64,000 nucleotides of DNA from NCBI GenBank assembly GCA_016278505.1, contig JADQBQ010000001.1:248001-312000 (forward strand), in the 5' to 3' direction. Below the pieces are notes generated by a model, which searched no databases, was not told the origin of the DNA, and was given only the letters and a program-made list of their open reading frames with translations. This stretch comes from Clostridiales bacterium. GTDB lineage: Bacteria; Bacillota; Desulfotomaculia; Desulfotomaculales; VENG01. Shown here one piece after another: positions 1-64,000 of the stretch (its first letter is position 1; every line of letters starts with the position of its first letter). The position numbers and the translations under genes were made by a program.

Positions 1-2
1 TA

Positions 3-53
3 AAGAAACAGATATGCCGAAATTGTGCCTATGCTGAGTTTTGCTGGTCGTAA
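3..53 (+). CDS. cas4: Cas4 exonuclease, C-terminal tail only (partial)
   Basis: The first 50 bases in frame 3 read as a C-terminal peptide containing CRNCAYAEFCWS, then TAA. Cas4 nucleases end with this cysteine cluster, which ligates an Fe-S cluster, and Cas4 sits directly before Cas1 in type I-B loci. Only 16 residues are inside the window; the rest and any interference genes lie to the left. The stop falls inside the ribosome binding site of cas1, so the two are translationally coupled. Assignment rests on a short motif plus position. Confidence 0.75.
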   Translation, partial: KKQICRNCAYAEFCWS

Positions 54-66
54 AGGGGGGACTTTT

Positions 67-1059
67 TTGAAAAAGACCATTTACATTTTTAATGACGGAC
101 AACTAAAGCGAAAAGGTAATACGCTGTATTTTGAATCGGAAGAACAAAAAAAGTATCTTCCAGTTGAAGATGTGGGAGAATTAATGGTTTTTGGGGAGGT
201 CTCCCTGAATAAAAAATTCCTGGAGTTTGCCTCCCAGAAAGAAATTATCATTCATTATTTCAGTTATTACGGTTACTACATGGGTAGTTTTTATCCTCGT
301 GAGCACCTGAATTCAGGGCATATGATTCTGAAGCAGGCTGAGCATTACCTGGATGAAGAAGAGCGTATACGCATTGCCAGGCAGTTCGTCAGCGGGGCAG
401 CCAGGAACATCAGGCAAGTATTGCGGTATTATAACAATCGTGTGGGAGGAATATCAGAAACCCTAAGCAGGGTAGACGAAGTGATCATGTCTCTGGATGA
501 CTGCAGTGATATCAACCGCCTGATGGCAGCCGAAGGCAACATCAGGGACAGGTACTACAGGGTTTTCGACAGGATTACCCGTAACCCAGATTTCCCATTT
601 GAGGAACGGTCCAGGCGCCCACCCAGAAACCACTTAAATACCTTGATAAGTTTTGGTAACAGCATCATGTATACCATAGCGTTGAGTGAGATCTACAAGA
701 CGCACCTGGATCCACGCATAGGTTATCTTCACGCCACAAACTTCCGCAGATTCTCTCTAAACCTAGACTTGGCGGAAATCTTCAAGCCTATCATAGTAGA
801 CAGGGTTATATTCAGCATATTGGGCAAAAAAATGGTAACCGCCAATGACTTTGCAGAAGAAGGCGAAGGGATTATGATGAAAGACCGGGCCCGCAAAACA
901 TTCGTGCAGGAGCTTGACGCAAAATTAAAAACTACCATTAAACATAAAGGGATAGGGAGGCCAGTCTCCTACAGGAGGATCATGCGCCTGGAACTATATA
1001 AACTGGAAAAACACCTGATTGGGGAAAGTTTTTATGAGCCATTCATTGCCCAATGGTAG
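67..1059 (+). CDS. cas1: Cas1 integrase of a type I-B-like CRISPR-Cas system
   Basis: Cas1 is the metal-dependent integrase that, with Cas2, inserts new spacers at the leader end of the array. The product is about 330 residues, usual for the family. An open frame reaches upstream to position 25, but the start chosen is TTG at 67: a run of G at 55-60 makes a strong ribosome binding site six bases away, and the protein then begins MKKTIYIFNDG, the classic Cas1 N-terminus. Conserved features include the SLNKKFLEFAS stretch, and YLHATNFRRFSLNLDLAEIFKP in the C-terminal half, which carries the conserved His and Asp/Glu metal ligands. cas2 follows after 15 bases. Confidence 0.95.
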   Translation: MKKTIYIFNDGQLKRKGNTLYFESEEQKKYLPVEDVGELMVFGEVSLNKKFLEFASQKEIIIHYFSYYGYYMGSFYPREHLNSGHMILKQAEHYLDEEERIRIARQFVSGAARNIRQVLRYYNNRVGGISETLSRVDEVIMSLDDCSDINRLMAAEGNIRDRYYRVFDRITRNPDFPFEERSRRPPRNHLNTLISFGNSIMYTIALSEIYKTHLDPRIGYLHATNFRRFSLNLDLAEIFKPIIVDRVIFSILGKKMVTANDFAEEGEGIMMKDRARKTFVQELDAKLKTTIKHKGIGRPVSYRRIMRLELYKLEKHLIGESFYEPFIAQW

Positions 1060-1074
1060 TCAAGGGGTGTGGAC

Positions 1075-1338
1075 ATGTTTGTGATATTGGTTTATGATGT
1101 AAATGTAAAACGAGTGGTAAAGGTTTTAAAAACAGCCAGGAAATACCTGCACTGGGTACAAAATTCAGTACTTGAAGGTGAAATATCTAAGGCTAATTTC
1201 CATAAACTAAAGGCGGAACTCCGCAGTATTATCAATGACGAAGAAGATTCCGTGATTATATATGTGTTCAGATCCTTGCAGTATTCAAGTCGCGAAATAA
1301 TGGGCATAGAGAAAGGTGGTCAGGATATTTTCCTGTAA
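1075..1338 (+). CDS. cas2: Cas2, partner of Cas1 in spacer acquisition
   Basis: Small ferredoxin-fold protein of 87 residues that dimerises and bridges two Cas1 dimers. The N-terminus MFVILVYDVN holds the first beta strand and the conserved Asp of the Cas2 family. ATG at 1075 is preferred over an in-frame GTG at 1069 because the AAGGGG site at 1062-1067 is correctly spaced only for the ATG. It follows cas1 in the same operon and is followed directly by the CRISPR leader. Confidence 0.95.
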   Translation: MFVILVYDVNVKRVVKVLKTARKYLHWVQNSVLEGEISKANFHKLKAELRSIINDEEDSVIIYVFRSLQYSSREIMGIEKGGQDIFL

Positions 1339-1343
1339 AAATT

Positions 1344-1389
1344 TTCCGTCGCCCCCCAATGATGTAAAAAACCCTGGGGGTCGACGGAA
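1344..1389 (+). other. Hairpin at the cas2 end of the CRISPR leader
   Basis: An inverted repeat pairs TTCCGTCG plus CCCCC (1344-1356) with GGGGG plus CGACGGAA (1376-1389), with one bulged T and a loop of about 20 bases. It lies just after the cas2 stop. There is no strong T run, so simple terminator function is doubtful. The remaining leader to 1512 is AT-rich without an ORF, as expected of the acquisition-active end. Confidence 0.7.
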
Positions 1390-1512
1390 CAAACGGTTTC
1401 GTTTTGGATAAATTCCGGTCAAAGTTCGTAAAAAACTTCACTATGTGCTTGTTTGATACCTAATTTTATTGAGAAATGACAGAAATCAATCAAAATATGC
1501 GCAAAAAATCTG

Positions 1513-2476
1513 GTTTGTAGCCTACCTATAAGGAATTGAAACCAAAGAAAAGCCTAGTTCTAAAAATGGTCGCACTTTATGTTTGTAGCCTACCTATAAG
1601 GAATTGAAACGAAAAGTTCCCAACCTGTCCTACACTGATAAATATATGTTTGTAGCCTACCTATAAGGAATTGAAACGCCTTTGCCATAGCATTAGCTGC
1701 CGCGCCAAAGATTGTTTGTAGCCTACCTATAAGGAATTGAAACCCAGGTCTATATTAATCACCCTTTCTTATTGGTTTCGGTTTGTAGCCTACCTATAAG
1801 GAATTGAAACGCGTAATTTTGTTAGAGTGTATCATTTTGCTATTGAGTTTGTAGCCTACCTATAAGGAATTGAAACTATAGAAACTCTTGCATTTCATAT
1901 GCTTCGCACTTTGGTTTGTAGCCTACCTATAAGGAATTGAAACCTAACACCATCACCAAAACCTAGAAAGTTGCCATCATGTTTGTAGCCTACCTATAAG
2001 GAATTGAAACACCTTTGGACGTAACCCGCTTGAACAGCTTTAAACCGGTTTGTAGCCTACCTATAAGGAATTGAAACTGACCTAACATAGCCTTATGTAC
2101 TGAACCTTCAATTGTTTGTAGCCTACCTATAAGGAATTGAAACCAACTTGGCAAGGTTCGTTCTAGTCTGGACATTAGCGTTTGTAGCCTACCTATAAGG
2201 AATTGAAACTGAGGATTTCCAGGGGGCAGACGGGGCGATTAAAACTGTTTGTAGCCTACCTATAAGGAATTGAAACAATAATGCCCCACCTCACCTAACC
2301 AAGGCTTTTGAGCGTTTGTAGCCTACCTATAAGGAATTGAAACACTTTTTCAAAAGGCACTTTCCAGGTGAGAGCTTTTGTTTGTAGCCTACCTATAAGG
2401 AATTGAAACCGCACAGTAATATATCCGGCAGCACTAAACCCGGCAGGTTTGTAGCCTACCTATAAGGAATTGAAAC
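1513..2476 (+). CRISPR. CRISPR array: 15 repeats of 30 bp, 14 spacers
   Basis: The 30-bp repeat begins GTTTGTAGCC and ends GGAATTGAAAC. Repeats start at 1513, 1581, 1648, 1714, 1781, 1847, 1914, 1981, 2048, 2114, 2180, 2247, 2314, 2380 and 2447. All 15 appear identical. Spacers are 36-38 bases. The ATTGAAAC end and the adjacent cas1-cas2 place the leader at the left and transcription on the + strand, consistent with a type I-B system. No degenerate last repeat is visible. By eye no spacer matches another part of this window. Confidence 0.98.
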
Positions 2477-2580
2477 CTTTGAAATTGCCAAGCAAGCTAA
2501 ACCGTATACGAGGCCCGTACGTATGGTTCTATGGCTGTTACGCGTATAACGAGGAGAAAATTGTTTGACGGTGTTATAAA

Positions 2581-2626
2581 TAGGAATAACCGGGAGCCTT
2601 TCATCCAAGGCTCCCGGTTATTCCTA
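2581..2626. terminator. Perfect 20-bp inverted repeat after the CRISPR array
   Basis: Two 20-base arms (2581-2600 and 2607-2626) are perfect reverse complements around a 6-base loop. On the minus strand the stem is followed by TTTATAA, so it most likely ends the minus-strand SurA-like gene; on the plus strand it may also stop array transcription, though no T run follows. The interval 2477-2580 contains no gene. Confidence 0.7.
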
Positions 2627-2641
2627 ATCGATCACTACTTC

Positions 2642-3136
2642 CTATAAAAGTACTTCAATTTCCATATCTTCTCTCAAACCCTTTAACAGCTCGGTTTTTG
2701 CCTCTTGCATTTTTTCCTGTCTCAACATTCCTTTTATTTGTGGCTTTACTTCCTCAAAATTAGGCTTTTCCCCTTCCGGTTGCTGATTAATTACCTGATC
2801 GTAAGAATCCCTAATCTCATCCTCAGAAATAGACAGTTGATCTTCTTCAATCTCCGTTTGTATATAATTATTTATCACTAGCTGGTCGGAAATTTCTTTC
2901 TTTAGACCGTCTTCAGATAAATTGTTAGCCTCAAGGATTTGCTTGAATTGTTTTTCATCGTATTGGGATTTAATCGCTTCCAGTTGGCTTTCCACTTCCT
3001 GCTCCGGGGCTTTTACTCCGGCTTTTTGGGCTTGCTGTAAGAGAACAGCATTATTAATCATCTCATCCAAAGGGTGTTGTTGTCCACTATTTAATCCGGC
3101 GAGTAACTCCATTTCCAACATGGTTGAGCCGGTCAA
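2642..3136 (-). CDS. SurA N-terminal-domain protein, N-terminally short, possibly decayed
   Basis: The 164-residue product is rich in Gln, Glu and Lys and resembles the SurA_N/trigger-factor-like chaperone domain of secreted foldases (LDEMINNAVLLQQAQKAG, then an ISEDEIRDSYDQ segment). Secreted relatives carry a signal peptide or lipobox and about 30-40 more N-terminal residues; here a TAA lies two codons before the TTG start and no signal sequence is present. A GGGGTGG site six bases before the TTG could serve translation. Either a shortened cytoplasmic form or a gene that lost its 5' end. Confidence 0.6.
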   Translation of the reverse strand: MTGSTMLEMELLAGLNSGQQHPLDEMINNAVLLQQAQKAGVKAPEQEVESQLEAIKSQYDEKQFKQILEANNLSEDGLKKEISDQLVINNYIQTEIEEDQLSISEDEIRDSYDQVINQQPEGEKPNFEEVKPQIKGMLRQEKMQEAKTELLKGLREDMEIEVLL

Positions 3137-3279
3137 AATTTACCACCCCGGTATCGTCCCCGCTAGCCTATGGCAATAAATACTATTTTTCGTCATCAGG
3201 GAACAAATTTGGACTTTACACCATCTAAATATTGTAGATCTGTTTAACTATGAATATTGGAGGTGGGTGGGGTAGTTTC

Positions 3280-5205
3280 ATGCGGTTACTATTAATAATA
3301 ACACTGCTTATGACACTTTTATTCCCGGCAGTCCCTGTTATGGCCGGAGATGCATCTGCCGGTCTCAGTTATGATGTCACGGTACAAGTAGACGGTGACC
3401 AGGTGGTATTTCCGGATCAAAAGCCTTTTATTAATACAGGTACGGGCCGAACTTATGTGCCTCTACGATTTGTAACGGAGAAACTGGGCGCTACAGTAAA
3501 TTGGAACCAACAAGAAAAGGTTGCCATTGTGGAAAAGTCCGGTAAGACTGTCAAGGCACCTGTAGGAAGCAATGAACCTACAGTCAATGGACAAGCGGTA
3601 TATTTAGACGCACCGGTAAGATTAATAAATGCAAGAACAGTGGTGCCACTAAGGTTTATGAGTGAAACGCTGGGCACAGAAGTGAAATGGAACAGCAGTA
3701 CAAAGACGGTTTACATAAAGGTGAATCAGGCTGCCGGTGAAACGGATATTTCTCCCGGTAGCGTCATAGAAATAACGGCAGACGTACTGAATGTCAGAAG
3801 CGGCCCCGGTACCTCGACACCGGAAATAGGAGAGGTTATAAAGGGGGACAAGCTAACTGTATTTGAGTCTTCACAGGGCTGGTATAAGGTAGAGCTCTCT
3901 GACGGCAGTATGGGATGGGTGTCCGGCCGGTTTGTAAAAGTGGATGATGTTCAGGATAGCCCGGGTGTTATGCAGGGCGTGGTTGACGCTACTAATGTAA
4001 ATGTCCGTAGTGGTCCTGGGACCAACCATGACATTATAGGTAAGGTAGACCGGGGAGAACGGCTTGGGATCCTGGAACAAGCGGGAAATTGGTTTAAGGT
4101 TGAACTTGTTCAAGGCGGTATAGGCTGGATAGCTGATCAGTTAATCAATATTGAAGAGGCGGAAGCCACTACCCCGCTCCAGGAAGAACAAATTCGGGAG
4201 GAACTTAAGAATAACCAAGACAGCGATAAGAATTACCCTCCCCCAAGTGAGGAGAAAGAAGAAGAGCAAACAGATTGGCAAAATTATGATTCAAACGTGG
4301 CCGGCCTGGAGGTTGGGGAGGATAACGGCGTCACGGTAGCAACTGTTAACACTACCGGCGCTTTAGAACATCACATTTTTACTTTAACCAATCCCGACAG
4401 GCTGGTTGTGGATCTTAAAGGAGTAAAACCAGGAGACCTGGCGGAAGAAATAAATGTTAATAGCGAGCTGGTAAAGAGAATCCGAACAGGCAAGTTCAGT
4501 GAAAACCCCAACATTGTACGCTTGGTTTTTGATGTTAAAGAGCCGGTAATGTTCGCTGCCACTAAGAGTAAGAAGAATGATGGCGAGGAACTTACGTTAA
4601 AGCTATACGTGCCGAACCTGGGAACACACCTAAAAGGAAAAACAATAGCTATAGATCCGGGGCATGGCGGCAGTGACCCGGGTGCCATTGGTTCCAGCGG
4701 GTTAAAGGAGAAAGATGTAAATATTAATGTAGGCCTTTTAACGGCAAACCTGCTGCGACAAAATGGGGCTGAGGTAATTCTAACCAGATCAACAGATGCA
4801 TACGTGGGCTTGTATCAACGCACTAAAATTGCCGGCAGGGGTGGTGCCGATGTATTTGTCAGTATTCACATGAATGCCCACCCGAAGAGGGGTTATTCCG
4901 GTACCAGTACTTACTACCGGCGAGATAACATTTCCGGGCTGGGAGTATCCCAGGCGGATAATAGACTGCTGGCCCAGCAGGTGCATTCCCAATTGATGCA
5001 ATCTCTAAACCGGCGTGATGTTGGTATAAAGCAGGCAAACTTTGTGGTGCTGCGCACTGCTGCAATGCCGGCAGTGCTGGTGGAAGCTTCATTTATATCT
5101 AACTTGGAAGAGGAAAGACTATTAGCCAAGGACTCCTACCGGGCAAAAATAGCTGAGGCTATAGCTAAAGGGTTAGCTTATTATTTTGCACAAAAGGAGT
5201 CTTAG
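3280..5205 (+). CDS. Secreted modular N-acetylmuramoyl-L-alanine amidase
   Basis: Cleaves the lactyl amide between MurNAc and L-Ala in peptidoglycan. Order of domains: signal peptide (1-22); copper-amine-oxidase-N fold repeats (about 30-145, with YVPLRFV and VVPLRFM); two bacterial SH3 domains (about 160-220 and 232-292, each with LNVRSGPGT or VNVRSGPGT); an acidic linker; an AMIN domain (about 340-440); and a C-terminal Amidase_3 domain with IAIDPGHGG, the LKEKDVN Glu, SIHMNA and catalytic VEASFISN. Start: ATG 3280 rather than the in-frame ATG 3250, because GGAGGTGGGTGGGG lies between them and the shorter form begins with the signal peptide. Probably acts in wall turnover or sporulation. Confidence 0.93.
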   Translation: MRLLLIITLLMTLLFPAVPVMAGDASAGLSYDVTVQVDGDQVVFPDQKPFINTGTGRTYVPLRFVTEKLGATVNWNQQEKVAIVEKSGKTVKAPVGSNEPTVNGQAVYLDAPVRLINARTVVPLRFMSETLGTEVKWNSSTKTVYIKVNQAAGETDISPGSVIEITADVLNVRSGPGTSTPEIGEVIKGDKLTVFESSQGWYKVELSDGSMGWVSGRFVKVDDVQDSPGVMQGVVDATNVNVRSGPGTNHDIIGKVDRGERLGILEQAGNWFKVELVQGGIGWIADQLINIEEAEATTPLQEEQIREELKNNQDSDKNYPPPSEEKEEEQTDWQNYDSNVAGLEVGEDNGVTVATVNTTGALEHHIFTLTNPDRLVVDLKGVKPGDLAEEINVNSELVKRIRTGKFSENPNIVRLVFDVKEPVMFAATKSKKNDGEELTLKLYVPNLGTHLKGKTIAIDPGHGGSDPGAIGSSGLKEKDVNINVGLLTANLLRQNGAEVILTRSTDAYVGLYQRTKIAGRGGADVFVSIHMNAHPKRGYSGTSTYYRRDNISGLGVSQADNRLLAQQVHSQLMQSLNRRDVGIKQANFVVLRTAAMPAVLVEASFISNLEEERLLAKDSYRAKIAEAIAKGLAYYFAQKES

Positions 5206-5236
5206 AAAAACAAACAATATACCTGCCTATACGTCT

Positions 5237-5265
5237 AAAAACGCCCCTTGAGGGGCGTTTTTTTT
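5237..5265 (+). terminator. Rho-independent terminator after the amidase gene
   Basis: Stem of ACGCCCCT with AGGGGCGT around a TG loop, followed by eight T. A second perfect hairpin, GAATACCCC-TTTT-GGGGTATTC, follows at 5269-5290 without a T run. Confidence 0.9.
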
Positions 5266-5361
5266 ATTGAATACCCCTTTTGGGGTATTCATGGATGCTA
5301 AAAACTGTGCTAAAATTGTCAAAATTATGGTTAATATGCACGTATTGGGGAGGTTAGTGGA

Positions 5362-6714
5362 GTGCGAAAAATTGTATTATTGTTTTTTATGTTCATGTTA
5401 TTATTACCTGCTGCAGCTTTTGCCAGCTACCAGTACGAGCTGGAGCAAGAAATAAGTAATATGAGAATGGACAGGGAGGAGCAGCAAAGGCTGCTTTCAG
5501 AGTACCAGGGAAAGGTAGCAGAATACATAAAGGAAGTGGAACAGGCCCAAAATGACAATTTAAGTAATTTAAAAACTGCCCAGGACGATTATGATTATAA
5601 TATGTTTACATTCTTCGGCAATAGATGGTTCCCAACGTGGCTAAGTGTATTAAATAAATATAACGATACGGGACTCAGCGTGGGAACGCCGGAAGGTCAA
5701 AAGGAAGCTGCCAAATTCAGTGCTATGATAGACCCACAGAGCGGTAATGAAATGAGTATGACCTACGGCGCATATGACAGTGCAAAATATGTGGAAGCCC
5801 TAAACGGTATTTTTTATGCCCGCAGATATATTGAATATTATGACAACTTGATTGATTATGTAGTTAGCCACAAGGACTCGGGGATTTCCCAGCAGCAATA
5901 CGATACAAATATGGGCTATTACAGGGAGCGGAATAATTCTGCTATTGTCGGGGATCCGTTTCCTTACAATAAAGAAAGGGTACAAGTCTCTGATTCCAGG
6001 GAGGCTGTAATATATGATCTGTTGCGTTTTACAAACGAAGAAGGCGGCGGTTTTAGCAGTGAAGATGTTGTGGGCAGCGGCAGCGGGGAATTATTTGTTG
6101 GTATGTGGCAGGGAAGAATGAATGTAGTAAATGTATACGTGGATGCACTTAACAGGGAATTCGGTTTAAACGTTACCCAGGAAGAAGCACAAGAGGGACT
6201 GGGTTTAAATGACCGGATAGACGCGGAGATAACTAAAGGTGATAACGTAAAACATAACCTGACACTAATGGTCGGTGGCTACCCATTTGACGGAGACATT
6301 TCGGTTAGCGGCAATAAGATTCAAATCAGTTTTCACGACTCTGACCTTCCAGACGAGGTGGATTATGTGTATACAGGGGAGGCCAATGCTGACGGGTCAA
6401 AGGTGTCGGGCAGCTGGAAGCTTGTATCTACTAATTCGACGCTGGCCATGGGAAACTGGTCTGTGTCCAGGGTAGGAGAGGCAAGCAGTGATACAGGAGA
6501 CCGGCAGCCGGACGGGGACGCTGAAAAGGTGCCGGCGGGTGATGGCGGCGACCCGGCAGGATCCGGGGCATCGGGTGACCTTAAACCGGGTTCGGATTCT
6601 TCAGCGACAAATGATGCCGACCCGGGAGATGATAATTTAGAAGACAATTCTAATCCTGACACCGGCGCGGTCAAAGATCAGGAAAAAGAAGATAAATCGC
6701 GAAAAATGAAATAG
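5362..6714 (+). CDS. Secreted protein of unknown function with low-complexity acidic tail
   Basis: 450 residues, not recognised. GTG start at 5362 with a GGGGAGG site just upstream. A signal peptide (about 1-22, ending AAAFAS) is followed by a Glu/Gln-rich likely coiled coil (about 23-65), a mixed region with many Tyr, a probable beta-rich part (about 290-370, GGYPFDGDISVSGNK and similar) and a Gly/Asp/Pro/Ser-rich tail (about 375-450) typical of an extended wall-spanning linker. The beta-rich part could be a small-molecule or ligand-binding barrel, but this is a guess. It is followed after 2 bases by the stop of the convergent regulator gene. Confidence 0.8.
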   Translation: MRKIVLLFFMFMLLLPAAAFASYQYELEQEISNMRMDREEQQRLLSEYQGKVAEYIKEVEQAQNDNLSNLKTAQDDYDYNMFTFFGNRWFPTWLSVLNKYNDTGLSVGTPEGQKEAAKFSAMIDPQSGNEMSMTYGAYDSAKYVEALNGIFYARRYIEYYDNLIDYVVSHKDSGISQQQYDTNMGYYRERNNSAIVGDPFPYNKERVQVSDSREAVIYDLLRFTNEEGGGFSSEDVVGSGSGELFVGMWQGRMNVVNVYVDALNREFGLNVTQEEAQEGLGLNDRIDAEITKGDNVKHNLTLMVGGYPFDGDISVSGNKIQISFHDSDLPDEVDYVYTGEANADGSKVSGSWKLVSTNSTLAMGNWSVSRVGEASSDTGDRQPDGDAEKVPAGDGGDPAGSGASGDLKPGSDSSATNDADPGDDNLEDNSNPDTGAVKDQEKEDKSRKMK

Positions 6715-6716
6715 TG

Positions 6717-7496
6717 TTACTCCAATAGTCCTACTAGCTTGGCCAGTAGTTCTGTTTTATTTCTGACTTTACTTTTAACAAAAATATTTTTTAGGTGTTT
6801 CCGCACGGTTTCATTAGAAATATATAGCCTGTCAGAGACTTCTGCACTGGTCAGGCCTCGTATTACAAGGTCTAGTACATCGGTTTCCCGGTTGGAAAAA
6901 AGGAATTTGTTTTGGTTGTGATCTATAACTCTTGAAATATGTATAGATTTTTTTTGCAGAGTTTTTTCCTGCCTTTCGGTAACCATTAATTTGTACATGT
7001 GGTTTCCAAAATGGGGTCGAAGGATATGTAGATATAATAATTCTTTATCTTTAAAATCGCCGCTTCCCTTGTTTCGCAGAAGACTGATTGAACTTAAAAG
7101 CTTATCTTTATAATGGATGTCGGTTTTTAGCTGGTAATAGAAGTTATTGGCCTGCATGAAGTCGCAAAAATATTCCATCTTATTCCATTCCCGGTAAGTC
7201 ATAATATCCGAACTGCGGGCGGGGAAAGATTGGTTGAATGCCCTGGTTCGTATATCGTCAATGCGGTGGTAATAATTGAAGTAATCGTCATTTACCTTTT
7301 CAGGAATATTGAATAGAAATGGTTTCAATAATCTATGGTCCGTGTCATTGTAGAAAAAAAACAGTCCGTGATCAAAGGGGATAAGTGGTTGAAGCAGCAT
7401 TAATATTGACTCACAGGCGTCAAATAATGATAATATACTGCCTGCTTCTGCCAAGAGATTATTGATGCTGACCCATTCACGGTGGTTTAATTGCAT
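6717..7496 (-). CDS. LuxR-family transcriptional regulator
   Basis: 259 residues. The C-terminal 65 residues form a LuxR/GerE helix-turn-helix (FSNRETDVLDLVIRGL, then SAEVSDRLYISNETVRKHL). The N-terminal 180 residues carry no receiver Asp pattern and resemble a GAF-like sensor region; the ligand is unknown. ATG start with an AAGGAG site about nine bases upstream on the minus strand. Divergent from the double-cubane gene pair at 7802, a plausible but unproven target. Confidence 0.85.
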   Translation of the reverse strand: MQLNHREWVSINNLLAEAGSILSLFDACESILMLLQPLIPFDHGLFFFYNDTDHRLLKPFLFNIPEKVNDDYFNYYHRIDDIRTRAFNQSFPARSSDIMTYREWNKMEYFCDFMQANNFYYQLKTDIHYKDKLLSSISLLRNKGSGDFKDKELLYLHILRPHFGNHMYKLMVTERQEKTLQKKSIHISRVIDHNQNKFLFSNRETDVLDLVIRGLTSAEVSDRLYISNETVRKHLKNIFVKSKVRNKTELLAKLVGLLE

Positions 7497-7543
7497 AAGA
7501 AACTACTCCTTATTCTTATGTAATCTACAAGTTACAACTTAAT

Positions 7544-7652
7544 TTGACATTGCGATAAAAAAATCCTGTAAAATATACAACAAGTGTATTGAGTACAAAT
7601 GCATCTGCCTTTATATCTTTTGATGAACGCCTTTTAAGGGGCGTTCTTTTTC
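7544..7652 (+). other. Possible small RNA unit: promoter-like sequence and terminator in the luxR-dccP gap
   Basis: The interval 7497-7801 has no gene. It holds TTGACA at 7544 and TAAAAT at 7569 (19-base spacer) and then a GAACGCC/GGCGTTC hairpin followed by TTTTT at 7625-7651. Together these could make a transcript of about 70 nt, or the terminator may be an attenuator in front of the dccP-like gene. No conserved RNA family was recognised. Confidence 0.35.
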
Positions 7653-7801
7653 GTTATACGGTGGAGGAATGTCCGTCTTAGAAATCAGATAAAAAATCTA
7701 TTTAGCTATAACTTTATTTATAAAATTATTTTATTTGCCATATATAAATTACTTATATACAATTATCATAAGTTAACTAATGATTGAAGGGGGAGAATCA
7801 T

Positions 7802-9076
7802 ATGGGTGATTACAGAAAAATGTGGCAGGATTTAGGGCTTGATATGGAAAGTCACGACCAGTTACTTGAGGTCTTGCCGCCTACATACCATGATGTATAT
7901 CTAACGCAGGAAAACAGGCCGCAGGTAATGGAATATTTTGACTTTGTAGTAAACGAAATTCACGGTTTAAGAATTGAGGAGTTGCAGCAGCATAAATCTG
8001 CCGGGGGTAAAGTTATCGGTACATTCTGCGTGTTTGTACCGGAAGAAATTATTCGTGCTGCGGGAGGCATTTGTATAGGGCTGTGTTCCGGCATAGAAAT
8101 CGGAGCCGGTGAGGCGGAAAAGGTTTTACCACGTAATATTTGCCCTTTAATTAAGTCTTTTATGGGCTTTAAGTTGGCCAAGGTCTGTCCCTATTTTGAG
8201 TCCAGTGATATGGTGGTGGGTGAAACTACTTGTGACGGCAAAAAGAAAGCTTTTGAAATTCTCAATGATTATGTTCCGGTACACGTAATGGAGACGCCGC
8301 ACATGAAAAAGGACCAGGACCGCAAATTGTGGGAGGAAGAGGTTAAAGACTTTGCACGACATATTGAAGGATTTACCGGAAACAGTATCTCCGCAGTCTC
8401 TTTAGCGCAGTCTGTTCGGGAATCGAATGATAAGCGCCGTGCCTTGAAGCGGCTTTCGGAGCTGCGCAAACGTGATCCTGTAGTCATTAGCGGTAAGGAT
8501 TGCCTGCTTATTGAACAGATTGCCATGTATGATGATGTAGCCAGGTTTACATCCAAGGTAAACGAACTTTGTGATGAACTGGAGAAGAGATTGGAAAGCG
8601 GCGTAGGAATCTTTCCCGCCGGGACCCCCAGGGTGATTGTCACCGGTACGCCAATGGCTATCCCTAATTGGAAAGTGCCGCATATTATAGAAAGCAGCGG
8701 TGCGGTCATGGTTGCCGAAGAAATGTGCACCGGAATGCGTTATTTTGAAAATGAGGTGTCTGAACAAGGAACGGATATTGATTCCATAATAAATAACGTT
8801 GCTGAAAGGTATTTAGGAACTAATTGTGCCGTTTTTACTCCCAATACCGGCCGGATGGAACGGTTAACAGAACTGGTAAAAGAATACCGGGCAGATGGAG
8901 TGATACATTGTGCCCTCTCCTTTTGCAATCCTTATGCGGTGGAGGCAAACCGGGTAGAGCAGGTTTTAAGGCAACAGGGTATTCCTCTTCTAAAAATCGA
9001 AACCGGATATGACCAGGAAGATGCGGGGCAATTGAAGACAAGAGTGGAAGCATTTGTGGAAATGATTAAGGAGTAG
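7802..9076 (+). CDS. 2-hydroxyacyl-CoA dehydratase D-component-like protein, probable double-cubane cluster protein
   Basis: 424 residues of the HgdB/BcrC/FldC superfamily. It has many conserved cysteines (GTFCVF, GGICIGLCSG, RNICPLIKS, KVCPYF, ETTCDGKKK, EEMCTGMRYFE, HCALSFCNPY), as expected for Fe-S cluster ligands. Classical dehydratases need two different subunits; here there is one homologous subunit followed by one activator, the layout of double-cubane cluster proteins that carry an [8Fe-9S] cluster and reduce small substrates with ATP-driven electrons. The substrate cannot be read from sequence. ATG 7802 is preferred over TTG 7784, since AAGGGGGAG lies between them. Confidence 0.85.
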   Translation: MGDYRKMWQDLGLDMESHDQLLEVLPPTYHDVYLTQENRPQVMEYFDFVVNEIHGLRIEELQQHKSAGGKVIGTFCVFVPEEIIRAAGGICIGLCSGIEIGAGEAEKVLPRNICPLIKSFMGFKLAKVCPYFESSDMVVGETTCDGKKKAFEILNDYVPVHVMETPHMKKDQDRKLWEEEVKDFARHIEGFTGNSISAVSLAQSVRESNDKRRALKRLSELRKRDPVVISGKDCLLIEQIAMYDDVARFTSKVNELCDELEKRLESGVGIFPAGTPRVIVTGTPMAIPNWKVPHIIESSGAVMVAEEMCTGMRYFENEVSEQGTDIDSIINNVAERYLGTNCAVFTPNTGRMERLTELVKEYRADGVIHCALSFCNPYAVEANRVEQVLRQQGIPLLKIETGYDQEDAGQLKTRVEAFVEMIKE

Positions 9077-9082
9077 ATTTTA

Positions 9083-9835
9083 TTGTATGCCGGATTAGAC
9101 ATGGGGTCCAGGACTATAGGTTTTGTGGTACTCTCCGGTGACCGGATTGTAGTGTCAAAACTTGAAGATACGGGCTTTGAGCCCATTAAGACTGCAAAAA
9201 AATTGCTGACAAAAGATTATGACGAGATTGTTGCCACTGGATACGGAAGACATGCTGTGGCTGCGGAGTTTAGCGGCCGGGTAGTAACCGAAATAAAGGC
9301 CCATGCTCTGGGAGCTGCCTTCTTATTTAACGGTGCTCGAACAGTTTTGGATATTGGCGGACAGGATACCAAAGTTATTTTAATGAATGAAAAAGCTTCG
9401 GTAATTGACTTTCAAATGAATGATAAATGTTCCGCGGGCACCGGTAAGTTTTTAGAAGTGATGTCAGAAGCTATGGGCCATACGCATGTATCGGAGTTCG
9501 GCAAAGAAGCCCTTAGAGGCAGCGGTGGCGTGAAAATAAGCAGTATGTGTACTGTCTTTGCCGAATCAGAAGCGGTATCATTAGTGCACAGAGGAGCTAA
9601 ACGAGAGGATATTGGGCTTGCCCTGCACTCTTCTGCGGTTGATAAAGCAGCCGGTATGCTGAAGAGGATAGGTTTTAAAACACCATTGGTTTTCACCGGT
9701 GGTGTGGCAAAGAACCCTTGTATTGTTAAATTATTAAGTGAGAGGCTGGGTGTAGAGATTTATGTGCCGCGGGAACCGCAATTGGTGGGAGCGCTCGGGG
9801 CGGCATTGAGCGGAAGTTCCCATCAATTACAATAG
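9083..9835 (+). CDS. ATP-dependent activator of the dehydratase/double-cubane protein
   Basis: 250 residues of the BadF/BadG/HgdC ASKHA-fold ATPase family. It hydrolyses ATP to push a low-potential electron into the partner protein from a [4Fe-4S] cluster shared across its dimer. Visible: phosphate loop GLDMGSRTIG, VLDIGGQDTKV, and the two cluster cysteines in NDKCSAGTGKF and ISSMCTVFAESE. TTG start with AAGGAG nine bases upstream, six bases after the previous stop, so one operon. Confidence 0.93.
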   Translation: MYAGLDMGSRTIGFVVLSGDRIVVSKLEDTGFEPIKTAKKLLTKDYDEIVATGYGRHAVAAEFSGRVVTEIKAHALGAAFLFNGARTVLDIGGQDTKVILMNEKASVIDFQMNDKCSAGTGKFLEVMSEAMGHTHVSEFGKEALRGSGGVKISSMCTVFAESEAVSLVHRGAKREDIGLALHSSAVDKAAGMLKRIGFKTPLVFTGGVAKNPCIVKLLSERLGVEIYVPREPQLVGALGAALSGSSHQLQ

Positions 9836-9843
9836 GCTTATAG

Positions 9844-9893
9844 GGGGGACAGGCACCTTTTTAAATTTTAAAAAGGTGCCTGTCCCCCTTTTT
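9844..9893 (+). repeat. GGGGACAGGC-type long hairpin, copy 1; also terminator-like
   Basis: Arms 9844-9862 and 9870-9888 are perfect 19-base reverse complements (outer part GGGGGACAGGCACC) around AAATTTT, followed by TTTTT. A second copy with the same outer arm but a different inner part lies at 14923-14974. The pair frames the divIB-ftsZ cluster. Such arms are common in REP-like palindromes; here it probably also ends the activator transcript. Confidence 0.8.
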
Positions 9894-10016
9894 GCTTTCC
9901 AGATGATATTTAAACCTTTAGTCGCCACAGTTCTAAGGCTGTTTTCTTGGACAAACGGGGGGACTTTAATATATAATGAGTAATTAACTGGTATTTTTTC
10001 CTATCCGGGGGTTGTC

Positions 10017-10760
10017 ATGGTTTATAACAAAATGCATAGGCACAAAAGTAAAGGGCTATGGCAGAGCCTGATGCTGGTTTTTTTGTTTGCGCTGGCTGCT
10101 TTCATAATTTTCAAGTCCCCTCTGTTTGAAGTAGAGAGAATAGATGTGCGGGGTAACCGGCAGGTAAATACGGAAAGAATTATTGCTGCATCCGGACTCC
10201 ATACGGGGGTCAACATTTTTAAGGTTAATCTAAAGAAAGCGCAGTTAAACCTTAGCATTTTACCTATTTTTCAAGATGTCCTCCTCAAAAGGGGGTTCCC
10301 CGATCGTATAATAATTGAAGTTAAAGAGAGGACGCCGGTGGCCCTTCTGCCTGATAATGACGGTTTCATGAAGGTTGATGGGGAGAAAATATTTATACAG
10401 CAGAGTCAGAAAGTTTCAAAAGAGCTGCCGGTTATAACGGGTATTGACATTACGGCTTCCGGTCCGGGTAAAGCAGTCAGTGGAAAAGGGATTGACGCTG
10501 CTTTGCAGGTAGTTCAGGAGTTGCCGCAAGAGTTAATTGGGATTCTTTCCGAGGTGCATTATCAGGATAACGGCTCTTTTGTTCTGTACACTGTGGAAGG
10601 TGATCAATGTCGTTTGGGAATCCCCGTGGAGGTAAAATCCAAGGGGAATATGTTCCTCCAAGTGCTTCATGAACTGGAGGGAACTCACCAACGAATAGAA
10701 TACGTTGATCTATCTTTTACCGGCTCCCCGGTGGTAAAATATAAGAGTGAAAGTGATTAA
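10017..10760 (+). CDS. divIB: Cell division protein FtsQ/DivIB
   Basis: 247 residues: short basic N-terminus, one membrane helix (about 18-38), then a POTRA domain (FEVERIDVRGNRQVNTERI) and beta-domain outside the membrane (WP-like VKERTPVALLP). Part of the FtsQ-FtsL-FtsB divisome subcomplex that licenses septal wall synthesis. First gene of the division run; ATG start behind a GGGGG site. Confidence 0.92.
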   Translation: MVYNKMHRHKSKGLWQSLMLVFLFALAAFIIFKSPLFEVERIDVRGNRQVNTERIIAASGLHTGVNIFKVNLKKAQLNLSILPIFQDVLLKRGFPDRIIIEVKERTPVALLPDNDGFMKVDGEKIFIQQSQKVSKELPVITGIDITASGPGKAVSGKGIDAALQVVQELPQELIGILSEVHYQDNGSFVLYTVEGDQCRLGIPVEVKSKGNMFLQVLHELEGTHQRIEYVDLSFTGSPVVKYKSESD

Positions 10761-10789
10761 GTAAATGGAAATTTTCCGGGGGGAAAATT

Positions 10790-11500
10790 ATGCCAAATAA
10801 GTCTGCTTTTATAGTGTTGTCTCTGGCTTGCGTTATAGTGGGCTTTTTTATAGCTACGCAACTTAAGATAGTATGGGATACAGATGACCCTTTACGGCTG
10901 CGTAACTTGGACAGGCCTCGTGCTTTAGCTGCTGAGATTGAGGCAGCCAAGAAACATAACGAAAGGTTGCAAAGGGAAGTAGAAAGAATGCGCAGCGAAT
11001 TGGATAAGGCGATGGCGGGACAGCGGCTTGTTAATTCAAAGAATAAATTAGATAGAATTCGGGCCTTTGCCGGTTTAGCCGAATTAGAGGGCCCCGGGGT
11101 AAAGGTTACTTTAAACGATAGTCAGGAAACTATCAAACCCGGTGATGACCCAAACTTATACGTTCTGCACGATGAAGATGTAATCAAGGTATTAAATGAA
11201 CTTAAAGCTGCCGGGGCCGAAGCCATTTCCATGAATGAACAAAGGGTTATTTTTAATACGGAAGTCCGTTGTATTGGACCTACGGTATTGATGAACAAAA
11301 GTGCCCGATTAAGTCCTCCCTTCGTGATAAAGGCTATTGGTGATAATGATACACTATTTAGTGCCTTAAAAATGAAGGGTGGGGTGATCGATTCTCTTAA
11401 ATGGTGGGGTATTGAGGTTAAGGTGGAGAAAGTTGAAAAGGTAACGGTTCCACCCTATGAAGGTGGGATAAGTTTTAATTATGCTAAGCCGGCTCAGTAG
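10790..11500 (+). CDS. DUF881 family membrane-anchored protein, first copy
   Basis: 236 residues: N-terminal membrane helix (about 5-25), a heptad-like coil (about 45-80, IEAAKKHNERLQREVERM) and the DUF881 domain with GPGVKVTL, EDVIKVLNELKAAGAEAISMN and a final beta strand. Relatives (YlxW/YlxX) occur beside divIB and ftsA in Firmicutes; function unknown, probably division or wall related. ATG behind CCGGGGGG. Confidence 0.88.
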   Translation: MPNKSAFIVLSLACVIVGFFIATQLKIVWDTDDPLRLRNLDRPRALAAEIEAAKKHNERLQREVERMRSELDKAMAGQRLVNSKNKLDRIRAFAGLAELEGPGVKVTLNDSQETIKPGDDPNLYVLHDEDVIKVLNELKAAGAEAISMNEQRVIFNTEVRCIGPTVLMNKSARLSPPFVIKAIGDNDTLFSALKMKGGVIDSLKWWGIEVKVEKVEKVTVPPYEGGISFNYAKPAQ

Positions 11501-11521
11501 CCGGAATTCGGAGTGATTTTT

Positions 11522-12223
11522 ATGGCTAAACGTTCTATATTTGCTTCTATATCCTTAGTAGCTATAGTTCTGGGGCTATTACTTGCAGTGCAGTTCCGGG
11601 TTACCAATAATTTCCCTAATGGTATTCCCAGAGAAAGAACTCAGGAATTAGCCGGTGAGTTGCGGCAATTAACGGGTGAAAACGAAACATTGCAAAAGGA
11701 AATATATGATTTAAAACTCAAGCTGGAACAGGTTAATGCAGGCCGGCAGCAGGCCGTCCAAGCTATACAAAGTGAGCTGGATAAAGCAAAAATTGCTGCG
11801 GGTATTATTACAGTCACCGGGCCCGGGGTGGAAGTAATTTTGGATAACCCTAAAGGGTTTGACCCGACACTACCGGCCGAACTTTCTATTATCAGGGATG
11901 ATGATCTTTTAAAAGTGGTCAATGAGCTACGGGCCGCCGGAACGGAGGCCTTGTCTTTGAATGGCCATCGTATTACGCCCATCACTGAAATAAGGTTAGC
12001 CGGCTCATTTATTAATGTGAACACCAAAAGGGTAGTTCCTCCATATCAGATACTGGCAATTGGCAACCCGGATGCTATGAAGGAGTCTTTAACTCTACCC
12101 GGGGGCCTTTTGGATTACCTGAGTGGTGACTTGGGTATAGAGATAAAAATAAAGAAGCATAAGGAATTAACGGTGCCTGCTTATTCCGGGGACCTGGAAT
12201 TAAATTATGCTAAACAGACTTAA
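11522..12223 (+). CDS. DUF881 family membrane-anchored protein, second copy
   Basis: Paralogue of the preceding gene with the same layout: membrane helix (about 5-25), coil (about 40-85) and DUF881 domain (GPGVEVIL, DDLLKVVNELRAAGTEALSLN). ATG 11522 fits CGGAG at 11509-11513 better than GTG 11513. The two proteins could heterodimerise through their coils, which is inference. Confidence 0.88.
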   Translation: MAKRSIFASISLVAIVLGLLLAVQFRVTNNFPNGIPRERTQELAGELRQLTGENETLQKEIYDLKLKLEQVNAGRQQAVQAIQSELDKAKIAAGIITVTGPGVEVILDNPKGFDPTLPAELSIIRDDDLLKVVNELRAAGTEALSLNGHRITPITEIRLAGSFINVNTKRVVPPYQILAIGNPDAMKESLTLPGGLLDYLSGDLGIEIKIKKHKELTVPAYSGDLELNYAKQT

Positions 12224-12249
12224 AACCTCTTTAAAAGAAGGTGAGGAAT

Positions 12250-12591
12250 ATGTGGGTAGGCATTGTTCTGGCTCTGGTCGGGGTTTTGATTGGGGTTTTG
12301 ATTGGGCTGAATGTGCCTCTTGTTTTACCCAAGGCTTACGCCGTGTATACCTCGGTGGCGGTTCTCGCTGCCATGGATTCCGTGCTGGGAGGCATCAGGA
12401 CCGCTATCGAAGATAAATTTGATCACATTATATTTACCACGGGTTTTTTTACTAACGCACTGCTTGCGGCCGGTTTGGTTTTTGTGGGGGAAAGATTGGG
12501 AATAGATTTATATCTAGCTGCCGTGGTGGCTTTTGGGGTACGTCTCTTTCAAAATGTATCATTAATTAGAAGACATCTGCTAAAAAAATAA
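12250..12591 (+). CDS. sbp: Small basic membrane protein Sbp (DUF1290)
   Basis: 113 residues with three hydrophobic segments and a basic tail (LIRRHLLKK). Matches the small basic protein family found next to DUF881 genes and ftsA/ftsZ; the LAAMDSVLGGIRTAIEDKFD segment is its hallmark. Function unknown. Start ATG 12250 with AAGGTGAGG just upstream. Confidence 0.88.
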   Translation: MWVGIVLALVGVLIGVLIGLNVPLVLPKAYAVYTSVAVLAAMDSVLGGIRTAIEDKFDHIIFTTGFFTNALLAAGLVFVGERLGIDLYLAAVVAFGVRLFQNVSLIRRHLLKK

Positions 12592-12672
12592 ATTTTTGCC
12601 TTGTTCATAGAGGGAAATTGTTCCTTACGTTGAAGTTTACAAATTAAGTAAGCATATGCGAGGGGATGGCTT

Positions 12673-13830
12673 TTGGCCAGAAAAAGGAGAGACATTGCCG
12701 TACTTTTAGATATTGGTACTGCGCGTATATCTATTGCCGTTACCAAATTTGGCCCGGGAAAATCTTTTGAAATTTTGGCCCAGATTGATTCCCCGTCTTT
12801 AGGTGTGCGTAAAGGAGTAATAATCGACACCCGCTCCGTTGCTCGAATCATTGAAAACTTGATGGCCGATGCGCGAGAAAAATCGAATATAAATCTACCT
12901 GAAAGAATATATGCCGTATTTTCCGGAACGGGTATTAAAGTAAAAGATTATCATTTACAAAAAGACCTTGGGTGCCGTCGCCATGTGTCGGCCGGTGATG
13001 TGTCAAAGTTATTACACAAGGTAAATGAACAATTTAACCCGGAGGGCTTGACACAATTACATATATTACCACTGCAATACTCTATGGACGGACATTTGGT
13101 TTCCTCTGCCGAAGGAAAAATCGGGCAGAACCTAGAAGTTGATGTTCGCCTGGTTTTGGCCGGTAAGGAGCCCGTTCAGTATATTTATGATGCTGTCCGG
13201 TTAGCCGGGATGCGTTTACGTAAAGTAGTTTTTAGTCCTCTAGTTCAGTCCCCGCTTTTAGTTAATGGTGCTGAGACGGAATTAGGCTGCATTTTAGTGG
13301 ACTTGGGAGCCGAAACTACTACGGTTTCATCCTTTAAATACGGTACATTGAGAGATGCTTTGGTATTGCCGGTGGGGATGGAACATGTAGTGGGTGACTT
13401 GGCGGTGGGGCTGCGTACCACTTTGAAAGCAGCCGGAGAATTGATGCAATCCTTTGGTTTACATTCTTATCAATATGAAGACTCTCTAGTTATTTCCATC
13501 ATTAATGCAAGACTGGAAGAGATTTACGAATTAATTAAACTATCAATTCAATCCATGAATTTTACAGGATTAATACCTGGTGGTGTAAAATTAACCGGAG
13601 GGGGAGCAATGTTTCCCGGTATGGCGGAACATTTGTCACAATACTTGGAACTACAGGTGCTTTCGATTCCTCCCTACGTTTCTGTTCCCGGTTCAGATAA
13701 GTGCAGTGTTTCCCTTGCCGGATTGGCGGGGTATTGCTGTAATTACGGGATACCGGGTTTTCTTCATGCAGCTGATGGGTTTGAAAGCTTATCAAACAAT
13801 TGCGGGTATACTAGAAGGAGGATGGTATAA
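12673..13830 (+). CDS. ftsA: Cell division protein FtsA (divergent C-terminus)
   Basis: 385 residues of the actin-like FtsA family: ATP-binding [13 protein letters not shown], a 1C/SHS2 insertion (about 85-165), [34 protein letters not shown] and [15 protein letters not shown]. FtsA tethers FtsZ to the membrane, normally by a C-terminal amphipathic helix. Here the tail ends [12 protein letters not shown] with no clear amphipathic helix. TTG start behind AGGGGATGG. The stop overlaps the ftsZ ATG by one base. Confidence 0.88.
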
Positions 13831-14897
13831 TGCTCGATTTTGAAATGGAGATGGATCAATTTGCAAATATAAAGGTGATTGGGGTAGGGGGCGGCGGAAA
13901 TAATGCCGTGAACAGAATGATAAATTCCGGGCTTAAGGGCGTGGAATTTATCGCTGTGAATACGGATGCCCAAGCACTGCAAATGGCGTTGGCCAGTAAT
14001 AAAATACAGGTAGGTTCGAAACTAACCAAGGGGTTGGGGGCCGGCGCAAATCCTGAAATAGGGCAAAAGGCGGCGGAGGAAAGCAGAGATGAGATTGAGC
14101 AGGTACTGCGCGGGGCAGATATGGTTTTTGTTACCGCCGGCATGGGCGGTGGCACCGGCACCGGGGCTGCGCCCGTGGTAGCTGAAGTGGCTAAAGAAGT
14201 AGGCGCCTTAACTGTGGGCGTTGTTACCAAACCTTTCACTTTTGAAGGACGTAAGCGGATGAACCAGGCTGAGACGGGAATTGAGGATTTAAAAAATAAA
14301 GTCGACACTCTAATTACCATTCCCAATGACAGGCTGCTGCAGGTAGTGGAAAAACACACCTCCATCGTGGAGGCTTTTAGAATTGCGGACGATGTGCTGC
14401 GGCAGGGTGTGCAGGGCATATCAGATCTGATTGCCGTTCCTGGCTTGATAAACTTGGATTTTGCTGACGTTAAGACAATTATGAAGGAAACAGGATCAGC
14501 GCTGATGGGCATTGGCTCAGCAAGTGGAGACAACCGGGCTGTTGAAGCTGCAAGGTTAGCCATATCAAGCCCCCTGTTGGAAACTTCTATCGAAGGCGCC
14601 CGTGGTGTACTTTTAAATATGACAGGCGGAGGTTCTCTGGGACTTTTCGAGGTGAACGAAGCAGCAGAGATTATTTCACAGGCTGCAGACGCGGAAGCAA
14701 ACATTATTTTCGGAGCTGTTATAGACGAGCAAATGGATGAGGAAGTAAGAGTAACGGTAATTGCCACCGGGTTTGAGGAACAAAAGCCCATGGTTAATAG
14801 AACAAAAGATAAGGAAAAGGGCGATCGTGATGTTGAAATAAAACCTTTCGCCAATAATGATGATCTAGACATACCTGCATTTTTACGGCGGCGTTAA
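13830..14897 (+). CDS. ftsZ: Cell division GTPase FtsZ
   Basis: 355 residues. Polymerises into the Z-ring. Contains the tubulin signature [11 protein letters not shown]-terminal [13 protein letters not shown], the T7 loop region [10 protein letters not shown], and the conserved C-terminal peptide [11 protein letters not shown] that binds FtsA and SepF. Strong AAGGAGG site inside the end of ftsA; ATG overlaps the ftsA stop by one base. Confidence 0.99.
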
Positions 14898-14922
14898 AAG
14901 CAAAAGATATCAAAAAACCCTC

Positions 14923-14974
14923 AAAAGGGGACAGGCTACTTTTTTGTATTTGAAAAAGTAGCCTGTCCCCTTTT
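14923..14974 (+). repeat. GGGGACAGGC-type long hairpin, copy 2; terminator of ftsZ
   Basis: Arms 14923-14944 and 14953-14974 pair over 22 bases (AAAAGGGGACAGGCTAC outward) and end in TTTT. The outer arm is shared with the copy at 9844, the inner part is not. It lies 25 bases after the ftsZ stop. The rest of the 329-base gap up to spoIIGA holds the spoIIG promoter region. Confidence 0.8.
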
Positions 14975-15095
14975 ACTATGCTTCGGAAAATATGGTTAGG
15001 GGAACCAGTTTAGCGCGTTCCGTTTATGTCAAGCGGGAAATCTGTAAAGTGTTAAATATGAATGTCGAGTGAAAAGATGATCCTAGGTCCAATTA

Positions 15096-15129
15096 GTGAC
15101 ATATTTTTCCAGTACTGGTATTATATAAT
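15096..15129 (+). promoter_or_regulatory. spoIIG-type promoter with 22-bp spacer, probably Spo0A-activated
   Basis: GTGACA at 15096-15101 (5 of 6 to the sigma-A -35) and a perfect TATAAT at 15124-15129 are separated by exactly 22 bases. That long spacing is the known hallmark of the Bacillus spoIIG promoter, which needs Spo0A-P. A 0A-box-like TGTCGAG lies upstream at 15063-15069 and a weaker TGTCAAG at 15027-15033. The boxes are the weaker part of the evidence. Confidence 0.6.
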
Positions 15130-15226
15130 ATGGCCAGGCTGGAATTTTTCTTTTCATAAATCAAAGTGCCAGGCCATATAGTTGGTAACAGGGTTTCCTT
15201 GTCCTGTTTGTGTGGAGGTGCCTGCA

Positions 15227-16153
15227 GTGCCCTTTCAGGTGATATATGTTGACCAGGTAGTTTTGGGTAGTATGGTTATGAATTACGTAATACTTTACAC
15301 GGTAGGGAAAATAGGCGGAGTGACAAATGTTAGATGGCGTATGGTAATTGCCGCCGCATTGGGGGGACTTTATTCCATAGCGGCTTTTGTGCCGGCATTT
15401 TCACCCTTAATGACGGTTTGGTTTAAGACGTTAGCTTCTGTGATTATAATCATTGTTGCTTTTGCACCTCTGCCTCCAATTCGGTTGGCGACATGTTTGG
15501 CTTTTTTTTATCTTACTTCCTTCGCTCTGGGGGGCAGTGTGATCGGTATTATGTATTTCCTGGAGGCTCAGGGAGGAGTGGGCTCATTTCCTCAAAGCTT
15601 TCCGTCTGTCCTGGAGAGGTACTTTTGGCATGCCATTGTTCTGGCTCTTGGAGTCTTTGGGGCGGCCGGAAAAGGCACGGCACTGCTTTTTAAGCGTCGC
15701 TACCGGCAAAGCTTATTTAAAATTCCGCTGGTAATAAAGGTATGTGATAAGCAGGTACAAACGGAGGGTTTTTTGGATTCCGGCAACCAGTTGACTGACC
15801 CCCTTACCGGTAACCCTGTAATTGTAGCTGAGTATGAAGTGATTAAAAGTCTACTTCCGCGGGAGTTGATTACATATCTGGATAATAACAGAGAATTGGA
15901 TCCCGTAAAAGCTATGATGGTGATGCAAGACAGTCTATGGGGTGCTAAGTTTAGGTTAATACCCTTCCAATCCCTGGGAAAGGATGCGGGAATGCTTTTA
16001 GGGTTTGACCCTGATCAAGTGGAACTTCAGTACGGACATAAAACCATCTGTTCCACTGGGGTTACCGTTGCTATTTGCTTAAAAACATTGAGCCCGGATG
16101 CGGATTATAATGTGCTTGTTCATCCGGGGTTGCTGGGTACTGATATTTCGTAA
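15227..16153 (+). CDS. spoIIGA: SpoIIGA, membrane aspartic protease that processes pro-sigma-E
   Basis: 309 residues: five or so N-terminal membrane helices (about 1-165) then a soluble pepsin-like half-domain with the catalytic motif FLDSGNQLTDPLTG. It removes the pro-sequence of SigE in the mother cell after SpoIIR signalling. GTG 15227 is chosen since GGAGGTG lies six bases upstream and the protein then begins MPFQVIYVDQVVL as in the family; an upstream TTG at 15182 has no ribosome binding site. sigE is next. Confidence 0.93.
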   Translation: MPFQVIYVDQVVLGSMVMNYVILYTVGKIGGVTNVRWRMVIAAALGGLYSIAAFVPAFSPLMTVWFKTLASVIIIIVAFAPLPPIRLATCLAFFYLTSFALGGSVIGIMYFLEAQGGVGSFPQSFPSVLERYFWHAIVLALGVFGAAGKGTALLFKRRYRQSLFKIPLVIKVCDKQVQTEGFLDSGNQLTDPLTGNPVIVAEYEVIKSLLPRELITYLDNNRELDPVKAMMVMQDSLWGAKFRLIPFQSLGKDAGMLLGFDPDQVELQYGHKTICSTGVTVAICLKTLSPDADYNVLVHPGLLGTDIS

Positions 16154-16174
16154 TTAATTAGTATTTATTAGAAT

Positions 16175-16203
16175 CGGGGACATTCCCCGAAGGGGTGTGC
16201 CCC
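16175..16203 (+). other. Two short G/C hairpins between spoIIGA and sigE
   Basis: CGGGG-ACATT-CCCCG (16175-16189) is followed by GGGG-TGTG-CCCC (16192-16203) and CTTTCCTTATT. Could be a weak attenuator balancing protease and sigma-factor expression, or a degenerate relative of the GGGGACAGGC hairpins. Confidence 0.45.
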
Positions 16204-16231
16204 CTTTCCTTATTGGTAGGGAGGGAAAGAT

Positions 16232-16957
16232 TTGTTAGAACTCTGGAAGTTGAGGTTAATTTTTCGACTTCACCTGGTGCGGGTTTTGCAAAAGCTGGGA
16301 ATTGAAAAAGAAGTACATTATGTGGGCAGTAGTGAAGCCCTTCCTCCTCCCCTTAGCACTGATGAAGAATACTACCTCATTGATCGCTTAAAAGCAGGGG
16401 ACCGGGAAGTCAGAAGTGAACTCATCGAGCGCAACTTACGGCTGGTGGTTTACATTGCCCGCAAATTTGAAAATACCGGGATAGGGATTGAAGACCTAGT
16501 ATCCATTGGTACCATAGGTTTAATCAAAGCGGTTAATACTTTTGACCCATTAAAAAAAATAAAGCTTGCCACTTATGCCTCCCGTTGTATTGAAAACGAA
16601 ATACTAATGTACTTGCGCCGAAATAACAAAACAAAAAGTGAAGTGTCCTTCGATGAGCCTTTAAATATGGATTGGGACGGCAATGAACTTCTATTATCAG
16701 ATGTTATGGGAACAGAAAATGATATAATTTATAAATATATAGAAGAGGAAGTGGAAAAGAAGTTACTTTATTTGGCATTGCAGCGCTTAAACGGCAGAGA
16801 GCGTAAGATAATGGAATTGCGTTTTGGCCTCAATAGCAGGGAGGAAAAGACTCAGAAAGAAGTCGCGGATATGCTGGGAATTTCCCAATCCTACATTTCC
16901 AGGTTGGAAAAACGAATCATCAAAAGACTTAAACGAGAAATAAATAAAATGGAATAA
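16232..16957 (+). CDS. sigE: Pro-sigma-E, early mother-cell sporulation sigma factor
   Basis: 241 residues. N-terminal hydrophobic/basic pro-sequence (about 1-28) followed by the conserved [12 protein letters not shown] region near the processing site; then sigma region 2 ([37 protein letters not shown]) and region 4 ([21 protein letters not shown]). Inactive until cut by SpoIIGA. TTG start at 16232 with GGGAGGG six bases upstream. Confidence 0.97.
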
Positions 16958-16979
16958 TTCTAGCACCCACATTCTTAGA

Positions 16980-17010
16980 AGATCCGTTGAATAAAACGGG
17001 TCTTTTTTTT
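16980..17010 (+). terminator. Rho-independent terminator after sigE
   Basis: GATCCGTT pairs with AACGGGTC (one G-T pair) around GAATAA, followed by eight T. It separates sigE from sigG, which then has its own promoter. Confidence 0.88.
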
Positions 17011-17027
17011 GGCGTCTGAAGAACAAT

Positions 17028-17057
17028 GTATATTTGCCCTTAGCCGAGGTAATAATG
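17028..17057 (+). promoter_or_regulatory. Sigma-F promoter of sigG
   Basis: GTATA at 17028-17032, 15 bases, then GGTAATAATG at 17048-17057. This fits the sigma-F consensus GYWTA-N15-GGNRANANTR at every specified position, and sigG is a known sigma-F target in the forespore. Confidence 0.75.
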
Positions 17058-17094
17058 AAAAAAGCCACGAAAAATTCAGCCGGAGGTGGCCCCT

Positions 17095-17868
17095 TTGCTG
17101 GTTAACAAAGTTGAAATATGTGGTGTCAATACATCAAAATTGCCAGTACTTACCGGAGCTAAGATGCGGGAACTATTTGAAACCATGCAAAACGGTGACT
17201 ATTCAGCCCGTACCCGGCTTATAAGCGGTAATCTCAGGCTTGTTCTGAGTGTGATCCAGCGCTTCACTAACCGTGGTGAATATGTAGATGATTTATTTCA
17301 AGTGGGTTGTATAGGTTTAATGAAGGCCATAGACAACTTTGATCTTTCACAAAATGTAAAGTTTTCCACGTATGCAGTCCCTATGATCATAGGAGAGATT
17401 AGAAGATATTTAAGGGATAATAATCCCATCAGGGTCAGCAGATCTCTGCGGGATGTTGCATACAAAGCCTTGCAAGTAAGAGATTCGCTGGTAAACAAAC
17501 ATTCCCGAGAGCCATCAGTTAATGAAATTGCGGGTGAGCTAAAAATGCCCCGGGAAGAGGTTGTTTTTGCTCTGGATGCAATACAAGACCCCATTTCCCT
17601 TTTTGAGCCTATTTATCATGATGGTGGAGACCCTATATTTGTTATGGATCAAATCAGTGATGAAAAAAATCAGGATGTAAACTGGTTGGAGGGAATTTCC
17701 CTGCGTGATGCCTTAAGCAAACTTTCCGGTCGTGAAAAACATATACTGACGCTCAGATTTTTTGAAGGCAAAACTCAAATGGAAGTGGCCGAGGAAATTG
17801 GTATATCACAGGCTCAAGTATCCCGGCTGGAAAAGGCGGCCCTGGGACATATGAAAAAATTCGTTTAG
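17095..17868 (+). CDS. sigG: Sigma-G, late forespore sigma factor
   Basis: 257 residues, very close to Bacillus SigG as known: NKVEICGVNTSKLPVL at the N-terminus, NRGEYVDDLFQVGCIGLMKAIDNFD in region 2, NNPIRVSRSLRD in region 3, FEGKTQMEVAEEIGISQAQVSRLEKAA in region 4. TTG 17095 is chosen rather than GTG 17086, because GGAGGTGG at 17082-17089 overlaps the GTG and is well spaced for the TTG. Confidence 0.97.
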   Translation: MLVNKVEICGVNTSKLPVLTGAKMRELFETMQNGDYSARTRLISGNLRLVLSVIQRFTNRGEYVDDLFQVGCIGLMKAIDNFDLSQNVKFSTYAVPMIIGEIRRYLRDNNPIRVSRSLRDVAYKALQVRDSLVNKHSREPSVNEIAGELKMPREEVVFALDAIQDPISLFEPIYHDGGDPIFVMDQISDEKNQDVNWLEGISLRDALSKLSGREKHILTLRFFEGKTQMEVAEEIGISQAQVSRLEKAALGHMKKFV

Positions 17869-17953
17869 CGCAAGGAACCTCCCCCCGCTGGCATAGTTTG
17901 TAAACACTGGTGTCGGGAACACTGGGTGGAACAGTAAAAACAAAGTATAATGC

Positions 17954-17987
17954 AAAAAAGTGGCTGCTGGTTTGCAGCCACTTTTTT
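17954..17987 (+). terminator. Rho-independent terminator after sigG
   Basis: AAAGTGGCTGC pairs with GCAGCCACTTT around TGGTTT, with A and T tracts extending the stem; TTTTTT follows. Confidence 0.92.
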
Positions 17988-18056
17988 GTTTAATCATTGG
18001 AACCGGTTCAAATTAAAGGTAGATGTTCATATAAATAAGTTAGGGAGGTGTAAATA

Positions 18057-18359
18057 TTGGTTAAGATCTCCGACTTGCGAATGAGGGAAGTGATCAATGT
18101 GGTTGACGGAAGACGTTTGGGGCCGATCAAGGATATTGATATCAATGTTGATGAGGGTAAAATATTGGCTGTGGTATTACCGGGTCACCAACAGCGATTT
18201 ATGGGGTTTTTTGGTAGAGAAGAAGAAATTGTTGTGCCCTGGGAAAAAATAGTTAAGATCGGTATTGACGTTATTTTAGTCAACCTTACTTTTAATGACT
18301 CGCATCCCCAGCATATACAAGGTGGAACAACCGGAAACCAGGGCGAGAAGTTCTGGTAG
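18057..18359 (+). CDS. YlmC/YmxH family PRC-barrel sporulation protein
   Basis: 100 residues with the PRC-barrel pattern (ISDLRMREVINVVDGRRLG, then VPWEKIVKIGIDVILV). Members are small beta-barrel proteins found beside sigG in spore formers; exact role unknown. TTG start with AGGGAGGTG upstream. It ends in a charged, disordered tail. Confidence 0.85.
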   Translation: MVKISDLRMREVINVVDGRRLGPIKDIDINVDEGKILAVVLPGHQQRFMGFFGREEEIVVPWEKIVKIGIDVILVNLTFNDSHPQHIQGGTTGNQGEKFW

Positions 18360-18371
18360 TAATCAATTTGG

Positions 18372-18788
18372 TTAATTAATCTTATGATTAGCCATTTTTA
18401 TATCATAAAGTTTGGCTTCCAGCCGGTTTGCAATGGTTTGATCGATATCCTTACAGATCCTTTTTAGAATTTTTTGTGCCGTGTCCGACAATTGGGAATG
18501 TACTATCCGTAAGGCTTCCTGCCTCACTTCGGATATTTCTTCAGCAGTAAGTTTCCCGTCCTGATTGGCTTCCTTTAAGTCGTTGACATAGGGCATTAAA
18601 GCCTTAACTGTTGTCTCCACCGCCTGGTCAAGAATGTCAAGATACTTATCTAAAATTGGCAGTTGGCCTTGTTCTTTTATCCATTTGGCTGCCTGGTGGA
18701 CAAGGTAAGTGAGCCAACTACCCAGGACAGGCAGTATGGCCAGGGCAAGTTCTGTAATCAGTTTATCCCAATTTACGTGTTCCAGCAT
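18372..18788 (-). CDS. Small holin-like (phage LL-H holin family-like) membrane protein
   Basis: 138 residues: a single N-terminal hydrophobic helix (about 12-30, ELALAILPVLGSWLTYLV), then a long charged helical region with NQDGKLTAEEI, an EF-hand-like loop also seen in LL-H type holins. No lysin or phage gene is nearby, so a domesticated or orphan copy. ATG 18788 is chosen because GGAGG lies five bases upstream; TTG 18800 would overlap that site. Confidence 0.65.
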   Translation of the reverse strand: MLEHVNWDKLITELALAILPVLGSWLTYLVHQAAKWIKEQGQLPILDKYLDILDQAVETTVKALMPYVNDLKEANQDGKLTAEEISEVRQEALRIVHSQLSDTAQKILKRICKDIDQTIANRLEAKLYDIKMANHKIN

Positions 18789-18944
18789 TAGTTCCTCCAA
18801 AGCGTTTTACTGCACCTTATGTTTTCCTTTACTAAATGGTGAAGCTACATTTTTAATTTATTTTCATCTTGCCAAAAAGCGCAAAAAATGAAAGAAGGTT
18901 AGAGAAAACCATAGTAACGTCCCTTTGGCATTGTTTTCCGGTTT

Positions 18945-19001
18945 TTGCAGACAGTATCAGGATCTAGTATAATTGAATCGTTGCAAATACTATATATGCA
19001 C
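18945..19001 (+). promoter_or_regulatory. Promoter of the nrd genes with a possible NrdR box
   Basis: TTGCAG (18945-18950), 17 bases, TATAAT (18968-18973). Just downstream, ATACTATATATGCAC (18987-19001) resembles the NrdR operator core CTATATAT. A second, phased box is not clear, so operator status is tentative. Confidence 0.45.
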
Positions 19002-19022
19002 ATCTAGGCGGTGAAGGGGCAA

Positions 19023-19484
19023 ATGAAGTGTCCTTTTTGTGGTTACGGAGAAAGCAGGGTGCTTGATTCTCGCTCGGCCGAAGATAGGGAAGCCATTAGG
19101 CGGCGCCGAGAGTGTATTGGATGTGAACGACGTTTTACCACTTATGAGAGGGTGGACGAGCCTCCTTTGGTGATTGTCAAGAAAGGGGGCATCAGGGAGC
19201 CTTTTAACCGGGTTAAATTACTTTCCGGCCTGACCAAGGCGTGTGAGAAGCGAAGAATTTCTGCTGCTGTACTTGAGGGGCTGGTAGCCCAGATTGAGCG
19301 AGAATTACGGAGTTCACCGGAGTTAGAAGCTACAAGTAAGAATGTGGGAGAGATGGTTTTGAAACGGCTAAGTGATTTAGATGAGGTAGCTTATGTACGT
19401 TTTGCCTCCGTATACCGTGACTTTCATGATGTGCGAAGTTTTATGAAAGAGATAGCAAAGTTGATTGACAGACATCAATCATGA
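19023..19484 (+). CDS. nrdR: Transcriptional repressor NrdR of ribonucleotide reductase genes
   Basis: 153 residues: N-terminal zinc ribbon (CPFCGYGES, CIGCERRFTTYE) and ATP-cone (about 45-140) that senses ATP/dATP and controls binding to NrdR boxes. ATG 19023 with GAAGGGG just before it is preferred to GTG 19011. nrdD follows after 20 bases. Confidence 0.96.
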   Translation: MKCPFCGYGESRVLDSRSAEDREAIRRRRECIGCERRFTTYERVDEPPLVIVKKGGIREPFNRVKLLSGLTKACEKRRISAAVLEGLVAQIERELRSSPELEATSKNVGEMVLKRLSDLDEVAYVRFASVYRDFHDVRSFMKEIAKLIDRHQS

Positions 19485-19504
19485 TAATTTAAGGAGGCAG
19501 TACC

Positions 19505-21520
19505 TTGTTCAAAGTTATTCAAAAGCGGGACGGGCGAGAAGTTTCCTTCGATGAGGGAAAAGTAACCGACGCTATATTTGAGGCCGCCCGGGCCGTAGGC
19601 GGTGAAGATCGCCAACTGGCCATGGAACTCAGTATTGAAGTACTTAAACTATTAAAAAACAGGTTTAACGGCCAAAAGTTCAGTGTGGAAGATGTACAAG
19701 ATGCTGTGGAAAAAGTTTTGATTGAAAATGGCCACGCCCGCACAGCCAAAGCATACATACTGTACCGTGACAGTCGCACCCGCCTCAGGGATGCGAAAGG
19801 TGAACTGATGGATGCAGTGGAAGAGATCCTGGAGGAAACCAACAGGGAAAATGCTAACGTAAGCAATTCCCCATCTGCTAAAATGCTTCAGATAGCTAGC
19901 GCGGCAAGTAAAAAATACTATCTTTCCAGGCTCATACCGGAAGAGATGTCACTGGCTCACCAGCGGGGAGATATTCACATTCATGATCTCGACTTTTACG
20001 GGAAAACTCTTACCTGCGTTCAGATTCCTTTGGGACGCTTATTAGCAGAAGGTTTTGATACAGGACACGGGTATATAAGGCCTCCCCAGCGTCCTACTTC
20101 AGCCACTGCCCTAGCAGCTATTATTTTACAGAGTGCCCAAAATGACATGCACGGTGGCCAGTCCTTTGCCTTTTTTGACCGGGATATAGCACCTTATGTG
20201 GAAGATGCTGATGAGCATGAAACATATCAGGCTATGGAGGCCTTGATATATAATTTAAATAGCATGCACAGTCGTGCAGGCGCGCAGGTGCCGTTTAGTT
20301 CTATGAACGTAGGCACGGAAACCTCTGAGGGTGCCCGCAAAGTTGTGCGGAGCCTGCTTTTGGCCTATGAGGCAGGTTTGGGGAAGGGAGAAAACCCCAT
20401 ATTCCCCAATATCATTTTCCGTTTACAAAAGGGTATTAATATGGATCAGGGTGATCCAAACTATGACCTTTTCCAGTTGGCTATAAAGGTAGCAAGCAAG
20501 CGCCTGAACCCAACTTTTAGTTTTATGGATTCCAGCTTTAATAGCCAATGGGGAGACCAGGTAAGTTACATGGGCTGCCGAACCAGGGTAATGGCCAATC
20601 GCCGCGGTGAAGAAATTACTGATGGTCGGGGTAACCTTTCCTTCACTACGATAAACTTGCCCCGGGTGGCCATCAGGGCGGAGAGAAATATCAATCAGTT
20701 TTACCATTACCTTGATAAGGTAATGGATCTGGCCATTAGGCAGTTATACCACCGTTTTAGTGTACAAGCCAAGTTAAAGGTGAAAGATATGCCGTTTATC
20801 ATGGGACAGGGGCTGTACATTAACTCGCCGGGACTACGGGACTGCGACCAGATTGAAGAAGCTATCGTTAACGGAACGCTGTCAGTAGGCTTTATCGGCC
20901 TGGCTGAAGCGCTGACGGCACTAGTTGGCAAGCATCACGGGCAGGATAGGTCGGCACAACAACTAGGCCAGGAGATAGTGTCACACATGTACCGCCGGAT
21001 ACAGGATGCTTGTGAAGAATACAATTTGAATTATACCTTCCTGGCTACGCCTGCGGAAGGGCTTAGCGGGCGGTTTGTTAATAAGGACAGAAAAGAATTT
21101 GGTATTATCCCCGGAGTAACCAACAAGGAATATTATACTAACTCTTTTCATGTGCCGGTTAATTTCCCTATTGGCAGTTTTGAAAAGGTTGCTGTGGAAG
21201 GGCCCTATCATAAGTACTGCAATGCAGGGCATATAAGTTACGTGGAAATGGATGCCCCACCTATTCATAACCCCGAAGCGGTAGAGGCCATTATCAAGCA
21301 CATGGCTGAAAGTGATATGGGGTATGTGGGTGTAAATTACCCTGTTGATTTTTGCACGGGATGTAGTACTTTAGGTGTAATTAATGAAGACAAATGCCCA
21401 CGGTGCGGTTCAGATGCCATTCGCAGGGTGCGGCGGATTACCGGGTATCTCAGTACTGTGGATAGATTTAATGACAGTAAAATAGCGGAATTAAACGACA
21501 GGGTTACGCACACTTTTTAG
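19505..21520 (+). CDS. nrdD: Anaerobic ribonucleoside-triphosphate reductase, glycyl radical enzyme NrdD
   Basis: 671 residues. Makes dNTPs without oxygen using a glycyl radical. N-terminal ATP-cone (about 1-95, IQKRDGREVSFDEGK); barrel with HIHDLDFYGKT, the NGTLSVGFIGLAEAL stretch; zinc site near the C-terminus (FCTGCSTLG and CPRCGSD); radical Gly in RRITGYLS. TTG start behind AAGGAGG. The activase nrdG is downstream but separated by an unrelated VWA gene. Confidence 0.97.
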   Translation: MFKVIQKRDGREVSFDEGKVTDAIFEAARAVGGEDRQLAMELSIEVLKLLKNRFNGQKFSVEDVQDAVEKVLIENGHARTAKAYILYRDSRTRLRDAKGELMDAVEEILEETNRENANVSNSPSAKMLQIASAASKKYYLSRLIPEEMSLAHQRGDIHIHDLDFYGKTLTCVQIPLGRLLAEGFDTGHGYIRPPQRPTSATALAAIILQSAQNDMHGGQSFAFFDRDIAPYVEDADEHETYQAMEALIYNLNSMHSRAGAQVPFSSMNVGTETSEGARKVVRSLLLAYEAGLGKGENPIFPNIIFRLQKGINMDQGDPNYDLFQLAIKVASKRLNPTFSFMDSSFNSQWGDQVSYMGCRTRVMANRRGEEITDGRGNLSFTTINLPRVAIRAERNINQFYHYLDKVMDLAIRQLYHRFSVQAKLKVKDMPFIMGQGLYINSPGLRDCDQIEEAIVNGTLSVGFIGLAEALTALVGKHHGQDRSAQQLGQEIVSHMYRRIQDACEEYNLNYTFLATPAEGLSGRFVNKDRKEFGIIPGVTNKEYYTNSFHVPVNFPIGSFEKVAVEGPYHKYCNAGHISYVEMDAPPIHNPEAVEAIIKHMAESDMGYVGVNYPVDFCTGCSTLGVINEDKCPRCGSDAIRRVRRITGYLSTVDRFNDSKIAELNDRVTHTF

Positions 21521-21575
21521 CTGGTCATAGTGAAGATACGTTAGTATTTCAATTGCAATTTTGGTTTTAAAACAG

Positions 21576-21613
21576 AAAGGCTGTTGATACTATTGTTCAA
21601 CAGCCTTTTTTTA
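21576..21613 (+). terminator. Rho-independent terminator after nrdD
   Basis: AAAGGCTGTTGA pairs with TCAACAGCCTTT around a loop of about nine bases; TTTTT follows. Confidence 0.9.
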
Positions 21614-21670
21614 CGAAAGTAAATGTTTTAACGGGATAAAAGGCTTTGCATGTGAGGCTCTGGGGTAAAC

Positions 21671-21868
21671 AATTTTTTTAGACAGGATTAACAGGATATA
21701 CAGGATTGTTAAACAAATAGAAAAATACAATCGAAAGTCTTTAGCACCTGAACAGAGCTTATGGACCAGTCCAATATATTAAACAAATAATTTAAAAATG
21801 TTTTTTAAGACCCCAAAGCACTACCCTAAAGCATCCTGCAAATCCTGTAATCCTGTCAAAGAAAAAGA
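21671..21868. repeat. Long imperfect inverted repeat built on ACAGGATT units
   Basis: The left arm (about 21671-21707) contains GACAGGATTAACAGGAT followed by TACAGGATT; the right arm (about 21831-21868) contains the reverse complement, with minor changes (GCATCCTGC, AATCCTG, TAATCCTGTC). T/A-rich outer ends also match. The 123 bases between the arms hold no ORF. The 394-base gap 21521-21914 otherwise contains only the nrdD terminator. Looks like a small miniature inverted-repeat element or a remnant. Confidence 0.6.
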
Positions 21869-21914
21869 CCCATAAGCCAAGAAGTTTTGAAGGTTTTATT
21901 GGAGGGTGCTGTCT

Positions 21915-23294
21915 TTGGTACCAGAACAGCTGGTTAACTTTTGTAAAATACTGCGCGGCCTGGGGGTCAATGTAGGTACATCAGAAATTTTGGATGCCGC
22001 CCGTGGGCTGTCCTTTGTGGATATAATGCAAAGGGAACAGTTCAAAACTGCTTTAGCATCTTTACTGGTTAAAAATAAATTAGAGCGCCGTCTCTTTGAG
22101 TTGGCCTTTGAGAGCTTTTTTGTGCCACCGGAGCGTAAAGAGGAATGGCGGCAGCAGGAACAACAGTATCAGGAAGAACAAGTGAAGCGGCGTGAAAATG
22201 TGGAAAAGGAACTTACTGCAAGTGTTCAGGAAAGCGGCGGGCAATGGGCGGGAGGTGCATCGGAATACCTGGAGCTAACCAGCGAGCAAAAAGATGTTCT
22301 CGCCAATATGCCGGCAGAAGAGAGGGACCGGTTTCAAAACATAATCGAAAGCTATGAAGGTAACCCGGTAAACGACCCTTCCCAGTTAATTGCCAATGTT
22401 GTGGAGGCTTCTCTCAATTACTGGCGTTATTACATGATGAAACAGGAAGATAACGGCTCGTCAAACCACGGAAGTAACCTAAATGTGGAGTATACCGGTC
22501 AGGAAGATGTGGATGAGGTACTACGGTCTGTAGTGCAAAGGTACAGTGAAGGTGGCGAAGACTCTCTTTTGTACCAGGACATGCAAAGTGTTGCTGAGAG
22601 GGATCTTCCGCGGGTTACAGCACTGGTGTCCCGCCTGTCACGTAACTTGGCCAACCGAATATCCCGCCGTTACCGGCGCAGTAATGCCAAGAAAAAATTG
22701 GATATACGCCGGACGGTACGTAATAATTTAGCGTATGGGGGCGTACCGCTGAAATTGGCTTACCGCAGCAGAAGAATGAATAGGCCCCGGCTGGTTGTTT
22801 TTTGTGATGTGTCGGCGTCCATGGTGCGGTATGCACATTTTGTTATTCAGTTTGTTTATGGACTTGCCCACGTAGTAAGAGATATCGAGACATTCATCTT
22901 TGCGGAAGATCTGGAAAGGATAACCCCTTATTTCAAAGGGGGTGGCGGGTTTGCCAATACCATGTCTACAATAATGACAGAAAGTAATCAGTGGGCAAAG
23001 ACTACTAATTTGAATACTGCTCTACTTTCAATGGATGATCAATACAGGCACGTACTTAGTCCCGACACTTATGTTTTAATGGTCAGTGACACCAAGACAC
23101 AGCATTCGGACCAGGCTGCTCGGCGGGTAAGCAATTTACGGCAAAAGGTAAAAGATATAATTTGGTTAAATCCCCTGCCGGCTGAGGATTGGCAAAATAC
23201 TTTTACTGTGGAACTATTTCAGGAATATTCCAGGATGTTCGAGTGTGGTACGGTATCTCAATTGGACCTTGTGTTAAGAAAACATTTACTATAA
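21915..23294 (+). CDS. VWA-domain protein, CoxE-like family
   Basis: About 459 residues. N-terminal helical part (LRGLGVNVGTSEILDAARGL is typical of the family) and charged linker, then a von Willebrand A domain (about 285-440) with a complete MIDAS set: DVSASM, the Thr in TTNLNTAL and VSDTKT. CoxE-like proteins usually work with a MoxR AAA ATPase in metal-cluster or enzyme maturation; no MoxR is present here. TTG 21915 suits GGAGG at 21901-21905; GTG 21906 abuts it. Lies between nrdD and nrdG on the same strand, 15 bases from nrdG. Confidence 0.85.
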   Translation: MVPEQLVNFCKILRGLGVNVGTSEILDAARGLSFVDIMQREQFKTALASLLVKNKLERRLFELAFESFFVPPERKEEWRQQEQQYQEEQVKRRENVEKELTASVQESGGQWAGGASEYLELTSEQKDVLANMPAEERDRFQNIIESYEGNPVNDPSQLIANVVEASLNYWRYYMMKQEDNGSSNHGSNLNVEYTGQEDVDEVLRSVVQRYSEGGEDSLLYQDMQSVAERDLPRVTALVSRLSRNLANRISRRYRRSNAKKKLDIRRTVRNNLAYGGVPLKLAYRSRRMNRPRLVVFCDVSASMVRYAHFVIQFVYGLAHVVRDIETFIFAEDLERITPYFKGGGGFANTMSTIMTESNQWAKTTNLNTALLSMDDQYRHVLSPDTYVLMVSDTKTQHSDQAARRVSNLRQKVKDIIWLNPLPAEDWQNTFTVELFQEYSRMFECGTVSQLDLVLRKHLL

Positions 23295-23309
23295 GTTGCG
23301 GAGTGATAT

Positions 23310-23819
23310 ATGATGTCCTTAATCAGGGTTGCCAGTATAATTAAGGAAAGTGTAGTAGACGGTCCCGGTTTTCGCACCGTGGTTTTTATGCAGGGATGTC
23401 CCAGGGAATGTCCCGGCTGTCATAATCCTGAACAGATTCCTGCAGAAGGCGGGGAAGAAACAACCGTGGACGAGGTGGTCCGCAGGGTAGAGTCCGGCCT
23501 TACCAAACTGACCAAGGGGATAACCTTTTCCGGAGGAGACCCCTTTTTTCAGCCTGCAGCCTTATATGATGTAATAAAGCTTTTAAAACAACGTAATCCC
23601 CAGTTAGATATATGGGCATACACTGGTTATGGGTACGAAGAGATTAAGGATCTACCGGCTTTGAAGTTAATAGATGTACTGGTGGACGGCCCCTATGTGG
23701 AAACTTTAAGAGATATTTCACTTCCCTTCATGGGTTCAAGTAACCAGCGGCTTATTGATGTATCGTCCACCAAGAAAACAGGACACATTGTAGAGTGGGA
23801 AAATGGGCAAAAGGCTTAA
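23310..23819 (+). CDS. nrdG: NrdG-type radical SAM activase of anaerobic ribonucleotide reductase
   Basis: 169 residues. Radical SAM enzyme that creates the glycyl radical on NrdD. The cluster motif is in MQGCPRECPGCHNPE (CxxxCxxC in shortened activase form), followed by TFSGGDPFFQ. It begins MMSLIRVASIIKESVVDGPG. Its stop overlaps the convergent hydrogenase gene by four bases. Confidence 0.94.
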   Translation: MMSLIRVASIIKESVVDGPGFRTVVFMQGCPRECPGCHNPEQIPAEGGEETTVDEVVRRVESGLTKLTKGITFSGGDPFFQPAALYDVIKLLKQRNPQLDIWAYTGYGYEEIKDLPALKLIDVLVDGPYVETLRDISLPFMGSSNQRLIDVSSTKKTGHIVEWENGQKA

Positions 23820-25651
23820 TTTCTCTCCTTAAATCCCTTATATGGTTTTTCTGCATACAAGTAAGGATGCCGGCCCCTGGGAATGAAGCTGGTGTGTAAA
23901 TATGTTTTAGACACTTCCGACAGGGGTTCACCGAGAAACTCCTCATAAATCTGTTTTATCCTGGGGTTTTCGTGCGACTGCCTGATTTCTTTGCCCCTTT
24001 CTATGTTATATAAGGTTTCTGCACGGTTATGGCGATAATCCAGGGATGTTTGTTTATAATCCCTGCTGCCGAAAATGGGTTGGCCTCCTCCGCCTACACA
24101 CCCTCCCGGGCAGGCCATAACTTCAATATAATCAAATTTCTTTTGACCGCTTTTGAACATGTCCAGAGCTTTTTTTGCATTACCTGTACCGTGAGCAATG
24201 GCTATGGTAATAGTCTTGTCCCCGAAGGTGGCAGTGCCGTATTTTAAACCCCTCTGACCCCTGGCATCTTCATAATCCGGTACCAGCATCTCTTTACCGG
24301 TAATCAATTTATGAGCTGTACGGACAGCCGCTTCTAAAACCCCGCCTGTAGCGCCAAATATCATGCCGGCTCCACTGTACTGGTCAAAAGGCTCGTCATA
24401 TTCCTCATCGGGTAAATTGGTAAAGTCCAGCCCGACTTGCCTGATCATACGTCCTAATTCCCTGGTGGTTAAGACGTAATCAACATTTCTAAACCCATCA
24501 CATTCCATTTCAGGCCGAGCAGCTTCATATTTCTTTGCTGTGCAGGGCATGATGGCCACGTTAACTATTTTTTCCGGTGGAATATTGTACTTCTTCGCGT
24601 ACCAGGATTTAGTAAGTGCCCCGCACATTGCATGGGGAGACTTGGTAGAAGATAGGTGAGGGAGAAATTCCGGGTAAAAATGCTCTGCGAATTTTACCCA
24701 GCCCGGGCAGCACGAAGAAAGTAGTGGCAACTGTTCGGGATGGTCTACCAGTCTTTCTATTAATTCACTGCCTTCCTCCATAATGGTAAGGTCAGCTGTA
24801 ACATCGGTGGCAAAAACTTTATCAAATCCAATGCGCCTTAATGATGTCACCAGCTTGCCGGCCACAAATGTGCCTATAGGCATTCCAAATACTTCGCCAA
24901 TGGTTACCTGAATGGATGGTGCCGTTTGAGCTATCACAACTAATTCAGGGTCAGATATGGCTTCCCATACTTCGTTGATATGTTCTTTCTCACTCAATGA
25001 GCCGGTGGGGCACGCAATAACGCACTGGCCGCACATAATGCAGGATACTTCAGACAGGTCCTTTTTAAACCCGGGGGCAATTACAGTGTCCAGACCCCGG
25101 TTTAGCGGGGAATATACATAGCACTCCTGTATCTTATTACATATGGCCATACACCTCCGGCAGTTTATGCATTTGTTATAGTCTCTCTGTATGGCCGGGT
25201 TATTATCATGGTAACCGTAATTTGGCATTTCCCCTGTAAAAGGAATATTTCTGATACCCAGATTATCTGCCACATTTTGTAGTTCACAATTTAAATTTCT
25301 GATACAAGTAGTGCATTCCCGGTGATGGTTGGATAACAGCAACGATACCGCCGTCTTTCTTGCGCGGCGGACCCGCTCTGTATTTGTTCTTACTTTTAAT
25401 CCCTCCCTGACCGGGTAGACGCAGGAGGCCTGAAGGTTGCGGGCACCTTCTACTTCAACCACGCAAACTCTACACACTCCTACTTCATTTATATCCTTAA
25501 GGTAGCATAAGCTGGGGATTTCTATATCTACCATCCGCGCAGCTTCGAGCACCGTAAGCCCTTGGGGGACAGTATAATCCCTTTCGTCGATGGTAAGCGT
25601 CACTTTTTCATCTTTTAGCTGGAGTTCTTCTGTTTCTCTAATGTTTTCCAT
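23816..25651 (-). CDS. hydA: [FeFe]-hydrogenase catalytic subunit of a trimeric NAD-linked hydrogenase
   Basis: 611 residues. N-terminal [2Fe-2S] (CYLKDINEVGVCRVC), His-Cys3 cluster (HHRECTTC plus a later C), two [4Fe-4S] (CINCRRCMAIC, CIMCGQCVIACP), then the H-cluster domain with SSCCPGW, MPCTAKKYE and MACPGGCVGGGG, and a small-subunit-like tail. All catalytic motifs are intact. With the two upstream genes this forms a HydABC/HndACD-type complex that exchanges electrons between H2, NAD(H) and ferredoxin, possibly by bifurcation. Cytoplasmic: no signal peptide. Confidence 0.97.
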   Translation of the reverse strand: MENIRETEELQLKDEKVTLTIDERDYTVPQGLTVLEAARMVDIEIPSLCYLKDINEVGVCRVCVVEVEGARNLQASCVYPVREGLKVRTNTERVRRARKTAVSLLLSNHHRECTTCIRNLNCELQNVADNLGIRNIPFTGEMPNYGYHDNNPAIQRDYNKCINCRRCMAICNKIQECYVYSPLNRGLDTVIAPGFKKDLSEVSCIMCGQCVIACPTGSLSEKEHINEVWEAISDPELVVIAQTAPSIQVTIGEVFGMPIGTFVAGKLVTSLRRIGFDKVFATDVTADLTIMEEGSELIERLVDHPEQLPLLSSCCPGWVKFAEHFYPEFLPHLSSTKSPHAMCGALTKSWYAKKYNIPPEKIVNVAIMPCTAKKYEAARPEMECDGFRNVDYVLTTRELGRMIRQVGLDFTNLPDEEYDEPFDQYSGAGMIFGATGGVLEAAVRTAHKLITGKEMLVPDYEDARGQRGLKYGTATFGDKTITIAIAHGTGNAKKALDMFKSGQKKFDYIEVMACPGGCVGGGGQPIFGSRDYKQTSLDYRHNRAETLYNIERGKEIRQSHENPRIKQIYEEFLGEPLSEVSKTYLHTSFIPRGRHPYLYAEKPYKGFKERN

Positions 25652-25668
25652 TTAAGTTTCACCATCTT

Positions 25669-27567
25669 TTACCTTTTATATATTGCATCTACCGGGCATT
25701 TGGGTATACAGGTGCCGCATTTAATACAGACATCTTGATGAATGTAAAATGGTGGTTTTTTATTTTCACCGGTAATGGCATTAACGGGACACACCCGCGC
25801 GCAAATGCCACATGCAACACACTTTTCATCAGAGATGACAACACTTAACAAATTGTTACATACCCCGGCAGGGCAGCGTTTCTCCTTGATATGCGCAATG
25901 TATTCATCTTGGAAATATTGCAAGGTATTTAAAACCGGGTTAGGAGCTGTCTGACCTAAGCCGCATAAGCTGGAGTCCTTTATGTCGTAACAAAGGTTTT
26001 CCAATATCTCCAGGTCTTCCATTTCACCTTTTCCGTCAGTGATCTTGTTTAAGATTTCTAAAAGCCTTTTGGTGCCCACTCTGCACGGAACGCATTTGCC
26101 ACAGGATTCATCCTGGGCGAACTCCAGGTAAAAGCGGGCGATGTCTATCATACAATCTGTCTCATCCATTACTATCATCCCGCCGGATCCCATCATGGAA
26201 CCAATATCGGTCAAGGATTTGAAGTCAATTTCGGTGTCCAGCAACGCTGCCGGTATGCATCCCCCGGACGGGCCGCCTGTCTGTACAGCCTTAAACTTTT
26301 TATGGTCGTGAATACCACCACCCACTTCATAAATGATGGTGCGTAACGAGGTGCCCATTGGCGTTTCTATTAGCCCGGTATTGTTTATTTGCCCGGCCAG
26401 GGCAAAAACTTTGGTGCCCTTACTGTCATCAGTGCCTATGCTCGCGTACCATTCGGCTCCATTACGCAGTATTATAGGTATATTGGCAAAGGTTTCTACG
26501 TTATTATTTACTGTAGGCTTTTCCCACAGCCCGGCTTCGGCAGGGAAAGGAGGTCTGGGCCTGGGTTCACCACGTAACCCCATTACAGACTGAATTAATG
26601 CCGTTTCCTCTCCACATACAAAGGCACCTGCCCCCAGCCTGATATCTACATCAAAGTCTAAGGATGAGCCCAGTATCTTTCTTCCCAACAAGCCCAACTT
26701 TTTGGCCTGGTCAATGGCAATTTCCAGCCTTTCCACGGCAATGGGATACTCAGCTCTAACGTAAATATATCCCTGGTTAGCCCCGATGCAGTATCCCGCG
26801 ATAATCATGGCCTCAATGATACAGTGGGGGTCCCCTTCCAATATAGAACGGTCCATAAAGGCACCCGGGTCACCTTCATCTGCATTGCATAATACATATT
26901 TTGGGTCGCTGTCATTCATAAGGCCAAATTCCCACTTTTGTCCGGTCAAAAAGCCTCCTCCGCCGCGGCCCCTGAGGCCCGATTTTTTTAGCTCCTCAAT
27001 AACATCCCGGGCAGAGGTCTTGTTCTCCAATATATTAGCCAAAGCCATATATCCTTCCATGGCTATGTATTCCCTTATATCTTCCGGATTGATCAGGCCG
27101 CAGTTCTTGAGGGCGATGCGCATTTGATGAGTAAAGAAATCTATTTCATCAATGGTCTTTTGTATTGAATTCGTTGTAGGGGATTTATACAGCAGTTTTT
27201 CTACCCTTTGCCCCTTTTCAATGTGGTTGTCCAGGATCTCGTCTATATCGCCGGGTTCTACCTTGGTATAAAAGGTTCGATCCGGGTAAACAACCATAAT
27301 GGGTCCTAACTTGCAGAATCCAAAACAACCGGTTTTAAAAACTTTAACCTTGTCCTGCAGTAGTCTTTTTTTGATTTCCTTTTCCAATTTCCTGCGTATT
27401 AAATCGCTTTTGGAGGACGTACATCCGGTACCTGCACAAATCAGAATATGATACTTGGGGAATCCTTGTCTGGGCTTCTCTCCGGTTAAACGCATTTTTA
27501 TATGACCTTGAGCTTCTTGCTGTGCTTTTTTTAATTCGTCAATGGATTTAATGGGTGTTAAGTTCAA
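25669..27567 (-). CDS. hydB: NADH-binding flavin subunit of the trimeric hydrogenase (NuoF-like)
   Basis: About 632 residues. N-terminal thioredoxin-like [2Fe-2S] domain (CAGTGCTSSK, CFGFC), then NuoF core with GRGGGGFLTGQKW and CNADEGDPGAFMDR for FMN/NADH, SLBB domain, [4Fe-4S] ESCGKCVPCRVGT, and a C-terminal 2[4Fe-4S] ferredoxin (CVACGICARVCP, CIKCGTCIPKCP). TTG 27567 is preferred to GTG 27576 because AGGGGTGA is spaced for it. Site of NAD(H) reaction. Confidence 0.96.
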   Translation of the reverse strand: MNLTPIKSIDELKKAQQEAQGHIKMRLTGEKPRQGFPKYHILICAGTGCTSSKSDLIRRKLEKEIKKRLLQDKVKVFKTGCFGFCKLGPIMVVYPDRTFYTKVEPGDIDEILDNHIEKGQRVEKLLYKSPTTNSIQKTIDEIDFFTHQMRIALKNCGLINPEDIREYIAMEGYMALANILENKTSARDVIEELKKSGLRGRGGGGFLTGQKWEFGLMNDSDPKYVLCNADEGDPGAFMDRSILEGDPHCIIEAMIIAGYCIGANQGYIYVRAEYPIAVERLEIAIDQAKKLGLLGRKILGSSLDFDVDIRLGAGAFVCGEETALIQSVMGLRGEPRPRPPFPAEAGLWEKPTVNNNVETFANIPIILRNGAEWYASIGTDDSKGTKVFALAGQINNTGLIETPMGTSLRTIIYEVGGGIHDHKKFKAVQTGGPSGGCIPAALLDTEIDFKSLTDIGSMMGSGGMIVMDETDCMIDIARFYLEFAQDESCGKCVPCRVGTKRLLEILNKITDGKGEMEDLEILENLCYDIKDSSLCGLGQTAPNPVLNTLQYFQDEYIAHIKEKRCPAGVCNNLLSVVISDEKCVACGICARVCPVNAITGENKKPPFYIHQDVCIKCGTCIPKCPVDAIYKR

Positions 27568-27578
27568 CGATTTCACCC

Positions 27579-28091
27579 CTAGTGAGTTACTTTAGCTTTT
27601 TTGTGAGTTTTTATATAACCATAGAGGATGGACGGAATATCTGCGGGACTAAGCCTTTCGTAGACATCGTCATTTATGGTCATAACGGGAGCCAGCCCGC
27701 ATGCCCCTATACACCTGGAAGCATTTAATGTAAATAACTTATCCATTGAGGTTTCCCCTACCCCTATCTGTATTTCCTCTTTAACAGCATCCAAAATTTC
27801 TTGTGCACCCTTTACGTAGCAGGCGGTCCCCATACAAACTCGTATGGTATATTTACCCCGGGGTTCCTGTGAGAATAGGGAATAAAAACTTACTACACCG
27901 TTTACAGTGGATATTGGGATACCCACTTCTTGTGATATGTAAGCTTGCACCTTGGGCGGTAGGTAACCGAATACTTCCTGTGATTTCTGTAAAATCCTGA
28001 TCAGCATTCCTTCTTGTGCTTTATACCTGTTAATAATTTGGTCTAGTTTATGAAAATTTTCTGCTTCGGTTTTTTCTATACGAATGCCCAT
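27579..28091 (-). CDS. hydC: NuoE-like [2Fe-2S] subunit of the trimeric hydrogenase
   Basis: 170 residues, thioredoxin-like ferredoxin fold with cluster ligands in CMGTACYVKG and CIGACG. First gene of the operon hydC-hydB-hydA. Relays electrons between HydB flavin and the other clusters. ATG start; the 145-base region upstream has no strongly recognisable promoter. Confidence 0.95.
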   Translation of the reverse strand: MGIRIEKTEAENFHKLDQIINRYKAQEGMLIRILQKSQEVFGYLPPKVQAYISQEVGIPISTVNGVVSFYSLFSQEPRGKYTIRVCMGTACYVKGAQEILDAVKEEIQIGVGETSMDKLFTLNASRCIGACGLAPVMTINDDVYERLSPADIPSILYGYIKTHKKAKVTH

Positions 28092-28198
28092 ATAAAGTGC
28101 TCACCACTTCCTTTGTAACCCATTTAATAAATTTACTTATTTAGTATTTACAGGGATAAAATGAATATACATACAGGTGGGAGTAAAGGTGGGTATTA

Positions 28199-28233
28199 AA
28201 AAAGCCCCCGCCTAAAGGCGGAGGCTTTTTTGG
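28199..28233 (-). terminator. Terminator after trkH
   Basis: AAGCCCCCGCCT pairs with AGGCGGAGGCTT (one mismatch) around a 3-base loop with A and T tracts on the two sides. Directly past the trkH stop on the minus strand. Confidence 0.85.
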
Positions 28234-28236
28234 TTT

Positions 28237-29679
28237 TTATCGCCAGAATCTTAGATTGAAAACTACCAGCACCGTATACAGTTCAAGACGTCCCAAGAGC
28301 ATGCAGAAAGCCAGAAGCAGTTTTCCTGCTGCCGGAACTTCCGCAAAGTTTGACGCCGGGCCCACCGTGCCTAGTCCCGGTCCTATATTTCCGAGGGAAG
28401 ATATTACGGCAGAAAAGGCGCTGATCAGGTCCATGCCCATAAAGGTCAATGCGATTATACTAAAAGCTTGTAAGCCTAAAAGGATAAAAAAGAATGTCTG
28501 TACGCTTTCCACGATGTGATCGTTAACTACGTGCTTTCCTAAACGCACAGGAATAACGGCCTGTGGGTGGATAAGCTTTGTTATTTGCCGTGAGACGCTT
28601 TTGGCCAGTATATATAGGCGGGCTTGTTTCATCCCACCGGCCGTGGAGCCTGCACAGCCCCCGACGAACATCAACCCCAGCAAGATACCTTTGCTGAAGG
28701 CCGGCCACTGGTTAAAATCAGCAGTGGCATACCCTGTGGTTGTCATTATAGAGACCACCTGGAAAGCAGATTCCCTGAGTGCAGTGCCGGGAGAATAATC
28801 CATTATGTAGATTAGATTGAAAACCATAAATATAGTTGCAGTTAAAGCTATCACGATGTAAAGACGTGTTTCCCGATCATCCCGCAAGGGCTTAAAATTA
28901 CGTCTTAAAGCATGGAAGTGTAGGGCAAAGTTTATTCCCGCTATAAACATAAAAAAGATAATAATTATTTCTACTAAAGGGTTGTTATAAGCACCTATAC
29001 TGGCATTCTGGTTGGAAAAACCGCCGGTTGCCACGGTGGAAAAAGTATGAATAAAAGAGTCAAACCATGAAAGCCCTGCCGCCTTCAAACTAAAAAGAGC
29101 CGCTATAGATATAATTAAATATACTTTATAAAGTTGTCTTGAAGTTTTTACAACTCCTGGAACAACTTTATCTTTAGTGGGACCTGGAACTTCCGCCCTG
29201 AATAGTTTCATGCCGGCAATTTTTAATGAAGGGATGAGGGCCAAGGTGAGTACAATAATGCCCATGCCACCCATCCACTGGGTAAGGCTGCGCCAAAACA
29301 AAATGCCGTGAGGTAAGCTTTCCACATCTGCAATCACAGATGCTCCAGTGGTTGTAAAACCGGACATGGTTTCAAAAAAGGCATCCACAAAGCTGGGCAC
29401 CGACCCTGAGATTAGAAAGGGAACGGCGCCAAATAAAGCCAGCATTAGCCAGCTTAAAGTAGCTATTACAAAGCCTTCTTTATAGCCTACGTCCCTTGTA
29501 TCTACAGACCTTTTTACAAGTATGAGGCCAAGTGTACTAATAATGGCTATACTGATCAGAAAGGCTACCTTGTCTTGTTCACCGTAATAAAGTGAAATAA
29601 CTAGTGACGGTACCATGGCACCTGCTTCACATAGAAGTACCAGTCCCAAAGTTCTCATAATCAGATGTTTGTTCAAGGG
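28237..29679 (-). CDS. trkH: Potassium uptake channel subunit TrkH/KtrB
   Basis: About 480 residues, polytopic membrane protein with four repeated pore regions (TTTGASV, STVATGGFS, STTTGYA-like MTTTGYATAD, SSLGNIGPG), forming the K+ selectivity filter. TTG 29679 with GGAGGG eight bases upstream is preferred over TTG 29709. It overlaps the trkA 3' end by about 50 bases, so the two are translationally linked. Confidence 0.93.
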   Translation of the reverse strand, partial: PLNKHLIMRTLGLVLLCEAGAMVPSLVISLYYGEQDKVAFLISIAIISTLGLILVKRSVDTRDVGYKEGFVIATLSWLMLALFGAVPFLISGSVPSFVDAFFETMSGFTTTGASVIADVESLPHGILFWRSLTQWMGGMGIIVLTLALIPSLKIAGMKLFRAEVPGPTKDKVVPGVVKTSRQLYKVYLIISIAALFSLKAAGLSWFDSFIHTFSTVATGGFSNQNASIGAYNNPLVEIIIIFFMFIAGINFALHFHALRRNFKPLRDDRETRLYIVIALTATIFMVFNLIYIMDYSPGTALRESAFQVVSIMTTTGYATADFNQWPAFSKGILLGLMFVGGCAGSTAGGMKQARLYILAKSVSRQITKLIHPQAVIPVRLGKHVVNDHIVESVQTFFFILLGLQAFSIIALTFMGMDLISAFSAVISSLGNIGPGLGTVGPASNFAEVPAAGKLLLAFCMLLGRLELYTVLVVFNLRFWR

Positions 29680-31027
29680 GGATTCCCTCCAGGCCACAAA
29701 GGTTTTCAATTGCTGTCAAGTTATGATCCGCTGTAAATATAACCAGCCGGTCCCCCTCTAAAACCACATCTTCACCATGGGGGATAATTGTTTTACCGTT
29801 TCGGATAATAGCCCCGATTAAAGTCCTTTTGGGCAAATAAGCTTTCTTGAGGTGCTTTCCGGCAATCTTACTATCTGGCTGGACCATCACTTCCACAACT
29901 TCGGCCTGTTCATTAAGAAGAAGAACCAGTGACAGTAATCTGCCCCCACGTATGAAACGTAATATCTCCCCTACAGTGATTAAACGCGGGCTGATAGCGG
30001 AGTCAACTCCCAGCCGCTCTACCAACGGGGCATAACCGGGACGGCTTACTTTAGCAATAACCCTTTTTGCACCCATTTGCTTGGCCAGCAGGGATAACAA
30101 TAGGTTCTCTTCGTCCAGCCCGGTTACGGATACAAAAGCATCAGTTTCCCTTATGCCTTCTTTTTTCAGTAGCTCTAAGTCTGAGCCGTCAGCATTGATA
30201 ATCAGTGCCGCGGGAAGTCGTTCTGCCAGCTCACGACATTTATCCGGGTTTTTTTCAATTATTTTAACCTTCATATTCCTGGAACACAGTCTTTCTGCCA
30301 GGTAATAACCAATGCGGCCCCCACCTAAAATTAAAACCTTGTGTATCTTTTGTTTTTTCTTCTTGTTGGTGGTTATACATAAAGACCTAACACTGGCAGG
30401 GAGGCCCAATATATAAAGTATATCGCCCGGCCGGATGGTGTCTTCACCCCCTGGAATGATCATATCTCCGTTGCGGGATATGGCTACTATCAAGCAAGAC
30501 GGGGGGATTTCTAAGTCCTTTAGCTTCTTATGGGCGAAGGTAGTCATGTTTTCGTCCACTGTTAAGTCCAGCAGTTGCACCTTACCTCGGGCGATGGGTT
30601 CAACGTGTACAGGGAGAGCAATGCTCAGAAGTCTGTTTATTTCCTCTGCCGCCGCCCATTCCGGGTTAATGACCAGATCCACTCCCAAGTCTTCCTTGGA
30701 GATTACTAATTCCCGGTGGTATTCCGGGTCCCTTATGCGGGCTATGGTACGGGGAATTCCAACACGTTTAGCCGTCATGCAGGCAATCATGTTTACCTCG
30801 TCACTACCGGTAACTGCCACCAGTAATTCACTGTCTGCAACCGTTGGTGATTTAAGTACAGTGGAGGCCGGGCCGTTACCTTTTAAGGTTATACAGTCAA
30901 ACTTTTCATCTACTCTTTCCAGACGGGATTGGCAACGGTCAATAACGACAATGTCATGGCCCTCGTCGTTAAGCCTGCCGGCTATTTCAAAACCAACCTT
31001 GCCTGCACCAATTATGGCTACCTTCAT
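29627..31027 (-). CDS. trkA: Trk system NAD-binding gating subunit TrkA
   Basis: 466 residues with two tandem RCK units, each a Rossmann TrkA_N domain (MKVAIIGAGKVGFEIA and KVLILGGGRIGYYLAE) followed by a TrkA_C domain (about 135-220 and 365-455). Binds nucleotides and gates TrkH. ATG start with GGGGTGA upstream. Cytoplasmic face of the membrane. Confidence 0.95.
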   Translation of the reverse strand: MKVAIIGAGKVGFEIAGRLNDEGHDIVVIDRCQSRLERVDEKFDCITLKGNGPASTVLKSPTVADSELLVAVTGSDEVNMIACMTAKRVGIPRTIARIRDPEYHRELVISKEDLGVDLVINPEWAAAEEINRLLSIALPVHVEPIARGKVQLLDLTVDENMTTFAHKKLKDLEIPPSCLIVAISRNGDMIIPGGEDTIRPGDILYILGLPASVRSLCITTNKKKKQKIHKVLILGGGRIGYYLAERLCSRNMKVKIIEKNPDKCRELAERLPAALIINADGSDLELLKKEGIRETDAFVSVTGLDEENLLLSLLAKQMGAKRVIAKVSRPGYAPLVERLGVDSAISPRLITVGEILRFIRGGRLLSLVLLLNEQAEVVEVMVQPDSKIAGKHLKKAYLPKRTLIGAIIRNGKTIIPHGEDVVLEGDRLVIFTADHNLTAIENLCGLEGIPLEQTSDYENFGTGTSM

Positions 31028-31191
31028 GATGATTTCACCCCGAATTTTTAACGATAATGTATAAGTATACGCGAGAAAAAGGCTTATTGCAATGCTTGTC
31101 CCTTGTTTTAACTAATTACTTATGTTAACGCTTAGCAGTACTCCGGCATACAATAAGGTAAAGTCTACCTTGGAGAAGGGAGGAGAACAGC

Positions 31192-32292
31192 GTGGCAACT
31201 TATGTAGTAAAAGCAGGTGACACTTTATTTGAAATAGCCCAGCGTTTCAATACCACAGTAGAAAGGCTTGTGGACTTAAATAATCTGGCAAACCCTAACC
31301 GTATCACCGTAGGACAGGTGCTGGTTGTAAACGGGGAGGGTAACGATTCTGATACACCCGGCCCCACGCCTATCCCGGGGCAGCCTTATAATACTGCTTA
31401 TTTCGACGGGCTGCTTTACACTATCAGTACTGACCAGCGTACCTACCAGAGGGGACGGGAAAGTGTCAAAATTACGTTTATTAAATGTAATGTAAGTTCC
31501 AGTACTATAACCCTGCGCTATAATACCGGCCAAAGAGTGGATTTTGTAGCGCTGCGTGACGGCAGAGAAGTGTGGCGCTGGTCCGATGATCAATTCTTCA
31601 CCCAGGCCACCGGTGCAGTCACATTGAGACCGGGTGAGTGTGAGACATATACCGCAACTTGGGACCTGCGAAATAAACAGGGAAATTACGTGGCCATAGA
31701 CAATTTTCAAATCAGGGGCTATAATGTGGCCCGTAATTTTAGAGATAAGTTTGTCTCCACCACTATTCGTGTGACACGGCAGGAGCGCCCCGGGCCTGGA
31801 GATGAGTGTCCGGAGGGAAATCTATTGGATGACCCCGGTATTGAGCGCTGGAGAAATTCTAATACGCCCATTGTATGGAACGGAGAAAACCTTTATAGAA
31901 CAACTATTTCACGTTCCGGTCAATACGCCGGTGAACTGGGCGCCACTCACAATCAGCCTGCTGTATTGTCCCAGATTGCAGATATTACTTCCGGGCGTCT
32001 TTACCGGGTTACCTTTTGGGCTCGTGAGAACGTTCAGCCGGGGCGAACAGCAGATTACACCTTGGAAGCTGAAATCAGGCTCTATAATGAGCGGGGTGGT
32101 TTTGTTAGTAGGGTTGACCCTGTCTTCCGCCCGCAGTCAATTCCTAACAATCGCTATCAACAATATTCCTTTACCACCGGGGTTATCCCCGCAGGAGTAG
32201 AGCGAGGGGATTTGCGATTCGTGTTTAGACCCAGATCCAACAATGATAATACTGTAAAAATTGATGATGTTATATTTGAGTGCGTGCGCTAA
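31192..32292 (+). CDS. LysM plus BsuPI-like domain protein, probably spore- or wall-associated
   Basis: 366 residues without a signal peptide. LysM at 1-48 (YVVKAGDTLFEIAQRFN), a Pro/Gly linker, an immunoglobulin-like BsuPI (intracellular protease inhibitor) domain (about 68-195), and a C-terminal beta-sandwich resembling a carbohydrate-binding module (about 205-366, WRNSNTPIVWNGENLYR). LysM binds GlcNAc polymers such as spore cortex. Absence of a signal peptide suggests deposition from the mother cell, which is inference. GTG start behind GGGAGGAG. Confidence 0.8.
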   Translation: MATYVVKAGDTLFEIAQRFNTTVERLVDLNNLANPNRITVGQVLVVNGEGNDSDTPGPTPIPGQPYNTAYFDGLLYTISTDQRTYQRGRESVKITFIKCNVSSSTITLRYNTGQRVDFVALRDGREVWRWSDDQFFTQATGAVTLRPGECETYTATWDLRNKQGNYVAIDNFQIRGYNVARNFRDKFVSTTIRVTRQERPGPGDECPEGNLLDDPGIERWRNSNTPIVWNGENLYRTTISRSGQYAGELGATHNQPAVLSQIADITSGRLYRVTFWARENVQPGRTADYTLEAEIRLYNERGGFVSRVDPVFRPQSIPNNRYQQYSFTTGVIPAGVERGDLRFVFRPRSNNDNTVKIDDVIFECVR

Positions 32293-32303
32293 AAAGGGAA
32301 AAA

Positions 32304-32332
32304 ATTTGGGGAGGATTTATTCCTCCCCAAAT
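32304..32332. terminator. Bidirectional hairpin between converging genes
   Basis: ATTTGGGGAGGA (32304-32315) pairs perfectly with TCCTCCCCAAAT (32321-32332) around five bases. Little T run on either side. Confidence 0.75.
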
Positions 32333-32335
32333 CTA

Positions 32336-32566
32336 TTAAAGCCCGCAACTCCCGCAGTTTGATGAACTACAGGACCCGCATCCTGAAGATGCCCCGCCGG
32401 AATTCTCTTCTTCTTTAGAGGCTTTAGCCCTAAAGGCGGACATGACCCTCTTAGGATTGCCGGATTCACATTCCGGGCAGTTTAAATTTTTTCCGTCTTC
32501 ACCCATTGAACACAACTTTTCAAAACGGTGTTCGCACTTTTGACAACGGAATTCATAGATGGGCAC
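32336..32566 (-). CDS. FmdB family zinc-ribbon protein
   Basis: 76 residues. N-terminal zinc ribbon (MPIYEFRCQKCEHRFEKL, then LNCPECES), and a Gly/Ser/Cys-rich tail (CGSCSSSNCGSCGL). Family members are putative regulators or metal-binding accessory proteins. The GTG at 32566 follows GGAGTGA and gives the canonical MPIYEF start; the ATG at 32584 is part of an open frame only. Confidence 0.88.
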   Translation of the reverse strand: MPIYEFRCQKCEHRFEKLCSMGEDGKNLNCPECESGNPKRVMSAFRAKASKEEENSGGASSGCGSCSSSNCGSCGL

Positions 32567-32732
32567 GGGAATCACTCCTTTCATACATTTATAGATTATT
32601 GCGTAGGTACGGGTATGTCAAGGGAAACAGGGTACTTTTTGCTCCCGTCAGGAAGGGAAACAGGTCAATGAAAGGGAAGTAGGTTTTAGGAGCTGTAGTT
32701 GCAATTAAGACTAATAAAAGGGGGCATAATTT

Positions 32733-34289
32733 TTGAAACTTTCATTTTTGGGTGCAGCCCAGACAGTTACCGGATCCAGCCACCTGATAGAAGTAGGTGG
32801 GACCAGAATCATGATTGACTGCGGCATGTTCCAAGGCCCGCGCACAATCAGAGAGCGCAACTATCACAACTTTCCGGTTGAGCCGGAAAGTGTTGACATT
32901 TTACTTTTAACTCACGCTCACATTGACCACACTGGTCTTGTCCCCAAATTCTTTAAGCAGGGCTTTCGGGGCAGGGTAATCGCCACGGCAGCTACGGTTG
33001 ATCTGTGTGAGGTAATGCTGCCGGACAGCGGTCATATACAGGAAATGGAGGTTGAGCGCAAAAATCGTAAGTCGAGAAGGGCCAATCGTAAAACTGTTGA
33101 GCCCATCTATACTGCGGAGGATGCCCGTCGTTACGTTCAGGAATTCGAACGGGTTCCTTATGATCAGCTCATAGAATTAGACAAGCATGTGACAGCTCGT
33201 TTTCTGGATGCCGGTCACATATTAGGGTCATCTATAGTGGAAGTAATAGTAAAAGAAAACGGAATAGGGAAAAAGCTTGTTTTTACCGGGGATATAGGTG
33301 GAGCCGGTAAACCATATGTTAATAATCCAACGGTCGTGACCGAAGCTGATTATGTGATCATGGAAAGTACTTATGGTAACCGTTTTCATAGGGATAAAGA
33401 TAACAGGGTAAATAGATTGAAAGAGGTAATTGAAGAGACTTATCATAAAGGTGGAAATCTCGTTATCCCTGCCTTTGCTGTCGAACGGACCCAGGATTTA
33501 CTTTATGACATCAATGCTTTATATATTGCCGGTGAAATTCCTTCTATGGACGTGTATATTGACAGCCCCATGGCAGTGGCGGCCACGGAGGTATTTAAAA
33601 GGCACCCGGAGTGTTTTGATACCGAGACAAAATCAATGGTAGCGGGCGGAAACGATCCGCTCACTATGCCGCTGCTGCGCTTTTCGCGTACTACAGATGA
33701 GTCCAGGGCCTTAAATAAAGTAAAGGGCGGGGCGATAATTCTATCGGCCAGCGGCATGTGCGATGCGGGAAGGATAAAACACCATCTAAAACACAATTTA
33801 TGGCGGCCTGAGTGTACAGTGCTCTTTGTAGGTTATCAGGCACCCGGGACTAAGGGCCAGCGCCTTTTAAGCGGTGTAAGCGCTATAAATATACATGGGG
33901 AGGAAGTAGCGGTTAAGGCTGATATACGTAATATAGACGGTTATTCTTCTCATGCCGACCAAAATGGCCTTTTGGAATGGCTGGGGAGGTTCGATAGCAA
34001 ACCGGAACAGGTTTTCCTAGTGCATGGTGCGCCTGATGCACTAGAGGAGTTGGAAAAACAAGTTGCCGCAAAACTTGAATATAATGTTTATGTTCCCGAC
34101 TGGAAAGAAAGTATGAACCTTACCGCGGGGATGGAGACAGGGGCAGAAGATGTTATGGAATCCTATGCTGCCATATCTCCGAAATTACAAAAGTTCTTTT
34201 CTGCTGACTCCGACGTAAAAGTGCATACACAAGTGCTGAAGAGGTTAAAAGAAGTGGAGCAGCTTTTAGATAAAGCCGGTGTAAAATAA
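32733..34289 (+). CDS. Metallo-beta-lactamase/beta-CASP RNA-processing nuclease
   Basis: 518 residues. MBL core with TVTGSSHLIE, THAHIDHTG zinc ligands, beta-CASP motifs MESTYGNR, ASGMCDAGRIKHHL and LVHGAPDALEE, and a short C-terminal extension. Family members cut or degrade RNA (CPSF/YsgC-like group). TTG start behind AAGGGGG. Alone on the strand before pgeF. Confidence 0.9.
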   Translation: MKLSFLGAAQTVTGSSHLIEVGGTRIMIDCGMFQGPRTIRERNYHNFPVEPESVDILLLTHAHIDHTGLVPKFFKQGFRGRVIATAATVDLCEVMLPDSGHIQEMEVERKNRKSRRANRKTVEPIYTAEDARRYVQEFERVPYDQLIELDKHVTARFLDAGHILGSSIVEVIVKENGIGKKLVFTGDIGGAGKPYVNNPTVVTEADYVIMESTYGNRFHRDKDNRVNRLKEVIEETYHKGGNLVIPAFAVERTQDLLYDINALYIAGEIPSMDVYIDSPMAVAATEVFKRHPECFDTETKSMVAGGNDPLTMPLLRFSRTTDESRALNKVKGGAIILSASGMCDAGRIKHHLKHNLWRPECTVLFVGYQAPGTKGQRLLSGVSAINIHGEEVAVKADIRNIDGYSSHADQNGLLEWLGRFDSKPEQVFLVHGAPDALEELEKQVAAKLEYNVYVPDWKESMNLTAGMETGAEDVMESYAAISPKLQKFFSADSDVKVHTQVLKRLKEVEQLLDKAGVK

Positions 34290-34340
34290 ATTGTGCTTAA
34301 TATCAAGTTTTAAGGTCAATGTCAAAGGAAGCCTTATAAT

Positions 34341-35159
34341 ATGAATGCATATGAATTAAGGACATTTAATGGCTTAAAGTTTGTTACCTTTCCCCTTTTT
34401 TCGGCAACGGGTACGGTAAAGCATGGTTTTAGCACCCGTATGGGCGGAATAAGTTCCGTACCCTATGACAGTTTAAATTTGGGCTTGCACGTAGGGGATA
34501 ATTACAAACACGTCATAGCCAACAGGGCCCGGGCGGCCAAAGCTCTGCGAATAACACCTGAGCGCATGGTTGCAGGCTCTCAGGTGCATGGTGATAAGGT
34601 GCATATTGTAACGGGATCACACTTGGGATATGGGGCTAAATCCGATACAGATGCTTTGCCTGGGGTGGACGCACTGGTTACACATCGGCCCGGGGTACCC
34701 TTAGCCAGCTTTTATGCAGATTGTGTTCCTGTATTCATACTTGACCCGGTTAGAAAAGTGGCTGCTTTGGCCCATGCAGGGTGGAAAGGTACAGTACTGC
34801 GTATTGCTGAAAAGACCGTGGAGGTAATGACAGCTACCTTTAATTGTAACCCGCGTGATTGTTTAGCGGCAATTGGGCCATGCATCGGGCAGTGCTGTTA
34901 CGAAGTGGACGCAAAAGTAATCAATGAATTGAAAAATGCTTTTAATTACTGGCAGGGATTTACCGAAAAAAGCGGTAAAGAACGTTGGAAGCTGAACCTG
35001 GGTGCAGCAAACAAAGCGGTGCTGGTGGATGCGGGACTTAAACCAGTCAATGTGATTAATGCTAATTTATGTACTGCGTGCTACGAAAATCTGTTTTTCT
35101 CATACCGGGCCGCCGGAGGCACAACAGGACGTATGGGGGCTATGATGGAGTTAATATGA
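34341..35159 (+). CDS. pgeF: Peptidoglycan editing factor PgeF/YlmD (copper oxidase-like purine phosphorylase family)
   Basis: 272 residues of the YfiH/LACC1 family: HGFSTRMGGIS, GSQVHGDKVH, YADCVPVF, AHAGWKGT, IGPCIGQCCYEV. Members have purine nucleoside phosphorylase or deaminase activity and, in E. coli, prevent mis-incorporation into peptidoglycan. Its place at the head of the ylm cluster matches ylmD in other Firmicutes. Confidence 0.93.
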   Translation: MNAYELRTFNGLKFVTFPLFSATGTVKHGFSTRMGGISSVPYDSLNLGLHVGDNYKHVIANRARAAKALRITPERMVAGSQVHGDKVHIVTGSHLGYGAKSDTDALPGVDALVTHRPGVPLASFYADCVPVFILDPVRKVAALAHAGWKGTVLRIAEKTVEVMTATFNCNPRDCLAAIGPCIGQCCYEVDAKVINELKNAFNYWQGFTEKSGKERWKLNLGAANKAVLVDAGLKPVNVINANLCTACYENLFFSYRAAGGTTGRMGAMMELI

Positions 35160-35193
35160 ATTTACAATAACATATTAAGGGGGGAGTAAAAAA

Positions 35194-35901
35194 CTGACAA
35201 GAATCTTGGTGGTTGACGATGAGAAATCTATTGTAGAATTAATTAAATTTAACCTGGAGCGTGAAGGTTTTGAGGTGCTCACCGCTTATGACGGTAATGA
35301 GGCGCTGGCTGTGGCACGCCAGGAAAAACCTGAGTTAATTATTCTTGATGTCATGCTGCCCGGAATTGACGGGATTAAAGTTTGTCGCTCCTTGTCAAGG
35401 GATACTTCCACCCGGCCTATCCCCATCATTATGCTCAGTGCACGAACAGAGGAACCGGATAAAGTATTAGGCTTGGAAATGGGGGCAGATGATTACATTA
35501 CCAAACCATTTAGCCCTAGGGAATTAATTGCCCGTGTAAAGGCCAGAATACGTCGCTCTCTTTCTATGCAGGAGGAGCTGGAGAATAACAATGAAAAATT
35601 GGTAATCGGTAATGTAGTTATTGATTTTGATTCTTTTGAAGTAACGGTAAACGGGGAAAAAGTAGATTTGACACCCAAGGAATTTGATTTGCTGCGTTTT
35701 TTGGCGGAGAAACCCGGTAAAGTGTTATCACGGGAATTTTTATTGGAGAAGATATGGGGTTACGATTTTGTGGGGGATTCCCGCACTGTAGATGTGCATA
35801 TCAGGCATATACGGCAAAAATTGGAAAGGGCACCCGGTTCACCGAATTTTATCAAAACTGTACGGGGTGTAGGCTATCGTTTCCAGGAGGAATCTAGGTG
35901 A
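35194..35901 (+). CDS. OmpR/PhoP-type response regulator, probable CTG start
   Basis: 235 residues: receiver domain with VVDDEKS, phosphorylatable Asp in LIILDVMLPG, Lys in YITKPFSP, then winged-helix DNA-binding domain (SREFLLEKIWGYDF). The only start that retains the first beta strand (MTRILVVDDEK) is CTG at 35194, seven bases after AAGGGGGGAG. The next start codon, TTG 35206, cuts into strand one. Its stop overlaps the kinase GTG by four bases. Resembles PhoP; the signal is not shown. Confidence 0.93.
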   Translation: MTRILVVDDEKSIVELIKFNLEREGFEVLTAYDGNEALAVARQEKPELIILDVMLPGIDGIKVCRSLSRDTSTRPIPIIMLSARTEEPDKVLGLEMGADDYITKPFSPRELIARVKARIRRSLSMQEELENNNEKLVIGNVVIDFDSFEVTVNGEKVDLTPKEFDLLRFLAEKPGKVLSREFLLEKIWGYDFVGDSRTVDVHIRHIRQKLERAPGSPNFIKTVRGVGYRFQEESR

Positions 35902-37274
35902 GGTTGTCCAAAGCATTTATAGGTATCAGCTGGCGCCCTGTAGCCAGTTATTTCTTCTTAATGGTATTGTTTTTAGGTATTTTGAAGTTATATGCTGTGG
36001 AAAAGATAAGTGTTGTCGGTGCAGCTGCCATTGCCTTTCTTTTCGCCTTTATTTTGGCCTGGGTGTTATTTAAGCGGGTGATAAGTCCTTTGAACGAAAT
36101 TGCAAGGGCCGCGGAGGACATGGCACGCGGCAATTTAAACCGGGAATTAAAAATATATTCCCAAGATGAAATAGGTAATTTAGCACGAAACATAAACGAT
36201 ATGGCGGGAAAGTTAAAAGGAAATATTGCCGAGATATCCAGGGAAAGAAACCGTGCCAATGCCATCTTGAATAGTATGGTCGATGGTGTGATAGCGGTGG
36301 ATAAATCAGGTAGTTTGATTTTAATTAATCCCGTGGTGGAGGAATTACTGCAAACAACGCAGCAATCAGTACAGGGGCAAAAGATTTTGGAGATAATAAG
36401 AAGCCACGAGCTGGAAGAAATTTTTACTATCGCCAGTAATACCCGCAAGTCCGTAACCCGGGAAGTGAAATTGCCGATTCTGGAACCAGGGATCTTTAAG
36501 GTACAGGCTACCCCACTGGAGGGAACCGGTCAGGAAGAGGGCGGGGTCGTAATCATCTTGCGCGATATTACCGAACGCAAGAAATTAGAACAGATGCGTA
36601 CTGATTTTGTTGCCAATGTGTCGCATGAATTACGCACACCACTGACATCCATACATGGTTTTTTGGAAACGCTATTGGACGGGGCCATGGATGATAAGGA
36701 AACAACTAAATATTTTTTGGCATTAATGAGCGGTGAAACCCGCCGGCTGACTAAATTAACTAATGATTTGATGGATCTTTCCAAGATGGAAGAATTGACA
36801 AGCATACAATGGCAGCAAGTTTCTGTACCTACTATAATTGAAAGAGTAATAACTATTTTTCGCACTCCAGCTGAAGAAAAAAAACTGGTTCTGTTTGATG
36901 ATATTATAGGAGATTTGCCACTGGTTAAGAGCGACCCTGATTTACTGGCTCAGGTGTTAATGAATATAGTGGATAACTCCATAAAATTTACTCCTGAAGG
37001 GGGCACAGTCACTCTGCAGGCTGTTGCTGGGGAAAAATACGTAAGGATTAATGTCGTGGATACCGGGCTTGGAATTCCAACCGAAAGCTTGTCACGTATC
37101 TTTGAACGTTTTTACAGGGTTGATAAGTCACGCGCACGTGAGTTGGGCGGAATGGGTTTGGGACTGGCTATTGTAAAGCATGTTGTGAAAGCGTTGCACG
37201 GGCAAATTGAAGTAAATAGCCGAGAAGGCAGGGGTAGCACCTTTAGCCTTTATTTTCCTGTTTATGATAGTTGA
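35898..37274 (+). CDS. PhoR/ResE-type sensor histidine kinase
   Basis: 458 residues: two N-terminal membrane helices with almost no extracellular loop, HAMP (about 60-110), PAS (about 120-225), HisKA with phospho-His in NVSHELRTPLTS, HATPase with NIVDNSIKFTPEGG, DTGLGIP and GMGLGLAIVKH. The short loop suggests sensing in the membrane or through the PAS domain. GTGA overlap with the regulator. Confidence 0.94.
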   Translation: MRLSKAFIGISWRPVASYFFLMVLFLGILKLYAVEKISVVGAAAIAFLFAFILAWVLFKRVISPLNEIARAAEDMARGNLNRELKIYSQDEIGNLARNINDMAGKLKGNIAEISRERNRANAILNSMVDGVIAVDKSGSLILINPVVEELLQTTQQSVQGQKILEIIRSHELEEIFTIASNTRKSVTREVKLPILEPGIFKVQATPLEGTGQEEGGVVIILRDITERKKLEQMRTDFVANVSHELRTPLTSIHGFLETLLDGAMDDKETTKYFLALMSGETRRLTKLTNDLMDLSKMEELTSIQWQQVSVPTIIERVITIFRTPAEEKKLVLFDDIIGDLPLVKSDPDLLAQVLMNIVDNSIKFTPEGGTVTLQAVAGEKYVRINVVDTGLGIPTESLSRIFERFYRVDKSRARELGGMGLGLAIVKHVVKALHGQIEVNSREGRGSTFSLYFPVYDS

Positions 37275-37403
37275 AAGGATTTTTATACTATAGTCGACCA
37301 AAATTATCCTGTAGAGCAGGAATTTCGTATGTTTTATGGTAATTAATTTATAGTGGAAAAAGATCTATATACATTTTGTATAAAGGTGGGGCGGTGAAAG
37401 TTC

Positions 37404-38354
37404 TTGGATGGACAGGCCGGTAACAGGCGAAAGTTGCCTACAAAGAAAAAGCGTCTTTCGATCCCTGTTGTTGGTGTATTATTAGCCCTTGCCGCCCTGT
37501 GTTTGCTTAGTTTACAGGTATGGCAATGGATCTCGTTAAAGCTGGTGGACGTTGAGCCATTAAAAAAGAGTACCCTGGTGGAAAATTTGCCTGCTGAAGC
37601 CGTATTAATAAAAAATGAAATTCCTGTCAAAGCACCTATTACCGGCAAAATAGAAATGTTGGCAGCAGACGGAGAAAGACTGCGGGTTGGATCTCCCATT
37701 GCCCGGATAGTAGGTCCACAAAAAACTGTCACGGTTTATAGCCCGCGTGCGGGATTGCTTTGTACTCACTTGGACGACTTAGAGGGGGTCTTGATACCCA
37801 AAGACGCGAATGTATTAGACATCAAAATGCTAGAAAAAATAGAATTATCAGGTACGCAAAAGGTAGGCGGGGGAGAAAAAGCCCAGAAAGGTATCCCTTT
37901 TTGTAAACTTGTGGACAACCTGCAGCCAATATTAATCTATCTACGGGTTGAGGAAGAAAGCATTGATAACATAGAAAAACGGGAGAATTATAGCTTGCTT
38001 TTGCAGGGTGAAAGAACTTCCGGCCGCCTGATGGAATTTCGCAGCCGATCGCCGTGGCAATTATTGTTAAAAGTCACACAGTATCCTAAAGAAATACTGC
38101 ACTCGCGTCTTATAAAAGCTCAAATTATTATGCAGGAATTAAATGGCTACACAATTCCTCAGGATGCCCTTGTTTTTGAGGGTAATCAGACCGGAATATT
38201 TGTGGTTGAGCAGCAGTTTGTGAATTGGTTACCTGTCCGTGTTAAGGAACATTTTCAGGGAACAGTGATTTTGGAGGAAAACAATATAAGTGCCAACACG
38301 CGATACATAACTAATCCGGTGCGCGTAAAAAAAGGTGCTAGGGTGGAGTGGTAA
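37404..38354 (+). CDS. HlyD-like membrane-fusion protein in the division cluster
   Basis: 316 residues: basic N-terminus, one membrane helix (about 21-43), then a barrel-sandwich hybrid (VKAPITGKIEML, VYSPRAGLL) and beta-barrel adaptor domain. The family usually links an exporter to the outside; no transporter lies nearby. It precedes yggS by one base, so it is co-transcribed with yggS-sepF. Role unknown. TTG start. Confidence 0.75.
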   Translation: MDGQAGNRRKLPTKKKRLSIPVVGVLLALAALCLLSLQVWQWISLKLVDVEPLKKSTLVENLPAEAVLIKNEIPVKAPITGKIEMLAADGERLRVGSPIARIVGPQKTVTVYSPRAGLLCTHLDDLEGVLIPKDANVLDIKMLEKIELSGTQKVGGGEKAQKGIPFCKLVDNLQPILIYLRVEEESIDNIEKRENYSLLLQGERTSGRLMEFRSRSPWQLLLKVTQYPKEILHSRLIKAQIIMQELNGYTIPQDALVFEGNQTGIFVVEQQFVNWLPVRVKEHFQGTVILEENNISANTRYITNPVRVKKGARVEW

Positions 38355-38355
38355 C

Positions 38356-39060
38356 ATGGAAGTTGATCTGGGGGCTAACTTTGCTGAGGTCAATGGCCGC
38401 ATTGAAAAAGCTGCTGCAAAATCCGGGAGAAGTGCCCGCGACATCAAAATGGTGGCCGTTACCAAAACAGTCGAATTAAAAAGAATTAAGGAAACAGTTG
38501 ACCGGGGGCTGCGAATTTTAGGAGAAAACAGGGTGCAGGAGATGCTGGAGAAAGTTCCGACGCTTCCTGGAGATGTAGAGTGGCATATGATTGGCCGCCT
38601 GCAGAGAAATAAAGTTAAGCATATTATCGGTAAGGTAGGCCTAATTCAATCACTTGATCGATGGTCTTTGGCTGAGGAAATTCAAAAGCGGGCACAGCAG
38701 AATGATACTATTGTTCCGGTGTTGGTACAACTTAATCTTGCCGGTGAGGATACCAAGTCGGGCCTGGCCGGTAATGAGCTATTAGATTTTTTAACTGAGG
38801 CTGTACGTTTAGACCATATTAGTGTGGGGGGACTAATGACCATTGCCCCTTTTACGGATGATCCGGAGGAAGTGCGACCGGTGTTCAGGGAAATGCGTAA
38901 GCTGGCTAATGAGATGCAAGGCACAATTCCAGGGGTTAAATTAGATTATCTCTCCATGGGCATGACTAATGACTTCGAAATTGCCATCGAAGAGGGAGCC
39001 AACATGGTGCGCATCGGCTCAGCATTGTTTGGATCCCGTGTGATTAAGGGGGGAATATGA
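38356..39060 (+). CDS. yggS: YggS/PLPBP pyridoxal-phosphate homeostasis protein (YlmE)
   Basis: 234 residues, TIM-barrel, non-catalytic PLP-binding protein. PLP-lysine in MVAVTKTVELKRI; GENRVQEMLEK; HMIGRLQRNKVK; YLSMGMTNDFEIAIEEGANMVRIG at the phosphate site. ATG 38356 after GGGTGGAGTGG; the longer frame from 38335 overlaps the HlyD-like gene. Confidence 0.95.
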   Translation: MEVDLGANFAEVNGRIEKAAAKSGRSARDIKMVAVTKTVELKRIKETVDRGLRILGENRVQEMLEKVPTLPGDVEWHMIGRLQRNKVKHIIGKVGLIQSLDRWSLAEEIQKRAQQNDTIVPVLVQLNLAGEDTKSGLAGNELLDFLTEAVRLDHISVGGLMTIAPFTDDPEEVRPVFREMRKLANEMQGTIPGVKLDYLSMGMTNDFEIAIEEGANMVRIGSALFGSRVIKGGI

Positions 39061-39061
39061 A

Positions 39062-39508
39062 ATGGCAAAAAAGCTGATGGATAAGGTTATGGGGTTTATT
39101 GGTTTTGACGATGAAATTATGGACGAGGAAGAATTGGAGGGTGAAAGCTCCTGGCAGGGAAAAGAAGACTCCCGGAGTAATGCCGGGAAAAGAGGTCAGG
39201 TGGTAAAACTACATTCAGAACGGCAGGTTAAAGTAGTTGTTGCCGAACCGAAAGTGTTTGAAGAAGTGCAGGGAATTGCTGACAACCTTAAAAACAGGTG
39301 CCCGGTTATTATAAACCTGGAACAGGCAGATCCGGAATTAGCTCAACGAGTGGTAGATTTCATCAGCGGAGCAGCTTACGCCTTAAATGGTACGATGCAG
39401 AAAGTTGGTAGTGGAATATTTTTGTTTGTGCCCAGCAGTATGGACATATCAAATGAATTAAGGGATCAGCTAAGGGAAAAAGGCATGTTTGCCTGGATAA
39501 AGCAGTAG
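39062..39508 (+). CDS. sepF: Cell division protein SepF (YlmF)
   Basis: 148 residues: N-terminal membrane-binding amphipathic helix (MAKKLMDKVMGFIGF), acidic linker, and C-terminal SepF core (VVVAEPKVFEEVQGIADNL, FISGAAYALNG, FVPSSMDIS). Bundles FtsZ filaments and can substitute for FtsA as membrane anchor. Compatible with the FtsA here lacking an obvious tether. Confidence 0.97.
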   Translation: MAKKLMDKVMGFIGFDDEIMDEEELEGESSWQGKEDSRSNAGKRGQVVKLHSERQVKVVVAEPKVFEEVQGIADNLKNRCPVIINLEQADPELAQRVVDFISGAAYALNGTMQKVGSGIFLFVPSSMDISNELRDQLREKGMFAWIKQ

Positions 39509-39523
39509 TAAGGAGGATAAGTG

Positions 39524-40339
39524 ATGCCAATAACTGAAAAAATTGGCTTTTTAGGCGGCGGCGCCATGGCCGAAGCTTTATTAGCAGGAATAATTAATAG
39601 TGGTCTTTTACCCCCCGGCAAATTGTATGTCAGCGATCTGCAGCCGGAAAGGCTGACACATTTAAAGAATAAACTGGGTATAAATATTGTAAAGGGTAAT
39701 ACTGAATTGGTGCAGCAAGTAGATATTGTGGTACTGGCCGTGAAACCTTTTGTTTTATCCGATATTTTAGAAGATGTAGGGGAATCGGTTACCTCGGAAC
39801 AACTGGTGATATCAATAGCCGCAGGTATTTCTACTCCATATATCGAAAAATATCTTAAGCAAGGGGTTCCCGTTATACGTGTGATGCCCAATACCCCTTG
39901 TTTACTGGGTGAAGGCGCGCTCGCCGTGGCCGGAGGGAAAAATTCCTTGCCTGAGCATCATGAAAAAGTGGAAGAAATTTGTTCTTCCGTAGGGACCGTG
40001 GTGTTGGTTAAGGAGAACCTTATGGATGCCGTAACCGGGGTTAGTGGAAGTGGCCCTGCCTATATGTACTTGGTTGCCGAGGCTATGGCCGATGCCGGTG
40101 TAAGAATGGGCTTGCCCAGGGATATTGCTTTAAAACTGGGGGCTAAAACAATGCTGGGTGCTGCCAAAATGATCTTGGAAACCGGTGAACACCCGGCGAG
40201 GCTGAAAGATATGGTCACAACTCCGGGAGGCACAACTATAGAAGGACTTTTTGCTTTGGAAGATGCAGGGGTAAGGGCGGCCTTTGCCCGGGCAGTGGAA
40301 GCGGCCTGCATTCGTTCAGGGGAATTATCCGGGAATTGA
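39524..40339 (+). CDS. proC: Pyrroline-5-carboxylate reductase ProC
   Basis: 271 residues; last step of proline synthesis. Rossmann GFLGGGAMAEALLAG, MPNTPCLLGEG, and C-terminal dimerisation domain with GVSGSGPAYMYL and TTPGGTTIEGL. ATG 39524 with AGGAGG well spaced; GTG 39521 would be too close. Confidence 0.97.
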   Translation: MPITEKIGFLGGGAMAEALLAGIINSGLLPPGKLYVSDLQPERLTHLKNKLGINIVKGNTELVQQVDIVVLAVKPFVLSDILEDVGESVTSEQLVISIAAGISTPYIEKYLKQGVPVIRVMPNTPCLLGEGALAVAGGKNSLPEHHEKVEEICSSVGTVVLVKENLMDAVTGVSGSGPAYMYLVAEAMADAGVRMGLPRDIALKLGAKTMLGAAKMILETGEHPARLKDMVTTPGGTTIEGLFALEDAGVRAAFARAVEAACIRSGELSGN

Positions 40340-40347
40340 GGTGACTT

Positions 40348-40623
40348 ATGGACCTGGGAGATAATATAAAAGATTTTATTAATGTAGCTTTTGAAGTGTA
40401 TACTTGGCTGATATTTGCGCGGATTGTACTGTCTTGGATTAAACCCAATCCCAATAATCCACTTATAAAATTTATTATTGAATTAACCGAACCTTTTTTA
40501 AGTATATTCCGGCGCATAATTCCGCCCATGGGTATGCTGGATCTATCTCCAATAGCAGCTTTTTTTGCTTTACATCTACTACGCATCTTGATTGTCGATG
40601 TGCTGCTAAGTGCCTTAATTTAG
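40348..40623 (+). CDS. YggT family membrane protein (YlmG)
   Basis: 91 residues, two membrane helices flanking IVLSWIKPNPNNPLIKFI and EPFLSIFRRIIPPMGMLDLSP, the family signature. Member of the conserved ylm cluster, thought to aid division or membrane protein placement. Nine bases after proC. Confidence 0.93.
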   Translation: MDLGDNIKDFINVAFEVYTWLIFARIVLSWIKPNPNNPLIKFIIELTEPFLSIFRRIIPPMGMLDLSPIAAFFALHLLRILIVDVLLSALI

Positions 40624-40695
40624 CCGGTGGATGAAAACAACATAGATCGCCGTCTTTTTTGGGAGACAGGTTACAGCTGGAAAAGGTGATGTATA

Positions 40696-41484
40696 GTGTT
40701 CGATCGTGAAAAATTGCTGAGTATGATTAATGACCCGGGAGAAAAAGAAGTGGTGGCCCGGGGGTTGGACCTTGCTCAGGGAGTGCTCCGCAGCTATAAT
40801 CCTCAGCTGAGTGACTTCTATGACCCTTTTCATACGGCGCTTTTAACGTCAATAATTGAACGCATACCCGATGTGTCTATAGGTTTTGATGGTGGATATC
40901 CAGGCGCGGAAAGGAAGCGGCTAGTTATCTGTCCTGATTATCTGGACCCGCAGGTCGAAGATTATGGTCTGGCTTTCTTGGCGATCCGGGGAACTTTTAA
41001 GTTTTCCGGCGTAAGTCACCGTGACTTTTTGGGTTCAATGCTGGGACTTGGCCTGCGTCGCGAAAAAATAGGCGACATCATAGTGGACGAATCCTGCGCT
41101 CAAGTGGTGGTAACCATGGAAGTGGCCGATTTTATCCGGGTTAACCTTAGCAAGGTGGGGCGTAATACAGTTAAAATTGAAGAAATAAACAGGGATGCAT
41201 TGGTTCCCCCGTCGCCCAAGGTGAAGGAAATTAGATCAACCGTACCCTCAATGCGACTCGATGTAGTTGCCGCAGGTGCTTTTGGGATTTCTCGCAGCAA
41301 AATGGCCGGGGAGGTAAGTTCTCAGAGAGTAGCTGTAAACTGGCGGCTTTGTACAAACCAGTCGGCCCCGGTAAAAGAAGGAGACATGATTTCCGTGCGC
41401 GGTAAGGGCAGGGCGGAAGTGTCTGCAGTGGGAGGACGTACTAAAAAGGGCCGCATTGCCATAGTCTTATTAAAATATATGTAA
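40696..41484 (+). CDS. ylmH: YlmH S4-domain RNA-binding protein
   Basis: 262 residues. N-terminal domain (about 1-175) plus C-terminal S4 RNA-binding domain (MRLDVVAAGAFGISRSKMAGEV). YlmH relatives bind stalled 50S-nascent-chain-tRNA complexes in ribosome rescue. GTG start with AAAAGGTGATG. Confidence 0.94.
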   Translation: MFDREKLLSMINDPGEKEVVARGLDLAQGVLRSYNPQLSDFYDPFHTALLTSIIERIPDVSIGFDGGYPGAERKRLVICPDYLDPQVEDYGLAFLAIRGTFKFSGVSHRDFLGSMLGLGLRREKIGDIIVDESCAQVVVTMEVADFIRVNLSKVGRNTVKIEEINRDALVPPSPKVKEIRSTVPSMRLDVVAAGAFGISRSKMAGEVSSQRVAVNWRLCTNQSAPVKEGDMISVRGKGRAEVSAVGGRTKKGRIAIVLLKYM

Positions 41485-41499
41485 AGGGGTGAGCACCCG

Positions 41500-42129
41500 T
41501 TGTTAACGCCTTTGGATATTCAAAACAAAGAGCTGCGCCGTTCTTTTCGGGGATATAATGAGGGTGAAGTGGATGAGTTCTTGGATCAATTGGCTCAGGA
41601 TTACGAGTGGTTGTATCTGGAAAACCAGAGACTGAAGGAAAAACTCGAGGACACTGAAGCTGGTGTGGCCCGCTATCAAGATATGGAACAAACTATTAAA
41701 GATACGCTGGTTATGGCTCAGAAAAATGCTGAAGAATTACGTGAAAATGCTAAAAGAGAAGCTGAATTACTTTTAAGTGAATCAAGACAAAAGGCTAATG
41801 AAGTAGTGAAAGAAGCCGAAGAAAAAGCATGCCAATTAGTGGGCATGGCAGAGGAAAGGTCCGACGAGATAGTAAAAGATGCTGAAATAAAGGTTCAATC
41901 AATGATCTCTGAATACCAGTGGTTGGATAAGCAGGCCAATATTTTTAGAATAAAATTTCGTTCTTTTTTACAGGCTCAGCTGGATCTTTTGGAGAAACAG
42001 GAAGAAGAAACAATGGCCCCACTGCAAGAAGTTGCAGCATCGGGTTTATCTGAATTAAGTGAAGACGTTGAGCCGGAGACAGAAGAGAAAGAAGAAGAGA
42101 AAGATTTAGATAAAGGTTTTGATACATAA
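41500..42129 (+). CDS. divIVA: DivIVA-family polar/septal protein
   Basis: 209 residues: LTPLDIQNKELRRSFRGYNEGEVDEFL membrane-curvature-binding N-terminus, then long coiled coil (about 30-160), acidic tail. Scaffold at poles and septa. TTG start 15 bases after ylmH, behind AAGGGGTGAGC. Confidence 0.95.
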   Translation: MLTPLDIQNKELRRSFRGYNEGEVDEFLDQLAQDYEWLYLENQRLKEKLEDTEAGVARYQDMEQTIKDTLVMAQKNAEELRENAKREAELLLSESRQKANEVVKEAEEKACQLVGMAEERSDEIVKDAEIKVQSMISEYQWLDKQANIFRIKFRSFLQAQLDLLEKQEEETMAPLQEVAASGLSELSEDVEPETEEKEEEKDLDKGFDT

Positions 42130-42144
42130 CAGGAGTGAAAGGTA

Positions 42145-42438
42145 ATGCTGGATATTAGAGAAGACCCGGAAGGGGTTGTGTTTAAGGTAAAAGTGCAGCC
42201 CCGCGCTACCAAAAACCAGGCTGTCGGTCTTTACGGCGATGCCCTCAAATTAAGGCTTACCGCCTCCCCTGTAGACGGTGAAGCAAACCAGGCCTGTAAA
42301 GTTTTTTTTGCCAAGCTGTTTAAGGTGCCCAAAAATAATGTAGAATTGGTGTCGGGACAGACCGGGCGAAATAAATACATTCGCATTTACGGTATTAGTA
42401 AGGCAAAAGCCTTAAATGCTATAAAATTATCTTTATAG
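42145..42438 (+). CDS. DUF167/YggU family protein
   Basis: 97 residues with KVQPRATKNQAVGLYGDALKLRLTASP and VDGEANQACKVFFAKLF, the family pattern. Function unknown. Last gene of the ylm operon. Confidence 0.92.
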   Translation: MLDIREDPEGVVFKVKVQPRATKNQAVGLYGDALKLRLTASPVDGEANQACKVFFAKLFKVPKNNVELVSGQTGRNKYIRIYGISKAKALNAIKLSL

Positions 42439-42447
42439 TCTTCGCTG

Positions 42448-42476
42448 TTGACGCGAGAATGGCTTTTGCATATAAT
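42448..42476 (+). promoter_or_regulatory. Sigma-A promoter of the ileS leader
   Basis: TTGACG (42448-42453), 17 bases, TATAAT (42471-42476). Transcription from here (about 42483) would pass through both noncoding repeats before the T-box. Confidence 0.75.
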
Positions 42477-42494
42477 TAAGGATGTTAAAGATTG

Positions 42495-42598
42495 ATCTTC
42501 GCACAGCCTGTAAGGGGGTCAACAGGCTGTAAGCTCGAAATAAGTGCGACTAAGGTTCAGATGGGGTGAAAACCCCACCTGAACCAAGTCTTCTTTAT
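42495..42598 (+). repeat. Structured noncoding repeat, copy A
   Basis: Unit begins ATCTTCGCACAGCCTGTAAG and ends AAGTCTTCTTTAT. Nested stems: CGCAC (42500) with GTGCG (42544), AGCCTGT with ACAGGCT inside it, and then an extended hairpin GACT..GGTTCAG.TGGGGT with ACCCCA.CTGAACC..AGTC closed by a GAAA-like loop. No ORF. Near-identical to copy B except for its short apical loop. Confidence 0.8.
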
Positions 42599-42780
42599 CT
42601 TCGCACAGCCTGTAAGACCCCGACTTCGCATAAGGAAAGAGGACACCCTGCTGAAGCTTGGGTATTTCTCTAGGACAGGAATGTCCCCAACTAATGGGAT
42701 CAACAGGCTGTAAGCTCGAAATAAGTGCGACTAAGGTTCAGATGGGGTGAAAACCCCACCTGAACCAAGTCTTCTTTATA
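42597..42780 (+). repeat. Structured noncoding repeat, copy B, with enlarged apical loop
   Basis: Same flanks and stems as copy A but about 80 more bases between AGCCTGT and ACAGGCT (roughly 42621-42704), holding its own G/C-rich segments (ACCCCGACTTCG, GGACAGGAATGTCCCC). Identity outside the insert is essentially complete, which argues for recent duplication or selection on the RNA. Confidence 0.8.
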
Positions 42781-42784
42781 TAAT

Positions 42785-43027
42785 AAGTCGCAAATTGCCT
42801 GTGAACGGGGCGAGTACACTGGCAAACCTTTTTAGAGAGCCCGGACAAGGTGCAAGCCGGGTAAGGAATCCAGTGGAATATCACCCGGGAGGTGTCGGCT
42901 GAAATTCAGTAAGCCGGCCGGTAACCGCCGTTAAGGGTATATGAGGGGGCAGATCTGATCTTTGTTTCTGTCCATTAGGGTGGTACCGCGGGAGAATTAG
43001 CCCGCCCCTTGTGGGGCGGGCTTTTTA
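42785..43027 (+). promoter_or_regulatory. T-box riboswitch with isoleucine specifier, controls ileS
   Basis: Stem I with the AGAGAG bulge region (about 42831-42836), specifier ATC at 42880-42882 in GGAATATCACC, the T-box sequence AGGGTGGTACCGCG at 42977-42990, and a terminator AGCCCGCCCC/GGGGCGGGCT with T run at 42999-43027. Uncharged tRNA-Ile would stabilise the antiterminator and allow ileS expression. Confidence 0.95.
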
Positions 43028-43063
43028 ATATTTAAAAATATCTTACTCCAAGAGGTGTGTAAT

Positions 43064-45871
43064 ATGGATTACGCTAAGACCTTAAATTTGCCCAAAACAA
43101 AGTTTCCTATGCGGGGTAATTTGCCCCAAAGGGAGCCGGAAACTATTAAATTTTGGGAAGAACAGGATATTTACCGCCAAGTTCAAGAGAAGAATGCCGG
43201 CCGGTCCAAATTTATTTTACATGACGGGCCACCTTATGCTAACGGCCATATTCATTTGGGCCATACCTTGAATAAAGTGCTTAAAGACATAGTGGTAAAA
43301 TTCTATTCCATGGCCGGTTACGATGCACCGTATGTTCCGGGTTGGGATACGCACGGGCTGCCCATTGAACAGCAGGCGATAAAGAATTTAGGAATTAACC
43401 GGCACGAGATCGAGACTGTTGAATTCAGGCGCCGCTGCAGGGATTACGCATTAAAGTTTGTTGATATCCAAAAGGAAGAATTTAAGCGCCTTGGTGTCAG
43501 GGGGGATTGGGAAAACCCATACCTCACTCTAATGCCCAACTTTGAGGCCAGGCAGATTCAGGTATTTGGGGAAATGGCCAAGCGGGGCTACATTTATAAA
43601 GGGCTTAAGCCTGTGTATTGGTGTGCCACTTGCGAGACGGCACTGGCTGAAGCCGAAGTGGAATACGGAGATAAAAAATCGCCGTCCATTTATGTAAAGT
43701 TTCAGGTTAAAGATGGCAAGGGTATTTTACCTGAGGATGATACTTATGTAGTTATCTGGACTACTACCCCGTGGACACTGGTGGCTAATATGGCTATTAC
43801 CGTTCACCCGGAATTTGATTATGTTTTAGCTGAATGTGCCGGGGATAAATATGTATTGGCGAAAGACCTGGTGGAGCATTTTGTTGGGGATGCTGAAGTG
43901 TCAGAGATTAAAATCATCAGGGAGTTTAAAGGTGAGGAGCTGGAGAAAGTAATTTGCCGGCATCCCTTTGTAGATAGAGATTCAATTGTGATATTAGGTG
44001 ACCATGTTACTCTTGAGGCGGGAACCGGTTGTGTTCATACTGCGCCCGGTCATGGTCATGAAGACTATCTGGTTGGTCTTAAATATGGCCTGGATATTTT
44101 TTCACCAGTGGACGGAAATGGTAAGTTTACGGAACAAGGAGGTAAATTTGCCGGACAATTTTATTCCGATGCTAATAAACATATACTGCAAACCCTGGAA
44201 GAGAAAGACGCATTAATCAAAAAAGTTACGGTCCGTCACCAGTACCCACATTGTTGGCGCTGTAAAGACCCTGTTTTTTTCCGAGCGACAGAGCAATGGT
44301 TTGCATCTATTGAAGGCTTTAGGAATAATGCACTGGAAGCGATTCGTGGTGTGCGGTGGATACCCGGTTGGGGTGAAGAAAGAATCTTTAATATGGTTGC
44401 TAACCGCGGTGATTGGTGTATTTCTCGTCAGCGCACTTGGGGCGTTCCCATTCCCATCTTTTACTGTGTTGAGTGCGGCAAAGAAATTATTAATGATACC
44501 ACCATTCAACACTTGCAAGAGATATTCAGGCAACACGGTTCTGACGCTTGGTTTGACTGGAAGGTCGAGGATTTAATGCCGGAAGGTTTGTCCTGCGGTG
44601 AATGTGGTTGTGATGAGTTTACCAAGGAAACTGACATTATGGATGTTTGGTTTGACAGTGGTTCAAGCCATCTAGCTGTTTTAGACGAGCCGGAAAAATG
44701 GCCTGGTTTATGCCGGCCGGCAGATTTGTACCTGGAAGGCAGTGATCAGCACCGGGGGTGGTTTAACTCTTCTTTGAACACTTCTGTGGCTGTAACCGGG
44801 GAGGCTCCTTACAGGGCAGTTTTGACGCACGGGTTTGTTGTGGATGAGAACGGGCGTAAAATGAGCAAATCACTTGGTAATGTGGTCGATCCTCTAAAGG
44901 TCATTAAGCAGATGGGTGCGGATATACTACGCCTGTGGGTCACTTCCGCTGATTACAGGGGAGAGCTTGCCGTATCTCAAAATATTTTAAAACAGATTAC
45001 TGAGTCCTACCGTAAGATTCGCAATACTGCCCGTTTCATACTTGGTAACCTCAAAGATTTTGACCCGTCGATGCACGAGGTAGATCGAAGTGATCTAAGA
45101 GAAATTGACCGGTGGGCGATGTCGGAACTGAACAAGCTGATCAATAAAGTTGTAGAAGCTTATAAGGATTACGAGTTTCACACGGTTTATCACGCCGTTC
45201 ATAACTTCTGTGCCGTGGAAATGAGTGCCAGGTATTTGGATATTGTTAAAGATACCTTATATTGTGAACCGGCTGGGTCGGTAGAGAGAAGGGCTGTGCA
45301 GACAGTCTTGCACGAAGTGCTGCACGCCCTGGTTCGTTTACTTACGCCGGTATTAGCATTTACGTGCGAAGAAATATGGTACCACCTTCCCAAGGAAGAA
45401 GGTAGCCCCAAGAGTGTGCAGCTTACTGATATGCCGGAAATGGATGAAAGTTATCTTGACCACGAATTGGAAAGTAAGTGGCAACGGCTGTTGCAGGTAC
45501 GGTCAGTGGTTAATAGGGCTCTCGAAATAGCACGGAGAGAAAAAATGATAGGGAACTCTTTAGAAGCGTCCGTAACCCTATACGTGTCCAGAGATCTGCA
45601 CGAATTTTTATATCCTCTAGTAGAAGACTTGCCGGGACTATTTATTGTCTCCATCGTTCAGCTTTCCCAGGAGAAGCCACCTGCCGATGCTTTTGGTTCT
45701 GAGGAAATGCGGCGAATTAAGGTCGGTATTGTTAAAGCCCAGGGAAAGAAATGCGAACGCTGTTGGAATTATCACAGTGAGGTTGGTAAGGATTGTGATC
45801 ATCCCCAAACGTGCCCACGCTGTGCTACGGTGCTTAAGGAAATAGGATATAATACGGTAGTGGAAGAGTAA
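43064..45871 (+). CDS. ileS: Isoleucyl-tRNA synthetase
   Basis: 935 residues, class I synthetase: HIGH motif in [18 protein letters not shown]1 editing domain with [13 protein letters not shown] in [11 protein letters not shown], anticodon-binding domain and C-terminal zinc finger ([12 protein letters not shown]). ATG 43064 with AGAGGTG upstream; GTG 43055 lies within that site. Controlled by the T-box above. Confidence 0.98.
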
Positions 45872-45878
45872 AACTGGT

Positions 45879-45914
45879 AAAAAGCGGTTTCCCGATAAAT
45901 GGAAACCGCTTTTT
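45879..45914 (+). terminator. Rho-independent terminator after ileS
   Basis: AAAAAGCGGTTTCC pairs with GGAAACCGCTTTTT around eight bases. Confidence 0.92.
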
Positions 45915-45951
45915 GTTATAGCTATTCCTCGTTCTAGACCTACTGAGGAGA

Positions 45952-45983
45952 AGAAACCCTTCTCCATGCAGAGAAGGGTTTCT
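45952..45983. repeat. Perfect 13-bp inverted repeat
   Basis: AGAAACCCTTCTC and GAGAAGGGTTTCT around CATGCA, no T run. In the 388-base interval between ileS and the next ORF, which otherwise holds the terminator and a Fur-like palindrome. Confidence 0.6.
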
Positions 45984-46049
45984 CAAGAGCCCGCCATGAC
46001 CTACGCTACAACCATTACGAATCCTTACGTAACCCCTGGCCCTGCTTAT

Positions 46050-46064
46050 GACAATTATTGTCAG
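46050..46064. promoter_or_regulatory. Fur-family-like operator palindrome
   Basis: TGACAATTATTGTCA is a perfect 7-1-7 palindrome and differs from the Fur core TGATAAT-N-ATTATCA by one base in each half. It is about 195 bases before the ATG of the next small gene. The cognate regulator is not in the window. Confidence 0.4.
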
Positions 46065-46259
46065 TATTAAAAGGTCATAAATACTTCTAAACGGTAAAAA
46101 TATGCTGCCGGATGTGATGTTTGCCGCAAGATCTTTCAGAATATCTTTCAATGGTGGGCAAATGGCCATTTGAGGTTTAAATATTACTGTTAAAGCTTTT
46201 TGACTATATTTCTTTTTGGTAAAGGAATATGTTTATTAAAAAGTAAGGGGTGTTGGAGG

Positions 46260-46547
46260 ATGTCAGGTGAAAAAAGAGAAGTTTTTATTGACAACTTCCT
46301 GTCTATGGTGGAGGAGCAATGTAAGTTACGCGACTCGAGGGTATTCAGGTTGAATGAAATGTCTCCCTGGCAGGAGAATTGTCCTCTGCATCTGGAAGTA
46401 GGTGTTAAGTTGCAGGGAGATTCGGAAGTGAAGCTTCCCTTTGTTGTTTCTTCTGCGAATTGGGAAGAGCGAAATGTTTCCGCAGTTGTAAGTGGTATAT
46501 TAATGACGGTGGATCGTTATTCTTGGGGGGGGAAAGGGGGCGCGTAA
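46260..46547 (+). CDS. Small protein of unknown function
   Basis: 95 residues, acidic N-terminus (MSGEKREVFIDNFLSMVEEQ), two cysteines, no membrane helix, with a beta-like second half (HLEVGVKLQGDSEVKLPFVV). Not recognised. ATG 46260 with AAGGGG nine bases upstream is preferred over the longer frame from 46200. Confidence 0.6.
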   Translation: MSGEKREVFIDNFLSMVEEQCKLRDSRVFRLNEMSPWQENCPLHLEVGVKLQGDSEVKLPFVVSSANWEERNVSAVVSGILMTVDRYSWGGKGGA

Positions 46548-46559
46548 AGCGCCTCTTTT

Positions 46560-46736
46560 TTATTTACAGTAGTTGTTTTTGCACGTTTGCTCTCCCCACT
46601 CGTTAGTCATATTATTTTTACTTATAAAGTGGTCACAAGGGCGGGATGACGGTTCAACTTGCTTGTGAAAGTTTTCGCACAAAGCAATATAAACAGATTC
46701 CCACTGCTTAAAGAACCAACAGTCCTTGCATAACAT
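46560..46736 (-). CDS. Cysteine-rich miniprotein, possible metal site
   Basis: 58 residues with CKDCWFF, a central CENFHK, PCDHF and C-terminal CKNNYC. The CxxC pairs and His suggest zinc or Fe-S binding. ATG 46736 follows AGGAG at correct spacing; GTG 46745 overlaps it. Function unknown. Confidence 0.6.
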   Translation of the reverse strand: MLCKDCWFFKQWESVYIALCENFHKQVEPSSRPCDHFISKNNMTNEWGEQTCKNNYCK

Positions 46737-46858
46737 TGGGTTCACTCCTAAAATATCAAATTTTAACTATTACTTATACCTATTATATCAAAAATAAAAA
46801 ATTATACCAGTATTAAATTAGGCATAATACTTAGTGTAAGAAAATTATAACTTAATGA

Positions 46859-47749
46859 TTACTCCCGGCGTTGCAGAAATACGCCTAAAAGTACCAGGCT
46901 GCCTCCTAACATCTGCCAGCCGGAAATACCTTCATGTAAGAGCCAAAAACCTAATATGGCTGTAGATACCGGCTCAAATGTACTGATAATGGCAGTTCTT
47001 GACGCTCCTATTCTCTTCACACCTTGGAACAAGGTGGCCATGGCAAGGACAGTACATACGATTCCCAGTACTAGAATTGCCACCCATACGCTGGAGGTGA
47101 AGTGAAAGGAAAGCCCACCTGTCGCGGCACCCAGTACAGAGAAAAAAACGGCGATCATGACCGTCATATATGTATTGTATACAGGTACCTCGATATGGTC
47201 TAACATACGGGTGCTGCCTACCAGAAATACAGCGTTAGTTATAGCGGCACCGACAGAGAAACCTACCCCGCGCATATCCAGACCATGCAGGGGTTGTCCA
47301 AGTATAATGATACAGCCTCCCAGAGTGAGCAACAGGGCGGCTATTTTTCGCCAGGTTAGAGGCTCTTTTAAAAACAAAAAGGCTAAAAAAGTTACTATAG
47401 TTGGATAAAGGTAAAGAAATAAAATTGCCATTGCCGCCGGTATGTAACGAAAGGCATTGAATAGTAGCATAACAGTGGCGGATTGAGCACCTAAGGCTAG
47501 AACCGCAATGCGAGCAATATCTCCTTTGGGTAGTAAAATAGACTGTTTGCAAAACAAAAGTCCTGCACTGAACAGGACCGCCGCAATGATATAGCGAAAA
47601 GTTAGAGCTGTAATTACATTTGCTCCCCCGGCATAGGCAAATTTAGCGGCTATGGCCTCGGTACTTAGACTAATTGTTGCAATAAGGACGAATAAAACGC
47701 CAATAGATTGTTCCTTTGCCCTTTGATTTTGCTGTAGTGTTTGCTGCAA
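46859..47749 (-). CDS. EamA/DMT-superfamily transporter
   Basis: 296 residues, ten membrane helices in two EamA repeats (each about five helices), e.g. LYLYPTIVTFLAFLFLKEPLT and FEPVSTAILGFWLLHEGIS. Exporter of unknown metabolite, often amino acids or nucleosides. TTG start behind GGAGGTAAGG. Transcribed after the XRE-cupin gene, 39 bases apart. Confidence 0.9.
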   Translation of the reverse strand: MQQTLQQNQRAKEQSIGVLFVLIATISLSTEAIAAKFAYAGGANVITALTFRYIIAAVLFSAGLLFCKQSILLPKGDIARIAVLALGAQSATVMLLFNAFRYIPAAMAILFLYLYPTIVTFLAFLFLKEPLTWRKIAALLLTLGGCIIILGQPLHGLDMRGVGFSVGAAITNAVFLVGSTRMLDHIEVPVYNTYMTVMIAVFFSVLGAATGGLSFHFTSSVWVAILVLGIVCTVLAMATLFQGVKRIGASRTAIISTFEPVSTAILGFWLLHEGISGWQMLGGSLVLLGVFLQRRE

Positions 47750-47788
47750 TTCCTTACCTCCGTCCTCGTAATAGTAGGTTGTTAGGTA

Positions 47789-48340
47789 TTAGATGCCAGG
47801 AGGACTGATCACCCATAAACCTTCTGCTTCTTCTGTTCCAGTGTTTCTAATCACAGTAGGGCTTTCAAATATAAAGTAAGCTGCATCGCCGGCTTCTAGA
47901 CGGTATTGTTTTTTTCCGGAGACGATTTCAATTTCCCCTCTTAACAAATAAATAAAATCTTCACGATCCTGATGAAAGAAGTCCATTTCCTTATTTTCCC
48001 CGCCGGATTCAATCCTGAACACGATGGGCTGCATTTTTTTATCTCTGCTGCCCAGGAAAGTAAGTAATTCCAGGGTTAGATTAGGATTATCAGTGGCTAG
48101 GTTACGACGACGGTGGTGCCGAATAATCAGCCATTCCTCGGGCAGTTCTTCCTCGACTAACAGGCTAAGATTGGTGTGCAGGTGGTTAGCAATACTTTTG
48201 AGTGTGGAAAAAGACGGAGAGACTTTGCCTTGTTCCAACTGGTATATAAAGCTGGCTGTTACACCTACTTGTTCCGCCAGCTTGCGTACGCTAAGATTGT
48301 TGTTTAATCGTAGTTTTTTGATTTTTGACCCCAAGTTCAC
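47789..48340 (-). CDS. XRE-cupin transcriptional regulator
   Basis: 183 residues: N-terminal HTH (LGSKIKKLRLNNNLSVRKLAEQVGVTASFIYQLE) and C-terminal cupin (about 105-180, RLEAGDAAYFIFESP) that probably binds a small ligand. GTG 48340 with GGAGAGG five bases upstream is preferred over ATG 48358, which has no site. Likely regulates its own operon with the transporter. Confidence 0.88.
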   Translation of the reverse strand: MNLGSKIKKLRLNNNLSVRKLAEQVGVTASFIYQLEQGKVSPSFSTLKSIANHLHTNLSLLVEEELPEEWLIIRHHRRRNLATDNPNLTLELLTFLGSRDKKMQPIVFRIESGGENKEMDFFHQDREDFIYLLRGEIEIVSGKKQYRLEAGDAAYFIFESPTVIRNTGTEEAEGLWVISPPGI

Positions 48341-48478
48341 ATTATCCTCTCCGACCATGGAAAAATATACTTTCGCTATTATATTTTTATTATATCAGCT
48401 TTGACAGAACAGAACAGTATATGGGCACAGATTTTTTGTGACTAAAATAATATGCTGCTCCTATCATTTATTGGTAAG

Positions 48479-48826
48479 TTACTTTAATAGTACTGTGAAC
48501 ACCAGGCCGACAACCGCTACAAAAGTCCCAATGGATAGTTTGATGGCCCAAGATGTCGTTTTATCCAGCCTTTGAGCCAGGTCATCAAGGCGCTTGTTTA
48601 CCGATCGGTAATCGTCTTGTCTTGTTTTAGTTATATCTATAAAACCGGTTACTGCCTGATCCAATTTTTTTTCCATAACTAATTCCAGCTTGTGGATCTG
48701 TGCACGGACTTGCTCGGAGTCCTGCTTTAATTTTTCGTCGAAACGGTCTTCCATGCCCTGTAGGTGCTGCCTAACTTCCTTTATATCCCGCTCCATTTTT
48801 TCGAAATATTTTTCCTCAAAGTTCAC
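48479..48826 (-). CDS. Coiled-coil protein with C-terminal membrane anchor, XhlA-like
   Basis: 115 residues: charged heptad-rich region (about 5-90) and a single C-terminal helix (WAIKLSIGTFVAVVGLVFTVLLK). Layout matches hemolysin/holin-partner XhlA, which serves phage lysis, but similarity is by architecture only. GTG 48826 behind AAAGGGGTG. Confidence 0.6.
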   Translation of the reverse strand: MNFEEKYFEKMERDIKEVRQHLQGMEDRFDEKLKQDSEQVRAQIHKLELVMEKKLDQAVTGFIDITKTRQDDYRSVNKRLDDLAQRLDKTTSWAIKLSIGTFVAVVGLVFTVLLK

Positions 48827-48977
48827 AGGTATCACCCCTTTCTATGAACGAAAAATGCGTAATCTGATTGTTATATAATAATATGCTAAGTTCCATGAAA
48901 GGGGCATAAACAATCGTAAGAAGTTTATTAATTGCAGTAAAGACGTTATAGGTGGTACAATAAAATGGGTGAGAGAA

Positions 48978-49610
48978 ATGAGAAATAGTTTTTATTTAAT
49001 TGTAATAATGATTAGTTTACTAATCATATCTGGCTGTGGAAAATTAGATACAATGAAGTTTTGGCAAGAAGACGGTAAAAAGGATGTTGAAAAGGCACAA
49101 ACAGAAAGTAATGACCAAGGTCTGGGCGGTGGGGAAAAAAAATTTGATATGGTGTCGGCTGGACATCTTAAAGGTGAACGTAAGCAAACACTTTACGGAG
49201 CGAATAATTATGCAGAACTTACCGGCTTTATCCAACGAAGTACTTTGGACAACTTTTTTTCAGGCGTCCTACAGGGTACGGTAACTAAAACAGTAGATAA
49301 TCCATACCTAATAGGGGAGACTAACGAAGAAGGCTCTCCTAAAGCAAAGCTTGCAGATCTCAAAAAAAAGATAATAGATGCTAACCTTGTAAAATGGCAG
49401 ATTGCAAAAATTTCCCCGGTAAACGACAAAAGTAAGTTAATAGCTATACATTATTATTTAGCTGATGGGCGGGAATTTATTTCTGATATGTTTTTGGTTA
49501 AACTCCAAGCCGAAGAGTGGTACATAGATTTTGAAGCGTTTTATGATTCCTTTGTCGAGGTTTCTCAATTTGCCGCTGCAGGTGCAGGGCTCAACAGTCT
49601 TGAATCATAA
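48978..49610 (+). CDS. Lipoprotein of unknown function
   Basis: 210 residues. Signal peptide II with lipobox LIISGC, charged linker, then a globular part without a recognised domain. The C-terminal half (WQIAKISPVNDKSKLIAIHYYL) resembles beta/alpha lipoprotein folds. ATG 48978 after GGGTGAGAG. Confidence 0.75.
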   Translation: MRNSFYLIVIMISLLIISGCGKLDTMKFWQEDGKKDVEKAQTESNDQGLGGGEKKFDMVSAGHLKGERKQTLYGANNYAELTGFIQRSTLDNFFSGVLQGTVTKTVDNPYLIGETNEEGSPKAKLADLKKKIIDANLVKWQIAKISPVNDKSKLIAIHYYLADGREFISDMFLVKLQAEEWYIDFEAFYDSFVEVSQFAAAGAGLNSLES

Positions 49611-49665
49611 ACCGGGAAAGGATTATTGCTTCAAAAGTGGAACAATACAAGGGGGAGGTAATAAA

Positions 49666-49923
49666 ATGGGGTTTCGTGACATGCCCGGGCCTGCCAGGGT
49701 TTTCTTGGGCATGGTGGCCTGGGCCGTGGTTTTATGGGTGTTTACTCTGGGGAATCCTTCCTTTGTTCCGGCAGCAAAGTTTTTATTTATGGTTTTGGTA
49801 TTACCAAATGGAGTAGCAGAGTGGCTAAAGGATAAAGGAATATTTACCGGTTCTATCAATGTCTATATAAGAATTGCCCTCATAATCGGGGCCGGTTTAA
49901 TCTGGTATTTTTATTACCTTTAA
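49666..49923 (+). CDS. Small membrane protein
   Basis: 85 residues, two or three hydrophobic helices (VFLGMVAWAVVLWVFTLG, AAKFLFMVLVLPNGVAEW, IRIALIIGAGLIWYFYYL). ATG 49666 behind GGGGGAGG; an upstream frame from 49531 runs inside the lipoprotein gene. Not recognised. Confidence 0.7.
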   Translation: MGFRDMPGPARVFLGMVAWAVVLWVFTLGNPSFVPAAKFLFMVLVLPNGVAEWLKDKGIFTGSINVYIRIALIIGAGLIWYFYYL

Positions 49924-49974
49924 TAAAAAAGCACGCTAAAGTAATAAAACCTTTAAAAGGACGGTGTAGAACAA

Positions 49975-50118
49975 ATGGCGCAAAAAAATATTGCCCCGGT
50001 TGCAAAGACAGTAGACCAACTGGTAACCGGAGTTAAAAAAGATCTACTGTGGCTGCTGGTTAGCACGGTAGTTGCGATTGGTGCTGCGGTTGTTGTAAAC
50101 ACAGCTTTGGTCATATAA
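49975..50118 (+). CDS. Miniprotein with one membrane helix
   Basis: 47 residues beginning MAQKNIAPVAKTV and ending in a hydrophobic helix (LWLLVSTVVAIGAAVVVNT). AAGGACGGTG precedes the ATG. Short and unrecognised, but followed by a strong terminator, which supports a real gene. Confidence 0.55.
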   Translation: MAQKNIAPVAKTVDQLVTGVKKDLLWLLVSTVVAIGAAVVVNTALVI

Positions 50119-50156
50119 AAAAGCGCGCTAAGTAGTTCTCTTAGCGCGCTTTTTTT
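50117..50156. terminator. Bidirectional terminator
   Basis: AAAAAGCGCGCTAAG pairs with CTTAGCGCGCTTTTT around seven bases; serves the miniprotein gene and the opposing GerMN gene. Confidence 0.92.
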
Positions 50157-51033
50157 AAGGCCAATTGACAGGTACGGAAACTTTGATTAGGTCCGACCCG
50201 TTATTGGGGTTCCTTCCGAAGACCTGTAGTTCTCCTTTACCATCTTTAGGTGGGTCAAATTTAATACTCATTTCAAAATCTCCGCGCTCCGGAGCATTTT
50301 GTGTGGCAGATCCGTGCTTTTTCGCCAAAATGTTGTTATTTTCATCTACTACTTGGACGCTGATCTTACCTTCCCATACGCGGGCGCTGCCTTTTACCAG
50401 TAAAGGTACTCCTGTTACCTGGTTGGGCTGTGGGTGTGTTACCCAAATTGCAGGCTCGTAGACTTCTGATACATCACGTGTAAAAGGTTGGCTGTAAAGA
50501 CCGTAATGTCCCCACCATTCCTTTGCCCTGCCCTCCGAGGTTCCTTCCACTTGAAAGGATACTGCTTCCACACTAGGGAACTCAGTTAAAGTGTTAACTA
50601 TACTCTGAATCCCTAAAACCTCTCCTTCTGACCCTATGTTAGCATCCAGAATTTCTTTAGAAAAGTTTACCACGGCAGTAGCGTTTTTAACCTTAACACC
50701 TAAAACCGTTGTATTATAAGGAATAACATTGACAGCTTGTTCAGTTTGAGGTTTAACTTTAATTAACTCTTGCACTGCTGTTTTAAGCGCATCATTTGTA
50801 TTGGGAATAGTGTGTTCTTCCCGCACCAAGTAAGTATCTTTTGAAGTATATTTTACATAATAAACACCAATATGCATATTTTCTTTTTCCGAATTGTTTA
50901 ATTTGGCAGAGCTATCCTCTTGGTCATTTTTTTGACCGCACCCAAATAATAAAGCGGGTGCTGCTAGGATTAGCAGAAGAAGCACCAGAAAGCTTGTCTT
51001 CTTGTTGTTTGCGGTTTGATGATGTATGGACAT
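50155..51033 (-). CDS. GerMN plus Gmad2 lipoprotein
   Basis: 292 residues: lipobox LLFGC, GerMN domain (about 62-165, VNFSKEILDANIGSEGEVLGIQSIVNTL), and C-terminal Gmad2 immunoglobulin-like domain (about 190-290). Such proteins act in spore germination or outer-leaflet assembly. ATG start; a deleted copy of the structured repeat lies just upstream. Confidence 0.88.
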   Translation of the reverse strand: MSIHHQTANNKKTSFLVLLLLILAAPALLFGCGQKNDQEDSSAKLNNSEKENMHIGVYYVKYTSKDTYLVREEHTIPNTNDALKTAVQELIKVKPQTEQAVNVIPYNTTVLGVKVKNATAVVNFSKEILDANIGSEGEVLGIQSIVNTLTEFPSVEAVSFQVEGTSEGRAKEWWGHYGLYSQPFTRDVSEVYEPAIWVTHPQPNQVTGVPLLVKGSARVWEGKISVQVVDENNNILAKKHGSATQNAPERGDFEMSIKFDPPKDGKGELQVFGRNPNNGSDLIKVSVPVNWP

Positions 51034-51075
51034 CCTGTTCTCCTCTCCGTTCCGCGCAGATTCAAATGCTTACTA

Positions 51076-51123
51076 ATCTTCGCACAGCCTGTAAGAACCC
51101 AACCTGAACCAAGTCTTCTTTAT
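51076..51123 (+). repeat. Structured noncoding repeat, copy C, internally deleted
   Basis: Starts ATCTTCGCACAGCCTGTAAG like copies A and B and ends CCTGAACCAAGTCTTC plus TTTAT, but the middle 60 or more bases are gone, removing both main stems. Confidence 0.7.
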
Positions 51124-51194
51124 AGTATACCACTGATTATCTTGTTTTGGTTAATTGAGGTGCAATTTTAAGTGCGTTAAATGTATCTTTCCAA

Positions 51195-51222
51195 AAAAAA
51201 ATCCCCCGTAAGGGAATTTAAT
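51195..51222 (-). terminator. Terminator of the 53-residue ORF
   Basis: On the minus strand AAATTCCC-TTAC-GGGGG is followed by ATTTTTTTTT. Confidence 0.7.
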
Positions 51223-51225
51223 TGA

Positions 51226-51387
51226 TTAGTCAAAGGGTACATACTTATGATGTTTGGTCATATGTCCGTTTGCGTAATACTCTAAATTTTTCATAGCCTG
51301 ATTGATCTTTGGAGTATACAATGCGGAAATTACACCAATCACTGCAATTATAGCCAGTCCACTCCATAAATATTGCCAGTCTCCCAT
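51226..51387 (-). CDS. Single-pass membrane miniprotein
   Basis: 53 residues: helix WSGLAIIAVIGVISALY near the N-terminus, then basic/aromatic tail NGHMTKHHKYVPFD. GGGAGGGG lies about ten bases before the ATG and a terminator follows the stop. Not recognised. Confidence 0.55.
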   Translation of the reverse strand: MGDWQYLWSGLAIIAVIGVISALYTPKINQAMKNLEYYANGHMTKHHKYVPFD

Positions 51388-51570
51388 GTGTAATACCCTC
51401 CCCTTCCAAAGCCAACCCGTTTGTAGTATTATATTTAACAGGTTAACTATATGAGATAATTATTTTCTCTTATCAGAAATTTATCAAATTGCTGCGCATT
51501 AGTCAATGTTTGTTTTCGCCTCTTTGCTGTCTGGAAGACTAGTGTTATACGCTATTTGTTTCGATCATTG

Positions 51571-51599
51571 TTGACCTTTGTGCATTAACGGTGTATAAT
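51571..51599 (+). promoter_or_regulatory. Promoter of rnpB
   Basis: TTGACC, 17 bases, TATAAT: near-consensus sigma-A promoter whose expected start, about 51605, coincides with the 5' end of the RNase P stem P1. Confidence 0.85.
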
Positions 51600-51604
51600 A
51601 AATA

Positions 51605-51997
51605 CTTGCCACCAATTTTAGTCTTAAGTACGGTGGGTAGTCGCTGCTTGCTGAAAAATGCAGGTAGAGGAAAGTCGAGACACGTACAGTATTTAGGCTG
51701 TGCCTAAATACTGTTAAAACGGTGCCCGGCGTAAGCCGGGGCAGGGTGACCTGACGACGGTGAAAAGAGCCTTCCGGGTTCTTAGTAGCCATAAAGTGCC
51801 ACAGAAACTAGGTCTTCTGGCAACAGAAGAGTGGAACCGGTAAACTCCACCAACGTGCAACCCAAATAGGCGGCCTTGAGCCGCGGGTAGGGGCACCCCG
51901 AAAAGGGGGGGGAAGCTATATTTTTTATGGTTTTCTCAGATAGATGGCTACCTTCAACAGAATCTCGCTTACAGCTGTACTTCTGGCTGGTGGCAAG
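51605..51997 (+). ncRNA. rnpB: RNase P RNA, type A-like
   Basis: Catalytic RNA that trims tRNA 5' ends. Conserved blocks: GAGGAAAGTC, GTGCCACAGAAACT, GGTAAACTCCACC, AGATAGATGGCTACC and ACAGAAT followed by GCTTAC near the 3' end. Ends pair as P1: CTTGCCACCA (51605-51614) with TGGTGGCAAG (51988-51997), then AAGTAC with GTACTT. Size of about 393 nt is usual. Short ORFs in this interval are spurious. Confidence 0.95.
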
Positions 51998-52016
51998 TGT
52001 ATATGATATTAGAAAT

Positions 52017-52050
52017 AACCCGGTTAGCATTTGAGCCGGGTTGTTTTTTT
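52017..52050 (+). terminator. Terminator after rnpB
   Basis: AACCCGG pairs with CCGGGTT around 12 bases; TTTTTTT follows after one G. Confidence 0.88.
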
Positions 52051-52190
52051 GCCCGCGCCTAAGTATAAAAAGTGTATTTGGTATTTTTAATACTTTTTTA
52101 AGAAAACCGTAAATAGTTTTTAATCTTTAAAGTTTAGTTTTAAATATGGTCTTTTGATTCCTCGTAAAAAGGAAGAGGTGCGATCAATCA

Positions 52191-54566
52191 ATGGCAACCT
52201 ACGGGCGTTTCGATGCTTTGATTCCTATGTTTCGAACCTTAATTGCCGGAGTAGTTATAGCTCTGTCCTTATTTGCAGTGGCACAATACAACTACTTATT
52301 ATTTCACACTATAGCTGAAGGTTTTGCCATTATTGTTGTTTTACTGATTTATGTACTCTCCACCAAGACATACAAGCATTCCGGCAATACATATTTATTG
52401 TTTTTAGGTAATGCCTATTTTTTCGTTGCCATTTTGGATTTTTTACATTTGATGACATATTACGGTATGGGTATTTTTCCGGAGTACGGGCCGAATGTAC
52501 CTACGCAGTTTTGGATTGCGGGGCGCTATATTGAGGCATTCTCATTGCTTCTTTCAGTATTTTTTATGAGGCGTAAATTTTCCCTTCCCATATTATTCGG
52601 GAGCTTTTCTATTGTGACGGGAATTGTAATTACATCTATAATGTGGTTCAAAATATTTCCGGACTGTTTTGTAGATGATATAGGATTGACCGTTTTTAAG
52701 GTTGCCAGTGAATACGCAATTTGTTTGGTATTGGTAGCTGCTTGCCTCATGGTCCACTTCCAGAGGACACAGATTAACCGCACTGTGTACTTAGTTATAG
52801 TAGCTTCTATATTTATTACTATCTTATCTGAGCTAAGTTTTACGCTTTACACCGATGTTTACGGTATTATGAATTTTGTCGGTCACTTATTTAAGTTCCT
52901 TTCCTATATTTTGGTTTACCGGTTAATTGTTTTACTAGGGATTGAGGCTCCATATAGAATGATCTTTGCAGGCTTGCAACAGAGTAACGAGAAATTGGTA
53001 GCTACTAATGAAGAATTAACGTCAACTAATGAACAATTAACGGCTAACGAGGAGGAGTTAAGGCAGCAGTATGAAGAGCTGCAAGGGGTTAGGTATGCCT
53101 TGGAGCTGACTAACCGCAAATTATCCGATATTATTGAATTTCTTCCCGATGCCACATTTGTTATTGATCATGAGAAAATAGTAATAGCCTGGAACCTGTC
53201 AATAGAAAAAATGACCGGAGTTGACAAAGAAAAAATGTTAGGTAAGGGTAAATATGCATATGCAGTACCCTTTTATGGTAAACCAATTCCCATGTTGATT
53301 GATCTTGTTGATATTGACATGCAAGAAATTGTGAATGGGTATCAATCTGTGCAAAGTACGAAACACCATGTGTCCGGTGAAAATTTCGCGCCGGCATTAT
53401 ACGGCGGCAGAGGTGCTTTTATCTGGGCAGTGACGTCCATGCTTTACGATGAGCATGGACATATTGTCGGAGCAATTGAATCCATTAAGGATATTTCCAA
53501 TCGCAAAGAAATGGAGCAACAGCTTAGATATTTGAGTTGGCACGACTCATTAACCGGGCTTTATAACCGGGCATACTTTGAGCGGGAGATGCAGATTTTA
53601 TCTCAAAAGTGCCACCAAACGCTGGCGATTATTATTTGTGATGTGGACGGTCTCAAACTTGTTAATGATACTTTGGGACACAATACTGGTGATACACTGC
53701 TTGTGCGGTCTGCAGAAGTACTCAGGGGATGCCTTGGTGAAAATGATATGATCGCCCGTATAGGTGGTGACGAATTTGCGGTGCTTCTTCCTGATGCCAG
53801 TCCGGAGATTGCTGAAAGTGCATGCCGGTGCATAAGGAATTCTATAACTCGCTATAACACAAAGCACCCTGACCTTTTGCTTAGTATATCCACTGGATTT
53901 GCAGTGAGTGATAATCAGTATGTAGACGTGAATGACCTTTTTAAGGAAGCAGACAACAATATGTACCGCGAAAAAATACATCGAAGTAAGAGTGCCCGTA
54001 GTGCTATTGTACAAACCCTCATCAAAGCCTTGGAGGCAAGGGATTTTATAACCGAGGGGCATGGAGATCGGCTCCAGGATCTAGTAGAAGAAGTTGCCCG
54101 TTCCCTGGGTATGCGAGGGAGTAAAGTTAATGATCTGCGCTTATTAGCTCAATTCCATGATATTGGTAAAGTAGGAATCCCGGACAGCATTTTGTTTAAG
54201 CCGGGACCACTGTCGCAGGAGGAAATGATGCAGATGCAGCGTCATAGCGAAATCGGACATCGAATTGCGCAATCTTCACCGGAGTTGGCACCTATATCTG
54301 ACTGTATTCTTAAGCACCATGAGTCATGGAACGGTAAGGGGTACCCCCTGGGGATAAAAGGGGAAGAAATACCGCTTGAGTGCCGTATCCTGGCCCTGGC
54401 CGATACATATGATGCCATGACCAGCGACCGTCCTTACCGTGATGCGATGTCCCACCAGGAAGCGGTGGCTGAACTGGAATTACACGCCGGGAGTCAGTTT
54501 GATCCGCAGTTAGTACAAACATTTATTCAAGTGGTGGAAAAAGGGAGTGGGGCCAGGCTTGAATAA
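52191..54566 (+). CDS. MASE3-PAS-GGDEF-HD-GYP cyclic-di-GMP protein
   Basis: 791 residues: MASE3-like membrane sensor with about seven helices (1-250), coiled coil (255-305), PAS (about 306-425), GGDEF (about 435-600, intact RIGGDEF) and HD-GYP (about 605-785, HDIGKVGIPDSI, HHESWNGKGYP). So it can in principle both make and break c-di-GMP. The inhibitory RxxD site before GGDEF is altered (GEND), so product inhibition is probably lost. ATG start. Confidence 0.93.
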   Translation: MATYGRFDALIPMFRTLIAGVVIALSLFAVAQYNYLLFHTIAEGFAIIVVLLIYVLSTKTYKHSGNTYLLFLGNAYFFVAILDFLHLMTYYGMGIFPEYGPNVPTQFWIAGRYIEAFSLLLSVFFMRRKFSLPILFGSFSIVTGIVITSIMWFKIFPDCFVDDIGLTVFKVASEYAICLVLVAACLMVHFQRTQINRTVYLVIVASIFITILSELSFTLYTDVYGIMNFVGHLFKFLSYILVYRLIVLLGIEAPYRMIFAGLQQSNEKLVATNEELTSTNEQLTANEEELRQQYEELQGVRYALELTNRKLSDIIEFLPDATFVIDHEKIVIAWNLSIEKMTGVDKEKMLGKGKYAYAVPFYGKPIPMLIDLVDIDMQEIVNGYQSVQSTKHHVSGENFAPALYGGRGAFIWAVTSMLYDEHGHIVGAIESIKDISNRKEMEQQLRYLSWHDSLTGLYNRAYFEREMQILSQKCHQTLAIIICDVDGLKLVNDTLGHNTGDTLLVRSAEVLRGCLGENDMIARIGGDEFAVLLPDASPEIAESACRCIRNSITRYNTKHPDLLLSISTGFAVSDNQYVDVNDLFKEADNNMYREKIHRSKSARSAIVQTLIKALEARDFITEGHGDRLQDLVEEVARSLGMRGSKVNDLRLLAQFHDIGKVGIPDSILFKPGPLSQEEMMQMQRHSEIGHRIAQSSPELAPISDCILKHHESWNGKGYPLGIKGEEIPLECRILALADTYDAMTSDRPYRDAMSHQEAVAELELHAGSQFDPQLVQTFIQVVEKGSGARLE

Positions 54567-54576
54567 TTTAATTTAT

Positions 54577-54612
54577 AAGCCCCGATGTTCGGCTTTAGCC
54601 GAACGAGTTCAC
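54577..54612. mobile_element. Solitary IS200/IS605-like end (hairpin remnant)
   Basis: AAGCCCCGATG, a hairpin GTTCGGCT-TT-AGCCGAAC, then GAGTTCAC. IS605-type elements end with an AAGCCCC-hairpin-TTCAC arrangement. No tnpA or tnpB is present nearby, so this is a remnant or a minimal element. The following 50 bases may belong to it. Confidence 0.45.
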
Positions 54613-54668
54613 TACCTCTCAGCTTTAACTTTGTCAAGGGTAGACCACCCCAGAAGGTCAAACACAAG

Positions 54669-54848
54669 TCAATAAGCAGTAATGCCTTCGATAATTTGCG
54701 ATCCGCCGATTGCCCCCAAGACTGCGATTGTCCATGCCGGCCACTGAAAAGTAGTAGGGAGTATAATTAAAGTAGTGCCCAGTATTATACGGACACCTTG
54801 ATCTATTGGACCGACATTCTTTTGAATATATAATGATTTTTGTGCCAT
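54669..54848 (-). CDS. DUF2892-type small membrane protein
   Basis: 59 residues: QKNVGPIDQGVRIILG and two helices with IAVLGAIGGSQIIEGIT; pattern of the YgaP-like DUF2892 membrane domain. ATG 54848 follows GAGGTG. Function unknown. Confidence 0.75.
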   Translation of the reverse strand: MAQKSLYIQKNVGPIDQGVRIILGTTLIILPTTFQWPAWTIAVLGAIGGSQIIEGITAY

Positions 54849-55068
54849 GATGAACACCTCATCCAAATTAGTAAGCTATTACTGAAAAAAGTGTATTATG
54901 GTTACTTTTTTCTATCTGCAATTATTCCCAAAACGCATCCCTGTAATTCTTTACAGCCGGCCAGGGCATGAATATTTTACATAACTATGTCATCATTGGC
55001 AACTAAAAACACATTTGATTACACAATAGGCATATATTAACATAACTTTTATGTGAGGAGATGTTAAT

Positions 55069-55981
55069 ATGAACTCGGCAAAGCCTAATTTTCTCATTTT
55101 TATGGTTGATGAAGAACGTTTCCCAACTGTTTACGAAAATGAAGAACTCAAAGAATGGCGGAAAGAAAACTTAGTTACTCAAGAACTTTTACGCGATAAT
55201 GGTCTGGAATTTAATAATCATTATACGGGAAGTACTGCCTGTTCACCCAGTCGTGGCACACTTTATACCGGTCAATATCCATCATTACATGGAGTTAGCC
55301 AAACAACCGGTGCAGCTAAAGTAGATTTTGAGCCCGGTATGTTTTGGCTGGATCCCAATACCGTGCCCACTTTTGGTGATTATTTTCGGGCTGCAGGATA
55401 TCAGACTTTCTGGAAAGGTAAATGGCATGCCTCACAGGCTGATATATTAATCCCAGATACCCAGGATTCATTTCTCAGCTATAATTCCAGAACGGGTGTA
55501 CCAATTCCAAAAAATGAACAAATTTATCTCCATGCTAATCGTCTTAATGAGTTTGGATTTGATGGCTGGATCGGTCCTGAACCTTTCAACGGTAATCCAC
55601 GTAACTCCGGTTCATCTGCTGCTATAGGTTTGAGCGGGCGTGATGTAATTTATAGGGATGAGGTAATCGCTCTAATTAAAAAACTGGATAATGAAGAAAC
55701 TAACACCGGTATCTGGGGAAATTGATTGCCAGGTTTGTATAACAACTGTAAAAACAAGGCCTGTACCTGATGAAATTGAAATGTACAATATTACCAGAGA
55801 CCCCCTGGAAACTAAAAACTTGGCTCACCCCGATTTTGCTACCCCTGAATCACGGGAAGTTCAGTTAGTACTTGCTAAACTTTTAGAAGAACAGTGTCGA
55901 CAGAAACGTTTATACCCTAGCAGTGGAAATGTCCCCGGTAAACCATCATGCCCAACCTGTACCCCTGACTATAAAGTTTAG
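55069..55981 (+). pseudogene. Sulfatase pseudogene with large internal deletion and frame change
   Basis: The 5' part (55069 to about 55700) encodes a sulfatase N-terminus with FLIFMVDEERFP and the active-site motif TACSPSRGTLYTG, in which the Cys becomes formylglycine. The C-terminal part (about 55700-55981, EIEMYNITRDPLETKNLAHPDF) is in another frame. Intact relatives are much longer, so a central block is missing. Confidence 0.85.
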
Positions 55982-56014
55982 TTAATTTTTATATAGTAGT
56001 ATACCGAGTGTTCT

Positions 56015-56233
56015 GGCTACTTCTTTCTTCCAGTTGCCCCGCCGGTTCCTACAGGGTTATCAGAAAAGCACCTAACAGAATTAGGTGCTTTATCTGGCAA
56101 GAGTTTATGTGTATCATGTGTTACAGAGGATGAGATTGAGCGGATCTTTGTGGAATTGTCTCCGTTCAGTAAAAAGTTCTGTTGGATTATGGATAGGTTT
56201 GGAGTTTCATGGCAACTTAATCTCGAAAACTAA
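56015..56233 (+). pseudogene. Remnant of a PhnB/glyoxalase-fold gene
   Basis: The frame ending with TAA at 56231 reads TEDEIERIFVELS and then MDRFGVSWQLN, resembling the C-terminus of PhnB-like VOC proteins with the middle shortened. No start or upstream half. The 308-base gap 55982-56289 holds nothing else. Confidence 0.5.
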
Positions 56234-56289
56234 TTATTAAGTGGCTGTTTTTAGCCGGATAGGGCACCTTTTAATATAGCTTTATCTTT

Positions 56290-56739
56290 TTAAATTCTCA
56301 TCTTGGGTGATGTATTTAACCAACGAAGTGTAATTGCTGTTGCTGCACCAAATATTATTGCGCCAATAAAATGAGAAAACTGTGTGTTTGGCCCTGTCTT
56401 ATATAAATGAGGAACTTGATATAATACTGGAATAGCATAAATTATAAAAAAAGCAATAAGACTATAAAATATTCCTTTTAACAAATAACCTCTGGATGTG
56501 AGCTTCGGTATTAAAAATGCAAAGAATACACCTAATAACCCCGCCCAAATAATCTGCATAGTAAAAGACATTATAGTTTCATAAAAATTTTGGGGTGGTT
56601 CTCCATAGATCATCATCCCAGCCCAGTCAAGGTAACGGAAAGAGCCAAATTTTAAGACATAATAAGAAAACAAGTCCCATGCTTGCATAGATAAACCGCC
56701 AATGACTCCAGCTATTATTCCTCTATATGTTCTATCCAT
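56290..56739 (-). CDS. Polytopic membrane protein of unknown function
   Basis: 149 residues, four membrane helices, conserved-looking N-terminus MDRTYRGIIAGVIGG. ATG 56739 with AGGTG six bases upstream is favoured over GTG 56748. Not recognised. Confidence 0.75.
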   Translation of the reverse strand: MDRTYRGIIAGVIGGLSMQAWDLFSYYVLKFGSFRYLDWAGMMIYGEPPQNFYETIMSFTMQIIWAGLLGVFFAFLIPKLTSRGYLLKGIFYSLIAFFIIYAIPVLYQVPHLYKTGPNTQFSHFIGAIIFGAATAITLRWLNTSPKMRI

Positions 56740-56891
56740 AAAATGCACCTAAGAACCTTTCTTTAAAATGGGATCTAATTAGCCCATAACTGTGAACTCG
56801 CTTTAGGCAACCTTTGTAATGTCCCTTTATTCACTATAAGGTCGCCTTATGCTTATAATAAAGGGCTAGCAGCCGTGTTTCCAGAGTACTA

Positions 56892-58001
56892 CTAATTGAG
56901 CATTTTTTTATTTTCAAATTCTTCCTTGAAAGAAATGAGTTTTTTGCTGTCTTCAATTCTCTTTTGTCGCATATCCTCTTGGATTTGTCTGGTTTCTTCA
57001 ATGCCTTTGACAATTGTCTGCCATGATTTCTGTAGTGTTTCCACACTGACAAAACTACCGGAAGCCAGTTGCGCTGTCATTTTGGATTGCAGAGCCGTAT
57101 TTTCAGCATTTCTCAAAAGGAGTTCGTTGGTTTTTTCATCTAGTGCCTGCATAGCCTTAGCTTGTACAGCTTGTCTTTTTAACATGATAGATTGAATTAG
57201 GCACTGTTTAAATATGGGCAGTGTGATGATGAAGGCGGAATTTATTTTTCTAATTAAATTATAGTTACCGTTTTCAATAGACTTAATGCTGGGCATAGTC
57301 TGAATGGCAATATTTTCAGCTAATTTGAGATCATGAACACGTTGCTCCATCATTTCCAACATCCTGCCTGCATTATTTGCTGCCACCTGGTCAAGCTGGT
57401 TACCACTGGCTTCAGCCTTACTTTGCATCTGTGGAATGATATTGTTTCTCATTTCATTAATTGCCAGTTCCCCGGCGTAAATATATTGCTCCAACTGTTC
57501 GTAATATTCCAGGTTTTTAACGAACATCTCTTCCAGTTCGGTATTTGTCCCGTTAATTTCAGACTCGTATTGTTTTAAGGTGACATAGATTTTATCTACT
57601 TCATCACCCATAGTGTGGTATTTTTTAAATAGTGCCTCAATAGAGTCTTTCGCCTTGTTGAATAGTTTGCCCAAGAAACCCTGTTTTTTTTCCTCGAAGT
57701 CCTTAATGTCAAACTTGTCCATTATTTGGTTAAGCTGCATCAGCATATCACCTGAGTCCTCAACTTTGGTGGTCTCCATGCTGTGCAGAATTTTATCGGA
57801 AAACCTTGCTATTTCCTCAGTAACATTTGCTCCAAAGGTCATAATGGTATTGGCATTATCAAGATCAATTTGCTCTAAAATATTATCCACTTCAGGAGAT
57901 TTTTCCACTTTTGCTGCAACTTCCTTTTTTTGTTTCTCCAAATCAAAAGAAACTTCCTCTACCGCCTGTTCAGTTTGCCTCTCAGACTTGGTAATTTTCA
58001 A
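56892..58001 (-). CDS. TelA-family (toxic anion resistance) protein, YceH-like
   Basis: 369 residues, almost wholly helical and charged, with family stretches (EEMFVKNLEYYEQLEQYIYAG; SIMLKRQAVQAKAMQALDEKTNELL). TelA proteins are linked to tellurite and envelope-stress resistance. ATG overlaps the yceG stop by four bases, so both are co-translated. Confidence 0.93.
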   Translation of the reverse strand: MKITKSERQTEQAVEEVSFDLEKQKKEVAAKVEKSPEVDNILEQIDLDNANTIMTFGANVTEEIARFSDKILHSMETTKVEDSGDMLMQLNQIMDKFDIKDFEEKKQGFLGKLFNKAKDSIEALFKKYHTMGDEVDKIYVTLKQYESEINGTNTELEEMFVKNLEYYEQLEQYIYAGELAINEMRNNIIPQMQSKAEASGNQLDQVAANNAGRMLEMMEQRVHDLKLAENIAIQTMPSIKSIENGNYNLIRKINSAFIITLPIFKQCLIQSIMLKRQAVQAKAMQALDEKTNELLLRNAENTALQSKMTAQLASGSFVSVETLQKSWQTIVKGIEETRQIQEDMRQKRIEDSKKLISFKEEFENKKMLN

Positions 58002-60433
58002 TGAAATTTCCTCCTTATTTTTTCTGAAACATTATTTAAGAAAGCACTAAGTTTATTCTCTTCGGTTTGTATATCAGTGAAGTCCGGTGTTTGTAAATCC
58101 AGTTGCACTGCCGGCAGTTGGTGGACATCCAGTAGTTCTTTTTTTAGTTTAAGCTCAATATTATTGTAGTTGGTTGGTGTGAAAATGGCAATGTCTATTC
58201 CGACCAGGTTAAGAAAAGCAATAATTATTGCGTCTTCATCACTGAAAATATTTTTGGTTCCGTCATAAATTACTAGTTTGGGCACTTCCGCAGGGAAGTC
58301 AAAGGTTTCTATTAGCCGTAATATGGATTCATCCATGGTCAAGATGGTCATTAATATTTTTAATCTCAGTTCCTTATCATTGTTATCAAGGAAAACATTT
58401 GCATTAATTAGCTCGTTGGTCTTATTGATGATAAATTCTTGCAAGGATGTTCTTAAATAACTAAAGTTGTAAAATTTACTTCTAAAGAGCTTTTCTTTAT
58501 CTATCAGTCCGGAATTGTTGAATAAAAAAGCTGATGCATATAAATCGCGCTTGCTGTATTTTACTTTCGTAAAGGGAACAGTTATCGTTGCGTAAGCGTG
58601 CTTAGCAGCTAAAAACTGTCCATAATCATGCCAGTACTGTGACAATTCTTTATGTGTACCTTTTATTTTGGCCAAGAGGTTAGGTACATAAACACAGTTG
58701 TCAACTACTTTAAACTCCGGTCTTATTTTTGCATCTTCCTGCCAGAGAATTTTTAGCTCATCATAGGTGGTTTTTAAAGTTATCGGTTTGGTCATACCAT
58801 TCTCGAACTGCCAGGGTTTAAACAATCCTACATCCCCGGTATAAATAACCTGCTCTATTTCTTGTGAAGCGTTATACGCAACTGTAGCTTTCCTAACTGC
58901 TCGTTCATGCCGGGGGAATTGTTCTAATGCTTTACTATGCTCGTTTTGGATAAGTTTTGTGTGTTTTTGTTCAGGATCAATTTCTTTGAATATATTATCT
59001 TTTTGTATATCAGAATTAACATATAAAATATCACAGCCGATTTTAGAGAGATAGATTAAAAAATATGCTTCATGGTATTTAATATCACCATAATATATGA
59101 CTTTAGGATTGTCTTGAAAATCAAATGATTTATACAAAGCAGCAAAATATTTATTGGTCCAGCCAATTAATTTAAGTGCAAAATTTTGGATTTTGGATAT
59201 GTTGCTGTTTACCTCTATCTGGTCAAATAAGTCTATAGTTTCCTGAAAGGCTGTTTTGATGGTGTTATTTAATGGCTGGCTTACGGTAGTCGGTAAAATT
59301 TTAGCGTTAATAATTTTGTTTATTAGAAGATCCTTTTTACTGCCATGCAGCAGTGTGATCCGGGTGTGCTGCAGTTTGGATTTATAAAGTGCAATTTCTT
59401 TATTCTCGGGCATGGATACATGATCTGTCAATCTTACAAAGCCATTTGGTCGGTTTTGTAAAGTTTTATCCAGCCGGTATAGATCGTTATAGTATTCGTC
59501 TATTGTTGAATCTATTGTCCCGTTTATACCGATATATCTATGAAAATATACCGGTATAATGGGAGCCGGATTACAAATGTACCCGCCTCTTTTATTTAAT
59601 GGCACCAACATGTCCCTAAATACGTCATTGGAATTTTTAAGTTTAACTACGGCGGTATGGCCCATGATGGGCACTACTTTATTCAAGGCATCCAGATCAC
59701 CGGGTGGTCCTGTTGGTTTATTTATAACCTTAATCGGTGGAGGGCTAAGTCTTAGTTTAGTTTTTCCTTCCAAAATCATGGAATACTGGTTGCCTTTATC
59801 TACTTTTTGGTAACCAGAATCAGAGTGGGGGTTAATGTAAATTACATCACAGCCTATTTGGGATAATAAAATTAGGTAGTAAACGCTGTGTTTCTTAATA
59901 TCACCATAATATAATATTTTTGGATTCCAGGGTGAATTGGTTTTATATAGTTGCGGAATATGCTCGTGCATCCACAAAAGCAGCTTGGAAACGAAATTCT
60001 TTATTATACTAATATTGGCATAAGGTTCGTTTTTTAGATATTTTCCCAGGATAGTTTTAAAGGCTTCTTTGATATTTGTGGCAGTGTTGGGAAATAAATT
60101 TTCTTTTTCTAAGACATCGCACAAATCACCTACCTGTATATTATCTAACATGTTAAAGACTTTGTTGATACTACAGGTTAGTTTTTCATTAAGAGGGAGT
60201 GGTATGTTTTCAATGAAGTAAAGATATAAGCTGCCCAGGTTGATCAGTTTCTCGTGCAGTAGTGTTGTTTGATTAATAAATTCATTCTTTTCGTCGAAAC
60301 CTATAATTCTATAAAAGAAAACACTTCTGCCGTTTCCCTGGGAACGGTCTTTTAATGGCAGTAGAATATCGTTATATATATCCTGCGATTGCATTAACAT
60401 AATTTTCCTATCCTTATTTCTACTGATTTTCAT
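57998..60433 (-). CDS. YceG-like protein with triplicated internal module
   Basis: 811 residues, YceG family, partner of TelA-type proteins in Bacillus. Three similar segments are visible: PKILYYGDIKKHSVYYLILL (about 169), PKVIYYGDIKYHEAYFLIYL (about 460) and PKLVIYDGTKNIFSDEDAII (about 740), each followed by a GCD or GID motif and short beta strand. Function unknown; in ter-type stress modules it is predicted to be part of a biosynthetic complex. ATG 60433. Confidence 0.88.
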   Translation of the reverse strand: MKISRNKDRKIMLMQSQDIYNDILLPLKDRSQGNGRSVFFYRIIGFDEKNEFINQTTLLHEKLINLGSLYLYFIENIPLPLNEKLTCSINKVFNMLDNIQVGDLCDVLEKENLFPNTATNIKEAFKTILGKYLKNEPYANISIIKNFVSKLLLWMHEHIPQLYKTNSPWNPKILYYGDIKKHSVYYLILLSQIGCDVIYINPHSDSGYQKVDKGNQYSMILEGKTKLRLSPPPIKVINKPTGPPGDLDALNKVVPIMGHTAVVKLKNSNDVFRDMLVPLNKRGGYICNPAPIIPVYFHRYIGINGTIDSTIDEYYNDLYRLDKTLQNRPNGFVRLTDHVSMPENKEIALYKSKLQHTRITLLHGSKKDLLINKIINAKILPTTVSQPLNNTIKTAFQETIDLFDQIEVNSNISKIQNFALKLIGWTNKYFAALYKSFDFQDNPKVIYYGDIKYHEAYFLIYLSKIGCDILYVNSDIQKDNIFKEIDPEQKHTKLIQNEHSKALEQFPRHERAVRKATVAYNASQEIEQVIYTGDVGLFKPWQFENGMTKPITLKTTYDELKILWQEDAKIRPEFKVVDNCVYVPNLLAKIKGTHKELSQYWHDYGQFLAAKHAYATITVPFTKVKYSKRDLYASAFLFNNSGLIDKEKLFRSKFYNFSYLRTSLQEFIINKTNELINANVFLDNNDKELRLKILMTILTMDESILRLIETFDFPAEVPKLVIYDGTKNIFSDEDAIIIAFLNLVGIDIAIFTPTNYNNIELKLKKELLDVHQLPAVQLDLQTPDFTDIQTEENKLSAFLNNVSEKIRRKFH

Positions 60434-60652
60434 CAAAAACTACCCTTTCCTTTAAAAAAAGCTTTCTATTTTTAGTATCTCATGGTATGGCTAATCTGCC
60501 AACACCCTAACTTTACTTTGATTAGAAAATAGGTCAATAAATCGAATTCCGGGGAGATATTTTTTAGGCTCACAACCAGGGGTTTCCTGATAATGAGCCA
60601 TTGTTTGAGAAACTTTTGGTGGGATCTTTTTAGCACCGGCCTTACTTGCATG

Positions 60653-61336
60653 TTAGTGGCCTTCTCTTAAGGTTTTGGGGCAAACACCCAGAGTACTTGC
60701 GGCAAATGCTTTAGTCATTATCAGGAGCGTAATTATTCTATCGTAAGGTGTAGTTTCTAAATATCTGAGATACCCGTTAATCATTTTAGCTACAACAGCT
60801 CCAGATCCGATACGGTCTATGTCCATTAACCCCATCCCTGTTAATTCTGAGTAATCCCCAAGTACTGTGTCAACTCCGTACCAACAGAGTCCTGTATCCA
60901 ATACCTCAAGTGCAGTGATTGAATTTTCCGCACAAAGGTGATTAAATCTTTCCACAGTATTTGAATCTGTTATCGGAGAAAAATAATCGATGTAAAGTTG
61001 CGGCGTTAATTGGAAAGGGCTATTGTAGCCTGTGCTATTCATTGTTTCTGTCATGGCTTTGAGTAAATATGCTGCACCGCGTAATTTCAGTTGAATGGTG
61101 CCTACTTTCTCATCCAGGTGGTTGGTCACTTTTTCTACATGGTCTAAACAGTTAGAGAACTGGATTTGATCTTCAATCGAATTTGAAGAAAGAAAAACGT
61201 TTAAAATTCCCGAAGTGGACATTTCCAGCAAATTATTCCAGTTAATATTATTGTAGTTGCAAAATTGTGAAATGCTTTCCATGCTTTCACCTGTAGTGAA
61301 AGGTTCAAAAACATTAATCTTTTCTTTGTTCAACAT
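60653..61336 (-). CDS. Unknown protein, possibly cut short by an in-frame stop
   Basis: 227 residues, helical, no recognised domain. ATG 61336 with AAAGG upstream. After the TAA the same frame continues for 53 codons to a TAG at 60491 with protein-like content (KKIPPKVSQTMAHYQ, KKYLPGIRFIDLF). Either a nonsense mutation or chance. Confidence 0.6.
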   Translation of the reverse strand: MLNKEKINVFEPFTTGESMESISQFCNYNNINWNNLLEMSTSGILNVFLSSNSIEDQIQFSNCLDHVEKVTNHLDEKVGTIQLKLRGAAYLLKAMTETMNSTGYNSPFQLTPQLYIDYFSPITDSNTVERFNHLCAENSITALEVLDTGLCWYGVDTVLGDYSELTGMGLMDIDRIGSGAVVAKMINGYLRYLETTPYDRIITLLIMTKAFAASTLGVCPKTLREGH

Positions 61337-61442
61337 AGAAAACACGACCTTTCATTTGGCTAAAATATATTTCCCTATTCTTTAAGGGATGTTATGTGTC
61401 TTTTTTTGTTTATTTTATGAAAGGTTTGCTGAAACGTTCATA

Positions 61443-61474
61443 AAAAAACCGCCTCTGGTATTCGGCGGTTTTAA
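61443..61474. terminator. Hairpin with A and T tracts
   Basis: AAAACCGCC pairs with GGCGGTTTT around ten bases. Lies in the 638-base interval 61337-61974, which otherwise contains only the noncoding RNA and its terminator. Confidence 0.75.
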
Positions 61475-61607
61475 ATGGATTAATTTAAGTGCTGTCTGGT
61501 TTTTTTAGTATGTCCATATTTGCTTACAATTAAAACAAGGGGTGGCACTAATTAACGGTAATTCCTGAAATGGTTAAAAAAGCAGCATAGAAATTTACGA
61601 TTGAATG

Positions 61608-61616
61608 TGCTATAAT
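61608..61616 (+). promoter_or_regulatory. Extended -10 promoter of the noncoding RNA
   Basis: TGCTATAAT, an extended -10 element; -35 not clear. Expected start near 61622. Confidence 0.6.
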
Positions 61617-61621
61617 AATAA

Positions 61622-61842
61622 GTGTTAAGCTAGTCAAATGCTTCGGATAAGGATTACTTATCCTGCCGTGTGCGACTGCTTGTCAGTTTTTCAACCACGG
61701 ATGTAATACGGGAGCCCCAGGTTCATAAGTAGATGACAGGCCACCTGCGGGTGGAAGTCAAAAGCTTGTGACCAGGCACCCACCTGGGAGAGGTGGGTTT
61801 GAAAAAACGATGAGTGACGGCACGGTGGGGCAGTTATCAAAA
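61622..61842 (+). ncRNA. Structured noncoding RNA, candidate 6S (SsrS) or raiA-motif RNA
   Basis: About 220 nt between an extended -10 promoter and a strong terminator, without an ORF. Possible pairs: CCTGCCGTG with CACGGTGGGG near the ends, GTTTTTCAA with TTTGAAAAAAC inside, local hairpins GGATAAG/CTTATCC, CCACC-TGCG-GGTGG and CCCACCT/AGGTGGG. CCTGCCGTGTGCGAC resembles the 5' closing region of 6S RNAs; the dense distinctive unpaired sequence would also fit raiA-type RNA. Identity of the family is unsettled. Confidence 0.65.
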
Positions 61843-61844
61843 TC

Positions 61845-61884
61845 AAAAGTCTTCGATTCTAAGGAATCGAAGACTTTTATTTTT
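61845..61884 (+). terminator. Terminator after the noncoding RNA
   Basis: AAAAGTCTTCGATTC and GAATCGAAGACTTTT form a perfect 15-bp stem with loop TAAG. Confidence 0.92.
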
Positions 61885-61974
61885 AATAGACTTTCGTCAC
61901 TATGAAAGGAAATGCAAGGAGTTTGTTGAAGAAAGTAAAAGAGTTGGTAAATATTTTGGTATTTGGAGGGAGTT

Positions 61975-62382
61975 ATGAAAACATACCATTATGATCCCAA
62001 AGAAGACAAGTTCGTTAATGATGGCGAGAAACTGGCAAAAGAATTAATAATGCTGCTACCGAATTTTCTAAAACTGCTTTACCGTCTTATTAATGATGAA
62101 CGTGTACCTTCCCAAAACAAAATTATTTTAGGCGTCGTCATAGCATATGTTCTGTCTCCTATAGACATTATTCCTGATTTCATCCCCTTGTTGGGTCAGC
62201 TGGATGATCTGTTGGCTGTGGCTCTTGTTTTAAAAGGGATGTTTGATGCGGCGGGTAAAGAGGTAGTGCTTGAGCACTGGGATGGACCGGAAGGCCTAAT
62301 TGAAATAATTAATTCCATTTTGAACGTGGCCGCCCGGGTGCTGCCTAAAAAGGCGTATGAGCGGGTATATAAAAGATTTTAG
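61975..62382 (+). CDS. DUF1232/YkvA-like membrane protein
   Basis: 135 residues. Central ILGVVIAYVLSPIDIIPDFIPLLGQLDDL is the YkvA/DUF1232 signature, a re-entrant hydrophobic segment. Function unknown. ATG 61975 with GGAGGGAG upstream. Confidence 0.88.
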   Translation: MKTYHYDPKEDKFVNDGEKLAKELIMLLPNFLKLLYRLINDERVPSQNKIILGVVIAYVLSPIDIIPDFIPLLGQLDDLLAVALVLKGMFDAAGKEVVLEHWDGPEGLIEIINSILNVAARVLPKKAYERVYKRF

Positions 62383-62396
62383 TATTTTTATACATT

Positions 62397-63206
62397 TTAT
62401 CCATCGTTTTGTAGTGTGCTGACTACTAATTCAAATTCGTTTTTACCCGCAGAGTTAAACTGATCCGCTCCTATGCCGTAGGTGATAATAAAGTAGTCTT
62501 TGCCCTTAGACAGTAACTTGTAGAGCATAATTAGGTTGCCCTTTTTTATCCACAGCTCTTGTTCGGACTGCATCAAAAGCTTAGCGTTAGGGAATCTGCT
62601 CTTCATTTCGTTTACGCTAAAGCTGGGCTGAGCGGTTTTCTCAACAACCAATGCCCTACTTTGGGGGCCGGTAAAACGTGCGGTTGTCTCATTTTCATTT
62701 TCCATTTTTAAATTTATGGGGCACAAAAAGCTGAAACCGGCCTGTTTATGTTTGTAATTCTGTACGGTAATATCTATGGTTCGGGTTTTAGCATTCCACT
62801 CTGTTTTTGCGCCTAGTATGTAACTAACAAACCGTAAGGGCACAAATATCTGTGCGCCTTTTAGTTGTGCCGCAGTGTCTAATTTAACACTGTAGTCGTT
62901 AACTGATGCACTTAATTTAGCGGCAGTAATTTTAATTTTCAAGTCGCCGCGGCTAATGCGGGCTGTCTTTGTACTCTGATCCCAATCGATATCGGCTGAA
63001 AAGGCCGTGCTTACAAACCGAAGTGGAACCAATGTGTTGCCGTTAGATATGAATGGGGCATTTTCAAGCAACTGTACGTCACCATTAACCGAAGCTAATT
63101 TACTGTCAACCGCCAGCATAATTGAGTGGCTCTCTGTGGTAGCTGCTGCGGGCTGTGCAAATAAAAATGCCAGTGCTGCCACGCAGGTGGTTAATAAAAT
63201 CTTCAT
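62397..63206 (-). CDS. Secreted copper-amine-oxidase-N-domain protein
   Basis: 269 residues: signal peptide (1-23), two copper-amine-oxidase-N-like repeats (LVPLRFVSTAFSADIDWDQ and FVPLRFVSYILGAKTEW), and a C-terminal domain (about 155-269) of unknown fold. The repeat module is the same as in the amidase at 3.3 kb and probably binds the wall or other protein. ATG 63206 behind GGGGAGAG. Confidence 0.85.
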   Translation of the reverse strand: MKILLTTCVAALAFLFAQPAAATTESHSIMLAVDSKLASVNGDVQLLENAPFISNGNTLVPLRFVSTAFSADIDWDQSTKTARISRGDLKIKITAAKLSASVNDYSVKLDTAAQLKGAQIFVPLRFVSYILGAKTEWNAKTRTIDITVQNYKHKQAGFSFLCPINLKMENENETTARFTGPQSRALVVEKTAQPSFSVNEMKSRFPNAKLLMQSEQELWIKKGNLIMLYKLLSKGKDYFIITYGIGADQFNSAGKNEFELVVSTLQNDG

Positions 63207-63335
63207 GGAAAACACTCTCCCCAGTGCAAGATACCCTATATATATTAAATATTAACACCTGCATTCCTGCTGAAAAATGTTTTTTTTGTTTGGGGTTAAA
63301 CGACTAGTTAGTTACAAATATTCTTGGAGGTTAGT

Positions 63336-64000
63336 ATGGCCCTAAAAGATTTGCTGAGTACCGTTATAAAGCGGGATGGATTTGAAAACATAGTTACTCA
63401 TATGCTCGAAAGCCTTGATGATTTACCATCCTTGCAGAGAAAAGTAGAAGCTTTTTTTCTCGGGGCTGAGTTTTTGTTACACATACAAGGTGATAATGAC
63501 GCGGCAGATGTTTTGGCCGGGAGGGTGGTGGTTTCTGAAGCGACCCTTACCCATTTTGTGAACCGCATGCTGGAAGGTGCACCGGATATAGAATGTATCT
63601 CGGTCCGCGTGAGAGATGGGTACATGCTGTGTAAATTGGGTTTAGATAGGGGACCGGGCGGGCTGCAGGTATCCGTGAAAATCGGTAATACGCGGGTGCA
63701 TTTTGACCATGAGCCACCTTTGATTTTAGTGGACCTTTTGGAATTCCCCCGTGTTAGACCGGGAATACCATTAGCTGCTTTCTTTGTTTCATTAAGTACA
63801 TATTTTGTCAAGAAAATGGGTGGCAGCGAGCGAATTTATCGCCGTGCCTCAAAAGATATTCCGGGAGTGTCGGTGCAGGGTAATACCTTCACGATTAATC
63901 TGTTTGAGGTTCCCGGTGTTGAGGATGTTTTAGCCCGTGAGTTTTTAGGAATTAAGCTAATGGAAACTTTTAATGTAGACCGTGTCCTACTGATTAACGG
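63336..64000 (+). CDS. Unknown protein, incomplete at the right edge
   Basis: 221 codons with no stop before the window ends. ATG 63336 with TTGGAGG five bases upstream. Contains an N-terminal helix-rich segment and basic/hydrophobic patches (MLCKLGLDRGPGGLQVSV). Not recognised. Confidence 0.65.
   Translation, partial: MALKDLLSTVIKRDGFENIVTHMLESLDDLPSLQRKVEAFFLGAEFLLHIQGDNDAADVLAGRVVVSEATLTHFVNRMLEGAPDIECISVRVRDGYMLCKLGLDRGPGGLQVSVKIGNTRVHFDHEPPLILVDLLEFPRVRPGIPLAAFFVSLSTYFVKKMGGSERIYRRASKDIPGVSVQGNTFTINLFEVPGVEDVLAREFLGIKLMETFNVDRVLLIN

Follow-up and report, generated by a model that had tools for sequence, protein, structure and literature searches.

Small non-coding mobile elements that insert without duplicating their target are already known, among them the PATEs (PMC3119063) and bcr1 (PMC6542083, PMC3446304). 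PATEs are palindrome-associated transposable elements of Haloquadratum walsbyi and relatives of IS200/IS605; other small repeats (SMR-A) insert into their palindromes, and copies consisting of the termini alone arise through repeat-mediated deletion of the core (PMC3119063). The signature of single-strand transposition by Y1/HUH enzymes is precise insertion 3' of a short host sequence, a similar sequence at the right end, hairpins close to both ends and no duplication (PMC6006769, PMC5934647), and IS608 and ISDra2 are biased to the lagging-strand template (PMC6006769). Here we describe a repeat family that works like a PATE without being filed as one, and that is best seen as a PATE-like variant. 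The family is apparently undescribed so far; a literature search for a described Desulfotomaculum repeat returned no description of it. Its boundaries are nearly exact and its target is defined, two named type strains can be compared at many orthologous empty sites, compensatory changes are present across three subfamilies, and more than 100 copies are closely similar, which together make the mechanism directly testable. In the DNA analysed here, this mobile element sits in an essential gene's leader, and its hairpins carry a second repeat along with them.

The window, that is, the whole stretch of 64,000 nucleotides that was analysed, contains the following features of the family and its surroundings.

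42448 to 42476, plus strand: match to a sigma-70-type promoter, TTGACG-17-TATAAT, ahead of the ileS leader (by consensus only)
42496 to 42597, plus strand: copy A, type I, 102 nt, with a short P1 loop; host target ATTGA^
42533 to 42554 (approximate to a base or two), plus strand: core of copy A, CTCGAAATAAGTGCGACTAAGG, between P1 and P2
42598 to 42778, plus strand: copy B, type I, 181 nt, whose P1 loop holds a nested hairpin repeat
42624 to 42697 (approximate), plus strand: nested REP-like hairpin repeat in P1 of copy B, CGCATAAGGAAAGAGGACACC...GGACAGGAATGTCCCCAACTAATGG
42714 to 42735 (approximate to a base or two), plus strand: the same invariant core in copy B
42792 to 43012, plus strand: T-box leader of ileS, directly after copy B
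51077 to 51122, plus strand: copy C, a terminal-only remnant of 46 nt

The best explanation is that A and B are full copies of a non-autonomous mobile element some 120 nt long, of which C is a remnant; other copies and the empty sites served as references in setting the ends of all three. The tandem pair reported by the first-pass annotation is present as direct repeats sharing 88 nt at 98% identity and a 23-nt left part. Copy B starts one base past the terminal TTTA of A, and this head-to-tail arrangement is explained by the right end itself, since TTTA recreates the target. Both copies fold far more stably than shuffled sequence (z = -4.9 for A, -5.4 for B). The third copy had been described as deleted, and rightly so: C retains both ends, while the distal half of P1, the core and most of P2 are gone, with an ACCC motif at the breakpoint.

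Copies A and B lie just downstream of the promoter match and upstream of the T-box. The orthologous ileS leaders of Desulfotruncus arcticus and D. alcoholivorax are free of the element, which identifies A and B as insertions; in D. arcticus, promoter-like sequence runs straight into the T-box. The D. alcoholivorax leader (L328) carries a different interspersed palindromic repeat, CAGAATTCAGTAGTCAGAATTC...CTGACTCCTGA, which also occurs at L274 and, outside this leader, in D. arcticus. A and B are probably transcribed with ileS. A terminator scan did not flag P2, and we consider P2 unlikely to be an efficient terminator, as one would be harmful between the promoter and ileS.

The element extends from 5'-TC(T)TCG to CTTCTTTA-3' and follows one plan throughout: hairpin P1 on the left, then a nearly invariant core of 22 nt, then hairpin P2 on the right and a tail of roughly twelve bases. 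P1 and P2 are of unlike sequence, and the core, CTCGAANTAAGTNCGN(N)CTAAGG across the family, is more conserved than either hairpin. Three subfamilies share this plan. Type I, to which the window copies belong, reads TCTTCGCACAGCCTGT...ACAGGCTGTAAG, and type II reads TCTCGTTAACCGCCGCTAAG...GCGGCGATAAA. Type III (BRH_c4b, Desulfocucumis) reads TCTCGCTAACAGCCTGT...ACAGGCTGTAAAG, with the core CTCGAACTAAGTTCGCTCTAAGG and the right end GGCTCACTTA(TA). Right ends are generally TTTA, and CTTA(TA) in type III; in nearly all type III copies (L028, L030, L073 and others) TAT follows the right end, so that this boundary is approximate.

Pairing is preserved across the subfamilies by compensatory changes. 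Covariation extends over P1, P2 and a short helix, GAC/GTC, that lies outside P2: 98.1% of cells are paired and both sides have changed in 10 of 15 pairs, a level reached in none of 500 shuffles, with 71 cells changed on both sides against 20.9 in shuffles. Sliding the partners, as a control, destroyed the signal. We treat this covarying structure as established; the substitutions found in the stems maintain pairing, in support of the earlier claim that the structure is under selection. Among the arms listed in the first-pass annotation, AGCCTGT/ACAGGCT and GGTTCAG/CTGAACC are real and covary, whereas CGCAC/GTGCG is specific to type I: CGCAC is replaced by CGTTAAC or CGCTAAC in subfamilies II and III, and RNAalifold omits the pair. 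The further suggestion of a selected RNA finds no support as it was put, since a folded mobile DNA strand fits and the folding of RNA and of single-stranded DNA would look alike here. Rfam covariance models, at gathering and at relaxed thresholds, yielded no family matching the element.

With a covariance model based on 37 diverse copies, the family was detected in 22 of the 113 sampled genomes of this order of anaerobic bacteria, representing 10 of 55 genera; a search at class level covered the same 113 genomes. Copies in relatives, which the first reading had proposed to look for, are thus present. The 3.92-Mb genome from which the window comes has about 18 copies (18 covariance-model matches, 23 BLAST matches). 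D. arcticus DSM 17038 has at least 132 right ends (0 in the control); of its left ends, 91 are type II (control 3) and 39 type I (control 0). Several of its copies are 100% identical, its high copy number is recent, and the abundance of the family is far above what chance would give. Copy number within the order ranges from 0 to over 130, and genomic context varies between copies. Beyond the order, scope was extended by a scan for the core pattern: the GTDB set has it in at least 113 places and, among the matches listed, nearly all are in Desulfotomaculum relatives, most of them in D. arcticus, with a few in metagenome-assembled genomes labelled only Actinobacteria, Bacillota or Clostridia. 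The same pattern was absent from the viral contigs scanned.

Orthologous sites reveal how the element sits in its host. Nine pairs, with flanks 76-91% identical, match a filled site in D. arcticus with an empty one in D. alcoholivorax, and one further case is reciprocal. One filled site, for example, reads GCGATTTAAT^CTCG...CTTCTTTAT^TGGAGGTT (^ marks the junctions) and its empty counterpart GCGATTTAATTGGAGGTT. In the nine empty sites the insertion point is precise: it lies 3' of a host TTNA and as a rule just before T, nothing of the target is duplicated, and apart from the small differences usual between the two species nothing is lost. Among 78 clean copies the target has T at -4 in 66, T at -3 in 75, T at -2 in 55 (G in 15), A at -1 in 77, T at +1 in 74 and T at +2 in 53. 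One junction base could belong to either side, as T is usual there in the element and in the flank alike; the site L126/L259, with C in the flank, speaks for an element whose first base is T and whose last bases are TTTA. The constancy of the right end assigns its TTTA to the element, and the similarity of the two flanking sequences is not a duplication, since the left side varies and the right side does not. We regard mobility as near certain, and boundaries, target and lack of duplication as shown.

Variable cargo in the loops, as suggested by the first-pass annotation, is supported by these copies, although the long loop of B is a second repeat and not free variation. Its additional bases form a hairpin repeat in its own right, AAGGAAAGGGGACACACC...GGAATGTCCCC, which also stands alone in the same genome (L016, L017) and, as a degenerate lone repeat of this type, at 16176-16211 of the window on the minus strand. 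The nested repeat occupies the same P1 position in type I and type II copies, and a related hairpin repeat sits in P2 of several copies of both types. The same composite occurs at several loci, so composites have themselves moved or recombined; because either loop may hold a nested repeat at several loci, the P1 and P2 loops seem dispensable for mobility. No RAYT gene lies within 1.5 kb of the nested repeat in the host genome. Other REP-like GGGGACA...TGTCCCC hairpins stand in the window at 9843-9887 and 14927-14970, that at 16176-16211 being of the type nested in B.

Remnants record how copies decay. Some resemble C, with the centre missing and short CCC-rich motifs at the breakpoint, and in others (L008, L011, L013) P1 has been lost between CTGTAAG repeats. 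C arose by deletion between short repeats, and old copies shrink in the same way, through short direct repeats. Two further loci (L172, L012) carry copies with no P1 at all, TTTATCTC...CTCGAAATAAG, indicating that the left hairpin can be lost.

Several known systems share parts of this architecture. Like PATEs, the element has palindromes near its ends, no terminal inverted repeats and no target duplication, is too short for a transposase, and shows nested repeats in its hairpins as well as core-deleted, terminal-only remnants (PMC3119063); the earlier observation that neither an inverted repeat at the termini nor a transposase is present inside it agrees with this. In contrast to PATEs, in which the palindromes of one element are alike and resemble those of IS605-type transposons, P1 and P2 differ here, the conserved part is the core, and a likeness to a resident IS605-type end is confined to the P1 apex of type II. 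With IS200/IS605 elements such as IS608 and ISDra2 the family shares insertion 3' of a short host sequence retained at the left flank, a similar right-end sequence, subterminal hairpins, lack of duplication and a bias to the lagging-strand template (PMC5934647, PMC6006769). It differs from them in carrying neither tnpA nor tnpB, in a left hairpin placed almost at the left cut, and in that guide pairing is not demonstrable. REP, BIME and REPIN repeats (RAYT, TnpA_REP) are likewise intergenic hairpin repeats with a possible Y1 enzyme, and the nested cargo repeat is of such a kind; the element itself has two unlike hairpins, a conserved core and TTNA insertion, and lacks a GT[AG]G foot. Eukaryotic Helitrons start with 5'-TC, insert between A and T without duplication and have a hairpin shortly before the 3' end. 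All of these traits recur here, although our element is bacterial, ends in TTTA and not CTRR, and has no RepHel gene.

We propose that the family is probably PATE-like and non-autonomous and depends on a single-strand (Y1/HUH) transposase acting in trans, a reading suggested by precise insertion, the TTNA/TTTA sequences, hairpins near both ends and the lack of duplication. In line with what has been proposed for PATEs, the element would move as folded single-stranded DNA, with a Y1/HUH transposase of IS200/IS605 or RAYT type doing the cutting and joining in trans, and each insertion would rebuild a target through its own TTTA right end. We infer this enzyme and the single-strand mechanism indirectly, since the search turned up neither a copy bearing an open reading frame nor a transposase locus whose right end matches: in D. 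arcticus, the left ends and the best ~100 of at least 132 right ends lead to elements below 300 nt or truncated ones, and the right end occurs at none of the Y1_Tnp loci of the host genome, D. arcticus and D. alcoholivorax.

Genome content and orientation are consistent with such a mechanism. Y1_Tnp genes are present in all 22 element-bearing genomes and in 96 of the 113 overall, an association that is weak because these genes are common in the order. In 54 of 80 D. arcticus copies the G-rich strand is that of the element (p = 0.002), as would be expected if insertion were into the lagging-strand template; co-orientation with the downstream gene (45 of 70, p = 0.02) also explains the bias. A further line of support is a 14-mer, GACTCCCGCCTCTA, which together with its hairpin is common to the type II P1 apex and to resident IS605-type left ends (L208, L055); these two are matched by the covariance model with E about 3e-5 to 5e-5. 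Within 1.88 Mb of collected loci, the 11-mer ACTCCCGCCTC occurs only in the element and in four hairpins like IS605-type left ends. D. alcoholivorax also has two loci (L271, L187) that look like terminal-only IS605-type remnants, GCCCAGAGGACTCCCGCC...GGCGGGAG, with no transposase seen. The distance between the left cut and P1 is only a few bases, too short for a guide of the IS608 type on the 5' side of the P1 foot. AATAAG in the core complements the target TTTATT, but such a complement appears in 56-63% of shuffles, and core/target guide pairing was dropped as evidence.

The type of enzyme bears on a bolder version of this proposal. In several element-rich genomes (G047, G059, G060, G027, G030) only weaker, RAYT-like Y1 matches were found, as judged from match scores, with protein lengths available for some of the genomes, which makes a RAYT-type protein a second candidate. 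It is possible, though unlikely, that the core and not the freely variable hairpins is recognized, by an enzyme that is not an IS200/IS605-type TnpA and may be of RAYT type; the family would then be the first of such a class.

Among explanations that dispense with a Y1 transposase, we give a similarly small chance to a bcr1-like repeat, non-coding and TTTAT-associated, that is spread by a reaction resembling site-specific recombination. The bcr repeats of the Bacillus cereus group are short, non-coding, interspersed and linked to TTTAT, are often transcribed within UTRs and have no known enzyme (PMC6542083, PMC3446304), and our element likewise ends in TTTA(T) and likewise yielded no partner. 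As compared by description, bcr1 differs in its Bacillus host and its fixed TTTAT, against TTNA here. Tolerance of any base at -2, a left side that is plainly host in the empty sites, and the lack of a linked recombinase candidate also argue against this explanation.

We consider it improbable that the family is mainly a functional RNA, for instance a leader or an element of mRNA stability that spread incidentally and whose copies A and B regulate ileS. The strong covariation, G-U pairs on the element strand (type III has UG at columns 84/145), the position of A and B between promoter match and T-box, and the partial co-orientation with downstream genes would all suit an RNA. Folding of single-stranded DNA accounts for the covariation equally well, and the shifting context and copy number, as well as the element-free ileS leaders of the two relatives, argue against this reading.

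More doubtful still is a purely inferential route in which a reverse transcriptase, or another RNA-guided machine, recognizes the core and integrates an RNA copy. Some retroelements insert without target duplication, as this element does, its most conserved part is the core, and it is RNA-like; group II intron features are missing (there is no GTGYG start), as is an Rfam match. Hardly credible is an ordinary MITE derived from a DNA transposon, whose short terminal inverted repeats and target duplication have decayed, for although the element is small, non-coding, intergenic and of high copy number, it has no terminal inverted repeat, its ends are asymmetric in all subfamilies, and the nine empty sites, free of duplication, refute a MITE, just as the first reading had judged it not to be an ordinary one.

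Structured features of other kinds also lie in the window. A CRISPR array of 15 repeats matching CRISPR-DR2 occupies 1513-2476 on the minus strand, a class B RNase P RNA lies at 51629-51976, with copy C about 500 bases before it, and a 6S RNA lies at 61657-61835.
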